64,000 bases of DNA, from positions 1,375,001-1,439,000 of the forward strand of contig NZ_AP014836.1 of NCBI RefSeq assembly GCF_002356115.1, read 5' to 3'. The notes beneath the pieces were generated by a model. The model saw only the letters and a list, made by a program, of their open reading frames with translations. It made no database searches and was not told where the DNA came from. The stretch's first letter is position 1. Each line of letters opens with the position of its first letter. Made by a program: the position numbers and the translations under genes. Shown here in pieces: positions 1 through 64,000 of this stretch. The stretch is from Candidatus Nitrosoglobus terrae (GTDB lineage: Bacteria > Pseudomonadota > Gammaproteobacteria > Nitrosococcales > Nitrosococcaceae).

Positions 1-406
1 ATTTTATCCCGCGCGGGTAGGTTGACCCAGAGCTGAAAACCCCATAGTAAACCATTCTCCTGTTCGGGCATTTCAGAGTGTACAATGCCACGCCCAGCGG
101 TCATCCACTGCACGCTACCCGCAGTCAGCAATCCACTATTACCTTGATTATCCTCATGACGCATACGCCCAGCTAACATGTAAGTTACCGTCTCAAAACC
201 ACGGTGAGGATGATTGGGAAAGCCTGCAATATAGTCATCGGCATTATCGGAATGAAACTCATCAAATAGTAAAAAAGGATCTAATTGAGATAATTCAGAT
301 GTTCCTATAATCCGGCGTAGACGTACGCCTGCTCCATCATTGGTTAGCTGCCCTTGCACTATTTGCATCACCTCTCGCTCACTATTATTTGCCTTAGATT
401 TCGTCA
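1..406 (-). CDS. Pirin family protein, N-terminal part (runs off the window)
   Basis: The reverse strand reads an N-terminal pirin cupin: MTKSKANNSEREVMQIVQG, then a stretch with DPFLLFDEFHSD, FPNHPHRGFETVTYMLAG, HEDNQGN and GRGIVHSEMP. The HPHRG and HSE elements carry the metal-binding His residues typical of pirins. Bacterial pirins are cytoplasmic iron-binding cupins; some oxidise quercetin and others act as redox regulators, so the substrate here is unknown. About 135 residues are visible and the C-terminal half lies beyond base 1. The start is the ATG at 406, the first after the divergent AT-rich gap. The family call is firm; the role is not. Confidence 0.85.
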
Positions 407-466
407 TAATAATCCTCGCTTATAGTCGTACTCTCGGCTCAAAATACCGGCTCTTAAATGGTTTTT

Positions 467-2281
467 TTATCCCATATAAGCAATAGCAGCACGGGTATAT
501 TCTAGTAGGGTTTTATTGTCTGTAGGATTAAAATGCAAGCCAATTGTTTGAGGAAGTACAGGGGTTTCCCCTGTCAGCCGATACTCTTTTGCCACGCTAT
601 TTAGTAACCTCCCTTTATCTTGGTGTGCGAACAATATAAATAATACTTTTGTAAGTGAACGGCTTAGTTTCTTATTCTCATCTAATTGATGGATATTCAA
701 TAGGTATTTCAAAGTTAAACTATCAAAATCATACTCTTCTACGGATTGTTGGTCTTTATACTTTGCATCTAAAATTAAAATTAAAGAAGCTGACCACCAC
801 GGAGAGGATATTTTTATAATAAAATCTGGGCAAATATGATAATGCCCATATTTTTTTGAACCATTATTATTAGAGATATTAATTAAATCACCGCTCGCAT
901 TCATATCATTTAGCGAAAAAATCTTAGGCTCATAGTAGAGATCTATCGTTTTATCTTCATAACTAAATGAATAAAAATTATTGACAGCCCCTTCCGGAGC
1001 TTTAGATTTCTTACCGCCAAATGGATACTTTTCGAATGGGCTATATGCTCTATACGCTCTACCGACTTCCTTTGCATTAAATTCTGTCGTTATCATCTTA
1101 TATAAACTAACCAGTACCACTATCTCGTAGATAATGGCTAAATTCTTCAACCCTAATAGTAATTCGCTTCCAACTATTTTGGGTGAAGGTGATTTTAGGC
1201 ATCTTGTGATTAATGAAAACATTTCCCTATAATGAAAATGCCTATTCACGTATGGCGTAAATCTCGGGTATATGTTTTTAATTACTTTGCTGGGGAGTAT
1301 TTTATTAAATAGATGGTGTATTTCTTTTAGTTTTTGTTGCAGGGTATCAATCTCTCGTACTTTATATTGCAATGTAATATTCATATACCCAGACATAGTA
1401 TGATCAAAGCGGACATAATCGCTTTCTCTACTCTGGGGGATATCCTGTTTATATTTTGAATATTCTCGCTTTAAATGGTTTAAAAACTCCGCTGCCTGCA
1501 GCAAAAACGAATTGATGACCCTATTCTCGTAAGTATCGGTATCTTCAAGTATTATTTCCTTTGGCACCAACGGGAGTGAATACCCCCGATTGTTATAAAA
1601 AATATTAATACCCTCATCATTACAAGGTGATATTTTATCTAAGTTAGAAAGTACCCAATAGATTGAGTCAATACCCGTTGGCTGGCCGCTCTCAGATAAC
1701 ATCATATCTGTTTTCCAAACATGCTTATGCTCTCTAGAGAATAAAGAGATATGCTCTCTTAAGAACTCGACTGTTTCTTTAATCAAGTTATATTTATTAA
1801 AATTAAACTTTTCATTATCAGAATAATCTCCTTTTATATGACTTCTTGAAAAACAAATCGCTACAGCATCCTCCACTTTAGAGGTTAAATAATCTAGCAT
1901 TTGTTTTGCAAACGTTGCATTCTCCTTTCTCGCTAAAACATTAAATCTTAATTTAATCTGCCTTTCAGTGTCATTCTCAAAACCAAGGGTAATTTCGCTT
2001 TCACCAAAAAAATTATAAAAATACCTAGACTCAGCTGAGCCAATATCTTTAGAGGTTTTGAATATAATTTCATTTTCAGCATCACTTTCACGATTGAGTT
2101 CAATCGGTATATCACCAATGATTAATACCGGTGCCCCAAGCTTAGCTAAGCTGTCCTCAGTATCCTCATTGATTTTAATAGTAAATAACAACCTACCTGT
2201 TTCCTTAACCTCTATTGGTGGCATGCCTGCTCTTAATTCAATGGGATTATCATTATCAATCTTTAGCCACCAGCTAATCAT
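467..2281 (-). CDS. McrC-like DUF2357 nuclease subunit of a McrBC-type restriction system
   Basis: This is a 604-residue protein. The N-terminal two thirds resemble DUF2357, the beta-rich and helical arm of McrC relatives. The C-terminal third carries a PD-(D/E)xK nuclease signature, CPD at about 484-486 and DAKYK at 505-509. In the McrBC family this subunit is both the DNA- or RNA-cutting nuclease and the activator of the partner ATPase. Its ATG overlaps the stop of the upstream McrB-like gene by four bases (ATGA, 2278-2281), so the two are translationally coupled. Family and active-site motif are read directly; the target (modified DNA, or RNA as proposed for coiled-coil McrBC relatives) is inference. 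No disruption is seen. Confidence 0.8.
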   Translation of the reverse strand: MISWWLKIDNDNPIELRAGMPPIEVKETGRLLFTIKINEDTEDSLAKLGAPVLIIGDIPIELNRESDAENEIIFKTSKDIGSAESRYFYNFFGESEITLGFENDTERQIKLRFNVLARKENATFAKQMLDYLTSKVEDAVAICFSRSHIKGDYSDNEKFNFNKYNLIKETVEFLREHISLFSREHKHVWKTDMMLSESGQPTGIDSIYWVLSNLDKISPCNDEGINIFYNNRGYSLPLVPKEIILEDTDTYENRVINSFLLQAAEFLNHLKREYSKYKQDIPQSRESDYVRFDHTMSGYMNITLQYKVREIDTLQQKLKEIHHLFNKILPSKVIKNIYPRFTPYVNRHFHYREMFSLITRCLKSPSPKIVGSELLLGLKNLAIIYEIVVLVSLYKMITTEFNAKEVGRAYRAYSPFEKYPFGGKKSKAPEGAVNNFYSFSYEDKTIDLYYEPKIFSLNDMNASGDLINISNNNGSKKYGHYHICPDFIIKISSPWWSASLILILDAKYKDQQSVEEYDFDSLTLKYLLNIHQLDENKKLSRSLTKVLFILFAHQDKGRLLNSVAKEYRLTGETPVLPQTIGLHFNPTDNKTLLEYTRAAIAYMG

Positions 2282-4332
2282 AACAATCCATATCCAAACA
2301 TATTCTGGCTATCATAGCTCATGAGTCTTTTAAGCTGTTTTTTAGATATTTCCATCTCATCTGGCAGCGCTTGATCTAAAGCCTCCAATCTTTTTTTAAA
2401 TCCACCTCCATAGCCATTTAATAAGGGAATAACATGCTGAGAGATTGCGTAATCTAGGGCGGTATAATGACCACCCACCATAGAGTGGGCAACATTACAA
2501 TAAGCGCGAATGAATTTTATTTTTCTAGGAGAGATATTAATTGGATGGCCAAGCGCTAAATTATCCTCTCTTAATGTTCTCCTTATTGCTTCTAGCACGG
2601 ATTCAATATCCTGGGGCATCATTTCCAAAGGGTTGGGGCGAAAAATCTCAATAAACCTGTTCCCGCTGATAGCTTCTACTTGTTGTTCTTTTGGTTGTTC
2701 TTTCGTGTTCCATTCCAGTACATTTAATTCATCATCTGGCTCAAATTCATCAAAATTTATTATTGCAGCCCTATCTAGTAAACGGGGAGTTAACGTTTGA
2801 ACTGATTCGTCTTGATTCAGTGTTCCTAAAAACCTCAGATACTGCGGGATCTGTAAATAAGGTTCCTCGGGGTTCCCAGTGGTCAGCGCTCTTTTAGATT
2901 CGGGATCGGCCATTTCCAAGAATGGGCTAAAATAATGTTCTGGCTGCGATAGGTTAAATTCATCCAGTAATATTATGGATAGGGCACCCTCTATTTTTTC
3001 CTTATGTTCATTATGTTCATTATGTTCCTTATGTAGAAACTGTAATAATTCAAATAATCCTGATGATGCGCTTGTATAACTTTGAGATAAGGCATTATAA
3101 AATCCTAATATATCCCGATATGAAGTCCATCCACGGGCAACGGGAATATTTAAAAATCTATTACCTAACCCTAAACTGATACCCAGCATTTTTGCTAAAG
3201 AGGTTTTACCCATACCCGGTAGGCCGCTAAAGAGCGTAAATTGGCATTGGGCAATGGTGATTAACAGGTTGGCGATAAAATAATAATCGAGTTTTCTTCC
3301 TTGGCTATTGAGGGAATCTAATACACTATTGATTAATTCTTCTCTAGTATCTTCCAGGCTTTCATTAGAATTGGTCCTTACCTTAACCCCATAATCTAAA
3401 GATTTAAGCGCTGGTTTAGGGCTTAGCCCACAGAGCGCATCTACCTCTGGTTTTAACTTAACTAATTTAGCAATCAGCTCGTGATTTTCTTTATTTAACT
3501 CGTCTTTAACTTTTTTTACTTGCTTCTCCATTTCCTCCTTTCTACGCAAGAAGCCATCTCGTTCATCTTCTAACTTTTTAATTTTATTCTTTAATTCATG
3601 AATAGTTTTATATGAGTCATGCTTTTCTTCTAGTTTATCTAACTTATTTTGTTTATCGGCAATACTTTGGGTTATATTTTTCTCTTCTTCGGTTAGGGCT
3701 GAAACCCGTGAGGGGTTATTTGTTTCCAATTCATCTCGTTCCCTAGATTTTTTTATAATATCTAACTTTAATTCCTCTTTTTCTTGTTTAAATTTTTCGA
3801 TTTCTTCGCGTTCTTTTTTAGAATTTTCCTTCAGCCCTTCAAGATATGATTGCTTTTCCGCTTTAAAATAACGCTCTTTGTTTTCCTCAATATATTTATT
3901 TAAAATTTTTTCCCCTTTTGGGCTTGAAAAGAAATTATCCAATAATTCTGTACGAGTATTCCCCCACTGCCCTGCATTGTCTAAGCATTCAAAGAACCGC
4001 TCAAATCTGTCAGGGAATCTCTCATAGTCTGGTATAGAGGAATAATGTTTCTTTATCTGATCAATAGTACTTTTACTAAAATTTTTTATTTCAGAGTTTG
4101 AGGCAATTTTCTTACCATAGGTGGAAATGAGCTGCTCATCAGATATAAAGTCGATAAAATTATTATCTTTACGGTCTATAATTGTTTTTACATTGCCTAA
4201 AAACACTGTGCCTTGTGTTTTATTTTCAGCAATGAAGCTTTTTATTTTTGCTTTATTTATTTTAGCAATATGAAATTTTGGAATATCACTTGGTGTGTCT
4301 ATGCTTTTTAGCGTTAACGTATATTGATTCAA
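2278..4332 (-). CDS. McrB-like AAA+ NTPase with long N-terminal coiled coil
   Basis: This 684-residue protein has an N-terminal globular part (about 1-150), a strongly charged heptad-rich coiled coil (about 160-290) and a C-terminal AAA+ motor. The motor shows Walker A GLPGMGKT at 370-377, Walker B LLDEFN around 455-460, the McrB-type N-x-x-D element in TLNQDES (506-509) and an arginine-finger candidate in TPRLLDRA. That N-x-x-D element is a hallmark of McrB GTPases, so GTP rather than ATP is likely. The gene lies directly upstream of the DUF2357 nuclease with a four-base overlap. The coiled coil in place of a normal reader domain recalls the CoCoNuT subclass of type IV restriction systems. 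A HNE tripeptide repeat (about 438-443) sits between Walker A and B. Specific target: unknown. Confidence 0.8.
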   Translation of the reverse strand: MNQYTLTLKSIDTPSDIPKFHIAKINKAKIKSFIAENKTQGTVFLGNVKTIIDRKDNNFIDFISDEQLISTYGKKIASNSEIKNFSKSTIDQIKKHYSSIPDYERFPDRFERFFECLDNAGQWGNTRTELLDNFFSSPKGEKILNKYIEENKERYFKAEKQSYLEGLKENSKKEREEIEKFKQEKEELKLDIIKKSRERDELETNNPSRVSALTEEEKNITQSIADKQNKLDKLEEKHDSYKTIHELKNKIKKLEDERDGFLRRKEEMEKQVKKVKDELNKENHELIAKLVKLKPEVDALCGLSPKPALKSLDYGVKVRTNSNESLEDTREELINSVLDSLNSQGRKLDYYFIANLLITIAQCQFTLFSGLPGMGKTSLAKMLGISLGLGNRFLNIPVARGWTSYRDILGFYNALSQSYTSASSGLFELLQFLHKEHNEHNEHKEKIEGALSIILLDEFNLSQPEHYFSPFLEMADPESKRALTTGNPEEPYLQIPQYLRFLGTLNQDESVQTLTPRLLDRAAIINFDEFEPDDELNVLEWNTKEQPKEQQVEAISGNRFIEIFRPNPLEMMPQDIESVLEAIRRTLREDNLALGHPINISPRKIKFIRAYCNVAHSMVGGHYTALDYAISQHVIPLLNGYGGGFKKRLEALDQALPDEMEISKKQLKRLMSYDSQNMFGYGLL
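3002..3028. repeat. Three tandem 9-bp units inside the McrB-like gene
   Basis: TTATGTTCA is repeated twice and followed by TTATGTTCC and a partial TTATG. The unit is a multiple of three, so copy-number change keeps frame and adds or removes a three-residue His-Asn/Lys-Glu block between Walker A and Walker B of the AAA+ domain. No spacers, so not a CRISPR. Confidence 0.85.
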
Positions 4333-4423
4333 TGTATTAACAGATGTGTAGCTAAATGGACCATAAATTATTTGGTTATCTTCTAAGAAGATTATGTTGG
4401 CACTTAGGAAGATCTGAGACGCT

Positions 4424-4477
4424 GATGGTAGGGTTAGATATAGCTGGTAGTGGGAAAGACAAGATCTGACCTACCAT
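4424..4477. repeat. Inverted repeat in the gap upstream of the McrB-like gene
   Basis: ATGGTAGG (4424-4431) and CCTACCAT (4470-4477) are perfect 8-bp arms 38 bases apart. They fall in the 194-base stretch between the small upstream ORF and the McrB-like start, where no convincing coding sequence remains. It could be an operator, an RNA hairpin in the leader, or chance; there is no U-tract to make it a terminator. Confidence 0.35.
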
Positions 4478-4526
4478 TAACCCCCTAATTTCCTCACAGG
4501 GGAATATGTTGTTATTCGTTACATAT

Positions 4527-4781
4527 CTACAAGCACCCTCCTTGAATGTATTTTGATAATATGCATTTTGCTTCAAAAATAGAGTCCTTAAAACGTTCTT
4601 TAATCTCGCCATAGCCTCCCGTTACAAAAACTTGTTCTGTTTTACAAAAAAATTCATCTTTATTGACTGGGTGAATACCGCTTGGAAGGATTTCAAATAG
4701 AACCCTTAATTTCCCTTGGTCCTTTTCAGAATAAAATTCTTTTTCTAAGGTACAAATAATTTTTCTTTCTTCTGGCATCAT
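4527..4781 (-). CDS. Hypothetical 84-residue protein upstream of the McrBC-like pair
   Basis: I do not recognise the family. The protein starts MMPEERKIICTLEKEF, is charged, has three Cys and no signal peptide or membrane segment. An AGGGA lies 4-7 bases before the two ATGs, which supports translation. It reads in the same direction as the McrB/McrC-like genes, 194 bases upstream of them. It could be a small defence-island component, a regulator, or the 5' remnant of a longer gene. The overlapping reading frame at 4376-4612 has no supporting features and is treated as spurious. Confidence 0.45.
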   Translation of the reverse strand: MMPEERKIICTLEKEFYSEKDQGKLRVLFEILPSGIHPVNKDEFFCKTEQVFVTGGYGEIKERFKDSIFEAKCILSKYIQGGCL

Positions 4782-5040
4782 TTAATCCCTATTTGGAGCA
4801 AAATTCATTAAAATCAAATAATTAGATATAATATTACATTGTTAAAATTCACAATTTGATATATCGGCTATAGGCAGAACACCTTTACCGCTAGCGGTTT
4901 TTAGATAGGCGGTATTAGAAGATGTTAAATACGTAGTGCTACAAAGCTTAAGTAAAAGTGAATATTATATATAGCTTATAGGTTTATGTTATATTTAACT
5001 TGATTATCTTCACGTTTTATAATTAAAGGAGGTTCGATAT

Positions 5041-5661
5041 ATGATCAAACTCTACTACAAACCCGGTGCCTGCTCCCTTGCTCCTCATATCGTGCTCGAA
5101 TGGATCCAAAAACCGTATGAAACTGAAGCGGTTAACCTGAGTGATCCGGCATTTCTAAAACTCAATCCCGCAGGCTCCGTCCCAATCCTCGACACAGGTG
5201 AAGGTTGGATGTTGACTCAGGCTGGCGCCGTACTCAACTATCTTGCTGATCGCTTTCCCGAAGCAAACCTTGGTGGAGGGGGATCAATCCGTGATAAGGC
5301 TGAGCTGAGGCGCTGGCTATCTTTTTTTACCGGCGATCTACACCCCTCCTTTTACCCTGTCTTTGCACCCCAGCGTTATACCACTGCTGAGGATGAGGCA
5401 GCACTTAATATGGCAAAAGCTGCAGGGATAAAACTTGTCCACAAACGCTATCAATTGCTTGAAGATCATCTCAAAGGTAAGAAGTATATTTTAGGTGACA
5501 ACCGGTCAATTCTTGATGCTTATGCTTTTCCCATGCTTCAATGGGGTAAAAAAGTACTCCCTGAAGGGATTAGCCATTATCCAAATTTGGTTCGCCTTCA
5601 CGATACGTTAGCAGCTGATTCAGCCGTACAAAAAGCATTGAAAAAAGAGGGGTTAATATAA
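5041..5661 (+). CDS. Glutathione S-transferase, beta-class-like
   Basis: This 206-residue cytosolic protein has an N-terminal thioredoxin-like domain (about 1-80) and a helical C-terminal domain. The start MIKLYYKPGACSLAPH carries the Cys of bacterial beta-class GSTs (C11). NPAGSVPIL gives the cis-proline before the glutathione-contact strand, and LTQAGAVLNYLADRFP corresponds to the usual SQ-AI-YL element. GSTs conjugate glutathione to electrophiles or reduce disulfides; the substrate cannot be inferred. The start has an excellent AAAGGAGG ribosome site. It stands alone, divergent from the McrBC-like operon across a 259-base AT-rich gap. Confidence 0.85.
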   Translation: MIKLYYKPGACSLAPHIVLEWIQKPYETEAVNLSDPAFLKLNPAGSVPILDTGEGWMLTQAGAVLNYLADRFPEANLGGGGSIRDKAELRRWLSFFTGDLHPSFYPVFAPQRYTTAEDEAALNMAKAAGIKLVHKRYQLLEDHLKGKKYILGDNRSILDAYAFPMLQWGKKVLPEGISHYPNLVRLHDTLAADSAVQKALKKEGLI

Positions 5662-6073
5662 ATCTATTAGCGGTCACTGCTTACAATCCTTGTTTACTAC
5701 TTAAATAGAGGCCGACGCGTTTTACTTAAAACCTAGAAAAAGGATTTCTAGGGAATGTATCCTACCCAGATCGGTCTCTTTTCTTGATTTTAAAGATATT
5801 TACTTATTAGCACTTCTGACGATTATCTGACGTTAGCAGATTAATACTGTTGATCGCTCATGCTAGAGTAAATTAATCTCCTCCGCCTTAAAAAAAGATA
5901 GAAAATTGCCCACCTTTAGGCATTATTAATCTCCTTTACAGGCTCGTAATTCTAAATTTCCCTACTAATAGCGTATAAATTAACAGTTACGCCATAAATC
6001 GATACCACCTTAGGTGTTTCTATTTTAAAATCGTTAAATTAAATTTAAGCTTGATATAAGGAGAATTATCTAC
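5662..6073. other. Intergenic region with one hairpin
   Basis: About 410 bases without a convincing gene. It contains a perfect 8-bp hairpin, CCTAGAAA (5732-5739) and TTTCTAGG (5745-5752), with a 5-base loop. No U-tract follows, so it is at best a weak terminator for the GST gene. The final part is the AT-rich leader of the lipoprotein gene. Confidence 0.5.
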
Positions 6074-6733
6074 ATGCTGAATATATACCTTAATTCTACT
6101 ACCCGTACCCTACTCATTAGCAGCACCTGCGTTTTAGCACTTGGCTGCCAAACGGCTTATTATAAGGCCATGGAGAAGTTTGGTTATCAAAAACGAGATA
6201 TCCTATCGTACCGTGTTGAGAAAGTACGGGATGCTCAAACAGAAGCTAAACAGCAGTTTAAATCTGCCCTAGAGCAGTTTTCTTCTGTCGTTAATTTCAA
6301 TGGCGGCGATCTAGAAGTACTTTATAATAAACTTGATGGAGAATACCAAGACAGCAAGGATAAAGCTGAGAAAGTGCATAGCCGAATTTCCGATGTAGAG
6401 AGTGTTGCTGGCGCTTTATTCTCTGAATGGAAAGAGGAAATCGGTGAATATCACGATGCATCTTTGAGACGTAAAAGTGAGCAGCAATTAGCTCAAACTA
6501 AAGTTAAGTATGAGAAGCTACTTGAAGCTATGAAACGCGCCGAATCGAAAATGGAGCCAGTACTGGGTACTTTTCATGATCAGGTATTATATTTAAAGCA
6601 TAATTTAGACGCGCGAGCCATTGCTTCACTACAGAGTGATCTTAGCACCATAGAAGCCAACGTAAATCAATTGATTAAAGAGATGGAATCCGCTATCAAT
6701 GAGGCGAATACCTTCATTAAAACCTTAAACTAG
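6074..6733 (+). CDS. DUF2959 family lipoprotein
   Basis: This 219-residue protein has a lipoprotein signal peptide: a short positively charged start, a hydrophobic core and the lipobox LALGC with Cys at about 25. The mature part is almost all helical and predicted coiled coil, matching DUF2959, a family of proteobacterial envelope lipoproteins of unknown function. AAGGAGA lies upstream of the ATG with about ten bases of spacing. Monocistronic: it is followed 18 bases later by a terminator and then by a convergent gene. Family assignment is from overall sequence pattern, function unknown. Confidence 0.75.
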   Translation: MLNIYLNSTTRTLLISSTCVLALGCQTAYYKAMEKFGYQKRDILSYRVEKVRDAQTEAKQQFKSALEQFSSVVNFNGGDLEVLYNKLDGEYQDSKDKAEKVHSRISDVESVAGALFSEWKEEIGEYHDASLRRKSEQQLAQTKVKYEKLLEAMKRAESKMEPVLGTFHDQVLYLKHNLDARAIASLQSDLSTIEANVNQLIKEMESAINEANTFIKTLN

Positions 6734-6750
6734 CCCGTATTGATACATTG

Positions 6751-6780
6751 TAGGGAGGGGGTAACTCTTCCTCCCTATTT
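6751..6780 (+). terminator. Rho-independent terminator after the DUF2959 gene
   Basis: TAGGGAGG (6751-6758) pairs with CCTCCCTA (6770-6777), with an 11-base loop, then TTTAT. It sits 18 bases after the lipoprotein stop and faces the convergent RuBisCO operon end. Confidence 0.7.
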
Positions 6781-6822
6781 ATCTAAGATCAGGAAGGAAA
6801 GAAAGGAACGACTCTCAGATCT

Positions 6823-7188
6823 CTAGATAGAATTTCTATCTTCGGTAAGTCGTTGCTCTAAGGCTTGGCTTAATTGTTCAACTGCTGATCCCATAATAAG
6901 ACCCGCATGCATATGATAAAAACACAGCTCACATTTTACCGGCTCATGAAGACCCTGGCGTTCAACCATAGCAAAAGATCGCCACGCGAGAATTAACCGA
7001 TCTTCATGGCAACTATCTACGCATAGCCACACTTGATTATCTAAAATAACCTCAAGTCCACGATGCTCCGGTAGTGCAACCCGCAGAGGACTCCCCAGCC
7101 GCCGTAATGCCAAACGTACTCGATTAAAATCAGCTGCATCAATCGTTTTTGATATGACTCGAAGGGGCGATACCTCATCGGATATCAT
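6823..7188 (-). CDS. Unrecognised cysteine/histidine-rich protein, last gene of the RuBisCO operon
   Basis: I do not recognise this 121-residue family. It has no signal peptide or transmembrane helix and looks cytosolic. The middle holds a cluster of possible metal ligands: C and CH in WLCVDSCHEDR (about 54-60), then CELCFYHMH with a C-x2-C and two His (about 88-96). It begins 28 bases after the cbbX stop on the same strand, so it is very likely co-transcribed with cbbL-cbbS-cbbX. That position suggests a RuBisCO assembly, repair or redox-sensing accessory factor, but this is inference from location only. An alternative is an unrelated gene trapped at the operon end. Confidence 0.65.
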   Translation of the reverse strand: MISDEVSPLRVISKTIDAADFNRVRLALRRLGSPLRVALPEHRGLEVILDNQVWLCVDSCHEDRLILAWRSFAMVERQGLHEPVKCELCFYHMHAGLIMGSAVEQLSQALEQRLTEDRNSI

Positions 7189-7216
7189 CTTTAATTAAAG
7201 CTCTTCTTTGTATCTA

Positions 7217-8164
7217 TTAATTTCTCAGATGATCATCTGGCGTACCTTCCAGAAATACGCGACTTGCTCGAATATCTTCAGCTTCTATTGTAATTAAATC
7301 AAGCTGGGTAAGCTTCTTTCCGCGGGATGCAAAAAGCCGATTTGCCTGACGAAGACGTGCTCGATCTAGGGCATTACGAATAGATCTGGCGTTAGCAAAA
7401 TGGGTAAGTTTCATGCGCTGTGGAATATACTCAACAAATGCTTGTTCTCCGGTGGTACTAAAACGGTAGTTCTGGCTTGCTAGCATCAGTTTAGCAATAG
7501 CCATCAGTTCTCCCGATGAGTAATCTGGAAAATCCAGATGATGGGCAATACGTGACCTCATGCCAGGATTACTCATAAAAAACCGATCCATCTTGTCTTT
7601 GTAGCCCGCTAAAATTACCACTAAGTCATCCCGATTATTTTCCATCACCTGTAACAGGATTTCAATTGATTCTTGGCCATAATCCCGTTCGTTCTCAGGC
7701 TTATAAAGATAGTAGGCTTCATCAATAAATAGCACCCCCCCCATAGCTTTTTTGATAACTTCTTTTGTTTTAGGGGCGGTATGACCAATATACTGACCCA
7801 CTAAGTCATCGCGGGTTACCGTCACTAAGTGGCCTTCTCGCACATAACCCAGTCTTTTTAAGATCTCACCCATCCGCAATGCGACAGTGGTTTTACCCGT
7901 ACCTGGATTACCCGTGAAGCTCATATGCAAAGTGGGTGTTTCAGAGGTAAGCTCAAATTGCCGACGCAGCCGATCTACCAGCAAGAGCGCTGCAATTTCA
8001 TGGATTCGAGTCTTAATCGGCTTTAAACCGATCAGCTCGCGATCCAGTTTATCAAGTACCTCTTGAATATTAGAAGATTTGAATTCCGCATCCAGATCCA
8101 CTGGCGTATCACTCTCGCAGCCCGTTTGATGCTTCATAGCGCTCCCGTTCTCAGCGTTATTCAT
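7217..8164 (-). CDS. cbbX: Red-type RuBisCO activase CbbX
   Basis: CbbX is a hexameric AAA+ ATPase that pulls on the C-terminus of the red-type RuBisCO large subunit to release inhibitory sugar phosphates; it is itself stimulated by ribulose bisphosphate. The 315-residue protein shows Walker A GNPGTGKT (85-92), the pore-loop motif YIGHTAP (about 125-131), Walker [11 protein letters not shown] (144-153) and the arginine-rich sensor region. The first 30 residues are poorly conserved. It lies 83 bases after cbbS in the cbbL-cbbS-cbbX order typical of form IC loci. Its presence confirms the red-type assignment of the enzyme. Confidence 0.96.
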
Positions 8165-8247
8165 GATATCTACTCCTTTAATATCATAAAGTAAGTAACG
8201 GGCCTTACTTAAAAGACCCGCTACCCCTCATTTCACTTTATATGGTA

Positions 8248-8682
8248 TTAATACCGCTCGCCTTCTGGCTTCTCTGTAGCATAGCTACGTACAGTATAGC
8301 GTACGCGTCGCCCATCGATTTCTTGCCGCTCCAGCCCAAACCCAGGCTCGTTTTTAGGGCGATTGACAATAAACGACATAGCTGGGGACTCAGTACCCCG
8401 TACACTGCTATACGCCGTTACCCGAACATAATGGTTAGAGAACGTTTTACGGCACTCATTGATTTCCATCAAAATACCAGCGGGATCTTTCAAATCAAAC
8501 ATTGGAATGCCAAACATTTCCCAATAGGTATTACGTGGATGGGGGTCGTCTGTATACTCCACATTCACGGCCCAGCTATTCTTTAGCGCATATTTAACTT
8601 GAGCTAAAATTTGCTCATCCGTCAAATCAGGCAGAAAAGAGAACTGCCCTTGCGTTAGACGGTTTCCAGGGTTAGTCATCAT
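8248..8682 (-). CDS. cbbS: RuBisCO small subunit, red type
   Basis: This is the small subunit of the L8S8 RuBisCO that fixes CO2 in the Calvin cycle. The 144-residue length and the C-terminal extension from about residue 110 ([17 protein letters not shown]) fit the red-type subunits, whose C-terminal beta-hairpins fill the central solvent channel; green-type subunits are shorter there. Core features include [12 protein letters not shown] and the NTYWEMFG-type segment. It follows cbbL by 25 bases and precedes cbbX. Two Met codons open the gene (MMTNPG); either could be used. Confidence 0.96.
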
Positions 8683-8707
8683 AACTGAATTTCCTCACAC
8701 TTAAACA

Positions 8708-10189
<1,482 letters not shown>

Positions 10190-10261
10190 CTATTCTCCTA
10201 CGTTAAAGATTTCCTACATTCTACCAAGCTTAAAACCGCTCTGGCTCAATGTTCAGGATTA

Positions 10262-10325
10262 ATCTATCATGATAAGTCAGTTAATAATATTAGATTTTTC
10301 ATATGATAATGATAGATTATTATCT
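10262..10325. promoter_or_regulatory. Likely CbbR operator and cbb promoter region
   Basis: Between cbbL and cbbR the sequence is full of LysR-type dyads. TATCATGATA (10265-10274) is a perfect 10-bp palindrome. TAATATTA lies at 10285-10292. ATAAT-N5-ATTAT (10306-10320) is a classic T-N11-A box. The reverse strand also gives a T-N-A, seven bases, T-N-A match around 10261-10273, the pattern described for CbbR sites. Their position between divergent cbbL and cbbR is that expected for autoregulated control. A possible -10 for cbbL (TAGAAT, reverse strand) is at 10218-10223. Confidence 0.55.
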
Positions 10326-11285
10326 ATGATGAAAGATAAAGAACTACAACTTGCACGTCATGCAACTCTCCGGCAGTTGCAAATCTTTGAGGCTATGGTT
10401 CGTCACAACAGCTTTCGGAAAGCTGCTGAGGAGTTATTTCTTACCCAACCCACTGTGTCTATTCAAATCAAAAAACTTAGCGAAGCTATCGGGTTACCCC
10501 TATTTGAGCAGATTGGAAAAAAAATACATTTAACCCCCTCTGGTAGAGCGCTCTACAAGGTATGCTGTGAGATAATTGATTCTCTAGCTAATCTTGAAGT
10601 CGAAATTGCTGATTTAAAGGGACTTAAACAGGGGCAATTAAAATTAGCAGTGATTACTACAGCAAAATATTTTACTCCCCGTTTACTGGGTTTATTTTGC
10701 CAGCGTTATCCTGAGATCGATATCTCCTTAAAAGTCACTAACCGAGAAAAACTTCTAGAACGTATCATTCAAAATATAGATGATTTATATATCCTTGGCC
10801 GCCCACCTCAGAATTTAGCCATGATGTTTCGGCCTTTTCTACCCAATCCTCTAGTCATCATCGCCCCTAGAACTCATCCTTTAGTAGGGGCAACTAATAT
10901 TTCACTCCAGAGAGTTGCTCAAGAGCGCTTTATTATCCGAGAATTAGGGTCAGGAACTCGCATAACGCTAGAGCAACTTTTTCAGCGAAACGGCTTGGAT
11001 TTAAATGTTCGCATGGAATTAGGTAGTAATGAAGCCATTAAGGAAGCTGTTGCCAGCGGCCTAGGGCTTGCTATTTTATCTCAGCATAGCCTTGCAATTG
11101 AGGGGATAACAGGACAAGTAGCAGAATTTGAACCAGTCACGACACTTGATGTGCAAGGATTCCCAATCCTACGCCATTGGTATATTGGTTACCCTACTGG
11201 TAAACAATTGTCTGTGGTAGCCCTAGCTTTTCTTGAATACCTTCAAAATGAAGGTAAACAGCTTACAGAATCACCTTACTATTGA
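10326..11285 (+). CDS. cbbR: LysR-type regulator CbbR
   Basis: LysR regulators of this subfamily activate cbb operons in response to metabolites such as RuBP, PGA or NADPH. The N-terminal winged helix reads TLRQLQIFEAMVRHNSFRKA and TQPTVSIQIKKL; the rest is the periplasmic-binding-like effector domain. I place the start at the ATG pair 10326/10329, which gives the usual short leader before TLRQL. A longer in-frame ATG at 10269 would add 19 atypical residues and lies inside a palindrome, although an AGGA upstream of it means it cannot be excluded. Divergent from cbbL, so it almost certainly controls that operon. Confidence 0.9.
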   Translation: MMKDKELQLARHATLRQLQIFEAMVRHNSFRKAAEELFLTQPTVSIQIKKLSEAIGLPLFEQIGKKIHLTPSGRALYKVCCEIIDSLANLEVEIADLKGLKQGQLKLAVITTAKYFTPRLLGLFCQRYPEIDISLKVTNREKLLERIIQNIDDLYILGRPPQNLAMMFRPFLPNPLVIIAPRTHPLVGATNISLQRVAQERFIIRELGSGTRITLEQLFQRNGLDLNVRMELGSNEAIKEAVASGLGLAILSQHSLAIEGITGQVAEFEPVTTLDVQGFPILRHWYIGYPTGKQLSVVALAFLEYLQNEGKQLTESPYY

Positions 11286-11748
11286 GCCTCTCTGTTAGAT
11301 ACTATTAGATTCTCAAGAGCAGTTAACTTAGCTAACAAATAATTAATTTATCACGGAATCCCAGCTCACTATAAACTAAGTTAATTTTTAGCCGCTAATA
11401 CTTGGTGCGATTATTTAATTTTTCTAGAGATTATTATTTGGATAAGATAGAATAATGATTAAGATTTTAGGATTGAAACTATAGTTTTCACTTTAACTAT
11501 CAAGTGTGGAAAGCTTTGAGTTCAATTCTTACTAGATGTATTGGCAAGCAATAATATATGTTCTGGTCCCGCATCACTCTACTTCCATATTCTTACCGCC
11601 ACCTCTAATTCAGGGTTTTTCGTTAGAAAATATGGCCGCCTATCCAATCCCGCCTCAATCTTGGGATCTAGTAAAAATACAGGAAATTTAGGTTTAAAAA
11701 CTGCGGGATATTAATATTAAGCCAAATTCAAGGAGATAATTAAAATAA
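11286..11748. other. Intergenic region, possibly with a decayed coding fragment
   Basis: About 460 AT-rich bases. On the reverse strand, roughly 11570-11705 reads an open, protein-like stretch (for example IEAGLDRRPYFLTKNPELE) that ends in a stop but continues protein-like beyond it. I cannot name a family; it may be a gene remnant or chance. The last 20 bases hold an AAGGAGA that may serve the next gene. Confidence 0.3.
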
Positions 11749-12651
11749 ATGGTCGAAAGCAATACATATCGGTCTATTTTTTCCCCTTGTTCAGCCCAAG
11801 AGCAGGAAGAAAACTTTGAAAGCTACTGGCGCTTCACTCAGCAGCACGCGGGTAAACTTTTAGAAGAAGATAAAGATCTCACCAATAAGCGAGAAAAGCT
11901 TAAGTACTTTCAGGATAACCCCGTTCGCTCTCGCAACCCACTCCCAAACCCCGAGTTGTTTTATCGTAATTATATAAAATTTAAAGACGATCCTCAGCTT
12001 ATTGATCGCAAAACTCTGCTTTTAACAGCCATTTATAAATTTGCTCGCCACGAATGGGTAGGTATTTCAGAGGCATGGAACGTCATACCTGATATGGCAG
12101 CATCAAAAAAACTTACCGATAAGATAAGCCGAGTCCATTTAGCTGAAGAGTTCTGCCACATACGATTCTTTAATGAAATGCTATGTATCTTCCACTTAGA
12201 TAAAGTCGAATGGGTGCCCTTAGGACCTATAAAACAAAGGGTATATCGTATTTTCCCACGCCTACCTGGCGCTTTAATGGATGCCCCCGCCTTTATTACC
12301 GAGCTTATGGGAATGACATTTTATCAACACTTAGATACGTTATTTGGAGAAATACTTGCTGATGAGCCTGAAGCCCAGCAACGACTCAGGGAAATTCTCC
12401 ATGAAATTATGGTCGATGAGATGGCGCACGTAGGCCAACGTAGAAATTTCATTGGTCCCGTTGGTATCAAATTGGCACAGCTCATGCTGCCCACTATTTA
12501 TAGGTTATTTTTCTGGGGAATCCCAGAGGCAAAATACTTATTTAACGTTGAAAAAATGATTCAAGATGGCCTCTCGTTTGATTATACCTCGGTATCCTCT
12601 AACCTATTAAAGCGCAGTTGGGTGCCAAGCTATTGCCAAATCCAAAATTAA
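11749..12651 (+). CDS. Ferritin-like diiron protein, AurF-like
   Basis: This 300-residue cytosolic helical protein has two metal-ligand motifs of the ferritin-like diiron fold: HLAEEFCHIRF (E-x2-H, about 137-147) and EIMVDEMAHVGQRRNF (DE-x2-H, about 224-239), with a further FARHEW at about 101-106. Such proteins activate O2 at a two-iron centre to oxidise or hydroxylate a substrate; AurF oxidises an arylamine. The exact family is uncertain because overall similarity can only be judged by motif, and other diiron hydroxylases are possible. It stands alone on the plus strand after cbbR; AAGGAGA is 12 bases from the ATG, a rather long spacing. Confidence 0.6.
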   Translation: MVESNTYRSIFSPCSAQEQEENFESYWRFTQQHAGKLLEEDKDLTNKREKLKYFQDNPVRSRNPLPNPELFYRNYIKFKDDPQLIDRKTLLLTAIYKFARHEWVGISEAWNVIPDMAASKKLTDKISRVHLAEEFCHIRFFNEMLCIFHLDKVEWVPLGPIKQRVYRIFPRLPGALMDAPAFITELMGMTFYQHLDTLFGEILADEPEAQQRLREILHEIMVDEMAHVGQRRNFIGPVGIKLAQLMLPTIYRLFFWGIPEAKYLFNVEKMIQDGLSFDYTSVSSNLLKRSWVPSYCQIQN

Positions 12652-12884
12652 GCTAAAGTAGATAATAAAAATGATTACCTCATAAGAATTACTATGCTAG
12701 ATTTTTTACGTCTTATAACTGCGGGACTTAAAATAAAGCTCACATCTCGGCTCGCTAACCAATGACTAGCTAGATAATATTAGGCTTAATTTTATTCTTC
12801 CACTCCCAACCGTTTCACGCCATTTTTATCCCCACCTTCGTGCTGTCTTTTTACATCTCTAATCAAATTTATACTAAGCTATAA

Positions 12885-14285
<1,401 letters not shown>

Positions 14286-14374
14286 TGATTAAATCTCCCA
14301 CCCCTTTTTCTTACAAAGTAGTTTAAAAATCCTGTATAATATATAGCTTAGCGCATTCTTAAGTGCATCCATTT

Positions 14375-14975
14375 CTATTGCCTCTTTTCTTCCTCTTTTT
14401 TTCTCTTAATTTCTTCTAATCGCTTATTTCTCTCTATAAGATCAACATATTGGCTAGAAAACTCCCTAAAATTTAATACTCTATCTTGATTAATATCTGA
14501 TTTTATGAAATACCTATTTAAATCTGATCTGTTTAGGATAGTATCAATCTCATCAAAACTTAATACCTTATCTCTCTCTATTCTTACCTGCATTAGTAAA
14601 ATCAATATAAGACCTCATTGTAGTAGTAAATCTAATATATTTATCCTTTATTTTCTTCTTCTTTAACTTCTTATCGTATCCTTTTTTGGAAATAACCTTA
14701 TTACTATATTCTTCGTAATCTAATCCTCTATTGTCAGTCATCCTTATCGTAATTTGAGAAATCCCACATATCTTCACTTCATAATCAGGCGTGTGCATAA
14801 AGCCTGAATAAGCTTCATTTAAGTCCAGAAGTTTATCTTTGTTCCTATCCCTCTTAAAGAACTTATGATGGATATTCAGATCAGTTTCAAATTTAGTGTC
14901 GTAATCTCTAGCTATAACATTAGAACTAATACCTACTACTAAAAATACCGCTACTGCTAGCTTATTAAATTTCAC
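14375..14975 (-). pseudogene. Secreted EF-hand protein, split by a frameshift in a GA repeat
   Basis: The first frame (14975-14568) encodes a signal peptide (MKFNKLAVAVFLVVGISS) and an EF-hand loop DRNKDKLLDLNE; it then ends NAGKNRER-stop. The second frame (to 14375) continues with a degenerate loop ending RDKVLSFDE and a good loop DINQDRVLNFREF, then a Lys/Glu-rich tail. The frames meet at a reverse-strand AGAGAGAGA tract (14571-14579). Adding one GA unit, or removing two, joins them into one roughly 190-residue calcium-binding protein that aligns the EF-hands evenly. It may be a pseudogene, a phase-variable gene, or an indel in the assembly. The ligand is Ca2+ by family; partner unknown. 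Confidence 0.7.
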
Positions 14976-15054
14976 GCCCTAACCTTTTTTAACTTAATTA
15001 ATTTCATAAAACCTATCGACAGCACTCATCTTAAATTGAGTGTAAAATTAAAGA

Positions 15055-15170
15055 AGAATCAAGGGAGTTGGGCGTAACAGCACCCTTAACAAGCCAATTT
15101 TATAACTTGTTATGATGAGAAATGATTATAGGTTTTTATTCTAGGAGAGTCTGCTCCTAGGCAGTTTTTG
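15055..15170 (+). ncRNA. Candidate small RNA with terminator
   Basis: No gene ends on the plus strand within 850 bases upstream, yet a good plus-strand terminator stands at 15141-15167. Before it are further pairing elements: AAGGG (15061-15065) with CCCTT (15083-15087), and TAACAAG (15087-15093) with CTTGTTA (15106-15112). This could be an independent small transcript. I cannot match it to a known RNA family and there is no direct evidence of transcription. Confidence 0.25.
15141..15169 (+). terminator. Plus-strand intrinsic terminator without an upstream gene
   Basis: CTAGGAG (15141-15147) pairs with CTCCTAG (15154-15160), a 6-base loop, followed by GCAGTTTTT. The reverse orientation lacks a U-tract, so it does not serve argG. 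Confidence 0.6.
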
Positions 15171-15205
15171 CTGAATAAGTTGGGGGGTTATATTTGAAAA
15201 GGAAG

Positions 15206-15237
15206 TTTAATAAGCTTAGGCTAGAGAACTTATTAAA
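15206..15237 (-). terminator. argG: Possible terminator after argG
   Basis: TTTAATAAG (15206-15214) pairs perfectly with CTTATTAAA (15229-15237), 14-base loop. On the reverse strand it lies 17 bases after the argG stop and is followed by a pyrimidine-rich CTTCCTTTTC. The stem is AT-rich, so termination strength is doubtful. Confidence 0.4.
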
Positions 15238-15253
15238 TTGTTTCCCTTTAGAA

Positions 15254-16471
15254 TTATCTCATCTTATTATTCATCGCTTTAATACGTAACCGAAGGGCAT
15301 TAAGCTTAATAAAACCTTCAGCATCTTGTTGATTATAAGCGCCTAAATCTTCTTCAAAAGTAGCCATCTGGGGCACAAATAGGCTATCAGTTTCAGATCG
15401 ACGGCCTATGATCATCACATTACCTTTATACAACTTAAGACGCACTACGCCATTAACGGTATTCTGAGAGGAATCAATAAACTGCTGTAGTAAAATGCGC
15501 TCTGGAGACCACCAGTAACCATTATAAATAAGGCTTGCATAACGGGGCATCAGCTCATCTTTAAGATGAGCCACCTCTCGATCCAAAGTGAGAGATTCTA
15601 TCGCTCGATGCGCTTTAAGCATAATTGTGCCCCCCGGAGTCTCATAACAGCCCCGAGATTTCATTCCAACGTATCGGTTTTCTACTAAATCTAAACGACC
15701 AATACCATTTTTGCTACCAAAGCGGTTAAGGGTCTCCAGAACCTTGGCGGGGCTAAGAGATTCCCTATTAATTTTGGTAATATCACCACAGCGGTATTCT
15801 AACTCTATATAGGTTGGCTGATCAGGCGCTAGCTCTGGAGATATAGTCCAGCGCCACATGGTTTCTTCAGACTCAAGCCAAGGATCTTCTAGGATACCTC
15901 CCTCATAGGAAATATGCAATAAGTTGGCATCCATAGAGTATGGAGATCTAGATCCTCGCTTTCCTTCCACTGGAATCCCATTTGCTTCTGCATAAACCAG
16001 TAGTTTTTCTCTTGAAGTTAAATCCCACTCCCGCCATGGGGCAATTACTCGAATATCAGGCCGTAAGGCATAAGCCCCCAGTTCAAAACGTACTTGATCA
16101 TTTCCTTTACCCGTAGCCCCATGGGCAATAGCATCGGCAGCAGTTTCATTAGCAATCCCCACTAATCGCTTAGCAATCAGGGGCCGTGCAATAGAAGTAC
16201 CTAGTAAATATTCCCCCTCATAGAGGGTATTGGCTCGAAACATGGGAAAGACATATTCTCGTACAAACTCCTCACGTAAATCCTCAATATAAATTTCCTT
16301 GACTCCTAAAACTTTAGCTTTAGCTCGGGCTGCTCCTACTTCCTCCTCTTGACCGATATCTGCAGTAAAGGTAACCACTTCACAGCCATAAGTTTCCTGT
16401 AGCCACTTAAGGATTACAGAAGTATCTAATCCCCCTGAATAAGCAAGTACAACTTTTTTTATCGTGGTCAT
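15254..16471 (-). CDS. argG: Argininosuccinate synthase
   Basis: Joins citrulline and aspartate using ATP in arginine synthesis. The 405-residue protein has the PP-loop [15 protein letters not shown] near the N-terminus, the [14 protein letters not shown] signature (about 118-131) and the [17 protein letters not shown] segment, all of the normal type I family length. It starts 63 bases after the end of the E2-E3 gene on the same strand and may be read through from the pdh operon, though the two pathways are unrelated. Cytoplasmic homotetramer by family. Confidence 0.97.
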
Positions 16472-16534
16472 GAAAAACTTATCTGATTTTCAAAGAAATA
16501 TTTGAGAACTTAAGTATACGACTTTTCCTATCAA

Positions 16535-19243
16535 CTACCGCTGAGTACGGCGTAGGCGCGATAACAGTCTACGGGCCATCTCTCCAAATATCTCAGTCTG
16601 GGTAGGATGGGGATGGATAGCTCTAGCTACTTGTTCCAAAGTCATCTCCCCCGTAACAATCATGACTGCTTCTCCAACTAACGTATCCGCATGATCAACC
16701 AAGAAATGAACCCCAATAATGCGATGGCTTGCTTTATCTACTACCATCTTAATAAAGCCCTCAGTCTCATGATTAATCATGGCCTTTGCATCAATGCGAA
16801 TAGGTGATTTTACCTCCACCGCATCAACCCCTCTCTCCTTAGCTTGCGCTGTGGATAGACCTACAAAAGCCGCCTGCGGTCTAGTAAAGATTACGCCGCA
16901 GTCCTTCTCTAACTCATAGATATGAGGTTTTCCTAAGATAGTGGCTGCTGCAACTCGCCCTTGCTGCCCTGCTGTATGGGCCAGCATCAAACCGCCAATC
17001 ACATCACCCACTGCAAAGATATGAGGCTTAGAAGTACGGCACTGGGCATCCACCTGAATGACTCCATTTTCTACTGCTACCCCCACCACTTTGTCTAAGG
17101 CTAATGGCTCTAACTTAGGCCGCTTGCCCGTAGCCATAATAATGCGATCCACTTCTAACGTATGGTGATTACCTTCAGAGTCATCAAAGGCAACTTGCAT
17201 CACCCCTGATTGGCTGCTGATGATCTTTTGCACTTTAGCTGAAGTATATACGATAAGATTTGGATCAGCATTCAATACATCCCTTAATTGTTTACTGACT
17301 TCTGGTTCTACTTCTGCTAGTAAGCGATCTTGAGCTTCTAGCAACACAACCTCAGAGCCAAAATCCTGAAAAATTTGAGCCATCTCTACACCAATAGCCC
17401 CACCACCAATTACGGCTAAACGTTTAGGGACATGCTCTAATCCCCACACAGTATCGGAAGTAAGTACTCCACCTGTAGCTAAACCCTCTTGAGCACCTAG
17501 GATAGGCGGAATAAATGGAGGGGCACCTGTGGCAATCACTGCCCCTGCAAAACTTATCTTTTGTCCTTGAGAGCCCTCACTAGGCTGAGTACGAGTAAAC
17601 GGATCTTCGCTATTGCCTACGGTATCAACAATAATATGGTGCTCATCAACAAAACGAGCATACCCGTGGATATATTTAATCTTCATCCCTATATCGGCTT
17701 TTAGCGCCATTTCACCTCGGGACTGAAGAATATATCGGCGAGTTTTTTCGAGCGATTCCCAATTAAGGGATGGTAGCCCTGCATTTTTTACCCCTAAATG
17801 AGAATCATGAGCCCGATCTCGAATACGATCGGCAGCCGCCCGCCAAGTCTTAGAAGGGATACAGCCACGCCATAAACACTCACCTCCTGGTAAAGATGAG
17901 TCGTTAATTAAAGCCACTTTAACACCATGCTCAACTAGATCTCGGGCGCAATCCTCTCCGCCAAGACCTCCGCCAATCACAACGACATCATAATCCCAGC
18001 TCCCCTCTAAAGATAATGGGATGCTAAGCTCCTTAACTGCTGATGAAGAACTACTACTGTCTTTAATCCATGTCTCGGGATGCTCTACTCGTTCTTTAAG
18101 GGTATTTAAGAAACGAGCTGCATCAGCGCCATTAATGATCCTATGATCAGCAGTAACGGTTACCGGCATTCCCTGAGATCCGGTGGTTGCCACTGCTAGA
18201 ATAGCCGAAGTTCCAGGTGAAGGAATAGCATCAAAATAAGCTACTCCTAACATCCCCATATTGGAGATAGTAAAAGTTGGATTAGCGTACTCCTCCGGCT
18301 TTAATCGCTTAATTCTTGCTCGCTTTGCCAGATCAACCCAATTAGCGTTTAAATCATCAAGGTTGCGTTCGAGCGTATTTCGTAATACAGGCACAACTAA
18401 GCCCATACTTTCTGTTTCTACCGCAATTCCTATATCAATTTGCTTCCGCTCTAAAATATGGTCTTTATGCTGGTAAGCGTTATTGATTTTAGGGTGATCT
18501 TGAATAGCTAATGCTGCTGCTTTCGTTAAAGCTATAGTTACCGAAACGCCTTGCTTCTTAGATATTGCAACTAGCCGCGAAGAATCTATGTAAATAGTTG
18601 CTCTAAACAGAGGCGTGGAGAGAGAGTATTCCATATTATGAGCAATAGCTTTCTCCATACTATCCATAGCTCTGCCCACACCCGAAGCTTCAAAACCCTG
18701 ACGATTTACCTGATTAGAGTCTGTATTAGCGAGTACGTCAGCCGCTATAATTACCCCTTTACGTCCATTTCCTGTAATCCCAGTAAGATCAACTCCATAG
18801 GTACCTGCAAGCTGCCGGGCATAAGGAGTTGCCCGAGTATGATTTGGATGAGGTGCAGGTACTCCTGCTTCTAACATTACTGGAAGAACTTTGATTTCAG
18901 ATTTTGGTTTCAAGGTATTATCAGAATCAATCTCAGCTTTTTTCTTTGGCTGAGATTGTTTAGATTCTATCGTGGCCTCACCTTTAGTGACTTGATCAAC
19001 TTCAGCCACTAAATAGGCAATAGGATTACCTACCGCAGTAACTCCGTCTATAGGTAAGCGAGGTCCAGAGAGATAGCCTTCGCGAAATACCTCCACGTCC
19101 ATAATAGCTTTATCGGTTTCTATTGTTGCGACGACAGTACCACGCTCGATAAAATCACCGATTTCCTTTTCCCATGAAACCAGCACTCCTTCAGTCATGG
19201 TATCTGAGAGCTGGGGCATTTTGATAACATAAGGTTCAGCCAT
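16535..19243 (-). CDS. Fused pyruvate dehydrogenase E2 (acetyltransferase) and E3 (dihydrolipoyl dehydrogenase)
   Basis: One 902-residue protein carries two PDH subunits. Order: lipoyl domain (1-80, lipoyl Lys K45 in ETDKA), linker, E3/E1-binding domain (about 135-170, RATPYARQLAG), E2 catalytic domain (about 190-395), Ser-rich linker, then a complete E3 (about 415-902). E3 has the FAD motif GGGLGG, redox Cys C456/C461 in CLWRGC, and the His-Glu pair H879/E884 in HPHPTQTE. The E2 active-site motif reads DHRIINGAD: His is kept, but the usual Asp four residues later is Asn (N371). Genes pdhA and pdhB precede it. Full E2-E3 fusion is uncommon. Both halves are otherwise intact, so I expect activity. 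Confidence 0.93.
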   Translation of the reverse strand: MAEPYVIKMPQLSDTMTEGVLVSWEKEIGDFIERGTVVATIETDKAIMDVEVFREGYLSGPRLPIDGVTAVGNPIAYLVAEVDQVTKGEATIESKQSQPKKKAEIDSDNTLKPKSEIKVLPVMLEAGVPAPHPNHTRATPYARQLAGTYGVDLTGITGNGRKGVIIAADVLANTDSNQVNRQGFEASGVGRAMDSMEKAIAHNMEYSLSTPLFRATIYIDSSRLVAISKKQGVSVTIALTKAAALAIQDHPKINNAYQHKDHILERKQIDIGIAVETESMGLVVPVLRNTLERNLDDLNANWVDLAKRARIKRLKPEEYANPTFTISNMGMLGVAYFDAIPSPGTSAILAVATTGSQGMPVTVTADHRIINGADAARFLNTLKERVEHPETWIKDSSSSSSAVKELSIPLSLEGSWDYDVVVIGGGLGGEDCARDLVEHGVKVALINDSSLPGGECLWRGCIPSKTWRAAADRIRDRAHDSHLGVKNAGLPSLNWESLEKTRRYILQSRGEMALKADIGMKIKYIHGYARFVDEHHIIVDTVGNSEDPFTRTQPSEGSQGQKISFAGAVIATGAPPFIPPILGAQEGLATGGVLTSDTVWGLEHVPKRLAVIGGGAIGVEMAQIFQDFGSEVVLLEAQDRLLAEVEPEVSKQLRDVLNADPNLIVYTSAKVQKIISSQSGVMQVAFDDSEGNHHTLEVDRIIMATGKRPKLEPLALDKVVGVAVENGVIQVDAQCRTSKPHIFAVGDVIGGLMLAHTAGQQGRVAAATILGKPHIYELEKDCGVIFTRPQAAFVGLSTAQAKERGVDAVEVKSPIRIDAKAMINHETEGFIKMVVDKASHRIIGVHFLVDHADTLVGEAVMIVTGEMTLEQVARAIHPHPTQTEIFGEMARRLLSRLRRTQR

Positions 19244-19267
19244 AAGATCAACTCAAATATTTACTTG

Positions 19268-20251
19268 CTACTCACTCTTCCCTAATACTTTAAGTACCCC
19301 TTGATAAACACTCTGAGCATTAGGAATTGCTGCTTTCTCTAAACGATGATTATAGGGTACTGGTACATCTGCCGCGTGGACTCTTACCGGTTGAGCATCC
19401 AGTGCAAAAAAACAATCTTCAATAATTCCAGCTATTATCTCGCTACCAACACCCACAGGCCCTTCATCCTCTTCAGCTACTAAAACCCGATGAGTTTTTT
19501 CTATAGATAAACGGATAGTTTCCCGGTCGATAGGTTTAAGAGATCGTAAATCTATTACCTCAGCATGGATATTTTCCTGAGCTAATTTATTGGCTGCGGC
19601 GATACACCAATGCGCGCTATAGTTATACCCTATCAGGGTAATATCAGTCCCTTTACGGACAACTTCAGCACCCTCCAACGGGCGGAATATTTCCTCATCG
19701 GGCACTTCTCCTTTCAGGTTGTACATGCTCTCATGTTCAATAAAAATCACCGGATCGTTACAACGCACTGCAGATTTGAGCATGCCGTAGGCATCTAGGG
19801 GGGTGCTAGGGGTAACAACTCGAAGGCCAGCTACCCCCATAAACATCTTCTCTAGCCGTGCTGAATGCTGGGCTGCTAATTGATGTGCAGTTCCTCCAGG
19901 AGTCCGCATTACAATGGGGCACTGAGCACGACCTCCAGACATATAGCGGATTTTAGCAGCCGCATTTACCAAAGTATCCATTGCAAGTAAAGCAAAGTTG
20001 ATGGACATAATCTCAATAATAGGCCGCATCCCGGCCATGGAAGCGCCAATGCCTATACCAGTATAAGAATTCTCAGAGATAGGGGTATCAATAATTCTCT
20101 CCTCTCCATATTTCTCATAAAGGCCAAGCGTAGCTTTGTAAGTACCTCCTGCTACACCAATATCTTCACCCATCGCAATAACACTGGGATCATTCGCTAA
20201 TTCTTCATCATGGGCTCGCCGTAATGCTTCCCAATAAGCGAGCTCAGCCAT
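19268..20251 (-). CDS. pdhB: Pyruvate dehydrogenase E1 component, beta subunit
   Basis: Beta chain of the alpha2beta2 thiamine-diphosphate E1 that decarboxylates pyruvate and acetylates the lipoyl domain of E2. Family elements: MGEDIGVAGGTYKAT, DTPISENSYTGIGIGA (E of ISE activates ThDP), RTPGGTAHQLAAQHS and the C-terminal VPVPYNHRLEKAAIPN. I place the start at 20251, where ATGGCTGA overlaps the pdhA stop by eight bases; the upstream in-frame ATG at 20308 would add 19 residues that are simply pdhA in another frame. The E2-E3 gene follows 24 bases later. Confidence 0.95.
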   Translation of the reverse strand: MAELAYWEALRRAHDEELANDPSVIAMGEDIGVAGGTYKATLGLYEKYGEERIIDTPISENSYTGIGIGASMAGMRPIIEIMSINFALLAMDTLVNAAAKIRYMSGGRAQCPIVMRTPGGTAHQLAAQHSARLEKMFMGVAGLRVVTPSTPLDAYGMLKSAVRCNDPVIFIEHESMYNLKGEVPDEEIFRPLEGAEVVRKGTDITLIGYNYSAHWCIAAANKLAQENIHAEVIDLRSLKPIDRETIRLSIEKTHRVLVAEEDEGPVGVGSEIIAGIIEDCFFALDAQPVRVHAADVPVPYNHRLEKAAIPNAQSVYQGVLKVLGKSE

Positions 20252-21272
20252 GGGCTTCCCCTCCTGCCCGTAATGGTCCAATCCAACGCGGATCTGGGTT
20301 ATCCTCAAACACGTATTTAGTTAAATCTTCTACTCTTGGCTCTGGGCTTTCTTCAGCGAATTTTATAATATCATTATCAATCTCATTCTGAACTTCCTGC
20401 TCTAAATCCTTTAACTCTCCTTCAGTTAGCTCGTTGGCATGGATTAATCTTGTAGCTAAAATTTGAATAGGATCTTGTTGCATCCAGTCCGTTACTTCCT
20501 CCTTACTACGGTAAGCCCCAGAATCTGACATAGAATGACCTCGATAACGGTAAGTTAGAAACTCTAGAAAATAGGGTCCATTACCATTTCGTACATGGGT
20601 GACAGCTGAACGAGTAGCCTCCATAACTATCTCAATATCCTGTCCCGAGTGTTGGCTAGCAGGTATCTTATAAGCACCTAAACGCTGGTATTGATCAAGG
20701 ACAGCCGTTGAGCGCTCAATAGCAGTACCAATCGCGTAAAGATTATTCTCACACACAAATAATACCGGCAGTTTCCATATGGATGCCATATTCATGGTTT
20801 CATGAAATGTACCTTGGTTATTAGCGCCATCCCCTAAAAAACAAACAGCAATTCTCCCTTCTCTTTGATGCTTACAGGCTAAAGCTAATCCGGCAGCAAG
20901 AGGAAATGGCTGTCCTACCAAAGCATAACCGCCCATAAAATGCGCGCTCGGGTCAAAAATATGCATTGATCCCCCGCGACCTTTGGAGCTTCCAGTTTCC
21001 TTACCATAGAGTTCAGCCATTACTTCCCGAGCTGGTGCTCCACTTTTAATAGCATGGATATGATCTCGATAGCCGGTTATGACGTAGTCAAAGCCAATCC
21101 CGCGATCAGCCTGTACCATCTGAAGCACTCCCGTTGCTACCGCCTCTTGTCCCGAGTACAGGTGCAAAAACCCACCAATTTTACGTTCCATGTAAGCTTC
21201 AAACGTACGCTCCTCGAAACGTCGGTAAAAAATCATCTCCCGCAGCAGTCGTTTACGATCAGTTTTACTCAT
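20244..21272 (-). CDS. pdhA: Pyruvate dehydrogenase E1 component, alpha subunit
   Basis: Alpha chain of E1, 342 residues. It shows the ThDP-binding motif running from GDGANNQGTFHETMN to the paired Asn in CENN, the RGGSMHIF element, and the regulated-type phosphorylation loop region YRYRGHSMSDSGAYR. An alpha/beta-type E1 differs from the single-chain AceE common in gammaproteobacteria and resembles Gram-positive, mitochondrial and cyanobacterial PDHs. First gene of pdhA-pdhB-E2E3; a 113-base gap separates it from the DUF455 gene upstream. Branched-chain or acetoin substrates cannot be excluded by sequence, but the cluster order favours pyruvate. Confidence 0.93.
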   Translation of the reverse strand: MSKTDRKRLLREMIFYRRFEERTFEAYMERKIGGFLHLYSGQEAVATGVLQMVQADRGIGFDYVITGYRDHIHAIKSGAPAREVMAELYGKETGSSKGRGGSMHIFDPSAHFMGGYALVGQPFPLAAGLALACKHQREGRIAVCFLGDGANNQGTFHETMNMASIWKLPVLFVCENNLYAIGTAIERSTAVLDQYQRLGAYKIPASQHSGQDIEIVMEATRSAVTHVRNGNGPYFLEFLTYRYRGHSMSDSGAYRSKEEVTDWMQQDPIQILATRLIHANELTEGELKDLEQEVQNEIDNDIIKFAEESPEPRVEDLTKYVFEDNPDPRWIGPLRAGGEAHG

Positions 21273-21384
21273 ATCCCCTCAGCGTATAAATCCGCAATTT
21301 TGTCAAAAACATCGTATAATGGCTTTTTTTATACTAGGCGGTCAAGATCTAATAGAAAATCGGCAAAAATATCCTAGATTGCTA

Positions 21385-22209
21385 TCATTTAATATTCTCT
21401 AACATATGTAGCTCTGATTCAGAAAACCCTGCCTCCAGACGCGCTTGACGATGCAAGGAGCTATGCGCTTTACCCTTAAAATAACGGGTAACCAAATGAC
21501 AAAACGTGGTCTCTGGATCAAGTCCACGAATCTTGCATAGGTAGTGAAACCAATGAGATCCTATTGCTACGTGACCTACTTCATCGCGAAAAATAATTTT
21601 AAGAATTGCTACCGCTTGTAAATCACCTGCTTGCTGTAATCTATCTACCATCCCAGGGGTAACATCAAGTCCTCTTGCTTCTAGTACCCTAGGAACAAGC
21701 GCCATTCTTACAAGCGGATCATGGGCTGTCTTTTGAGCCATTTCCCAAAGCCCATTATGGGCTGGGAAATCTCCATATTTATAACCTAACGAGTGTAAAT
21801 AGGTATCTAATAAACAAAAATGATAAGCCTCCTCAGAAGCTATTTGTATCCAATTATCATAAAAAGCTTTAGGTAACCCATGAAAGCGGCAAACAGCATC
21901 CCAAGCCAAATTAATGGCGTTAAATTCAATATGGGTAATTGCATGAATCAACGCTGCCCGTCCCGCAGCTGAAGTTAATTTACGTGTCGATAATTTTCGT
22001 GGGGCTACTAAAGTTGGCCGCATAGGGCGACCTGGAATATTAGGTAAGCAATTAATCGTAAAATTAACTTCTAAGCATTCAGCCTTCCAAAGCTGTACTA
22101 CATTATGGGTAGCCTTAATTTTCTCTTCTGGATCACAGGCTATAAGGCACTTAAGAGCAGCATTACCTAAAGACAATTTTTTCATACTTGAAATACTTTT
22201 AGTATCCAT
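21385..22209 (-). CDS. DUF455 family ferritin-like protein
   Basis: This 274-residue protein has two ligand motifs of a ferritin-like diiron fold: HIEFNAINLAWDAV with SEEAYHFCLLD (about 93-137), and FRDEVGHVAIGSHWF (about 210-224, E-x2-H). These, plus the N-terminal P-x-RP-RP-LV element (PGRPMRPTLV), identify DUF455, an uncharacterised bacterial family. It is likely an O2-activating or iron-storing enzyme; no substrate can be named. It lies upstream of pdhA on the same strand, 113 bases away, but is probably separate. Cytosolic, no signal peptide. Confidence 0.85.
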   Translation of the reverse strand: MDTKSISSMKKLSLGNAALKCLIACDPEEKIKATHNVVQLWKAECLEVNFTINCLPNIPGRPMRPTLVAPRKLSTRKLTSAAGRAALIHAITHIEFNAINLAWDAVCRFHGLPKAFYDNWIQIASEEAYHFCLLDTYLHSLGYKYGDFPAHNGLWEMAQKTAHDPLVRMALVPRVLEARGLDVTPGMVDRLQQAGDLQAVAILKIIFRDEVGHVAIGSHWFHYLCKIRGLDPETTFCHLVTRYFKGKAHSSLHRQARLEAGFSESELHMLENIK

Positions 22210-22424
22210 GCTTATTCTAGCTGCCCCGTACTTATTCCTCCCCTTTTTTCAATAGACCATAAACTTGTAGCAAGAAACCTTCTCTAGAAAACCCGCAGCT
22301 ATTAACGCCTTTATACGGAAAATTAAGAGATTAAATCCAATGAGATGACCAATTTCTAATTATTTAATAATACCAAACAGTTAATTAACATTAACCTTAA
22401 AAATATTTAATATAGCCTCTCGGG

Positions 22425-24983
22425 TTACATTGAAATGCCCTCTGTAGAATAGGCTGGAACCTGATCTAACCTCCAAATATCGGTATTATATTCCTTAATA
22501 GTCCGATCCGTAGAAAATTTACCACTTGCAGCCGTATTTAGAATAGACATACGAGTCCATCGCTCTTGATCTCGGTAAGCCTCAGCAACCCGGCGCTGAG
22601 CATTAACATAACTTCTAAAATCAGCAATCACCATCCAAGGATCTCGAGGATTACGTAATGAGTCTATAATAGGATTAAAAATCCTCGAATCGACACGTAT
22701 TGAGTCTAAAACAGGATTAAAAGCCCCTGGCTGAAACTGATTAAAATGACCACTCTCAAGTAAGTGCATCACTCGTTGCAAATCCTCATCACCAGCGATG
22801 ATAGCATTTGGATCATAGTGATGGCGTGTCTCTTGTACCTCTTTAGCTGTTAATCCAAATAAAAAGAAATTTTCATCACTTACTTCCTCACGAATCTCAA
22901 TGTTAGCGCCATCTAAAGTACCAATAGTAATAGCACCATTCATCATAAACTTCATATTACCAGTACCAGAGGCCTCCTTTCCTGCAGTGGAGATTTGCTC
23001 CGAGAGATCAGCGCTAGGGCAAATAATCTCCATAGCTGAAACTCCATAATTAGGAAGGAAAAATACTTTAAGCGCATCACCTACTTTCGGATCATGATTA
23101 ATTACCGTTGCAACATTATTAATAAGCTTAATAATTAACTTTGCCATCTGATAGCCTGGCGCCGCCTTCCCGCCGATCACCACACAGCGAGGCACCCAAT
23201 TTGCTATATCTCCTCGGATGATTCGATCATACAAATGAATAATATGTAAAACATTAAGTAATTGCCGCTTGTACTCATGAATACGCTTTACTTGCACATC
23301 AAATAAGGAATCAGTACCAGCTTGAATACCGTGATGAGAAAAAACTGCGAGCAGCTGCTTTTTATTCGCTTGTTTAATATCACGCCAACGCGCTCGAAAT
23401 TTTTTATCATCTGCATAAGAGGCAAGGCGGCGAAGTTGACTTAAATCAGTAACCCAACCTTCTCCAATAGTCGTAGTAATTAAACTGGCTAACCTTGGAT
23501 TACATTTAGCTAGCCAGCGGCGTGGAGTCACACCATTAGTTTTATTATTAAATTTATGTGGCCAAAACTCGGAAAAATCTCGGAATAACCCCTGCTCTAA
23601 TAAACGAGTATGCAAAGCAGCCACCCCGTTAACTGAAAAACTGGCAATAATAGCAAGATACGCCATACGCACCTGCTTAATCTCATCTTCTTGGATGATA
23701 GACATACGAATTTGTCTATCGGTATCATGAGGCCAGCGCTGCGCTACTTCTGCTAAAAATCGAGTATTAATTTCATAAATAATTTCCAAAATTCGAGGCA
23801 GCAACGAGCCAATCATATTTACCGGCCACCTCTCTAAAGCTTCTGGCAACAAGGTATGATTAGTGTAAGCTACTGTACTGCTTGTAATCTTCCAAGCCTC
23901 CTCCCACTTTAGATTATATACATCCATCAATAGACGCATCAGCTCTGGTATTGCACAGGTGGGATGGGTATCATTAAGCTGAAACCGATTTTTCTCAGCA
24001 AATTTAGTGAAATTCTCCCCATAACGATGTACCCAATCATGAAGAACATCTTGTAAGCTCGCTGAAACAAGAAAATATTGCTGGCGCAGACGTGTCTCTT
24101 TACCATGTTCTGTCGCATCATTAGGGTAAAGTACCATGGTAATGTTTTCAGCAGCATTCTCCTCTGCTACTGCTTCTGGATATTCTCCGGCATTAAATTT
24201 ACCTAAATCAAAGACATGAATAGCCTTAGCTTTCCATAAACGCAAGGTATTTACTGTACCGTTGCGATACCCAGGAATAGGAATATCATAAGGCACAGCA
24301 AGAACATCCTTGGTATCAACCCAGCGTATACGCCAATTCCCACTGCCATCATCTACATACTCTGTGCGTCCACCAAACTTAATTCTTTGTTTATATTCAG
24401 GTCTTTTTATTTCCCATGGGTTACCTTCTCGTAGCCAGTTATCAGGCTCTTCTACCTGATAGCCATTATTAATGGTCTGACGAAACATACCATACTCATA
24501 GCGTAAACCATACCCAATAACAGGAAGCTGTAAGGTTGCGCAACTATCTAAAAAACAGGCGGCCAAACGCCCTAAACCCCCATTACCTAAGCCTGCATCC
24601 GGCTCTAGCGTAGTTAACTCTTCTAGCTTCAAGCCATAAGCTTGTAATGCAGCCGCTAACTCATTTTCAAGATTTAAATTAAGCGCAGCATTGCCTAGGC
24701 AACGGCCAAGTAAATATTCCATAGAAAGATAGTGAGATCGAGGGCAACCGCTTTCATCATAGGCACGTTTAGTGCCTTTCCAGCGCTCTATTAACCGATC
24801 ACGGATAGTAAGTGCTAAGGCAAAATATAGATAATGCTTCTCAGATTCTCGCCCCTCACGCCCTAAAAAATAGGAAAAATAGCGCTTATAGTCACTCGCT
24901 AAACTCTCTTTATCAATACCTAATGCTGGTAATTTTGTAAGCTTAGATAACCCCATTATATTGTCTATAGGTTCAGCTACCAC
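22425..24983 (-). CDS. glgP: Glycogen/maltodextrin phosphorylase
   Basis: Releases glucose-1-phosphate from storage alpha-glucan. The 852-residue protein is full length for the family. Landmarks: the N-terminal SMEYLLGRCLGNAALNL, GNGGLGRLAACFLDS, the 280s-type loop region with NDATEHGKETRLRQQYFLVSA, and the pyridoxal-phosphate Lys in EASGTGNMKFMMNG near residue 680-690. The last residues are divergent. Single gene with 215 bases upstream of the DUF455 gene and 76 from pnp. It implies that this autotroph stores glucan, although the synthesis genes are not in this window. Confidence 0.96.
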   Translation of the reverse strand: MVAEPIDNIMGLSKLTKLPALGIDKESLASDYKRYFSYFLGREGRESEKHYLYFALALTIRDRLIERWKGTKRAYDESGCPRSHYLSMEYLLGRCLGNAALNLNLENELAAALQAYGLKLEELTTLEPDAGLGNGGLGRLAACFLDSCATLQLPVIGYGLRYEYGMFRQTINNGYQVEEPDNWLREGNPWEIKRPEYKQRIKFGGRTEYVDDGSGNWRIRWVDTKDVLAVPYDIPIPGYRNGTVNTLRLWKAKAIHVFDLGKFNAGEYPEAVAEENAAENITMVLYPNDATEHGKETRLRQQYFLVSASLQDVLHDWVHRYGENFTKFAEKNRFQLNDTHPTCAIPELMRLLMDVYNLKWEEAWKITSSTVAYTNHTLLPEALERWPVNMIGSLLPRILEIIYEINTRFLAEVAQRWPHDTDRQIRMSIIQEDEIKQVRMAYLAIIASFSVNGVAALHTRLLEQGLFRDFSEFWPHKFNNKTNGVTPRRWLAKCNPRLASLITTTIGEGWVTDLSQLRRLASYADDKKFRARWRDIKQANKKQLLAVFSHHGIQAGTDSLFDVQVKRIHEYKRQLLNVLHIIHLYDRIIRGDIANWVPRCVVIGGKAAPGYQMAKLIIKLINNVATVINHDPKVGDALKVFFLPNYGVSAMEIICPSADLSEQISTAGKEASGTGNMKFMMNGAITIGTLDGANIEIREEVSDENFFLFGLTAKEVQETRHHYDPNAIIAGDEDLQRVMHLLESGHFNQFQPGAFNPVLDSIRVDSRIFNPIIDSLRNPRDPWMVIADFRSYVNAQRRVAEAYRDQERWTRMSILNTAASGKFSTDRTIKEYNTDIWRLDQVPAYSTEGISM

Positions 24984-25059
24984 GGCATATCTCCTTGCGC
25001 TATTTAGGTATGATTTAGTGAGATCTTTTCTCTATATTAAATTGAGGCTTAAATGTTAT

Positions 25060-27156
25060 CTATTTATTCTCAGCAGTAAATATTGCCTTCATACTTAAAC
25101 GAACTCGACCTTGTTTATCTATTTCTAGAACTTTAACACGGATAATATCCCCCTCCGATAGCTTATCACTAACGTTATTTACCCGTTCATCCGAGATCTG
25201 TGAGATATGAAGTAAACCATCTTTACCGGGTAAAATCGTAACGAAGGCGCCAAAATCCATTAACCGAGATATTCGTCCTTCATAAATTTTACCAACCTCC
25301 ACATCAGAAACAATTTCCTCTACTCGACGTTTAGCCTCTTGTCCATCCGCCTTATCAGAAGAAAATATTTTCACGGTTCCATCGTCATTGATATCAATGG
25401 TAGTACCTGTTTCCTCTGTAAGCGCCCGGATAGTAGATCCTCCTTTGCCAATCACGTCCCTGATCTTTTCTGGATTTATTTTAAAAACAATCATACGAGG
25501 TGCATATTCAGACATCTCTTGGCGTGGTACAGAAATAATCTCGTTCATTTTTTGAAGGATATGAAGACGTCCTTCCCGTGCCTGAGACAAAGCAGTACGC
25601 ATGATCTCTTCAGTAATACCATCAATTTTAATATCCATCTGTAAAGCAGTAACACCTTTCTCTGTACCTGCTACTTTAAAGTCCATATCACCTAGGTGAT
25701 CTTCGTCACCAAGAATATCAGTTAAGACAGCAAACTGATCTTCCTCTTTAATGAGACCCATGGCAATACCCGCAACAGGAGATCTGACTGGAACCCCTGC
25801 ATCCATTAAAGAAAGGCTAGTACCGCATACAGTTGCCATAGAACTAGAGCCGTTAGATTCCATAATCTCCGAAACTACCCTTATCACATAAGGAAAATCC
25901 TCCTCATTGGGCACTACAGCATTTAGACTACGTTTAGCTAAACGGCCATGACCAATCTCTCGTCGCTTAGGAGAACTTACAAACCCTACCTCACCTACAC
26001 AGTAAGGGGGAAAATTATAATGTAACATAAAGCGCTCCCGGTGCTCCCCTTCGATAGAGTCTACCACTTGAGCATCACGTTCAGTACCCAAAGTAGTCAC
26101 TACTAGAGCTTGAGTTTCACCTCGGGTAAATAAAGCTGAACCATGGGCTCGTGGTAACAAACCGGTTATAATACTAATAGGCCGAACAGTCTTAGTATCA
26201 CGGCCATCTATACGCGCTTTACCCGCTAAAATTTGTTCCCGTACGAGGGATTTTTCTAGAGCATGAATAGCCTCTAGCACCTGAGCTTTATTCCATCGAG
26301 GATTTTCTTCTGAGACTAAATGCTCAATAATAGAGTTTCGTACTTCCACTAAACGGGCTTGACGTTCTGGCTTTGATCGTAATTGATAAGCGATTTTTAG
26401 AGAATCCTCCCCCGTGCTTTGAACAGCAAATTTCAAATCTTTCTCTTCGGCTAACGCCTCCCAATCCCAAGCGATTTTTCTAGTCTCTGCGGCTAATTGT
26501 TGAATTAATTTAATCACTCCTTGCATTTCTTGGTGACCAAATACCACAGCGCCAAGCATTATTTCCTCAGGCAACTCTCGGGCTTCAGATTCTACCATTA
26601 AAACTGCTTTTTCTGTTCCAGCTACTACTAAGTCAAGGGCTGATTTCTCCATTTGATCCAGTGTTGGGTTGAGTACATATCGACCATCAATATAACCAAC
26701 CCTAGCAGCTGCAATTAGGGTATTAAAAGGAATTCCTGAAATAGCTAGAGCAGCAGATGCCCCAATAATAGACGGGATATCTGGATCGTTCTCTCCATCG
26801 GAAGAAATAACAGTTACAATTACCTGAACCTCATTGGTAAAACCTTTTGGGAATAAAGGTCGTAATGGGCGATCAATTAGTCGCGAAGTTAATGTCTCCT
26901 TCTCAGTAGGTCTCCCTTCACGTTTAAAAAATCCTCCTGGAATTTTACCAGCAGCATAGGCTCTTTCTTGATAATTGACTGTCAGCGGGAAAAAATCGCG
27001 ACTCTCAACTGTCTCCTTCACCCCTACTACTGTCACCAGCACGGCGGTTTCACCGTAATGAACGACAACAGCTCCATCAGCTTGTCGAGCCATATGACCG
27101 GTTTCAATAACTAAGGGACGATCACCGTATTCAGCTACCTTTCTAACTGGAGTCAC
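25060..27156 (-). CDS. pnp: Polyribonucleotide nucleotidyltransferase (PNPase)
   Basis: Phosphorolytic 3'-5' exoribonuclease of RNA turnover and of the degradosome. The 698-residue protein has two RNase PH domains (about 1-215 and 310-540), a KH domain with the GKGG loop ([14 protein letters not shown], about 565-580) and a C-terminal S1 domain ([18 protein letters not shown]). Last gene of the rimP-nusA-infB-rbfA-truB-rpsO-pnp series, 149 bases after rpsO. In E. coli that gap holds the RNase III-cleaved leader through which PNPase represses itself; the gap size is compatible, but I did not identify the hairpin. Confidence 0.98.
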
Positions 27157-27305
27157 ATTCTATTTCCTTATTATATATGGCTAGAGGAGCAGCTTATAGA
27201 TACCATAACTATAAACTACTTACTGTATGCGCTTGACCTCGTCTATAGAGCACCTGCTTAACTACGGCAGCAATATTCCACTTTAATTTAATAACATAGG
27301 GGTTA

Positions 27306-27575
27306 TTAGCGGCGCAACCCCAATGCGCTAATTAAATTACGATAACGATCCAAATCTTTTTTCTTTAAATAATCTAGTAATTTACGGCGCTTGCTGACAG
27401 CTCGTAATAACCCCTGTCGTGAGTGATGATCATGTATATGTTGTTTAAAATGATCAGATAACTGACCAATACGCTCTGATAGTAAGGCAACTTGTACTTC
27501 AGTTGACCCTGTATCGTTGACAGAGTGCTGGTAGTCCCTAATAACTTGTGCTTTTTTTTCATGGCTCAAGGGCAT
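27306..27575 (-). CDS. rpsO: 30S ribosomal protein S15
   Basis: Primary 16S rRNA-binding protein of the central domain of the 30S subunit. At 89 residues it has the exact family length and conserved text: [13 protein letters not shown], the DHHSRQGL(L) element and the basic [11 protein letters not shown] helix. It sits between truB and pnp as in enterobacteria. In that group S15 represses its own mRNA through a pseudoknot; I have not verified one here. Confidence 0.99.
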
Positions 27576-27665
27576 ATCTCTTTATTCCTCATCTCAGATC
27601 ACATCTAGTATGTCTTTTATTTTATATCATCGGTTAAATCAGCAATTTTACTAATATCAACTATC

Positions 27666-28580
27666 CTAGGTAAAGATCAACCGGCGTGGGGCAATACGAC
27701 CATCTTCTGTTACTTGTCCTATTCCAAAGAATCCCTTGTCGCGTTCTATTAAACGAACCCAGCCTTTATCAGGAGTTTGTGAAACCCGTACTGGTCGCCC
27801 TTGTCGAAGATAGTGAGCCAGATCAGCAATTAAATCTATTGCAGGCCAGTCTCCCAAGGCTCGTTCTAAAGGTAAAAGCAATGTGTTAAGCTGCTCAATA
27901 CCAGCTTTAGCTAGCTCTTTTAATCGTTTTAGTGATACCATTTCAGATGAATCAAAACATCCAGACTGAGTACGCCGCAGTGCTGTCACATGAGCACCAC
28001 ATCCAAGCGCCCAGCCTATATCTTCTACTAAAACCCGAATATATGTTCCTTTAGAGCAAAATACCTCAAATTCTAGCTTATCATTCATCAGATCAATAAA
28101 TTTAATATTATAAATAATTACCTGACGAGGCTCCCGTTCTATTTCAATACCTTGACGGGCAAGCTCATAAAGTCGCCGCCCTTGGTATTTAAGCGCTGAA
28201 TACATTGGAGGTATCTGTTTCTGTGAGCCAGAAAAACTAGCTAAGGTTTTTACTATTTCATCCGCTTTTAACGCTTTAATCGCGCTAACTTTAACTACCT
28301 CACCACTCACATCTCCAGTTGTAGTGGTTATACCTAAGCGACAGGTTACCTGATAACGTTTATCAGCCTCTAAAAGGAACCCTGAAATTTTAGTAGCTTC
28401 CCCAAAACAAATTGGTAATAATCCAGTAGCTATAGGATCTAAGCTACCTGTGTGGCCTGCTTTGCAAGCTTGGTAAATTTGCTTAACTTGCTGCAAAGCA
28501 CTATTAGAGCTAATCCCTGCTGGTTTATCTAGTAAAATTACCCCATGAATGTTTTGGCCTTTAGGCTGGCATTGTTTCAT
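27666..28580 (-). CDS. truB: tRNA pseudouridine-55 synthase
   Basis: Makes pseudouridine 55 in the T-loop of tRNAs. The 304-residue protein begins with the conserved GVILLDKPAGISSNSALQ and carries the catalytic Asp in GHTGSLDPIATGLLP (about 43-57), then the Y-Q-GRRLYELAR(Q)G stretch (about 130-140). A C-terminal PUA-like extension follows as in the E. coli enzyme. Co-directional with rbfA (28-base gap) and rpsO. Confidence 0.98.
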   Translation of the reverse strand: MKQCQPKGQNIHGVILLDKPAGISSNSALQQVKQIYQACKAGHTGSLDPIATGLLPICFGEATKISGFLLEADKRYQVTCRLGITTTTGDVSGEVVKVSAIKALKADEIVKTLASFSGSQKQIPPMYSALKYQGRRLYELARQGIEIEREPRQVIIYNIKFIDLMNDKLEFEVFCSKGTYIRVLVEDIGWALGCGAHVTALRRTQSGCFDSSEMVSLKRLKELAKAGIEQLNTLLLPLERALGDWPAIDLIADLAHYLRQGRPVRVSQTPDKGWVRLIERDKGFFGIGQVTEDGRIAPRRLIFT

Positions 28581-28608
28581 ATTAGCGTTTACTCACGCTC
28601 ACTAACGT

Positions 28609-28974
28609 TTATTTTAACACCTGAATCTTTTTTATAGCTTCATCAATAAGAGCGCTTAAATATCTGCCACGTTCAATAGAATGATCATAAACAAACTGTA
28701 AATAGGGAGTAACTCGCAGGCTGACTCGCTGACTTAAACTACGCTGAAGAAATCCTGACGCTCTATTTAAAATCTTTAATTGCTCTTGGCTATCTACCTC
28801 CCCGTGGAAGAAGGTAACGTAGACCTTTGCTTGCCTAAGATCTGGTGCTACATCTACATGAGAAACTGTGATTAACCTTATTCGAGGATCTTTAAGATCC
28901 TCTTGAATCAGCTGCGCTAGTTCTCGCTGTAGCAATTCACCAATACGACGAGTACGAGAAAACTCTTGACTCAT
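28609..28974 (-). CDS. rbfA: Ribosome-binding factor A
   Basis: Small KH-fold protein that assists late 30S maturation and cold adaptation by acting on the 5' end of 16S rRNA. The 121-residue protein has the typical start SRTRRIGELLQRELAQLI, the DPRI..ITVSHVDVAPDL segment and ending P-x-L-x-F-x-D-S-x-E-R-G (LQFVYDHSIERG). It lies 12 bases after infB and 28 before truB, the standard order. Confidence 0.98.
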   Translation of the reverse strand: MSQEFSRTRRIGELLQRELAQLIQEDLKDPRIRLITVSHVDVAPDLRQAKVYVTFFHGEVDSQEQLKILNRASGFLQRSLSQRVSLRVTPYLQFVYDHSIERGRYLSALIDEAIKKIQVLK

Positions 28975-28986
28975 AATATATTTATT

Positions 28987-31485
28987 TTATAAAACAATTT
29001 CTATTTTTACTCTCTCATAGACTTCAATCTGATCTCCTACCTTAATATCCTTATAGTCCTTAACGCCAATACCACACTCGGTTCCCGATCGTACCTCTTG
29101 AACATCTTCCTTAAAACGACGTAAAGACTCTAACTGCCCTTCAAATATCACTATATTATCACGCAGCACCCGAATAGGGCTGTTACGACGTATAGTACCT
29201 TCAATGACTAAACAACCCGCAATAGCACCAAATTTAGGCGAACGGAATATATCATCCACACGAGCTAACCCAATAATGTTCTCCCGATATTCAGGATCTA
29301 ACATACCTGTTAAAGCCCGTTTAACCTCATCAATAGCATCGTAAATTACACCATAATAATGTAAATCAATTCCTTTTTCAGTAATAGAACGGCGGGCTGT
29401 TGCGTCAGCACGAACATTAAAACCAATAATAATAGCATTAGAGGCTACCGCTAAATTAACGTCAGTCTCATTAATTCCACCTACCCCAGAAGCTACAACC
29501 TTAACCTTAGCTTTATTAGTAGAGATTTTTGCTAACGCATCAGAGAGAGCCTCAGCAGATCCCTGCACATCTGTCTTAATTATAAGATTAAGTACTCTAA
29601 CTTCACCTTCTCCCATCTCACTAAACATATTCTCTAGTTTAGCTGATTGTTGTCGTACTAATTTAGCTTCACGCTCTTTAGCCTGGCGAAATTCAGCAAT
29701 TTCTCGTGCTTTACGTTCATCCGATATTACTATTGCCTCATCACCAGCATTTGGTGCCCCAGATAATCCTATAATCTCCACTGGTGTTGAAGGCCCTGCT
29801 TCCACTATCTCATAGCCAGATTCAGTAAGCATAGCTCGAACTCGACCCGTCTCTATCCCGCTAAGAAGGATATCACCCTTACGTAAGGTACCGCTTTGCA
29901 CTAATACGGTAGCTACCGGCCCTCGCCCTTTATCTAGCCGAGATTCAATTACTACTCCACGAGCGGAACCTTCAGGAGAAGCTCTAAGCTCCATTATCTC
30001 AGCTTGAAGTAAGATAGCTTCAATTAAGCTATCAATTCCCTCTCCAGTCTTAGCTGAGACACTTACAAACTGAGTATCACCTCCCCATTCCTCCGTGATA
30101 ACCTCATGATTAGCTAACTCTTGCTTAACTCGATCCGGATCAGCATTAGGCCGATCAATTTTATTAATTGCCACCACTATTGGAGCCCCTGCTGCTCGAG
30201 CGTGCTGGATAGCTTCTATAGTTTGTGGCATTACTCCATCATCTGCCGCAACAACCAACACAACAATATCTGTAACTTTAGCCCCTCGAGCGCGCATCGC
30301 AGTAAACGCCTCGTGACCTGGAGTATCAATAAAAGTAGTTTCGCCTCTCCCTGATCGTACCTTATAGGCACCAATATGCTGAGTAATGCCACCAGCTTCA
30401 CCAGCAGCAACCTTAGCTCTTCGAATATAATCAAGAAGTGAAGTCTTACCATGATCTACATGACCCATAACAGTCACCACAGCAGCACGTGAAATTTCTT
30501 TCCCTTCTTTTTGCTCAGATTGGGCTAATTCAAGTTCAAGTAGATTTTCCTGTAAACGCTTAGGTTTATGTCCCATCTCCTCTACAATAATTATCGCCGT
30601 ATCTTGATCCAAGGACTGGTTAATTGTGGCCATAATACCTAAATTCATCAGCGTCTTAATTACCTCAGCTGCCTTTACAGACATTTTCTGAGCTAACTCA
30701 GCTGCAGTCGTTGTTCTAGGCACAGATACCTCCCGCACAATAGGGGCTATAGGTCTCTCAAAACCATGCTTAGGTATTAGCATTGGTTTTTTAGGCCGTA
30801 ATTTCTTGCGCTTACTAGAAGGTTTACCTGGAGCTATATGTAGCTCTTTACGGCTAGATTTAGATTCTTGCTGTTCTTTATCATTAAACTCCCAATCCCC
30901 AACAGCGTGGCGGGGTTTACCTTTTCGTCCAATAAATCTATCCGGTTTATCTTCTTCAGAACTTAGCTTAGATTTTTTCTCTTCCTCAGCTTGATGTTTA
31001 AGCCCTTCCTCAGCTTGATGTTTAAGCTCTTCCTCAACTGTTTCAGTTATAAACTGCCTCGTTTGCTCTTGTTGAGTATGAGGTTGGATCTGTTCTTGAA
31101 TTACCTGCTTATCTTCTTCCTCTTGATAACCTCTTGCTTTCGATTCTTCTAAACGCTTCTGTTCCTGCTCTAATATTACGCTGCGTTTAATATAGGTGCG
31201 TTTTTTACGCACCTCAACGCTAATTACCTTAGACCGACCTCCACTTGCATTTACCTGAATTTCACTATGGCTTCGGCGCTTTAGGGTAATCTTTTTAGGC
31301 ATAGCAATATCTGCATTAGCCCCAGGACTATGCCTTAGATATTGCAGCAATTGGAGCTTCTGTTCCTCTGTAATTGTCTCATCTTCACCATTGACACCAA
31401 TACCCGCTTCTCGCAACTGCTCAAGCAAACGACCAACAGGAGTGCCAACCACATCAGCCAATTGTCGTACAGTTACATAACTCAT
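28987..31485 (-). CDS. infB: Translation initiation factor IF-2
   Basis: GTPase that brings initiator tRNA to the 30S subunit and promotes subunit joining. The 832-residue protein has an N-terminal IF2N domain (1-50), a long charged linker (about 85-260), then the G domain with [17 protein letters not shown] and NKID, and two beta-barrels flanking domain III. The linker contains a tandem KHQAEE(G/E) duplication. Its ATG overlaps the nusA stop by four bases. The initiator tRNA gene heads the same operon, which is functionally coherent. Confidence 0.98.
30981..31028. repeat. infB: Two tandem 24-bp units in the infB linker
   Basis: CTTCCTCAGCTTGATGTTTA-AGC(C/T) is present twice in tandem (30981-31004 and 31005-31028), followed by a diverged partial unit. 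The unit is eight codons and encodes the Lys-His-Gln-Ala-Glu-Glu block of the IF-2 linker; variation in copy number would keep frame. Confidence 0.9.
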
Positions 31486-33002
31486 TGCCGCCCCTCCATC
31501 CCTTCATCCTGCTGCTCATCTGCAAACCAGGATTCCCGTGCTGCCATAATTAAGCAGGCAGCCTGATCCCTGTTCATTCCCTCAATCTCCATTAAATCAT
31601 CTACTGACTGCTCTGCTAAATCATCTTTGGTAATAATACCTACACGAGCTAGCTTATAAGCTAGCTCGTGATCAATTCCTTCTATCTCTAATAAATCCCT
31701 ATTTGGATCTGTAGTATTAACAGCTCCTTCACTAGCAATTGCTCGCGTAAGTAGGACATCACGAGCCCGTTTCCGTAGCTCCTCAACAATTTGGGTATCA
31801 AACTCTTCAATAGCAAGGATTTCTTGCTCTGGCACATAAGCAATTTCTTCAATACTCGAGAAACCTTCATGTACTAAGATAGCAGCTACTTCTTCATCTA
31901 CATCAAGCTGTTTCATAAACACTTCTTGACGCGCTTTAGCCTCAGCCTCACCTTTCTCCCCAGCTTCCTGCTCAGTCATCACGTTAAGATCCCAACCAGT
32001 TAATTGACTAGCTAGGCGTATGTTTTGCCCTCCACGACCAATGGCCTGAGATAGACCTCCTTCAACCACAGCAATATCCATACTGTGACTCTCTTCATCA
32101 ACGACTATAGAAGCCACTTCTGCTGGAGCCATTGCATTAATTACAAAACGAGCAGGATTTTCATCCCAAAGCACAATATCTACCCGTTCCCCTGCAAGCT
32201 CATTGGATACTACCTGAACTCTAGAACCACGCATACCCACACAAGCCCCTATAGGATCAACGCGAGCCTCATTAGTTTTTACCGCAATCTTAGCTCTTAG
32301 CCCTGGATCTCGTGCAGCTCCTTTAATTTCAATACGATTCTCATTAATTTCAGGAACTTCTAATTTAAACAATTCGATCAAAAGCTCTGGAGCGGTACGA
32401 CTAATTATTAACTGAGGGCCACGCCCCTCATTCTGCACTTCCTTAAGATAGCCACGTAATCGATCTCCTGGCCGAACCGCCTCACGAGGTATCATCTCTT
32501 CCCGTGAAATAATACCTTCAGTATTTCCTCCAAAGTCTAAAATAGCGTTACCACGGTCAATGCGTTTAACAACGCCTATGACCATTTCTCCAATCCGTTT
32601 TTTATAGGTTTCAACAATTTTAACCCGCTCTGCCTCTCGAACTTTCTGCACAATAACCTGCTTAGCAGCCTGAGCAGCAATACGCCCAAATGATATGGAT
32701 CCTACGGGTTCCTCTATAAAAGCGCCGACCTTAATATTAGGATCCTTTTTATAAGCCTCGCTGAAATATATTTGCCGCTGAGGTGCTTCTAGTTTCGCCT
32801 CATCTTCGATGACTTCCCAAGTCCGAAAAGATTGATAATCACCCGTAGCTCGCTCAATTGCTACGCGTACTGCAATATCTTCTGGGTAGCGCTTGCGGGT
32901 TGCTATCGCTAAGGCGGCCTCTATTGCCTGAAAGATAACTTCCTTACTTACACCTTTCTCATTAGAAACAGCATCTACTACCATCAATATCTCTTTATTC
33001 AT
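31482..33002 (-). CDS. nusA: Transcription elongation/termination factor NusA
   Basis: Binds RNA polymerase and nascent RNA to control pausing, termination and antitermination. It has the N-terminal polymerase-binding domain ([18 protein letters not shown]), an S1 domain, two KH domains ([14 protein letters not shown] and [13 protein letters not shown]) and two C-terminal acidic helical repeats. I place the start at 33002: the conserved NusA N-terminus begins there and GGGGG precedes it by six bases. The upstream in-frame ATG at 33050 would add 16 unrelated residues. It follows rimP by 44 bases. Confidence 0.97.
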
Positions 33003-33046
33003 TGCTGCCCCCAAGACAGATCTACTCCAAACATCTTCCTCCAAAT

Positions 33047-33502
33047 TCAAAATTCTGGTACTAGTCGAGCTTTTTTAATATTCTCTAATGACAATTCAAT
33101 CTCTTCATTTTCCATCAAAATCACTACATAATCACCATGAATTTCTTTAAGTAAACCTTTAAATTTACAACGCCCGTTTAATGGTGTCTTTAACACAATA
33201 GAAACATCTTTCCCCGTAAAACGTCTAAAGTGCTCTCTATTAAACAGCGGTCGATCTAATCCAGGGGAAGAAACTTCTAAAATATATGCTGATGCTATTA
33301 GCTCTTCCACATTTAATAAAGCGCTAACCTGATGACTCGTTCGCTCACAATCTTCTAATGTAATCCCAGAAGGGGCATCAATATATATCCGTAAAAGTAC
33401 CTTTTTACCTCGTATTAATAGATTCTCGACTCCTAATAATTCATAGCCTAAAGCAGTAACCACGGGTTCCACTAGTTTTCTAGTTTTTTCATCGCCCCAC
33501 AT
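33047..33502 (-). CDS. rimP: Ribosome maturation factor RimP
   Basis: Needed for 30S subunit maturation. The 151-residue protein has the usual two domains with the conserved YILEVSSPGLDRPLF (about 82-96) and RIYIDAPSGITLEDC. First protein-coding gene of the nusA-infB operon, just downstream of the initiator tRNA gene, as in E. coli metY-rimP-nusA. Confidence 0.97.
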   Translation of the reverse strand: MWGDEKTRKLVEPVVTALGYELLGVENLLIRGKKVLLRIYIDAPSGITLEDCERTSHQVSALLNVEELIASAYILEVSSPGLDRPLFNREHFRRFTGKDVSIVLKTPLNGRCKFKGLLKEIHGDYVVILMENEEIELSLENIKKARLVPEF

Positions 33503-33514
33503 ATAGCTAAAAAC

Positions 33515-33540
33515 AAAAAAGGGCCAGTGGCCCCAATCTT
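33515..33540 (-). terminator. Terminator/attenuator between initiator tRNA and rimP
   Basis: On the reverse strand GGGCC-ACT-GGCCC (within 33521-33533) is followed by six T (33515-33520). It lies between the tRNA and rimP, so it would end the tRNA transcript while allowing some read-through to rimP-nusA. The forward orientation is also followed by CTTTTT. Confidence 0.7.
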
Positions 33541-33644
33541 TTTATTCTCTGATTAATATAATAGAGATAGAAACACTATAGAAAAATTTATGTATTATAG
33601 ATACATACATTAAATCTATATCTTGGGTTTTACTATCTTAAATT

Positions 33645-33721
<77 letters not shown>

Positions 33722-33865
33722 TTCGTAATTCCAACATATTTTTACATGATACTTAATATATAGAAAATTTTCAAGTAGCTACACTAAAAATGCTTTCTTA
33801 ATGCAAGTATTTTTATATAAAATAATAGCACTACATACCAGAGTCTAAAATGAACCAAATTAAAA

Positions 33866-34750
33866 ATGGAATCTCCTACCCAGCAACTCATTGAAAAAAC
33901 ATCCAATCTCCTTGATCGGCTGGAAGGTTTACTCGTTCCCCAAGCACCGATACCAGATTGGGAGCATTCAATTGCCTTTCGTTGGCGCCGAATACATTTA
34001 CAAAATTCCGGTTATTTAGAGGCAGTATCTTATATTCACAATATCCAATTAAGCGATCTCCGTGGTATTGAATTCCAAAAACAACAGTTAGTTCAAAACA
34101 CCCGCCAATTTCTCTCCGGTTTACCGGCAAATAATGCTCTTCTTTGGGGAACTAGAGGTACTGGTAAATCTTCACTTATCAAAGCCTTACTTAACGCTTT
34201 TGCTAAACAAGGCCTACGGCTTATCGAAGTAAATCGACATGAGTTGGTAAATTTACCCGATATTATAACACCTCTCACTCAGCGCCCAGAGCGTTTTATT
34301 TTATTTTGCGATGACCTCTCCTTTGAAGCCGATGACCCTAGCTATAAGGCCCTTAAAGTAGTCCTTGATGGATCGGTTAGTGCTACTCCCGAAAATATTC
34401 TCGTTTACGCTACTTCCAATCGTCGCCATCTACTACCTGAATATATGGAAGAAAACCAGCGGTCTCGGCTAGAAAAAGGAGAAATCCATCATGCTGAAGC
34501 AATAGAGGAGAAAGTAGCGCTTTCTGATCGGTTTGGACTCTGGCTGTCTTTTTACCCTTTTGATCAACAACATTATATTGAGATTGTTAACGCTTGGCTT
34601 CAGCACTATGGTATTACTGCGGAGTTAAGGAATCAGGCTACCGAAGCTGCTCTACAATGGGCTTTACTTAGAGGATCTCGCAGTGGCCGTACCGCATGGC
34701 AGTTTGCTCGTGATTTTTCTGGTCGCTATAAACTTAACAATACTTTATAA
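33866..34750 (+). CDS. DUF815 family AAA+ ATP-binding protein
   Basis: This 294-residue protein has Walker A GTRGTGKSS (about 95-103), Walker B FILFCDDLSF (about 144-153), sensor-1 VYATSNRRHLLP and the SDRFGLWLSFYPF element, all hallmarks of DUF815, a widespread AAA+ family with no settled function. The N-terminal 90 residues are variable. No signal peptide. It is 22 bases upstream of the broken dapC and may share its transcript. The motifs are clear; the role is unknown. Confidence 0.88.
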   Translation: MESPTQQLIEKTSNLLDRLEGLLVPQAPIPDWEHSIAFRWRRIHLQNSGYLEAVSYIHNIQLSDLRGIEFQKQQLVQNTRQFLSGLPANNALLWGTRGTGKSSLIKALLNAFAKQGLRLIEVNRHELVNLPDIITPLTQRPERFILFCDDLSFEADDPSYKALKVVLDGSVSATPENILVYATSNRRHLLPEYMEENQRSRLEKGEIHHAEAIEEKVALSDRFGLWLSFYPFDQQHYIEIVNAWLQHYGITAELRNQATEAALQWALLRGSRSGRTAWQFARDFSGRYKLNNTL

Positions 34751-34772
34751 GTTTTAACAGCTTACTCCTCCC

Positions 34773-35864
34773 ATGATAAATCCTAGATTTACTAAACTAC
34801 AATCTTACCCCTTTGAGCGCCTAGCTCAACTGATCCAAGGAATTACTCCATCAGCATCAAAATCCCCTATCACCCTCTCCATTAGTGAACTAAAGCATGC
34901 CACACTTAGTTTTATTATCGAAACCGCTATTAGCCACTTACAAGAAGGTCTATCCATTTACCCTACAACACGAGATACTATAGCTCTCTGAAAAACTATT
35001 GCTAATTGGCTAATCCAGCGCTTTTATTTACAGGTAGAGACAATTGACTCCGAGCGCCATATTTTACCCATTATATGGAACACGTGAAAGGCTCTTTGCA
35101 ATTGCTCATGAAAATAATTTTATACCCAATTACCACACTGTACCTACACAAGTATGGCAACGTTGCCAACTTCTCTATCTCTGCTCACCTAATAACCCTA
35201 CTGGTGTAGTTCTAGATTTAAAAACACTTATGGAACTTATTGAGCTAGCGCAACGTTTTGATTTTGTTATTGCTGCAGATGAATGTTATTCTGAGATTTA
35301 TTTTAACGAAGATAATCCACCACTCAGCCTACTGCAGGCCGCCATCCAAGCTGGTTTAAATGATTTTCGCCACTGCTTAGTATTTCATAGCCTATCTAAA
35401 CGATCTAATGTACCTAGATTACGCTCAGGTTTTGTAGCAGGGGATAGTCATATTATCCAGCAGTTCCTGTGCTATCGCACCTATCATGACTGTGCCATGT
35501 CACCACTAGTACAAACCACTAGTATTGCAGCTTGGGGTGATGAACAACATGTCATAGAAAATTGCCAAATTTACCAAGAAAATTTGCTGCCGTGTTAGAT
35601 ATCCTAGCACCTGTAATACCTATCTCTTTGCCTGAAGCAGGCTTTTATCTCTGGCTAGAAACACCCATCTCTAGCACTGATTTTACTCGTAAGCTATATC
35701 AGCATGAAAATATATTAGTATTACCGGGCTGCTTTTTTGCCTGGGAGATTAATGGCATTAATTTAGGAGATCGGCGGGTACGTTTAGCGCTCGTAGCTCC
35801 AATGGATGAATGTATTGAAGCAGCACGGCGAATTAAAAATTTCATGCTTACTTTTTGCAAATAA
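34773..35864 (+). pseudogene. dapC: Broken N-succinyldiaminopimelate aminotransferase gene
   Basis: The remnant retains the family N-terminus (MINPRFTKLQSYPFERL, LSISELKHAT, YPTTRD), the LLYLCSPNNPTG segment, the pyridoxal Lys in HSLSKRSN and the C-terminal GDRRVRLALVAP. It carries at least four lesions. A TGA at 34989 replaces an Arg codon. A one-base insertion near 35072 disrupts ILPINGTRE. About 40 residues, including the expected NPFYQIYEGA-type substrate-site segment, are missing near 35105. A frameshift lies near 35582. Because dapD and dapE directly follow and look intact, the aminotransferase step of lysine/peptidoglycan synthesis is presumably done by another enzyme such as ArgD. Confidence 0.9.
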
Positions 35865-35884
35865 AAATTATTAAGGAATTACTT

Positions 35885-36706
35885 ATGAATAGTACCCAAG
35901 CAATTATTGAAGAGGCTTTTGAACGTCGAGCTGAGATCAATCCGCGTAAAGCAGAAGCTTTAGTCAAGGACGCTATAGAGGAGGTAATCCAACAGCTAGA
36001 TACCGGTCAAATTCGAGTTGCAGAGAAAAAAAATGGTCAATGGGAAGTCAACGAGTGGCTGAAAAAAGCAGTTCTTCTCTCGTTTCGTCTCTCGGATAAT
36101 ACTTTTATCAAAGGTGGCTTTACAAATTACTTTGACAAAGTTCCTTCAAAATATGCAGATTATAGTTCCCGAGATTTCCGCAAAGATAGTGTTCGTGTTG
36201 TACCGCCTGCCGCTGTACGTAAAGGTGCTTTTATTGCCCCTAGCGTCGTTCTGATGCCCTCTTACGTGAATATTGGCGCTTATATTGATCAAGGAACCAT
36301 GGTAGATACTTGGGCAACAGTAGGATCTTGTGCTCAGATTGGAAAAAATGTACATCTCTCTGGAGGTGTTGGTATTGGGGGTGTACTGGAACCTCTCCAA
36401 GCTAAGCCTACCATTATCGAAGATAACTGCTTTATTGGTGCTCGATCAGAAGTTGTAGAGGGAGTCATTGTAGAAACGGGATCAGTACTTTCAATGGGAG
36501 TATTCATTGGCCAAAGTACTAAGATCTACAATCGAGAAACAGGGGAAATTAACTACGGCCGTGTTCCTGCAGGATCAGTGGTTGTACCAGGCAATCTACC
36601 CTCTCAGGACGGGAAATACAGTCTTTATTGCGCAGTTATTGTCAAACAAGTTGATGAGAAAACCCGTAGTAAAGTAGAGATTAATGATCTGCTTCGGGAT
36701 ATTTAG
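35885..36706 (+). CDS. dapD: Tetrahydrodipicolinate N-succinyltransferase
   Basis: Third-stage enzyme of the succinylase branch of diaminopimelate/lysine synthesis. From 35885 it is 273 residues, equal to E. coli DapD, with the left-handed beta-helix hexapeptide repeats (about 125-225) and the conserved [13 protein letters not shown] and [16 protein letters not shown] chose ATG 35885 because AAGGA stands eight bases before it and the next ten upstream residues are not conserved. It follows the dapC remnant and precedes dapE by 87 bases. Confidence 0.97.
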
Positions 36707-36793
36707 GTATTTAACGCTCATAAAACTTAATTAAAACCCATTAATACTATCTTTACTTTATTTCTTTACGTAATCCACTAATTACCCATCCAT

Positions 36794-37924
36794 ATGTCTG
36801 CTACCCTAGATCTCACTAAAAAACTCATTGGCTGCGCTTCTGTAACCCCTAATGATGCGGGCTGCCAAACCATTTTAGCTCAACGTCTAATGGCTATAGG
36901 TTTTCAGGCTGAACCTATGCCTTTTGGTGAGGTGGAGAATATCTGGCTACGACGCGGCCAAAAAGCGCCATTATTTGTTTTTGCAGGCCATACTGATGTT
37001 GTACCTTCTGGGCCGCAAAATAAATGGCTGACTGATCCTTTTATCCCAAAAATTCATGATGGAATGCTCTATGGTCGTGGGGCTGCGGATATGAAAGGAG
37101 GTCTTGCGGCTATGATAACTGCCAGCGAGCAATTTATTACTACCCATCCAGATCATCTAGGATCTATCGCTTTCCTGATTACTAGCGATGAGGAAGGTCC
37201 AGCAATCGATGGAACTGCTAGGGTGGTGGAAATCTTAGAAGCCCGGGGTGAAAAAATCGACTATTGCTTAATAGGAGAGCCTACGAGCTATCTACAAGTA
37301 GGAGATAGGGTTAAAAATGGACGACGAGGATCTCTCAATGGCCGACTAACCATACAGGGAATACAAGGCCATATAGCTTACCCACAACTTGCTGATAATC
37401 CAATACATCATTTCGCGCCAGCCTTGGTGGCGCTATGTGCAACTGAATGGGATCAAGGAAACAAGGATTTTCCTCCAACAAGTTTCCAAATTTCAAATAT
37501 TCATTCAGGGACAGGGGCTGCTAACGTCATTCCGGGGGAGTTAGAGGTATTATTTAATTTTCGCTACTCTACTGAGGTCACTTATCAGCAGCTCCAAGAG
37601 CGAACTGCTGAAATATTATCCCAATACGATCTTAAATATAAAATTGACTGGGCTTTATCTGGTAAACCATTTCAAACCAAGGAAGGTAAACTGATAATTG
37701 CAGTATCCCAAGCTATAAAAGATATTACTGGACTTAAAACAGATCTCTCTACAACCGGAGGTACTTCAGATGGAAGATTTATCGCCCCCACAGGCGCTCA
37801 GGTCATAGAACTTGGGCTGGTTAACGCCACTATTCACAAAATAGACGAACATATTGCTATAGCCGATCTTGATAAATTATCGCAAATTTACCATCGTATA
37901 CTGGAAATCTTGCTGGCTCATTAA
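36794..37924 (+). CDS. dapE: Succinyl-diaminopimelate desuccinylase
   Basis: Zinc M20-family hydrolase that removes succinate to give LL-diaminopimelate. The 376-residue protein has [11 protein letters not shown] (first His and Asp ligands), [25 protein letters not shown] (Glu general base and ligand) and the C-terminal [12 protein letters not shown]. Length equals the E. coli enzyme. Together with dapD it shows use of the succinylase route despite the dead dapC. Confidence 0.97.
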
Positions 37925-37942
37925 AAGATTTGAAATAAGATA

Positions 37943-38992
37943 CTATTTATTTACTATTAGCGACTCTATATAAAATGCTTCGATTTCTAGCAGCAAATCA
38001 TGTCTACAGATATCCCCTTGAAGAAATAATGCAGGCACACTATCGCCAAGGCGATCCTGTAAACGATGGGCAACGGATACCCAATCCACTCCCTGCCGTA
38101 AATATACCTTTAATGGACCAAGATCATTCAAGGTTTTAATTTTTAACCCATGCAACCGCTGCGCATTCTCTACTAACGCCTGTAGGTTATTAAGTGTCTC
38201 ATCTAATTGAGCTATAGGATCGCCCACATGTTGAGTTTCATGTCCAACAATACTCGCTGTTCCAGAAACATAGAGATGAACCTCATTGCTCCATTGTTTT
38301 AAGGTAGCACGGGAAAAAGAAGGGCTGCGAGGCGCATAACGAAATGGATAATGAAAGGCGCTAACTTGCCGTGGGTTTTCCACTCGAATTCCTGGCTCAG
38401 TAGCCGCCAAAAAATAAATCAGCATGCGCGAGGCTTCAGTGCCTATTGCGGTCGCTGCTACCAAGTAACGCTCAAAATTTGGAGTTGTTTCAAGAACTTG
38501 ATAGCGACCTAGGCAAAAAGCACGGTAGCGCTCCAATCCCCCCTCCTCTCGATGAATATCAGGCAGGTAATTCCATATCCGCAAAAGATAAGGATAGCCT
38601 AAGCGTTCCTGGCAGCTAAGAATTGATTGGTAAGCATCATAAGCCGCCTGCTCTAGCCCAGAGAATTCATTTTCCTCAAACTGCAAGTAACCAAACAATA
38701 TTGAATCCGTTCGGCTATAGTAAATGCCTCCCTTGCTATCATACCCTATCTCCGGTATGGAGGGGGCTCGCCAGACTTCCACGTTACCCCCCTCATTTAA
38801 CTCTGGTAATTCAACAGTGATTATTCGAGGATCATATATTTCTGTCTTCTGGCGACCAAAGTAAATAAGCCCTAAAAGACACCTCTCCTTTAGAATATCC
38901 GGGATATGGGCTATATTTTCATAGCTGATCTGGAACGGAGATTCATGGGCGCTTAAAGTTTGCAGCGGATGATTATTGCTCCCCACCGGCAA
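37943..38992 (-). CDS. XanB2/FkbO-like chorismatase
   Basis: This roughly 349-residue protein resembles the chorismatase family (FkbO, Hyg5, XanB2), which hydrolyses or rearranges chorismate to dihydroxycyclohexadiene acid or to 3-/4-hydroxybenzoate. Family elements: LRIWNYLPDIHREEGGLERY, RYLVAATAIGTE, ENPRQVSAFHYP, YAPRSPSFSRA and YVSGTASIVGHET. In Xanthomonas the XanB2 product feeds ubiquinone and aryl polyene pigment. Here it could supply 4-hydroxybenzoate for quinone synthesis, an inference. Starts considered: TTG at 38992 or GTG at 38986, with AGGAGG favouring either. Downstream of, and co-directional with, the glyoxylate aminotransferase. Confidence 0.82.
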   Translation of the reverse strand: MPVGSNNHPLQTLSAHESPFQISYENIAHIPDILKERCLLGLIYFGRQKTEIYDPRIITVELPELNEGGNVEVWRAPSIPEIGYDSKGGIYYSRTDSILFGYLQFEENEFSGLEQAAYDAYQSILSCQERLGYPYLLRIWNYLPDIHREEGGLERYRAFCLGRYQVLETTPNFERYLVAATAIGTEASRMLIYFLAATEPGIRVENPRQVSAFHYPFRYAPRSPSFSRATLKQWSNEVHLYVSGTASIVGHETQHVGDPIAQLDETLNNLQALVENAQRLHGLKIKTLNDLGPLKVYLRQGVDWVSVAHRLQDRLGDSVPALFLQGDICRHDLLLEIEAFYIESLIVNK

Positions 38993-39014
38993 TCTCCTCC
39001 TAGAGAAGGTATTT

Positions 39015-40190
39015 CTAAGCTGCCTCAGCAGCTACTCTAGTTGCAACTCCAAGCTCAATATTAGCACCTAATTCCTTAAGCACTGTTTCCAGTGCACTTA
39101 GAAAGATCAAAACATTACGTAGATTAGAGCCATAACCCATGATCCCAATCCGCCAAATTTTCCCTGCCATTTCTCCTAACCCTGCACCAATTTCTAATCC
39201 ATATTTCTGTAGCAACTGCGTACGCACTACAGCATCATTAATACCCTCAGGAATAATAATAGCATTGAGCTGAGGAAGACGGCTTTCTTTCTTGACCGCA
39301 AACGCTAATCCCATTGCTTCAATCCCAGCCCGTAGTGCTTGATGGTTACGTTGATGCCGTGCCCATGACTCCTCTATTCCTTCTTCTTGTAAAATAACCA
39401 AAGCCTCATGTAATCCATAAAGGGCATTAATAGGCGCCGTATGATGATAAGCCCGTTTACCTGCTCCTCCCCAATAACTCTTAACCAATCCTAGATCAAG
39501 AAACCAACTTTGTGCTTTAGTCTTTCGAGCTTGAATACGCGCCACAGCCCGTTCATTGAAACTCACTGGGGATAACCCTGGTGTACAGGAAAGACATTTC
39601 TGGCTACCTGAATAAACCGCATCAACACCCCATTCATCAATTTTCACTGGACTACCCCCCAAGGAAGTCACGGTATCTACAATGGTCAGACAGCCATAAC
39701 GATGAGCTAGTTCTACTAAAGTTTTTGCATCAGATTGAGCGCCAGTAGAGGTCTCTGCATGGACAAAGGCAACTACTTTGGTATCCGGGTGAGATTTAAG
39801 CGCCTCTTCAAGCTTATTAGGATCTACCGGATCTCCCCAAGAATCCTGAACCATAATGGGAATAGCACCGCAGCGCTCAGCGTTCTCCTTCATACGCCCG
39901 CCAAATACGCCATTTTGGCAGACAATCACCTTATCACCCGGCTCCAGTAAGTTTACAAAGCAGGTTTCCATTCCAGCGCTACCCGGTGCGGAAACAGCAA
40001 AAGTCAGATCATTTCGAGTTTGAAACGCATACTGCAACAAAATCTTCATTTCATCCATCATTGTAATGAAAGACGGATCTAAGTGGCCAATAGTGGGACG
40101 AGACAAAGCCTCAAGAATCCGGGGATTCACATCAGAGGGCCCTGGTCCCAATAAAATACGAACAGGTGGATGAAAGGAAGTAATAGGCAT
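39015..40190 (-). CDS. Alanine/serine-glyoxylate aminotransferase
   Basis: Class V PLP aminotransferase, 391 residues. It has the family start LLGPGPSDVNPRIL, the PLP Lys in YSGSQKCLSCTPGLSPV and an intact C-terminal domain. It would convert glyoxylate to glycine with alanine or serine as amino donor. With glycerate kinase next to it and glcD divergent, this fits recycling of RuBisCO's 2-phosphoglycolate. Donor specificity cannot be read. AGGAGA lies five bases before the ATG. Confidence 0.9.
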   Translation of the reverse strand: MPITSFHPPVRILLGPGPSDVNPRILEALSRPTIGHLDPSFITMMDEMKILLQYAFQTRNDLTFAVSAPGSAGMETCFVNLLEPGDKVIVCQNGVFGGRMKENAERCGAIPIMVQDSWGDPVDPNKLEEALKSHPDTKVVAFVHAETSTGAQSDAKTLVELAHRYGCLTIVDTVTSLGGSPVKIDEWGVDAVYSGSQKCLSCTPGLSPVSFNERAVARIQARKTKAQSWFLDLGLVKSYWGGAGKRAYHHTAPINALYGLHEALVILQEEGIEESWARHQRNHQALRAGIEAMGLAFAVKKESRLPQLNAIIIPEGINDAVVRTQLLQKYGLEIGAGLGEMAGKIWRIGIMGYGSNLRNVLIFLSALETVLKELGANIELGVATRVAAEAA

Positions 40191-40333
40191 TGGATTCTCC
40201 TCTAATCTGATAATAATTGCTAAAAATTAAATAATTGCACTCTAATAAAAATGCTTTACCATAATACTCATACTGGATAGGTTAATTTACCATGGATTGA
40301 GCTGTCCTATGAAAACAAATCCCCAACGCTCTG

Positions 40334-41431
40334 TTAAGATAATATTCTTTTCCGAGCCTTAAGAAACTGCCGATCTGCATTAATCTTTAGAACCAAATCA
40401 GCACGCACCGACATCTCATCCAGCATATATTCTGTCAGCCGCTGAAAATGCATGATAAATCGCTTCAGTTCATCCGTATCCATTATTCGTCGTGCAGAAT
40501 TTGCCCCACCCTCTTTCAAAAGCCTACGAGCAAGCTGCTGCTCCTGCTCCAGCCGCTGGGCATAAGCCACCTTAAATTCTGGTATCTCAAGTAAAAGAAG
40601 CTTATCTAATAGGCTGAATAACTGAGCATATTGCCTTCCCAAAGCTCGATTTACATAATATCGCCATACTCCATCTGGATCCTCTTCTGCTTCTAATCTA
40701 TTGATCGATCTTGCTAGCTGATGATCAGGTTCAGGTCGAGCACCCACGCACCATCCTTCAAATAAAACAATATCTGGTCGCCCCTGAAAAATAAGCTCTT
40801 TTTCCTCGGGTAACTGATCATCTAACGCTTTATCAAAAATGGGTAGCCTAATTGAAGAATTTGGGCGCGCTGCTTTTAGTGATTTAAAAATGCTAATAGC
40901 AAGCACTACATTATGAGTACCCGGAACCCCTCTGGTAATCAATAACGGATGAACTTCAGCTGCTAACCGTTGGCGCTCAGATCGAGTAAGATAAAAATTA
41001 TCAATCGATACGCTGACCGCCCGCTGGCTAAAACCTGTCTCAAGAATCACCTGGAGCAAAGCACAGAGCGTTGATTTTCCAGACCCTTGAGCACCATTAA
41101 TACCTAATATAAATACATCTTTCAAAACTCGCTTTCGTTCTTCAACTACCCATTCAGCCAATGGTAGATAAACGCGCCATATCACCTGTGGGTCTATGGT
41201 TATCCCTAGCTGTTGGCATTTCGCTTCAAAAACGGGATAAACACACTGTAATTGCTGGCATTTTTGCTCCAACTTATGGTAGATATTCGCATATGTACCC
41301 CAGAAATTATCAGTAGCAGCCTCTAAGCGCTCTAAAGCATATCGGATAGTGTGGTCGTTGAAATTCCTTTCTTTTCTTCCTAACTGGTGAAGGATATTAG
41401 AGATAGATGGGTATATACTTATGGCTACCAT
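40334..41431 (-). CDS. D-glycerate 3-kinase (plant GLYK-type)
   Basis: This 365-residue P-loop kinase has Walker A GAQGSGKST (about 131-139), SIDNFYLTRSER (about 158-169), RGVPGTHN, and the distinctive FEGWCVGARP. That combination marks the plant and cyanobacterial glycerate 3-kinase rather than the bacterial GlxK/GarK families. It would phosphorylate glycerate to 3-phosphoglycerate at the end of photorespiratory salvage. It lies 143 bases upstream of the aminotransferase, same strand, and is divergent from glcD across only about 55 bases. An uncharacterised related kinase activity remains possible. Confidence 0.85.
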   Translation of the reverse strand: MVAISIYPSISNILHQLGRKERNFNDHTIRYALERLEAATDNFWGTYANIYHKLEQKCQQLQCVYPVFEAKCQQLGITIDPQVIWRVYLPLAEWVVEERKRVLKDVFILGINGAQGSGKSTLCALLQVILETGFSQRAVSVSIDNFYLTRSERQRLAAEVHPLLITRGVPGTHNVVLAISIFKSLKAARPNSSIRLPIFDKALDDQLPEEKELIFQGRPDIVLFEGWCVGARPEPDHQLARSINRLEAEEDPDGVWRYYVNRALGRQYAQLFSLLDKLLLLEIPEFKVAYAQRLEQEQQLARRLLKEGGANSARRIMDTDELKRFIMHFQRLTEYMLDEMSVRADLVLKINADRQFLKARKRILS

Positions 41432-41473
41432 AGATAAGTTATCGATTATAGAATAAATTATTCACTACCTCAT

Positions 41474-41480
41474 AGGAGGG
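41474..41480 (+). promoter_or_regulatory. glcD: Ribosome binding site that fixes a CTG start for glcD
   Basis: AGGAGGG (41474-41480) is followed by TAA (41481-41483), which closes the upstream frame, and by CTG at 41487, six bases after the last G. No ATG, GTG or TTG exists in frame before 41688. Confidence 0.7.
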
Positions 41481-41486
41481 TAAAAT

Positions 41487-42974
41487 CTGTTATCTATATT
41501 AGAGCCTGCTATCCATAACATAGATAGAAAGAGGCTAATTAAAGAGTTTTGTACTTTTCTCCCAGCGGGGGCTATCTTCTCTGAAGAAGAAGATTTACGA
41601 CCCTATGAGTGCGATGGACTTTCCGCCTACCGAACTCTTCCATGGCTAGTAGTACTACCAGAAACCATAGCCCAAATCCAGAAGATCTTGCAAATTTGCC
41701 ATCGCTGGAATATTCCCGTAGTACCTCGGGGGGCTGGTACTGGGCTTTCTGGCGGCGCTCTACCTTTAAGTAATGGTGTGCTGTTAAGCTTAGCTAAATT
41801 TAATCATATTCTTGCCATTGATCCTCACAACCGTACCGCCAAAGTACAACCGGGCGTACGTAACCTAGCTATTTCCAAAGCAGCAGCACCTTATAAACTT
41901 TATTACGCCCCCGATCCCTCCTCGCAAATCGCTTGTACTATTGGCGGTAATGTAGCCGAAAACTCCGGCGGTGTTCACTGCCTTAAATACGGGCTTACGA
42001 TCCATAATGTTTTAGCGCTCAAAATACTCACCATGGCTGGGGATCAGATCTCTCTTGGTGGGACAGCTTTAGATTCCCCAGGCTATGATCTGATGGCTTT
42101 AACGATGGGATCAGAAGGATTGCTTGGGGTGATTATTGAAGTTACAGTAAAACTACTCCCTCTTCCTGAGCGCGCTCAGGTGATTTTAGCTGCCTTTAAT
42201 GAGATAACTAAAGCAGGGGCTGCTATAAGCGGTATTATTAGCGCAGGGATTATCCCAGCTGGGCTAGAAATGATGGATAATTTAGCTATCCGTGCAGTTG
42301 AAGACTTTGCTCATTCTGGCTACCCGCGGGATGCCACTGCCATATTATTATGTGAATTAGATGGCAACAATGTAGAAGTTTCCTATCAAGTCCATAAAGT
42401 CAAAAAATTATTATCTCATTATGGGGCAACCGAAATTCGAATTGCTAAAGACGATCAGGAGCGGGCAGCTTTATGGAAAGGACGTAAATCCGCTTTTCCT
42501 GCTATGGGTCGAATTTCGCCTGATTATTATTGTATGGATGGCACTATTCCTCGCAAACGTTTACCTGAAGTTCTAGCGCAAATTAATAAACTGTCACAAG
42601 AATACAAATTACCGGTAGCTAACGTATTTCACGCGGGTGATGGGAATTTACACCCACTTATTCTTTACGATGCCAATCAACCCGGAGAATTAGCCCGCGC
42701 TGAACAGCTAGGGGCTAAAATCCTAGAACTTTGCCTTGCTGTTGGCGGTACGATTACCGGTGAGCATGGGGTGGGTATAGAAAAGATAAACCAAATGTGT
42801 ATTCAGTTTAATGCGGATGAGTTACAGCAATTTCATGCGCTAAAAGCGGCCTTTGATCCTAAAGGGCTGCTAAATCCAGGAAAAGCGATCCCTAGCTTAC
42901 ACCGATGCGCTGAATTTGGAGCTATGCATGTACACCAAGGTAAGATTCCCTTCCCCGATTTGGAGAGATTTTAA
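41487..42974 (+). CDS. glcD: Glycolate oxidase FAD subunit GlcD, apparent CTG start
   Basis: FAD-linked dehydrogenase that oxidises glycolate to glyoxylate. From CTG 41487 it is 495 residues, close to E. coli GlcD. Residues before the first canonical start (TTG 41688) are conserved family text: LLSILEPAI at the very start, then PYECDGLSAYRT and LVVLPE. So translation from 41688 would remove 67 needed residues. Later elements: PRGAGTGLSGGA and SSQIACTIGGNVAENSGG for FAD, and GEHGVG near the C-terminus. GlcE and GlcF do not follow; the next gene is convergent. The CTG could be a true start codon or a mutated ATG. Confidence 0.9.
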   Translation: MLSILEPAIHNIDRKRLIKEFCTFLPAGAIFSEEEDLRPYECDGLSAYRTLPWLVVLPETIAQIQKILQICHRWNIPVVPRGAGTGLSGGALPLSNGVLLSLAKFNHILAIDPHNRTAKVQPGVRNLAISKAAAPYKLYYAPDPSSQIACTIGGNVAENSGGVHCLKYGLTIHNVLALKILTMAGDQISLGGTALDSPGYDLMALTMGSEGLLGVIIEVTVKLLPLPERAQVILAAFNEITKAGAAISGIISAGIIPAGLEMMDNLAIRAVEDFAHSGYPRDATAILLCELDGNNVEVSYQVHKVKKLLSHYGATEIRIAKDDQERAALWKGRKSAFPAMGRISPDYYCMDGTIPRKRLPEVLAQINKLSQEYKLPVANVFHAGDGNLHPLILYDANQPGELARAEQLGAKILELCLAVGGTITGEHGVGIEKINQMCIQFNADELQQFHALKAAFDPKGLLNPGKAIPSLHRCAEFGAMHVHQGKIPFPDLERF

Positions 42975-42979
42975 ATCCT

Positions 42980-43885
42980 TTAAGACTGGTTAGCGATCCC
43001 ATGGGGCACGTGACCCGTTGCCACATGCTGGCTAGCAGAATCGCAATGCTTTTGTTGATCATCAAAAAAAATATCAGCGCCAAAAGCTTTAAGAAAATCG
43101 CCTTTATCTAATCCACCTAGAAATAAAGCCTCATCAATACGAATATTCCAAGCACGTAGCGTGCGGATCACCCGTTCATGGGCAGGGGCCCCTCGCGCTG
43201 TGACTAAGGCCGTTCGAATAGGTGATTTCTCTGGCGGGTATTCCTGCTGAATACGCTGTAGTGCTGTTAAAAAATTATGAAATGGTCCATCAGAAAGCGG
43301 CTGTCGGGCAGAAATTTTCTCACTTGTTTGGAAAGCAGCTAAGCCTTGCTCCTTAAATACGCGCTCTGCATCATCAGAAAATAAAACAGCATCACCATCA
43401 AATGCAATCCGAAGCTGCTCCGGATAGATGAACTGCTCTACTTTTGAACGAACAATCGTTGCAGCTGCCACCCCCGCCTTTAATGCCTTTTTAACATCGC
43501 CCGGATCGGCGGAAAGAAACAGATGAGCACCAAATGCAGAAACATAACGATAAGGGCTTTCTCCAGAGGTAAAAGCTGCACGAGTCACCTCAAGCCCATG
43601 ATGCTGAATAGAATTAAACACACGTAATCCCGTATCTGCACTATTTCGGGAGAGTAAAATCACCTCTACTCGCGGCCGATCTAAACGGCCTTGGTTAAGT
43701 GCGAGCAATTTACGCACCAAGGGAAAAGCTACCCCAGGTTCTAAAAATACGTCCTCCCGCTCAATCTGATATTGGCAATATGAATCAATGCCCTGTTCTT
43801 CAAATACTTGATGACTCTCATCCAGATTGAATAAAGCCCTCGAAGAAATAGCAATGACTAATTTATCATCCAGCGCTGTAGGCAT
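42980..43885 (-). CDS. Cytosolic 5'-nucleotidase family protein
   Basis: This 301-residue protein resembles the NT5C1-type 5'-nucleotidase family: LVIAISSRALFNLDESH at the N-terminus (Asp in the FNLDES position), VILLSRNSADTGLRVFNS, FLSADPGDVKKAL, IAFDGDAVLFSDDAERVF and ALVTARGAPAHERVIRTLR. The DGDAVLFSD motif and the second half resemble HAD phosphatases. It probably dephosphorylates nucleoside monophosphates. It ends six bases from the glcD stop, convergent. Substrate range not inferable. Confidence 0.82.
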   Translation of the reverse strand: MPTALDDKLVIAISSRALFNLDESHQVFEEQGIDSYCQYQIEREDVFLEPGVAFPLVRKLLALNQGRLDRPRVEVILLSRNSADTGLRVFNSIQHHGLEVTRAAFTSGESPYRYVSAFGAHLFLSADPGDVKKALKAGVAAATIVRSKVEQFIYPEQLRIAFDGDAVLFSDDAERVFKEQGLAAFQTSEKISARQPLSDGPFHNFLTALQRIQQEYPPEKSPIRTALVTARGAPAHERVIRTLRAWNIRIDEALFLGGLDKGDFLKAFGADIFFDDQQKHCDSASQHVATGHVPHGIANQS

Positions 43886-43960
43886 AGCTTTGGCCGCCTA
43901 ATATAAAGATAATACAATTTTTATACTTATCAGCGAATAAATCATCTCGCACCAGTAACA

Positions 43961-44522
43961 CTATTTTGGCTCCACATCGCTATCTGTCCAACTGTAAATT
44001 AGCGCTCGCCCCTTGGTATGATGAGATCTTCCATAAATAGGGCCGGAGAAAGTATTTAACACACCGTTTTTAACATCATAGGCAAAGAGTGAAAACCTAA
44101 CGATTACACGCAGATTCACCGTTTTATACAAGGCAATTTCTGGAAATTTAAAACTTCCCGCCAAAGGAATTGGAATAGAAAAACTTGGAATACCCAATAA
44201 CCGTTCTACCCTATCAATAGAAAGCGCGCCTGAGCGAACTTCTACTATAAGATCGGCTTCCTTTTTATCTAACATCAAGAGCTCTTTTTTTTAACAACTG
44301 TTCCTTGATAGCGCTAATGGCGTATTTATCATCTCTATTTTTAGGATCAGCCCTTACAAAATTGCTAGAATCAAGATAAATTTTTACCCCTAGAGGAATA
44401 TTCGTCAGAGGTAAACGCTCTACAGCCTGCTCTATAGCAACAGAGGTTAATAACTGTTCAGTTGCCGTCCGTGCCGGCAAAGCTTCGCGTATAGTGATTG
44501 TACAGCTAGTCACCAGTATCAT
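43961..44522 (-). pseudogene. DUF6655-like lipoprotein gene split at an A8 tract
   Basis: Two frames form one gene. Frame one (44522-44265) has TSC (lipobox-like), PARTATEQLLTSVAIEQAVERL and ends AIKEQLLKKRALDVR-stop. Frame two (44278-43961) begins MLDKKEADLIVEVRSGALSIDR and continues LLGIPSFSIPIPLAGSF, PEIALYK and SHHTKGR. Together they match an uncharacterised lipoprotein family (DUF6655-like). The break is a reverse-strand run of eight A (plus strand 44285-44292): seven A would give LLKKELLMLDKKEADL. The signal peptide also lacks a good start, since the hydrophobic codons upstream of 44522 are open but have no ATG. Pseudogene, slippage-decoded gene, or assembly error. Confidence 0.7.
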
Positions 44523-44911
44523 CAGAGCTAAAGTAATAACGCTAGCAGAAAAAACATATAGGCTATATAGAATAGCGAGCTTTTATTAAAGTAAAGTTTA
44601 AGGTTAAAATAAGAAATACAGTTTCAGTATACTTATAAGCTATTGCTAAACTTACACATTACTAAATATTAGTTTTTTTTAGCGAATAGAAAAGGGTAGT
44701 AAGTGGTTTTAAAAACGTTACATCGCAAAAAACGGAAAGGCTGATCTTGAAATACTTGCAGCTTAGCTATAAATCTATATCCTACAAATATTGACAAAAA
44801 TTTAGTATCCCAACCTTGCGCATATCCTGATACCTAGGGTTTGAAATAAATTTTCATACACTCTACTCTTAAATTACTAACAAGAAAAATCACCTCCTTG
44901 TAAAGATCAAC
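44523..44911. other. AT-rich intergenic region upstream of the hopanoid operon
   Basis: About 390 bases. The left end continues the open, hydrophobic but ATG-less reading frame of the broken lipoprotein gene. The right end is the leader of the squalene synthase gene; TTGAAA (44841-44846) with TACTCT 17 bases later is a weak promoter candidate. No RNA or repeat recognised. Confidence 0.35.
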
Positions 44912-46003
44912 ATGAGTTCTTATAGCGTAAGCTACGATACTCTTGACGATAAAGCTTATCAGAACCATATTCTCTTAGGCGTCTCTCGTACATTCGCACT
45001 TACCATACCGCAACTGCCCCCTAAACTAAGAGAAATAGTTGCTAACGGCTATTTACTATGCCGGATTGCTGACACTATTGAAGATGAACCTACTTTAACC
45101 CTTGAGCAAAAGAAATCCTTCTCTAACGCTTTTACCGCAGTGGTCAAAGGGCAAACCTCTGCCCAATCCTTTGCCCAATCTTTATATCCTCTCCTATCCG
45201 ATCGTACCTTAGCGACTGAGCGAGAGCTGATTAAAAACACCCCCCGTATTATTCAGATTACGCACGGCTTTACTCCTCGCCAACGTACTGCTATAGAGCG
45301 TTGTGTACGTATCATGTGCGAAGGCATGCCTCAATTTCAGAATACAGCCAGTCTACGAGGGCTAGCTGATATGGAGGCTATGAATAAATATTGTTACTTT
45401 GTGGCTGGTGTAGTTGGGGAAATGCTTACCGAGTTATTTTGCGACTATTCTCCTGAAGCTAATCATCACTGTGAGGAACTACGCCGGTTAACCCTCTCCT
45501 TTGGCCAAGGTTTACAAATGACCAATATTCTCAAAGATATCTGGGACGATCGAGAAAGAAGGATCTGCTGGTTACCTCGCAGCATCTTTGAGCAAGTGAA
45601 TTTTGATCTAGAAAATTTGAATCCAAATCACTATCACCCGGCTTTTGGTGATGGCCTCCAATATCTTATTGGTATCACCCATACCCATTTACGCAACGCA
45701 CTCACCTATACCTTACTTATTCCTCCTAAAGATGTAGGTATCCGACGTTTTTGCCTCTGGGCTATCGGGTTTGCCATTTTAACTTTACGCAAATTACATC
45801 AAAATCTGGATTTCTCAACGAGCCAGCAGGTTAAAATCTCTCGCCGTAGTGTAAAAGCTACCATACTCCTAACAAACATTGCCGCTAGCCATAATAAAGT
45901 ATTAACGCTTTTATTTAATCTTGCTGCTAGAGGCATACCGTTAATACCTTTAGATGCTACCAAAATTGACGGTAAACAATCATCGGTATTAAAAGCCCCA
46001 TAA
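44912..46003 (+). CDS. Squalene synthase (farnesyl-diphosphate farnesyltransferase)
   Basis: Condenses two farnesyl diphosphates to presqualene diphosphate and reduces it to squalene. The 363-residue protein carries the two Asp-rich motifs DTIED (54-58) and DIWDD (209-213), both expected to bind Mg-diphosphate, and the conserved YCYFVAGVVGEML between them. Similarity to the single-gene, eukaryote-like squalene synthase of Methylococcus fits better than the HpnC/HpnD/HpnE trio, as no such set is beside it. First gene of a three-gene hopanoid cluster; the cyclase starts 17 bases later. The C-terminus lacks a clear membrane anchor. Confidence 0.88.
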   Translation: MSSYSVSYDTLDDKAYQNHILLGVSRTFALTIPQLPPKLREIVANGYLLCRIADTIEDEPTLTLEQKKSFSNAFTAVVKGQTSAQSFAQSLYPLLSDRTLATERELIKNTPRIIQITHGFTPRQRTAIERCVRIMCEGMPQFQNTASLRGLADMEAMNKYCYFVAGVVGEMLTELFCDYSPEANHHCEELRRLTLSFGQGLQMTNILKDIWDDRERRICWLPRSIFEQVNFDLENLNPNHYHPAFGDGLQYLIGITHTHLRNALTYTLLIPPKDVGIRRFCLWAIGFAILTLRKLHQNLDFSTSQQVKISRRSVKATILLTNIAASHNKVLTLLFNLAARGIPLIPLDATKIDGKQSSVLKAP

Positions 46004-46019
46004 TAAAAACAGGAATCTA

Positions 46020-48029
46020 ATGGAACTAAACGCAAAAAACCCAACTGCTATGACTCGTACCCTTAAACAAACTTTAGACTCTAGCGATACTTCAAATATC
46101 ACTACAACTTCTTCAGTAGCTGAGGCTTTACTCCAAGGAATAAGTCATAACGAATTAAAGGCCGCTATCACTGCCGCTAAAGATGCGCTACTTAAACTAC
46201 AGCATGCAGATGGCCATTGGTGTTTTATGCTGGAATCAGATTGCACAATTCCAGCTGAATATATTATTTGGACTCATTTTACTGGCGAGCTAGAACCTGA
46301 GATTGAGCGTAAATTAGCTGCTTTTTTACGCACTAAACAAGCGACTCATGGGGGTTGGCCGCTCTACCATGGAGGGGATCTGGATATCAGTTGCTCAGTA
46401 AAAACCTATTACGCCCTTAAGCTGGCGGGCGATGATCCAGATGCCCCTCATATGATTAGGGCTAGAGAGGCCATTCTTACCCATGGAGGTGCTGCCCGCG
46501 CTAATGTATTCACTCGTTTTATGCTTGCTATGTTTGCCCAGATTCCCTGGCGAGGCGTTCCCTTCGTGCCAGTAGAAATCATGCTTCTTCCCCGTTGGTT
46601 TCCCTTTCATTTAACTAAGATCTCTTACTGGTCACGGACAGTTGTAGTTCCTTTATCCATTCTCTATAGCTTAAAAGCTCAAGCTAAAAACCCTTTAAAA
46701 GTAGATATTCAAGAGCTTTTCACTACCCCACCAGCGCAAGAACGTCATTATTTTCTGATCCGATCACGCCTTAATAAAATATTGCTGTATATAGAGCGTA
46801 GCGCCCGCTTATTTGATCCCTTGATTCCCTCTTCTCTACGACAACACGCGATCAAAAAAGCAGAATCTTGGTTTATAGCCCGTCTAAATGGCGAAGATGG
46901 CCTCGGCGGCATTTTCCCAGCCATGGTAAATGCTCACCAATCCCTTATCTTACTTGGCTATCCTCCAGATCACCCTGACCGGATACAAGCGAAGAAATCT
47001 ATCCAAAACCTTGTCATCGATAATGGGGATTCAGTCACCTGCCAACCTTGCCTCTCGCCTGTTTGGGATACCGCCCTTGCTTCTCTCGCCCTCCAAGAAG
47101 CTGAAGAAGGACATACCAGTGTATCGGTAACTCAAGCTCTCGATTGGCTCAAGGATAGGCAAATACTCGATCACCCCGGAGATTGGCAGGATCAGCATCC
47201 AAATCTCAAAAGTGGGGGCTGGGCTTTTCAATACAACAATAGCTACTATCCTGATCTTGACGATACCGCAGTAGTCGCTTGGGCCATGGATCAGGCCGCA
47301 GCTCCAAATCGCTATCAAGAAACCATACAGCGGGCAAGCGATTGGTTATGTGGCATGCAATCTTGCAATGGCGGGTTTGCCGCTTTTGACTCTGATAATA
47401 CCTATTATTACTTAAATGAAATTCCATTTGCAGATCATGGTGCCCTTCTAGACCCCCCCACTGCTGATGTCAGCGCCCGCTGTATCGCCCTGCTAGGACG
47501 GTTAAATCAGCCTCAGTGTGCAAAATCTCTAAACCGCGCCCTAAAATATATCCGTCAAGAACAAGAACCTAATGGCTCCTGGTTTGGGCGTTGGGGAACA
47601 AACTATATTTACGGCACTTGGTCAGTGCTTACGGCATTAGAGCAAGCCAATATCAACCCTCAAGAAGCATTTATTCGCAAAGCCGTGATCTGGTTAAAAC
47701 GAATCCAAAATTTAGATGGCGGTTGGGGCGAAGATAACTATTCCTATTTCGATCCTACTTTCGCCGGTCGCTATCAAGAAAGTACGCCGGTTCACACTGC
47801 TTGGGCCTTACTTGCTTTAATTGCCGCTGGTGAAGTTCGTAGTACCGCAGTGGATAAGGGGGTTGAATACCTGTTACAAACCCAGCAAGAAAATAATCTA
47901 TGGGAGCATCCTGCGTTCAATGCTCCTGGGTTTCCTCGGATATTTTATCTTAAATACCACGGCTACGATAAGTTCTTCCCCCTCTGGGCCTTAGCTAAAT
48001 ACCGCAACTGTATTCATCATCCGTATTAA
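46020..48029 (+). CDS. shc: Squalene-hopene cyclase
   Basis: Membrane-associated cyclase turning squalene into hopene/hopanol, the core of hopanoid membrane lipids. The 669-residue protein has the catalytic DXDD motif D412-L-D414-D415 (PDLDDTAVV) and several QW-type repeats such as GSWFGRWGTNYIYGTW and NLDGGWGED. Cys and Phe-rich regions are in place. AGGA lies five bases before the ATG. It overlaps the following gene by one base (TAATG), indicating tight coupling. Confidence 0.97.
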   Translation: MELNAKNPTAMTRTLKQTLDSSDTSNITTTSSVAEALLQGISHNELKAAITAAKDALLKLQHADGHWCFMLESDCTIPAEYIIWTHFTGELEPEIERKLAAFLRTKQATHGGWPLYHGGDLDISCSVKTYYALKLAGDDPDAPHMIRAREAILTHGGAARANVFTRFMLAMFAQIPWRGVPFVPVEIMLLPRWFPFHLTKISYWSRTVVVPLSILYSLKAQAKNPLKVDIQELFTTPPAQERHYFLIRSRLNKILLYIERSARLFDPLIPSSLRQHAIKKAESWFIARLNGEDGLGGIFPAMVNAHQSLILLGYPPDHPDRIQAKKSIQNLVIDNGDSVTCQPCLSPVWDTALASLALQEAEEGHTSVSVTQALDWLKDRQILDHPGDWQDQHPNLKSGGWAFQYNNSYYPDLDDTAVVAWAMDQAAAPNRYQETIQRASDWLCGMQSCNGGFAAFDSDNTYYYLNEIPFADHGALLDPPTADVSARCIALLGRLNQPQCAKSLNRALKYIRQEQEPNGSWFGRWGTNYIYGTWSVLTALEQANINPQEAFIRKAVIWLKRIQNLDGGWGEDNYSYFDPTFAGRYQESTPVHTAWALLALIAAGEVRSTAVDKGVEYLLQTQQENNLWEHPAFNAPGFPRIFYLKYHGYDKFFPLWALAKYRNCIHHPY

Positions 48030-48790
48030 TGCCTAGTGTTAACCGTACACAACCTCAAGCTATAATTACACTCTCATCTCCAATTCGAGCCGGTATCATC
48101 GCTGCCCTACCTATGGAGGGGCGTTGTCTGACAAAGCAGTACTTACCTCCCCAGGGTGATGCCCAGCTACCAGAGTCCCTTTATTTACAACTCTCCGGCA
48201 TAGGCCCAGATCATGCCTACCGAGCCGCCGAAATGCTTTTATCTGCGGGCGCTAAAGCCTTAGTGAGTTGGGGAGTAGCCGGCGGCTTAGCGCCTCAACT
48301 AGCACCGGGTACTTTGCTCTTGCCAAAACAAGTGCAGAAGATTAACGGAGAAACGTATTATCCTGATTCACAATGGCGACAACGTATTATCAACTACTTA
48401 AACTATAAATTACCTTTCTCCGGCGATACACTTTGCCATACAGAAACTGTCATCGCCTCAGTGGCAGAAAAAGAGCGCCTCTACCATCAAACCCAATGTG
48501 TAGCAGTGGATATGGAGAGCGCAGCAGTGGCCAAGGCGGCCACCGATGCCAAGGTTCCGTTTATTATTATCCGGGCCATTGCTGATCCAGCTGGGATCTC
48601 TTTACCCATCACTGCACTCAAAGCCCTTAACACTGAGGGACAGTTACAGAGATTAAGCTTGCTGATAAGCCTGCTTAAAAACCCAAAAGATATAATTGCT
48701 TTATGGCAGCTCGCTAAACATTCCCGCGCCGCATGCACCTCATTACGAACAGTAGTGACCCATGTAGGCCCTGCGCTGCTAGCCCCGTAA
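48029..48790 (+). CDS. hpnG: Hopanoid-associated phosphorylase, HpnG-like
   Basis: This 253-residue protein has a nucleoside-phosphorylase-like fold: GIIAALPMEGRCL at the N-terminus, LSGIGPDHAYRAAEMLL, SWGVAGGLAP, and the purine-site VDMESAAVAKAA. In hopanoid clusters such proteins (HpnG) remove adenine from adenosylhopane to give ribosylhopane, the step toward bacteriohopanetetrol. Translation is coupled to shc by a one-base overlap. HpnH, needed to make adenosylhopane, is not in this window. Cytoplasmic, no signal peptide. Confidence 0.85.
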   Translation: MPSVNRTQPQAIITLSSPIRAGIIAALPMEGRCLTKQYLPPQGDAQLPESLYLQLSGIGPDHAYRAAEMLLSAGAKALVSWGVAGGLAPQLAPGTLLLPKQVQKINGETYYPDSQWRQRIINYLNYKLPFSGDTLCHTETVIASVAEKERLYHQTQCVAVDMESAAVAKAATDAKVPFIIIRAIADPAGISLPITALKALNTEGQLQRLSLLISLLKNPKDIIALWQLAKHSRAACTSLRTVVTHVGPALLAP

Positions 48791-48923
48791 AGTTTAGAAA
48801 CTGTTTAGATCATAAAATACCAAGTTGCTGCTACACTACTCTGCTGATAGTTAATCCCTACTCTCTTTAACCCTCGGGGTCTTTAAAACTAACTCCGAAC
48901 GTTCCTCACAAGGAATAAAATCA

Positions 48924-49490
48924 ATGACACTCAAACTTCATATCATTATTTGCAGCACCCGCCCTAGACGCATAGGTCCTTCAGTAGCCCATTGGTTTCA
49001 TGAATTTACGCAAAAACATGGGAAGCTCAACGCTGAACTCATTGACCTAGCCGACTTTAAACTGCCTTTGTACGATGAACCCGTGCATCCCCGCATGCAA
49101 CAGTATGAACACGAACATACTAAACATTGGAGTAAAAGCGTAGCTGCCGCTGATGCCTATGTATTCGTCACCCCTGAATACAACTATAATCCTCCCCCTA
49201 CCTTAGTCAATGCTCTAGATTTTGTGTATAAAGAATGGAACTACAAACCCTGCGGATTCGTCAGCTACGGAGGTACTTCAGGGGGATTGCGTGCCGTCCA
49301 GATAGCAAGGCTACACGTCACCACCCTGAAGATGGTGCCTCTGATGGAAGGCGTGGCCATACACATGGTCGCTCAAAAAATCGGAGATGATGGGGCATTT
49401 ATATCTAACGAATCCATTGAATCTTCAGCAACGACAATGCTAGATGAGCTACTACACTGGGCTAGAGCCCTAAAAACTATGAGAGCTTAA
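48924..49490 (+). CDS. NAD(P)H-dependent FMN reductase family protein
   Basis: This 188-residue flavodoxin-like protein has a phosphate-binding start ICSTRPRRIGPSVAHW and the flavin loop TPEYNYNPPPTLVNALDF, YGGTSGG. The family reduces FMN or quinones with NAD(P)H; azo- and chromate-reductase activities also occur in it. It follows the hopanoid genes by 133 bases, with a leader that separates it, and CACAAGGAATAAAATCA precedes the ATG. Cytosolic. Physiological substrate unknown. Confidence 0.88.
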   Translation: MTLKLHIIICSTRPRRIGPSVAHWFHEFTQKHGKLNAELIDLADFKLPLYDEPVHPRMQQYEHEHTKHWSKSVAAADAYVFVTPEYNYNPPPTLVNALDFVYKEWNYKPCGFVSYGGTSGGLRAVQIARLHVTTLKMVPLMEGVAIHMVAQKIGDDGAFISNESIESSATTMLDELLHWARALKTMRA

Positions 49491-49537
49491 AAATATACTT
49501 ATTGAAATTAAATAAGGATGTTTAATTCCATAGATTA

Positions 49538-49553
49538 TGTGACACCGCTCACA
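49538..49553. promoter_or_regulatory. Perfect CRP-type binding site
   Basis: TGTGA-CACCGC-TCACA: both half-sites match the CRP consensus exactly with the canonical 6-base spacer, and the flanks are AT-rich. It lies about 180 bases before the ATG at 49734. A CRP/FNR-family or related regulator could bind here; none is encoded in the window. Confidence 0.65.
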
Positions 49554-49556
49554 TTC

Positions 49557-49580
49557 TTTATATCTTTATATCTTTATATC
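49557..49580. repeat. Three tandem TTTATATC units
   Basis: Three perfect copies of the 8-bp unit, immediately right of the CRP-type site. Unit size is not a multiple of three and lies in non-coding DNA, so copy-number change would alter promoter spacing. Confidence 0.9.
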
Positions 49581-49733
49581 TTGATTCTTGTGATAAGGCG
49601 CTTAATCATGTTCTTTGTAGAGAAAATTGCTATTTTTATAATTTTTGAACAGTTTTTTGACTAACACTATATCACTATATTGAATTATGCTTACTAGCAT
49701 ATAAAAGGATAGAAGACATACAAGGAGAGTTAG

Positions 49734-50195
49734 ATGACTACAATGCATGACAATGAGTTCGATTTTAATGCATCAACAAATGTTACTTCTGTTTCATTCA
49801 AATTCAGCGGTGAGTATATTATTACAGATGGTCAGCCATGGGGGGGAGTCTCAGCAAACAGCGGTAAGATTACAGTAAAAGCTGGTAGAAAAGGGTCAGA
49901 AAAATGCGCTAAGTGGTTTAAAGATTATGTTGCTAGTGAATATCAGAACATGATTCATACTGTTGGCGGTGATAATCTTCCAGATGAGCTAAATTTCGCA
50001 ATAAAAGGAGTTCTTACTATTGACGGAGCAGATTATGAAATATGCTTAGGGCAAGGGCATCGCTCAAGCACTGGGCAAAACAATTGGCATATTGCATCAA
50101 AAAGCATTATAGCTGACCAAGACGCTAAAAATGGGACACTTGGAATTAGAATGCTACAGAATGGAACGCATGCTTTTGATCTATCTAAGGGCTAA
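49734..50195 (+). CDS. Unrecognised 153-residue protein behind a CRP-type site
   Basis: I do not recognise this protein. It starts MTTMHDNEFDFNASTN, has no signal peptide or membrane helix, and reads as a mostly beta-strand, mildly charged protein with FKFSGEYIITDGQPW, VKAGRKGSEKCAKWF and LGQGHRSSTGQNNW. The ATG has a strong AAGGAGA at five bases. The leader (49491-49733) contains a perfect CRP-type site and a tandem repeat, so expression looks regulated. Its neighbours, an FMN reductase and a decarboxylase, are unrelated to each other. It may be horizontally acquired; the codon usage is AT-richer than the pepN region. Confidence 0.7.
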   Translation: MTTMHDNEFDFNASTNVTSVSFKFSGEYIITDGQPWGGVSANSGKITVKAGRKGSEKCAKWFKDYVASEYQNMIHTVGGDNLPDELNFAIKGVLTIDGADYEICLGQGHRSSTGQNNWHIASKSIIADQDAKNGTLGIRMLQNGTHAFDLSKG

Positions 50196-50268
50196 TATTA
50201 TCAATAGAAACAGGCTACTATAGAGTCCAGTTTTTTAATTAAGCTATAAATTAATTCTCTTTTCTCGG

Positions 50269-50308
50269 AGGTGACAGCTCTCGCACTTGCATCCCTTGGC
50301 TGTCACCT
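50269..50308. repeat. Perfect 10-bp hairpin downstream of the orphan gene
   Basis: AGGTGACAGC (50269-50278) pairs exactly with GCTGTCACCT (50299-50308), 20-base loop. It lies 74 bases after the 153-residue gene and 157 before the decarboxylase. No U-tract on either side; a terminator, leader structure or regulator site are all possible. Confidence 0.6.
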
Positions 50309-50464
50309 ACACATCATCAAACCACTCCACTAAAATATCTGTTTTATTTGGCTCTCAATATAGGTAGCTCGTGAGCTGAAGGAGATTGAGAGGCGACTAT
50401 CCCATGATAATATTCTAAAATAGATTATTTTATTCACGATCCTCAATCATCATTTTGACTCACC

Positions 50465-51619
50465 ATGATAGAAGCCCACGAGTTTATCGATAGCGCCCGT
50501 AAATTTGGCTATAGCTACTATGCGGGAGTGCCCTGTCCTTTTTTAGATCCTTTTATTAATTATGTCACCGAATGTCACAACCTCACCTATATTTCTTCGG
50601 CCAATGAAGGAGATGCTGTTGCCTTAGCAGCAGGGACTTACTTAGGTGGGCAACCCGCTATGGCCATCATGCAAAACTCTGGTCTTGGCAACGCCATTAA
50701 CCCGCTGACCTCCTTAACCCATACCTTCCGTATCCCCGTACTGCTTATCATTACCTTAAGGGGAGATCCGGAGCTTAAGGATGAACCGCAACATGAGCTG
50801 ATGGGACGCATTACTGGATCACTATTAGAGTCTATGAAAATTCCGTGGGAGTATTTTCCCACAGCATCGGATCAAATTCTCCCAACGCTAACCCGAGCGA
50901 GCCAGCATATACAAAAGAGCAATCGACCTTATGGGTTGATTATGCGTAAAGATTCCCTAGCGCCTTATGAAAAAAAGGGCAGTAAAACTCAGGGGCGCAC
51001 CTTACATTTAAAGCATCAAACTTCATCCTATTACCTTCAAACTGGCGCTCTTTATTCCCGCACTGAGGCTTTGGCTTATCTTCTCCCCCAGACAACCCCA
51101 CAGAACAACACGGTGCTCATTGCCACTACGGGCTACACGGGTCGGGAGCTATTTGCCCTTGAAGATCGACCGAATCAGCTGTATATGGTGGGATCTATGG
51201 GGTGCGCTTCATCCCTTGGGCTTGGGTTATCGCTAGTTCGTCCTGATTTAAAAGTGATAGTGATAGACGGAGATGGGGCTGCATTGATGCGAATGGGGAA
51301 CTTTGCCACTATTGGTATGTATGGTGGCTCCAATCTGATTCATATCTTACTGGATAATGAGGTCCATGATTCCACCGGGGCACAAGCTACCATTTCCAGT
51401 AATTTCTCTTTCGCTCAAGTCGCCAGTGCTTGTGGTTACCCTCTAGTTTTAGAAGGTAATCAGTTAACATTAATAGATGAGCTGCTTGCCCCCTCAGCTG
51501 GAAAAGGCCCTCGGTTTGCCCAACTCAAAATACGCTCGGGTACCCTTGAGGATCTTCCCCGCCCTAGGCTTAGTCCTCCAGAGACTAAACAGCGGTTAAT
51601 GGCCTACTTACAACTATAA
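50465..51619 (+). CDS. Phosphonopyruvate decarboxylase-like ThDP enzyme
   Basis: This 384-residue ThDP enzyme is of the phosphonopyruvate/sulfopyruvate decarboxylase type. The N-terminal Pyr domain has GVPCPFLDPFINYV and the activating Glu in SSANEGDAVALAAG (about 44-57). The C-terminal PP domain has VIDGDGAALMRMGNFATIG and ends its cofactor motif with LLDNEVHDSTGAQ. The protein has the fused alpha+beta length of Ppd. In phosphonate synthesis it makes phosphonoacetaldehyde from PEP mutase product. No PEP mutase or aminotransferase lies beside it, so the substrate (phosphono- or sulfopyruvate) is uncertain. Confidence 0.85.
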   Translation: MIEAHEFIDSARKFGYSYYAGVPCPFLDPFINYVTECHNLTYISSANEGDAVALAAGTYLGGQPAMAIMQNSGLGNAINPLTSLTHTFRIPVLLIITLRGDPELKDEPQHELMGRITGSLLESMKIPWEYFPTASDQILPTLTRASQHIQKSNRPYGLIMRKDSLAPYEKKGSKTQGRTLHLKHQTSSYYLQTGALYSRTEALAYLLPQTTPQNNTVLIATTGYTGRELFALEDRPNQLYMVGSMGCASSLGLGLSLVRPDLKVIVIDGDGAALMRMGNFATIGMYGGSNLIHILLDNEVHDSTGAQATISSNFSFAQVASACGYPLVLEGNQLTLIDELLAPSAGKGPRFAQLKIRSGTLEDLPRPRLSPPETKQRLMAYLQL

Positions 51620-51697
51620 AATTGTTACCTATTATTATCTCGCTAGGCTTAAAATTGAGCCCTCCGATTATTGATAAGTAAACTTGGGAGTATATCC

Positions 51698-54349
51698 GTG
51701 CTAGAGACAAAAAATCTCAACTCACCGAAAATCGTCTATCTAAAAGACTATAAAATCCCTGATTATCAGATAACTACTATCGATCTGCATTTTCACCTTA
51801 AAGCAGAACATACAACTATTCGCTCTCAGCTTGCTATCTCTCGCTATCTAGGCGCTAAACCCTCCCCGTTAGTGCTTGATAGCGAGGAGTTAGAACTGCT
51901 GTCTATTAAATTAAATGGCCAAATCTTAACTGAAAAGGATTATCAACAAGACACAAAATCCCTCACCCTTCACTCAGTACCTGATCAGTTTACGCTAGTG
52001 ATTGAAACTCGGATTTATCCCCAGCATAATACCGCTCTTTCCGGCTTATACATTTCAAGTAATAACTTTTGCACTCAATGTGAGGCGGAAGGATTTCGCC
52101 GCATTACTTATTTCCTTGATCGCCCGGATATTATGGCTCGCTATACCACTACGATTGTCGCTAATAAGGCAAGCTACCCCGTATTACTCTCTAATGGCAA
52201 TTTAATTGCCCATGGTGATCACGCCCATGGCGATCACTTTGCCAAGTGGGAAGATCCTTTCCCCAAGCCTTCCTACCTTTTTGCTTTAGTGGCGGGTACT
52301 TTATCAAAAATTGAAGATGAGTTTATAACTTCATCAGGCCGTAAGGTTACGCTATCTATCTATGTACAACCCCACAATATTGATAAATGCGAACACGCCA
52401 TGGCTTCCCTTAAACGGGCAATGGCTTGGGATGAGCAAGTGTATGGTCGGGAATATGATCTGGACAACTATATGATCGTAGCGGTAGATGACTTTAATAT
52501 GGGTGCCATGGAAAACAAAGGGCTTAATATCTTTAATTCTAAATATATATTAGCAAAACCAGAAACAGCTACTGATACGGATTACCAGTACATTGAAGGA
52601 GTCATCGGTCATGAGTATTTTCATAACTGGTCAGGTAATCGAGTCACTTGCCGTGATTGGTTTCAACTTAGCTTAAAAGAAGGCTTTACTGTGTTTCGCG
52701 ACCAACAATTTAGTGCTAGCCGAGGATCGCCCACTGTTAAACGCATCCAAGATGTCAACCATCTACGCACCTACCAATTCAAAGAAGACTCTGGCCCCAT
52801 GGCCCATCCTATACGCCCTGAATCCTATGCAGAAATCAATAATTTCTATACCACCACCGTATATGAGAAAGGGGCTGAAGTCGTTCGTATGCTGTATCAA
52901 TTATTGGGGCCTAAAGGTTTTCGTAAAGGTACAGATCTCTACTTTAACCGCCACGATGGTCAAGCAGTTACTACTGATGAGTTTGTGAGATCTCTTGAAG
53001 ACGCTAATAACGCCGATTTTTCTCAATTTCGGCTTTGGTATCGCCAAGCGGGGACACCTGAATTACACGCTAGCGGCGTTTATGATCCTAAAAAAAATAC
53101 TTATACCCTTACCGTAAAACAAACTTGCCAGGCTACCCCAAGTCAGTCCCATAAAGATCCTTTTCACATCCCGTTAGCCCTAGGCTTACTCGATTCCAAA
53201 GGCAATGATCTACCCTTACGTCTTGCCGGAGAATCAACACCCATTGCGGGCACTCGGGTTATGGAATTACGCCAAGCGGAGGAAGTCTTTATCTTTAAGG
53301 ATATCCCCCACAAACCAATCCCCTCTTTGCTACGGAATTTTTCTGCACCCGTTAAACTCCACCTTAACCTGAGCGATGAAGAACGCTGCTTTCTGCTAGC
53401 CCATGACAGCAATAACTTTAATCGCTGGGAAGCCGGCCATCAGCTCGCGGTCAAGATATTGCTTAATCTCATCCGGGATTATCAACAAGGAAAACCCTTT
53501 CAGCTTAACTTAACCTTCATCGCGGCTATTGGCAAGATTCTCACTGGCAATGAGCCTGATAAAGCCTTTGTAACCCACGCTTTAACTTTGCCTTCAGAAC
53601 ATTACCTTTCCGAGTTCATGGCGATCATCGATCCAGAGGCTATTTATCAAGCCCATCGTTTCCTTCGTCAAAACCTTGCAGAAAATCTAAAAGATTCTTT
53701 TAGCGCTATGTATGAAAGCCTGAGACAAACTGATCCCTATCGCTTTACTCCTAAAGATATAGGGCGGCGGGCACTACGTAATACCTGCTTAGGCTATCTA
53801 ATGGAACTTAATGATCCTGATATTTATCACCAATGTTTTCAACAGTTTATCCAAGCTGATAATATGACGGATACTATCGCGGCGCTCTCTACTCTCGTCC
53901 ATACAGAAAGCCCAGAGCGAGACAATGCGCTTCATATTTTTTATGAAAAATGGCATCAGGACCCCCTCGTTATGGATAAATGGCTCAGTATTCAAGCCAT
54001 TTCCAGACGGCCGGATACCCTCAAGATAGTCAAACAACTCACGCAGCGCTCGGTCTTTAAACTCACTAACCCAAATAAGGTTCGGGCACTTATTGGTGCT
54101 TTTTGCCAGCATAATCCCGTTAACTTTCATGCCACTAATGGCGAAGGTTACAGTTTTCTTGGGGATTATATCCTTAAACTTGATCCCCTAAATCCTCAAA
54201 TCGCAGCTCGACTCGTTAGTGTGTTTAATCTTTGGCGACGTTACGATAACAAGCGACAAATACTCATGAAGGAACAGCTGGAGCGCATTGCTAACGTGTC
54301 AAAAATTTCAAAAGATGTGCAAGAAATTGTAATAAAAAGCCTAAATTAA
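51698..54349 (+). CDS. pepN: Aminopeptidase N
   Basis: M1 zinc metallopeptidase that removes N-terminal residues from peptides in the cytoplasm. It shows the exopeptidase motif GAMEN (NMGAMENKGL), the zinc site HEYFH...E (IGHEYFHNWSGNRV then LKEG) and the four-domain length. From 51698 it is 883 residues. I chose GTG 51698 because GGGAG lies seven bases upstream and the conserved DYKIPDYQI begins soon after; a TTG at 51671 would give nine extra residues. The M48 gene follows 21 bases later. Confidence 0.95.
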   Translation: MLETKNLNSPKIVYLKDYKIPDYQITTIDLHFHLKAEHTTIRSQLAISRYLGAKPSPLVLDSEELELLSIKLNGQILTEKDYQQDTKSLTLHSVPDQFTLVIETRIYPQHNTALSGLYISSNNFCTQCEAEGFRRITYFLDRPDIMARYTTTIVANKASYPVLLSNGNLIAHGDHAHGDHFAKWEDPFPKPSYLFALVAGTLSKIEDEFITSSGRKVTLSIYVQPHNIDKCEHAMASLKRAMAWDEQVYGREYDLDNYMIVAVDDFNMGAMENKGLNIFNSKYILAKPETATDTDYQYIEGVIGHEYFHNWSGNRVTCRDWFQLSLKEGFTVFRDQQFSASRGSPTVKRIQDVNHLRTYQFKEDSGPMAHPIRPESYAEINNFYTTTVYEKGAEVVRMLYQLLGPKGFRKGTDLYFNRHDGQAVTTDEFVRSLEDANNADFSQFRLWYRQAGTPELHASGVYDPKKNTYTLTVKQTCQATPSQSHKDPFHIPLALGLLDSKGNDLPLRLAGESTPIAGTRVMELRQAEEVFIFKDIPHKPIPSLLRNFSAPVKLHLNLSDEERCFLLAHDSNNFNRWEAGHQLAVKILLNLIRDYQQGKPFQLNLTFIAAIGKILTGNEPDKAFVTHALTLPSEHYLSEFMAIIDPEAIYQAHRFLRQNLAENLKDSFSAMYESLRQTDPYRFTPKDIGRRALRNTCLGYLMELNDPDIYHQCFQQFIQADNMTDTIAALSTLVHTESPERDNALHIFYEKWHQDPLVMDKWLSIQAISRRPDTLKIVKQLTQRSVFKLTNPNKVRALIGAFCQHNPVNFHATNGEGYSFLGDYILKLDPLNPQIAARLVSVFNLWRRYDNKRQILMKEQLERIANVSKISKDVQEIVIKSLN

Positions 54350-54370
54350 CGATGAAATCCCATTTCCACT

Positions 54371-55219
54371 ATGAGATCAAAGATAAATATGGCGCGTAAG
54401 ACCATTAAAATTATTCTTGCAAACTTGACCGGCTTATTCTTGGTGATAGGGTGTACAGTTTCGCCCACTGGCCGCCATCAACTTGCTCTATTTCCGACTA
54501 AACAAATGGCTGAGATGGGAAATACTTCTTATGCAAAGATTAAACAAGAAACCCCAATCTCGGAAGATCAAGGCGTTAATCAATACGTGCAATGCATCGT
54601 TAATGCTTTAACAGCGGTAATACCCGCACCCCCCAGCGGGGATCAGTGGCAGGTGACCGTCTTTCAACAGGATCAAACCGTTAACGCTTTTGCGCTACCT
54701 GGGGGAAATATTGGGGTTTATACGGGTATTCTCAAAGTAGCTAAGAATGCGGATCAGCTGGCTGCCGTCATTGGCCATGAGCTGGGCCACGTGATTGCCC
54801 AGCATGGTAACGCGCGCCTATCAACTCAGTATGCAACACAAACAGGGCTAGAGCTTATCCAAGTTCTTACAAGAGGCGCTGGGGGTGCTGCTGAAAATCA
54901 GCTCATGGCTTTATTAGGAGTAGGTGCTCAAGTGGGTATTACTCTCCCTTTCAGTCGTGCCGATGAAAGTGAGGCTGATCTACTGGGTTTACGCTATATG
55001 GCTGAAGCCGGCTTTGATCCATCCCAGAGCATTGTACTCTGGCAAAATATGACTCAAGTAGAACACTCGGCTCCTTCTGAATTTCTATCAACCCATCCAT
55101 CAAATCAAAACCGCATCAAGAACCTAGAGCGGCACTTACCTGAGGCAATGGAGCTCTACCAACAAGCGCTTACTAAAGGTAAACGGCTAAAATGCAATCC
55201 ACCGAAAGGAGGAGGATGA
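54371..55219 (+). CDS. M48 family lipoprotein metalloprotease
   Basis: This 282-residue protein has a lipobox (LVIGC, Cys at about 28), so it is a periplasm-facing lipoprotein. The zinc-protease motif HELGH with the downstream Glu in ADESEADLLGLRYM marks peptidase family M48, like E. coli LoiP/YcaL, which check outer-membrane proteins. NAFALPGGNIGVYTGIL is also a family element. Starts at 54371 or at a second Met (54389) both give a usable signal peptide. Likely co-transcribed with pepN. Confidence 0.88.
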   Translation: MRSKINMARKTIKIILANLTGLFLVIGCTVSPTGRHQLALFPTKQMAEMGNTSYAKIKQETPISEDQGVNQYVQCIVNALTAVIPAPPSGDQWQVTVFQQDQTVNAFALPGGNIGVYTGILKVAKNADQLAAVIGHELGHVIAQHGNARLSTQYATQTGLELIQVLTRGAGGAAENQLMALLGVGAQVGITLPFSRADESEADLLGLRYMAEAGFDPSQSIVLWQNMTQVEHSAPSEFLSTHPSNQNRIKNLERHLPEAMELYQQALTKGKRLKCNPPKGGG

Positions 55220-55310
55220 AACATGATAAATAGCTAAGTAAGCTGGAATGAACCTAGCTACCCGGCGTTTATCAGCGAGTAAGGTATCCTAAAAAGCAGG
55301 CATTTGCCTT

Positions 55311-55655
55311 TCAGCCGTATTGATTACTTACTTTATTAGGCCGCAAGGTCATCCGTAGCAAGTAGGGCTTGGTTTCCTTGTAGCCCTTGGGGAATTTCTT
55401 TTTAAGAACTTCCGGATCTTTAATTAATGGAGAGAACACGCAATCATCACCATCTTCCCTATTTACAGGCATCACCACACTATAATCATCTGTTAATTGC
55501 AACGAATCTATTACTCGTAGGATTTCATCAAAATTGCGCCCTATGCTAGGGGATAACCGCACGTACCTTTATCAACACTCAGAGCTACCACTTTGACTTT
55601 ACGCTTTTTAAGTTTTTCTGCCAGTTTAGTTACCCAACTCTGTGGTGCGCAATAC
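55311..55655 (-). pseudogene. Remnant of a 1-Cys peroxiredoxin
   Basis: The last 83 residues are a clear 1-Cys (Prx6-type) peroxiredoxin C-terminus: SIGRNFDEILRVIDSLQLTDDY, then VMPVNREDGDDCVF, FPKGYKETKPYL. Upstream, in another frame, the reverse strand reads WVTKLAEKLKKRKVKVVALSVDK, the segment normally following the catalytic Cys, but stops interrupt it and about 60 intervening residues and the N-terminus are missing. So it is a deletion-damaged pseudogene. No active peroxidase is expected. Confidence 0.75.
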
Positions 55656-55857
55656 TCAGATCAGAGCAGTTGCCAAAGTAAAATCACGCTGAAACTTAAG
55701 CCTAACTGAGCTGAGCCGCAACCCGTGGTACCTAGGATGCGGCCCAACCTGTTATTGCGAACTGCCTGCTTCTTTACCGGAAGCAGACAAATTAGACTAG
55801 ATGGGAGAATTCATTCGTGCTGACAGTGATCAACGAGCAGCGAAGGCGCTAAAGACT

Positions 55858-56736
55858 CTAGGCTAGCCCCTCGGTGCGTGATAGCCCCTCTGGTGAGCCA
55901 ACAACAAGCGTATAGCTCAGTAGCGCCGCAAGTCCAATTACCAGCAGCGCAATGCTCGTGGGCTCGGGTACTGAGTTTACCGCCACGATCTCGCCCGCAG
56001 CGATTGGTAGCAGCGGATCGTACACCATAGGGCCACTACCCGTTATTCCATCGACCTTCGCTATACTTGAGGGTACTGTCATGCCGTGCAGCGCGATCTC
56101 ACGGAAGTTCAACGGCATAAGATCCGCCTTGGTGAAACTATCCGCGAAGGTCTTGGGATCATTGAGGTCATAAGTTTGCATAAAGTTAATGGTACCGGTG
56201 GATGATGCAGTGGGGAAGTTCGCCAATGCCCCACCCGGTGGCGAGGTCAGCGGGATCATAATGGGACCATAAGCTATCGCCCCCTCGGCCATCTCAATGT
56301 AACCATCGTGATTCGTATCATCCTGAGCCAACGTGGGGGTAGTCGACTTTATAATCTTGCCGTTTACGTCGAAGAACCCATGGATGTGCTGTGGATGGAT
56401 CTCATTGGGCTCCAAGCCAGTCGCATTGATTTTCACCGTGAGCTCATTACCATCCAAGGTAAGTAATGCAGAGCCTTGAACACCGGAGCTGTTGAGTGGC
56501 GTAAAGTCCGCCTTGAACAGCATCGGCACAGCAAAGGCGATGGCCGGGAGCAAGCCAGCAGCAACTGCAAGCGCAGCAGCCCAAAGAGATCTCATAGGCA
56601 TCCCAGTTCTCTTTTCCGTTCCCCATTTATGGGGATAAGTTTTTCTCCTGCACATCCAGTCATCAAAGTGTAAGTCCATTGTCCATCGTAGATTCTTGGG
56701 TGAAATTGGTATGATATCGCTAATGGATAGTATCAT
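55858..56736 (-). CDS. CHRD-domain protein with PEP-CTERM sorting tail
   Basis: This 292-residue secreted protein has a CHRD-like core (ADFTPLNSSGVQGSALLTL, IHPQHIHGFF, DTNHDGYI) and ends with VPEPTS plus a hydrophobic segment, the PEP-CTERM signal read by exosortase systems. The usual terminal Arg cluster is weak (SPEGLSRTEGLA). A Sec signal peptide (MRSLWAAALAVAAGLL) lies at residues 48-70. The GGAGG ribosome site is at the upstream ATG 56736, which adds 45 residues before the signal, whereas 56601 would fit the signal peptide. The gene is visibly GC-richer than its neighbours, suggesting recent transfer. No exosortase seen here. Confidence 0.8.
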   Translation of the reverse strand: MILSISDIIPISPKNLRWTMDLHFDDWMCRRKTYPHKWGTEKRTGMPMRSLWAAALAVAAGLLPAIAFAVPMLFKADFTPLNSSGVQGSALLTLDGNELTVKINATGLEPNEIHPQHIHGFFDVNGKIIKSTTPTLAQDDTNHDGYIEMAEGAIAYGPIMIPLTSPPGGALANFPTASSTGTINFMQTYDLNDPKTFADSFTKADLMPLNFREIALHGMTVPSSIAKVDGITGSGPMVYDPLLPIAAGEIVAVNSVPEPTSIALLVIGLAALLSYTLVVGSPEGLSRTEGLA

Positions 56737-56891
56737 GATGTTTTCCTCCGTTAGATTATTTCCTATTAGTTATCTCTAGATACTAGCCTTAAAAATATAG
56801 CCTAAAATTATTGCTATGCTACTGATCTTGTCTTGTTTAACAAATTTACGGAATTCCTCATCCATAGGAGCATTAGGTAGCTTGATGTTTT

Positions 56892-57189
56892 GGATGGAAA
56901 AAAGGCTCTGCCAAGAGCGCTAGGCAAAAGCGGAAGGTTGCTATCGTCCATGAGCGTATAGCTAATCGCCACTACGGCTTTATGCGATCAGGGAACGATA
57001 AAGCAAGCTATCATCAGTTGTAGGGTATTTCTCTTAACATTAGAGTATAAGTATCGCTGTAACAGTAGGAGCCTGATTCATAATGGCCGATCCAACCAAG
57101 CGCATAAGTTTGTAATGGTTATGGCTATGAATCTGAATCAATACCCTTGGCAATTCGTAAATGGAAGGGCTTCATCTGTTATCAAATAG
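56892..57189 (+). pseudogene. Degraded IS605/IS200-type TnpB remnant
   Basis: Frame-broken but recognisable pieces of the OrfB/TnpB family: KGSAKSARQKRKVAIVHERI-ANRHY (56901 onward, matching the TnpB helix before the RuvC core) and, in another frame, VCNGYGYESESIPLAIRKW near the end, which matches the zinc-finger region of TnpB with Cys residues changed. Between them are stops and deletions. No TnpA or terminal elements are visible. The remnant abuts cysI, so the element died in the intergenic space. Confidence 0.65.
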
Positions 57190-57193
57190 CAGA

Positions 57194-58933
57194 TTAAGCG
57201 ATTTGCACTGTTTTTTCCGGCCGAATACTATGGAATTCTCGTCCAGCCTTAACCTCATCAACATAACCCGCCCGAATTACAAAATCTCCAAAATGCTCAC
57301 CTTTTTGCCGATCTTGGGCATAGTGAGCCAAGATAGGCGTTAGTACAGTAATAATGTCATCTTCTGTGAGGGACTCTCGATATAACTTATTCAGACGTTC
57401 ACCCGCAAAACCGGCTCCTAAATAAAGATTATAATGGCCTAATGATTTACCCACCAAAGCAATTTCGCTTATATAGGGACGGGCACAACCATTTGGGCAA
57501 CCAGTAACACGAACCGTGATCGAATCATTAGCAAGCCCTACCTTCGCCATGACTGCCTCTAGTCGCGTGAGAAACTCTGGTAACATGCGCTCACTTTCAG
57601 CCATAGCCAAACCACAGGTAGGTAATGCTACGCAGGAGACTGCATCTCGCCATACGGCACTAAACTGATCAGGCGTAGGAACACAGTGTTGCTCTAGTAG
57701 GGCCTCAATGCGAGGTTTATCTGCTTTAAAAATATTAGCAATAGTTAAGTTCTGGTTGGTCGTGAGCCGAAAATCCCCTCGATGGATTTTAGCGATCTCT
57801 CGCAGGCCGGTCATTAAAGGCTGATCAGGTATATCTCTAATACGGCCACTTAATAAGCAAAGTGTCAGATGCCAGTATCCTCTGGTATCCTGAACCCAAC
57901 CAAAAGAATCGCTATTACGCTCAAAATAAAACGGATGAGCAGGCAATAAAGCCCAGCCTAATCGCTGCGCCAACTCCGCTTTAAACCAATCAATACTACG
58001 GCTATCAATTGTATATTTCAGCCTTGCCTGCTTACGATCCGAACGATTACCAAAATCACGCTGAATCTTAACTACATTTTCAGCAATTTCTAATAACTGA
58101 TCAGGGGTACAAAAGCCGATGATATCTCCTAAGCGTGGGTAGGTGATCGGCTCGCTATGAGTCATCCCCATTCCACCTCCAACACAAACATTAAATCCTT
58201 CAAGGCGCTCATTTTTAGCAATGGCAATCAGCCCAAGATCTTGAGAAAAAACATCAATATCATTGCTGGGAGGAAGGGCAATACCTATTTTAAACTTACG
58301 AGGCAGGTAAGTTTCACCATACAGGGGTTCCTCCTTCTCAGGGAAAGTGCCTACTACCTGTTCTTTATCCATCCAGATCTCATGATAGGCATGAGTTTTG
58401 GGCAAAAAATGATCACTTAACCGTTTTGCCCACTCATACACTTCTCCATGAAGAGGTGAAAGATAAGGATTATTGTGGCAAACCACATTACGGTTAACAT
58501 CACCACAGGCAGCGATAGTACTGAGTAGCGCTTGATTAATCCCGGCAATAGTAGATTTCAAATGGCGCTTAACAACGCTATGGAACTGAAAAGTCTGCCG
58601 AGTAGTAATACGCAAAGAGTTATTAGCATATTTAAGCGCTAACTCATCGAGTTGTAACCATTGCGTTGGCGTACAAACGCCCCCAGGCATCCGAACACGC
58701 ACCATAAATGAATAAGCTGGCTCCAATTTTTGCCGCATCCGTTCTGTGCGCAGATCTCTATCATCCTGCTGGTAAGTACCATGGAATTTAAGCAGCTTAG
58801 CGTCATCTCCGGTGACAGATCCGGTCACTGGATCAGCTAAACTTTCTTTAATCGTTCCTCGCAGATACCGACTTCCTTCCTTGAGTTTTTCTTCTGCGCT
58901 AAGTTTGCTTTTTTGCTGCAAGTTATGAGTCAT
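57194..58933 (-). CDS. cysI: Sulfite reductase hemoprotein beta subunit
   Basis: Carries siroheme and a [4Fe-4S] cluster to reduce sulfite to sulfide for cysteine synthesis. The cluster ligands are complete: C-x5-C in CVALPTC, 38 residues, then C-x3-C in CPNGC. I start at 58933, where GAGG precedes the ATG by eight bases and the family text begins; an ATG at 58957 lies in the cysJ overlap and would add eight residues. About 579 residues. cysJ lies directly upstream. Confidence 0.96.
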
Positions 58934-58946
58934 CGCCCTTACCTCG

Positions 58947-60770
58947 TCAATATACATCCCGTTGATAGCGCCTGCCTTGCTGTAAATCTCTCATATACTC
59001 AATGGCTTTATCGCGAGAAACCCCTCCTTCCTTTTCAACAATAGTCAATAACGTTTCGTGCACATCTGGCGCCATACGTTCAGCATCTCCACATACATAA
59101 AAATAGGCACCCTCCTCTAACCATGCATAAAGTTCTCGGCTATTTTCAAGCATTCGATGCTGAACATAGGTTTTTTTCGCTCCATCTCGCGAAAAAGCCA
59201 CATCAATTCTGGTTAGCAAACCGTTTTTGCGATAATCAAGCCATTCCTGCTGGTAGAGAAAATCAGTATGAAAACATCTATCTCCAAAAAATAGCCAATT
59301 TTTACCATAAGCTTCAGTGACTTCCCGCTCTTCTAAAAAAGCGCGAAAAGGCGCTACTCCCGTTCCCGGGCCTACCATAATGATAGGGGTATTAGGATCT
59401 TTTGGCAGGCGAAAATTTTTATTACTATCCACATAAATAGGTACTGCTTCATCTTCAGGCACCCGTTCTGCTAAAAAGGTAGTGGCAACCCCTTTGCGAA
59501 GGCGCTCATGGCTTTGATAGCGAACTACAGCTACCGTCAAGTGAACTTCATCAGCGCTGGCTTTATAGCTAGAAGCAATAGAGTAAAGTCTTGGGGGGAG
59601 CTTCCGCAGCAACCCCACTAACTGCCCAGCGGTAATTCCAAGCAAAGGATACCCATAGATAACATCAATAATCTCTCGGCCATAGAGAAAATCCCGAAGC
59701 TGAGCCCGATTCTCTTCTTCTAATAACTTACTAAGTTCTTTAGACTCAGTAAGCGCCGCATATTTCTCTAAGAATGGTCGGGTAATTGTCGTGATTTCAT
59801 AATCATGGAATAAAGCATTCTCTAAAGTCTGAGTTTCTCCTTTAGCATCTGAAATAACTGATTTAGAATCAAGTTTTACCGCGTCTATAAATTCTGCAAC
59901 TAATTCCGGGCAATTACTCGGGACAATTCCCAAGGAATCCCCAGGTTCAAAAGAAAGCGATGAACCTTCTATTGATAACTCAATATGCCGAACATCCTTA
60001 CTAGAGCCTCGCCCGGTAATTTTAAGATTTTCTAGTAAACTGGCTGGAAAAGGGTTTTTTCTAGAATAATGAGCGCTCTCGGCCTGATCTAATACCCTCG
60101 CACCAGAGATCACCGTAGCGGAGCTGCTAAATTCTTTAGCAAGGGCTTCCACGATTCCGGTAACCCAAGCCTCAGCAACATCATCATAATCCACATCACA
60201 ATCCACACGCTCAAAAAACCGCCGACCACCTAAAGTATCTAGGCAGATATCAAAATCCCGGCCCGTCTTGCAAAAATGCTCATAACTACTATCTCCAAGG
60301 GCTAAAACGGAAAATTGCAAGCCTTCTAGTTTAGGCGCTTTTTTACTATGAAGAAACTCATAAAATACCTCAGCATTATCTGGTGGATCTCCTTCTCCAT
60401 GGGTACTGACAATAATAAAAAGATAATTTTCCCGTTTTAGCTGCCGACTCTTATAGCTTCCCATGCTTTGTAAGCTAGGCGCAAAACCGGCTTTTGAAAG
60501 CTGCTGGTGTAATTTCTCTCCTAATTTTTCAGCATTTCCAGTTTGAGAGCCAAATAAGATAGTAATTGCTTGCGTAGCATCAACACTTGTAGTTGCTATT
60601 GCTAATTGTGCTGCTGATGCTGTAGAGCTGGCTGCTGCATTAAAACCAGCAAGATAACCACTTACCCATGTAAGTTGTTCCGTAGAAAGCGCTGAGATCA
60701 GCCGGTTTAGAATTTCTGCCTGTTCTGCAGTAAGAGGACTATTTTGAACACTAAATAAATCGTTTCCCAT
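58947..60770 (-). CDS. cysJ: Sulfite reductase flavoprotein alpha subunit
   Basis: NADPH-dependent FMN/FAD electron supplier for CysI. The 607-residue protein has an N-terminal flavodoxin domain ([34 protein letters not shown]), a linking FAD-binding domain with PRLYSIASS, and the ferredoxin-NADP reductase module ([23 protein letters not shown]). Ends [13 protein letters not shown], the typical tail. Gene order cysJI; cysH is not in the window. Confidence 0.97.
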
Positions 60771-61062
60771 GACAATGTTAAAGCCAGCCTCTTAGCAGTC
60801 CCTGTTCCTAACTCAATTTAATGATGATAATTAAGAATTATAAAAAAGTACCACTAAAAAATAACAGATGCTTTTTATAATGTAAAAGAATAAAAAATTA
60901 TTTATTATGATATTTTTTTATATAACTATATCAGACAATCTCTAAAGATTTCTACCGAAGAAAATAACTATTCACTTACACCAGCATTGCTAAATAGTAG
61001 ATAATTTAAACAGAACTGCCTACCCGTCTTAAGATTATTTTCTATCCAAAAAGGAGGTTTTT

Positions 61063-61335
61063 ATGCAAATTGATGTATACGATACTTATGTAACCACCAC
61101 AGATAATAAGCGGCTTCATTTTGATGTCTTCCTTCCTACAGGAAAACCAGAAGAGATAGCACAGCAGCACGCCAAAAAATGGCTTGAAAGTATCGGTATT
61201 CAAGCGAAAGATATACGACAGGAGTCCTGTCGTTATTGTCATAGTGAGACCGCTAAGCCTCATGTACAGGAGCATATTAAACAGCATGGGCACTATATTT
61301 ATCAGATGGAAGGCTGCCCATCACCGGCTCGATAG
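61063..61335 (+). CDS. DUF2024 family protein
   Basis: This 90-residue soluble protein matches DUF2024: IDVYDTYVTTTDNKRLHFDVFLP at the N-terminus and ESCRYCHSE with a C-x2-C and His that could hold a metal. The family has a structure but no established function. The ATG has a strong AAGGAGG site. It stands alone, divergent from cysJ across 292 AT-rich bases. Confidence 0.85.
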   Translation: MQIDVYDTYVTTTDNKRLHFDVFLPTGKPEEIAQQHAKKWLESIGIQAKDIRQESCRYCHSETAKPHVQEHIKQHGHYIYQMEGCPSPAR

Positions 61336-61368
61336 TTTCAAACTCCTTAAAGTCTAACTAACTGAATC

Positions 61369-61404
61369 AGGCCCTAGCTTATGAAGCTATCCTCGCTAGG
61401 GCCT
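61369..61404 (+). terminator. Hairpin after the DUF2024 gene
   Basis: AGGCCCTAGC (61369-61378) pairs perfectly with GCTAGGGCCT (61395-61404), 16-base loop. It is 33 bases after the DUF2024 stop, with a weak pyrimidine tail. Probably the terminator; it may also serve the convergent nuclease gene. Confidence 0.55.
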
Positions 61405-61467
61405 AACAGACCTTTCCTTCAAAGAAAAAAAGAAAAATTGAATTTAAAGATCTCGTACTGAATCTAG

Positions 61468-62204
61468 CTAGCTAAGTTTATTATTCGCAAAATCTATAAG
61501 ACTAGACAAATTATCTATAAAATCTGCTTTGATGGGCTTCCCAATAAATGATTTATCGAAAAATTTGAACATACCTCTATGCTGCGGGTTGTTTATTTCG
61601 TTATAAAAATTAATGGTTGCGAAACATACTATGGGGATCTTATTGAGAGGATAGTTAATATTGTACTTAGTTTTTATTGGATTATCAGAAGTGGCAATCT
61701 CAAGTAACAGTTTCCATTTATACGTTTGACCTGCCCGTTCTCTCAAAGAAGTTTTCAACGAAATTATCATCAGGTCTTTAATTGCATCATCCTTACCCAC
61801 CCCATATAGCACCAAATCCATATCTGGCTTTTGGGTTTCTCCATCAACATGGATCGCAACTAACTTTTTAAACTTGCTCAGCTTAGTGGTAATAAATACG
61901 TTTTCTTTTATTAGCCCTGCTTCTTTGGCTTTAATGAACAAATACACAATCGAATTTGAGAAAACGGCACCTACTACTGTTTTACTCGCTTAAGAAACAT
62001 CTCGAATAACCCCAAGTATCCCTTCTAGCGCAGATAATATCCATTACCGCTTCTCTAGCGTCCAATATAGAAGCGTGCAAGAAGGACATCGCTTCTTTAG
62101 GGCCTTTTTCAATCATCAGCTGATCTAACCTTACAAGTACGGGAGGCATATAGTATTTATGCCTTTATTTCTTCTAAAGTTTTTAATTCATCAGTATTTA
62201 GCAT
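61468..62204 (-). pseudogene. Frameshifted type II restriction endonuclease, BsaWI-like
   Basis: The largest open piece (61947-61468) has a PD-(D/E)xK-type centre: KPDMDLVLYG then IISLKTSLRERAGQTYKW, resembling BsaWI-family endonucleases. Upstream, another frame (62149-61982) reads MPPVLVRLDQLM, GPKEAMSFLH, RRDTWGYSRC and ends at GAG-TAA; one base fewer would join it to KTVVGAVFSN and the catalytic piece. A further shift separates MLNTDELKTLEEIKA, which starts at 62204 and overlaps the methyltransferase stop, as usual in RM pairs. So at least one and probably two frameshifts inactivate it. The recognition site is unknown. Confidence 0.7.
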
Positions 62205-63256
62205 ATAACAGCGCCCTCGCCAAATAGAGTGAGCTGTTTACTTGCCACAAACCCTTTATCTTCCACTATCTTTGCCCCGCCTAATTTATATTCTTTTATG
62301 GTTTTTATTATTTGTTCAGCAGTATGGGCTATTGCCGGAACAATGACGCTATTGCCAAATTGCCTATAAGCTTGCGTATCTGACACCGGTATCACGAAAT
62401 CATCAGGATACCCAAAGAGCTTTCTGGCTTCATTGGGAGTCAGTCTACGCGGATTTTTATTGACCCCTTGATAAATCAATATCTCTGATCCGTCCTTGTA
62501 GTAACGGGCGCTCATGGTTCTGGTCCACATATCATTTTTCGGATCAATTAAACCATAACCAAAACCGTTACCCTTCTTAGCGCTATTTTCCTTATGCTGC
62601 TGCAAATATGACCAAAGTTTATCTGATAGCGTATATTTATTATCAACGTGCTTCTCAATCACATCTTGTAGCTCAAGCTTGCGCTTAGCGGGGTATTCAG
62701 GAAAATCAAATTTAATATTAGGAAATACCTTTCTATCAAAGCAGACCATAAAAACACGCTGTCGTTTTTGGGGTACATAATAACTACCGTCTACCACCTT
62801 AAAAAATACTACGTAATCATTCTCCAATAACGTATTGTAGATAACTTTCCATGTATTGCCCTTATCGTGAGATTTTAAGTGCTTAACATTTTCAAGAAAC
62901 ATTATTTTGGACCGCTTCATCTGAGCAATCCGAATAATCTCAAAAAACATATTGCCCTGTATCTTATCTTCAAAGCCGTGCTTTTTTCCTAATGAATTTT
63001 TTTTAGAGACACCCGCTATTGAAAAAGGCTGGCAAGGGAATCCGGCACAAAGTACATCGTAATCTGGTAGCTGAGCAGCCGTAATTTGCTGAATATCTCC
63101 GAGAGGAGTCAGAGAATAATTTACTTCATAGGTTTCCCTTGATTTATCATTCCAGTCGCAAGCCATCGCACACTTTCCCCCTTGATTTGCAAGCGCTTGA
63201 TGAAAACCGCCTATACCAGAAAATAAATCAATAAACTTAAAATTATGTATATCCAT
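62198..63256 (-). CDS. DNA (cytosine-5) methyltransferase
   Basis: This 352-residue enzyme has FIDLFSGIGGFHQAL (SAM site), the catalytic Cys C75 in GFPCQPFS, the ENVKHL motif and the C-terminal RQFGNSV. It would place methyl groups on cytosine C5 at a sequence set by its variable region (about 200-300). The adjacent endonuclease is broken, so this is now an orphan methyltransferase. Start 63256 has no strong ribosome site. AT-rich codon use, as in the McrBC region. The DNA target cannot be read. Confidence 0.93.
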   Translation of the reverse strand: MDIHNFKFIDLFSGIGGFHQALANQGGKCAMACDWNDKSRETYEVNYSLTPLGDIQQITAAQLPDYDVLCAGFPCQPFSIAGVSKKNSLGKKHGFEDKIQGNMFFEIIRIAQMKRSKIMFLENVKHLKSHDKGNTWKVIYNTLLENDYVVFFKVVDGSYYVPQKRQRVFMVCFDRKVFPNIKFDFPEYPAKRKLELQDVIEKHVDNKYTLSDKLWSYLQQHKENSAKKGNGFGYGLIDPKNDMWTRTMSARYYKDGSEILIYQGVNKNPRRLTPNEARKLFGYPDDFVIPVSDTQAYRQFGNSVIVPAIAHTAEQIIKTIKEYKLGGAKIVEDKGFVASKQLTLFGEGAVIC

Positions 63257-63361
63257 ACACTGATAGGGCTAGATAGAGATATTTATCATCCCTTTTTGTA
63301 ACAAGGGGCGTAATAGCTCTTGGTTTAATCACCCATTAGCCGTGTTTGAAATATAATTAAG

Positions 63362-63390
63362 AATAACCGCTTAACAAAAAAGCGGTTATT
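63362..63390. repeat. Perfect 11-bp hairpin upstream of the methyltransferase
   Basis: AATAACCGCTT (63362-63372) pairs exactly with AAGCGGTTATT (63380-63390), 7-base A-rich loop. It lies 106 bases before the methyltransferase start, between it and the small membrane gene. It could be the end of the small gene's transcript or an autoregulatory site; no U-tract. Confidence 0.65.
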
Positions 63391-63494
63391 ATGAGCAGAA
63401 TAATTACAGTAAAAACTTCTAAGCGTTTATGTAGTAATCATATTTTATAAAGATAAAGTAAAACACTGGGCTAAAACCCCTCAGGGTAAAGAGG

Positions 63495-63770
63495 CTAAGA
63501 GAAAGCCCTTTTCCATTTCTTTATCTTTTTTTTCTTTCTACAGCGTTTCTGTTTTAGAGAAGTAGTAGAAGAAGGCAACTGGCGTATCACGCCTACTGCC
63601 CACATTCCCCACGAAAAAACTTTCGCGGCTATTACAGCAAATGCAACTTGCTCTAATTTCCAAGTAAAAATAAGTAATGTCGTCACAGCTGAAAATACCC
63701 ATGCCAGTGCACCGAGAGGGCCGCCAATCATTATTTTTATCTTATTTTTACTCATATAATTAGTTTCCAC
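63495..63770 (-). CDS. Small hypothetical membrane protein
   Basis: I do not recognise a family. The 91-residue protein has two probable membrane segments (GGPLGALAWVFSAVTTLLIF and EQVAFAVIAAKVFSWGMW, about 16-55) and a strongly basic tail (KQKRCRKKKKIKKWKRAF), which should sit in the cytoplasm. Starts at 63770 or Met6 (63755) are equal; neither has a strong ribosome site. It points at the methyltransferase with the 11-bp hairpin between. A function is not inferable. Confidence 0.5.
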   Translation of the reverse strand: METNYMSKNKIKIMIGGPLGALAWVFSAVTTLLIFTWKLEQVAFAVIAAKVFSWGMWAVGVIRQLPSSTTSLKQKRCRKKKKIKKWKRAFS

Positions 63771-64000
63771 TTCTAATTCACTAAAAATCCATACTGACCA
63801 TGTAAAATCCTATTATTCCCATACTAATCTAAATCATTAGGTTATTTGTTATCTTGGCTAAGTCAATCAGTCTAAGCCGATATGAGCTAGATAGCCAGTG
63901 GATATAATGGAATATTATTGTAAAATAAGCGCTGGCTAAATTATCAATATTTTTTAACCCTTTAGAATATTTTTTCTAACCTTAGCTGGGTTTATCTTTA

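Follow-up and report, generated by a model that had tools for sequence, protein, structure and literature searches.

Which protein is encoded by the last gene of the RuBisCO operon of Candidatus Nitrosoglobus terrae, and does it act on the enzyme whose genes precede it? The window, the whole stretch of 64,000 nucleotides that we analysed (contig NZ_AP014836.1, positions 1,375,001 to 1,439,000), carries the genes cbbL, cbbS, and cbbX in this order, followed after 28 bp by an unnamed gene that we call T (Table 1). The first-pass annotation had reported this ORF as lying 28 bases after cbbX at the end of the RuBisCO operon, and both its coordinates and the length of the gap were confirmed.

Table 1. 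Features of the RuBisCO operon in the window and of its immediate surroundings
Feature	Position	Strand	Basis
T, unnamed 121-residue protein	6823..7188	(-)	ATG-start ORF, last gene of the cbbLSX operon
cbbX, red-type RuBisCO activase (AAA+)	7217..8164	(-)	TIGR02880 at 523 bits, exceeding the cut-off
Terminator-like stem-loop, 14 pairs, between cbbS and cbbX	8193..8226	(-)	Pattern scan
cbbS, red-type RuBisCO small subunit	8248..8682	(-)	PF00101, 1e-37; full-length match to red-type small subunits
cbbL, RuBisCO large subunit	8708..10186	(-)	PF00016, 6e-134
CbbR-like LysR-type regulator, divergent	10269..11285	(+)	PF03466 and PF00126; CbbR as top NCBIfam match, under the cut-off

Judged by its sequence, the operon is a red-type (form IC) cbbLSX operon, because the alignment with red-type small subunits spans the whole of the cbbS product. 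The pattern scan found five terminator-like sites against 3.1 expected, and the hairpin between cbbS and cbbX is therefore a weak candidate; it could lower the expression of cbbX and T relative to cbbLS and may in this way determine how much RuBisCO is made relative to activase and T. T itself is a real gene under strong purifying selection. It is no chance ORF, because its homologues in four other genomes of the same family, found in the same place, keep 65-77% amino-acid identity, with pN (0.09-0.31) well below pS (0.61-0.83). Elsewhere in the window, at 467-4332 (-), a gene for an AAA+ ATPase of 684 residues with a long coiled region overlaps the gene of a 604-residue partner by 4 bp. The ATPase has a weak PADLOC match (PDC-M26A, 1.3e-22), and the pair looks like an McrBC-like two-gene set or a candidate defence pair.

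Neither the window T nor its divergent homologues gave a significant match in Pfam, NCBIfam, PHROGs, PADLOC, or the PDB sequences. The description of the gene as unassigned thus holds in these four family libraries and the PDB sequences, and no match to a known, unrelated family emerged from them. The family has no name in the libraries used, and an earlier mention in subscription journals may exist. Pfam and NCBIfam detected no AAA+ domain with Walker motifs in T, which sets it apart from the RuBisCO activases CbbX, CbbQ, and Rca. A profile of the T family, for which the window T was itself among the building sequences, recovers this protein at 1.7e-44, and the window T holds all of the family residues N22, W54, W69, F72, R77, P83, C86, and H92.

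Profile searches detected T homologues in 92 genomes out of an even sample of 369 from the same class, and in 9 out of 299 sampled across the phylum. RuBisCO large-subunit genes are present in 87 of the 92 T-carrying genomes versus 100 of the 277 without T (Fisher p ~3e-25, a value that overstates independence, since the genomes are related). The five T genomes without detected RuBisCO include incomplete metagenome-assembled genomes (MAGs); one of these, G362, has a contig that begins at cbbS-Q-O-T. The link between T and RuBisCO is strong, and the scatter of homologues without any connection to cbb genes that the first-pass annotation had named as the opposite outcome was not what we found.

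The neighbourhoods of T, comprising 123 T genes in 116 regions in which genes were called by a simple ORF routine and some contigs are short, show two main arrangements: cbbL-cbbS-cbbX-T and cbbL-cbbS-(104-residue ORF)-cbbQ-cbbO-T. The gene upstream of T is cbbO in 40 cases and cbbX in 15, and 76 of the 123 T genes lie within 1 kb of cbbL, cbbS, cbbX, cbbQ, or cbbO; these counts include related species, and operons can travel as blocks, so that the linkage events are not independent. A scan of named genomes placed T downstream of cbbX in all 42 loci, directly or after one small ORF, in Nitrosomonas, Thiobacillus, Chromatiaceae, and one Hyphomicrobiaceae MAG; five of the 42 carry one extra ORF of 107 residues between cbbX and T. 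The question whether homologues always stand beside form IC cbbLSX therefore receives a divided answer: the 42 named loci conform to this pattern, whereas many other homologues follow cbbO, and about a fifth (31 of 165 copies) lie away from cbb genes on the DNA seen.

The activases CbbX and CbbQO arose by convergent evolution (PMC4660213). Since T is linked to both, with red-type and form IA RuBisCOs that are distant from each other, a shared client is indicated. Red and green form I RuBisCOs and their activases are very different, yet both systems meet inhibition by sugar phosphates (PMC5437159).

Some further genes recur in these operons. The 104-residue protein, usually encoded between cbbS and cbbQ in cbbLSQO operons, has no name and no match in Pfam or NCBIfam; it carries the motif GGMT..GKIIRDAWVFG..PE.ETC.GW. 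It is encoded at L052:10640-10951 (-) and in 42 further copies (e.g., L055:7548-8033, L059:7584-7943, and L069:11891-12208), and of the 43, 25 are no more than 350 bp from cbbS or cbbQ and 13 are within the same distance of T. A search of the window's genome, run without a positive control, did not return it. The unnamed 107-residue ORF that some operons carry between cbbX and T has a shared VGWA motif and an acidic tail (L205:5135-5455, L194:5627-5947, L197:5411-5731, L202:5622-5942, and L206:456-776 (+)). Behind T there is often a gene for a class II fructose-bisphosphate aldolase with a C-terminal Dabb (A/B barrel) domain (L051:7570-8799, L050:5968-7185, and L073:5912-7156); a Dabb-type cbbA of this kind has already been listed for A. 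ferrooxidans (PMC2942843).

In a tree of 165 T domains and 119 columns, which leaves many forks without resolution, the distinction between CbbX-linked and CbbO-linked copies amounts to one change, and the CbbX-linked copies fall into one group of 62 rows (SH-aLRT 97). Genomes with both operons carry one T of each type (e.g., L132 and L050). This single change and the presence of both types in two-operon genomes argue, at the level of sequence, that T follows its own RuBisCO and activase system. RuBisCO form and activase type go together, and the tree cannot separate the two.

As to the function of T, we see about an even chance that it is a small RuBisCO accessory protein which acts on the holoenzyme of its own operon together with the activase of that operon, CbbX in the window and CbbQO in many relatives. 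It would bind the cognate L8S8 enzyme via a surface around W54, W69, F72, R77, C86, and H92, and could serve as an adaptor or holding factor that aids the activase in recognising or remodelling inhibited active sites; alternatively, it might protect RuBisCO that has been remodelled. The first-pass annotation had proposed a new RuBisCO accessory factor, which agrees with the tight tie to RuBisCO loci and the lack of a library name, while the mechanism is one that we infer. Most likely, T binds the holoenzyme and helps in its repair, with help in assembly as the main rival, because it follows both activases, specialises with each of them, and can join a small-subunit-like domain. With CbbX and CbbQO it has in common the operons and the presumed client, the cognate RuBisCO; unlike them, it has neither an AAA+ nor a VWA domain, and a sequence relation to either was not detected, even though it follows both.

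Against a role in activation stands the finding that T comes after only 16 of the 35 cbbX genes and, among 67 CbbO genes close to the query, after only 31, although it lies within 2.6 kb of 41 of these 67. Among more divergent CbbO genes, which likely include carboxysomal and form II sets, only 2 of 31 have T after them. Because about half of the comparable operons are without it, T is accessory and not essential to activation in general. Moreover, the published CbbX and CbbQO activases are active in vitro without T (PMC4660213, PMC8718961), so that T would act as a modulator or be required in certain lineages. We propose more tentatively that T may be a third component common to two RuBisCO repair systems, which the unrelated CbbX and CbbQO recruit and which can dock on the holoenzyme, in one lineage via a small-subunit-like domain of its own.

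That domain was found in a homologue of 229 residues (L144:3787-4473), encoded directly after cbbO, in which an N-terminal small-subunit-like domain is followed by T. The domain matches PF00101 at 5e-8, above the curated cut-off, and red-type RbcS chains at 6e-7. The fusion was seen in a single MAG, on a contig that begins at cbbS-cbbQ-cbbO, and a search of its family, that of G362 (four genomes), returned no second fusion of a small subunit with T. Apparent CbbX-T fusions at L127 and L151 were rejected, their N-terminal parts being out-of-frame reads over cbbX. Small-subunit-like domains also occur in CcmM and in a cyanobacterial activase homologue, and RuBisCO binding has been studied there (PMC7059596). 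The L144 homologue resembles these proteins in bearing such a domain; its domain is N-terminal, whereas theirs stands at the C-terminus of unrelated proteins, and the window T has none.

A fusion of this kind would also suit a factor that works on the L8 core, and it is one of the points in favour of the main rival, by which T would be a RuBisCO assembly chaperone like Raf1, RbcX, or acRAF, holding folded large subunits or L8 cores until they are joined by small subunits and standing last in the operon only by chance of gene order. The tight linkage of T to RuBisCO fits this as well, and so does the top-ranked structural hit of the predicted models. AF2 models of the window T (pLDDT 95.2) and of a CbbO-linked T (pLDDT 93.0), two divergent members, show the same small α/β fold, which consists of a strand, a helix, five strands, and a long C-terminal helix. 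Foldseek gave no match to the PDB for either model at E up to 0.001. In the structural comparison, the F1-ATPase assembly chaperone Atp11 (2p4f) ranked first for both, with Z of 6.5 and 6.8 and rmsd of 4.1 and 3.8 over 104-110 aligned residues, about two units of Z above the next row, yet short of the Z of 7-8 that is common even for models with no clear match. The aligned residues are only 6-9% identical, and Pfam scans did not list the Atp11 profile, either for four homologues (E up to 10) or for the window T (E up to 1). We regard the likeness in fold as a lead only.

Raf1, RbcX, and acRAF are, like T, small RuBisCO accessory proteins without catalytic motifs. In contrast to this general resemblance, neither the window T nor any of 13 divergent homologues had a Pfam match to Raf1, RbcX, or acRAF/PCD-like chaperones, and T is found with both red-type and form IA RuBisCOs. 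The red-type enzyme is regarded as able to assemble by itself, with no need of assembly chaperones, and this speaks for activation rather than assembly as the task that T would have with both. The operons that do without T count against an assembly chaperone, too, and on balance we find this explanation doubtful.

Appreciably less probable is a general regulator of the Calvin cycle that senses metabolites or binds different enzymes of the cycle, for which the RuBisCO-linked clades would simply be the commonest location. Distant paralogues of T form a distinct group of 23 rows (SH-aLRT 99). Their genes lie close to cbb genes or precede suhB-like and Calvin-cycle genes (L101, L102, and L106; also L147 and L154-L164); at L101 and L102 they precede suhB and other genes of the Calvin cycle, with no RuBisCO. 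This group would suit such a regulator, as might 'hyp3' beside suhB in the cbb3 operon of A. ferrooxidans (PMC2942843). In the main family, however, the link is to the gene of the activase itself, and the family tree tracks the type of activase.

The first-pass annotation had described T as rich in Cys and His, with C, CH, C-x2-C, and H-x-H clusters. The residues are indeed present in the window T (C56, C60-H61, C86-x2-C89, and H92-x-H94), but "rich" is a generous term for 4 Cys and 5 His in 121 residues, and most of them are not conserved. W54 and W69 are the same in all 142 main-family homologues, and N22, F72, R77, P83, C86 (99%), and H92 (95%) are each found in more than 90%, followed by H81 (78%) and C56 (64%). 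C60, H61, C89, and H94 vary among the same 142 proteins and are lineage-specific, so that no C-x2-C pair persists. A multi-ligand metal site is unlikely on account of this variation; where a zinc knuckle or a similar Cys/His site has at least 3-4 conserved ligands, only C86 and H92 are near-invariant in the 142 homologues. That T senses redox state or metals and tunes the activase or RuBisCO via Cys and His, as the note had also suggested, is highly improbable despite the conservation of C86 and H92 and, more loosely, of H81 and C56, because most residues of the noted clusters are not conserved and the distant paralogues often replace C86 and H92 while keeping N22, W69, and R77. The near-invariance of C86 leaves a weaker, thiol-based role of T possible.

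Expression data exist for what is probably a member of the family. The gene order of the window recurs in a genome that we take to be that of Nitrosococcus oceani (G001, loci L004 and L090). In N. oceani, Noc0330, which occupies the same place after cbbX as T, is listed as 'Hyp, associated with RuBisCO operon' and was upregulated 17.6-fold with ammonium and 19.1-fold with hydroxylamine versus starved cells, like CbbX, CbbS, and CbbL (PMC3772326). The identification of Noc0330 as T is putative and rests on the gene order and its position after cbbX.

Absent from Pfam, the T family would escape surveys based on this library, such as PMC7895386. Activation and assembly of RuBisCO limit the transfer of efficient RuBisCOs to new hosts, and T, which follows two non-homologous activases, may be a missing factor for the RuBisCOs of nitrifiers and sulfur oxidisers.
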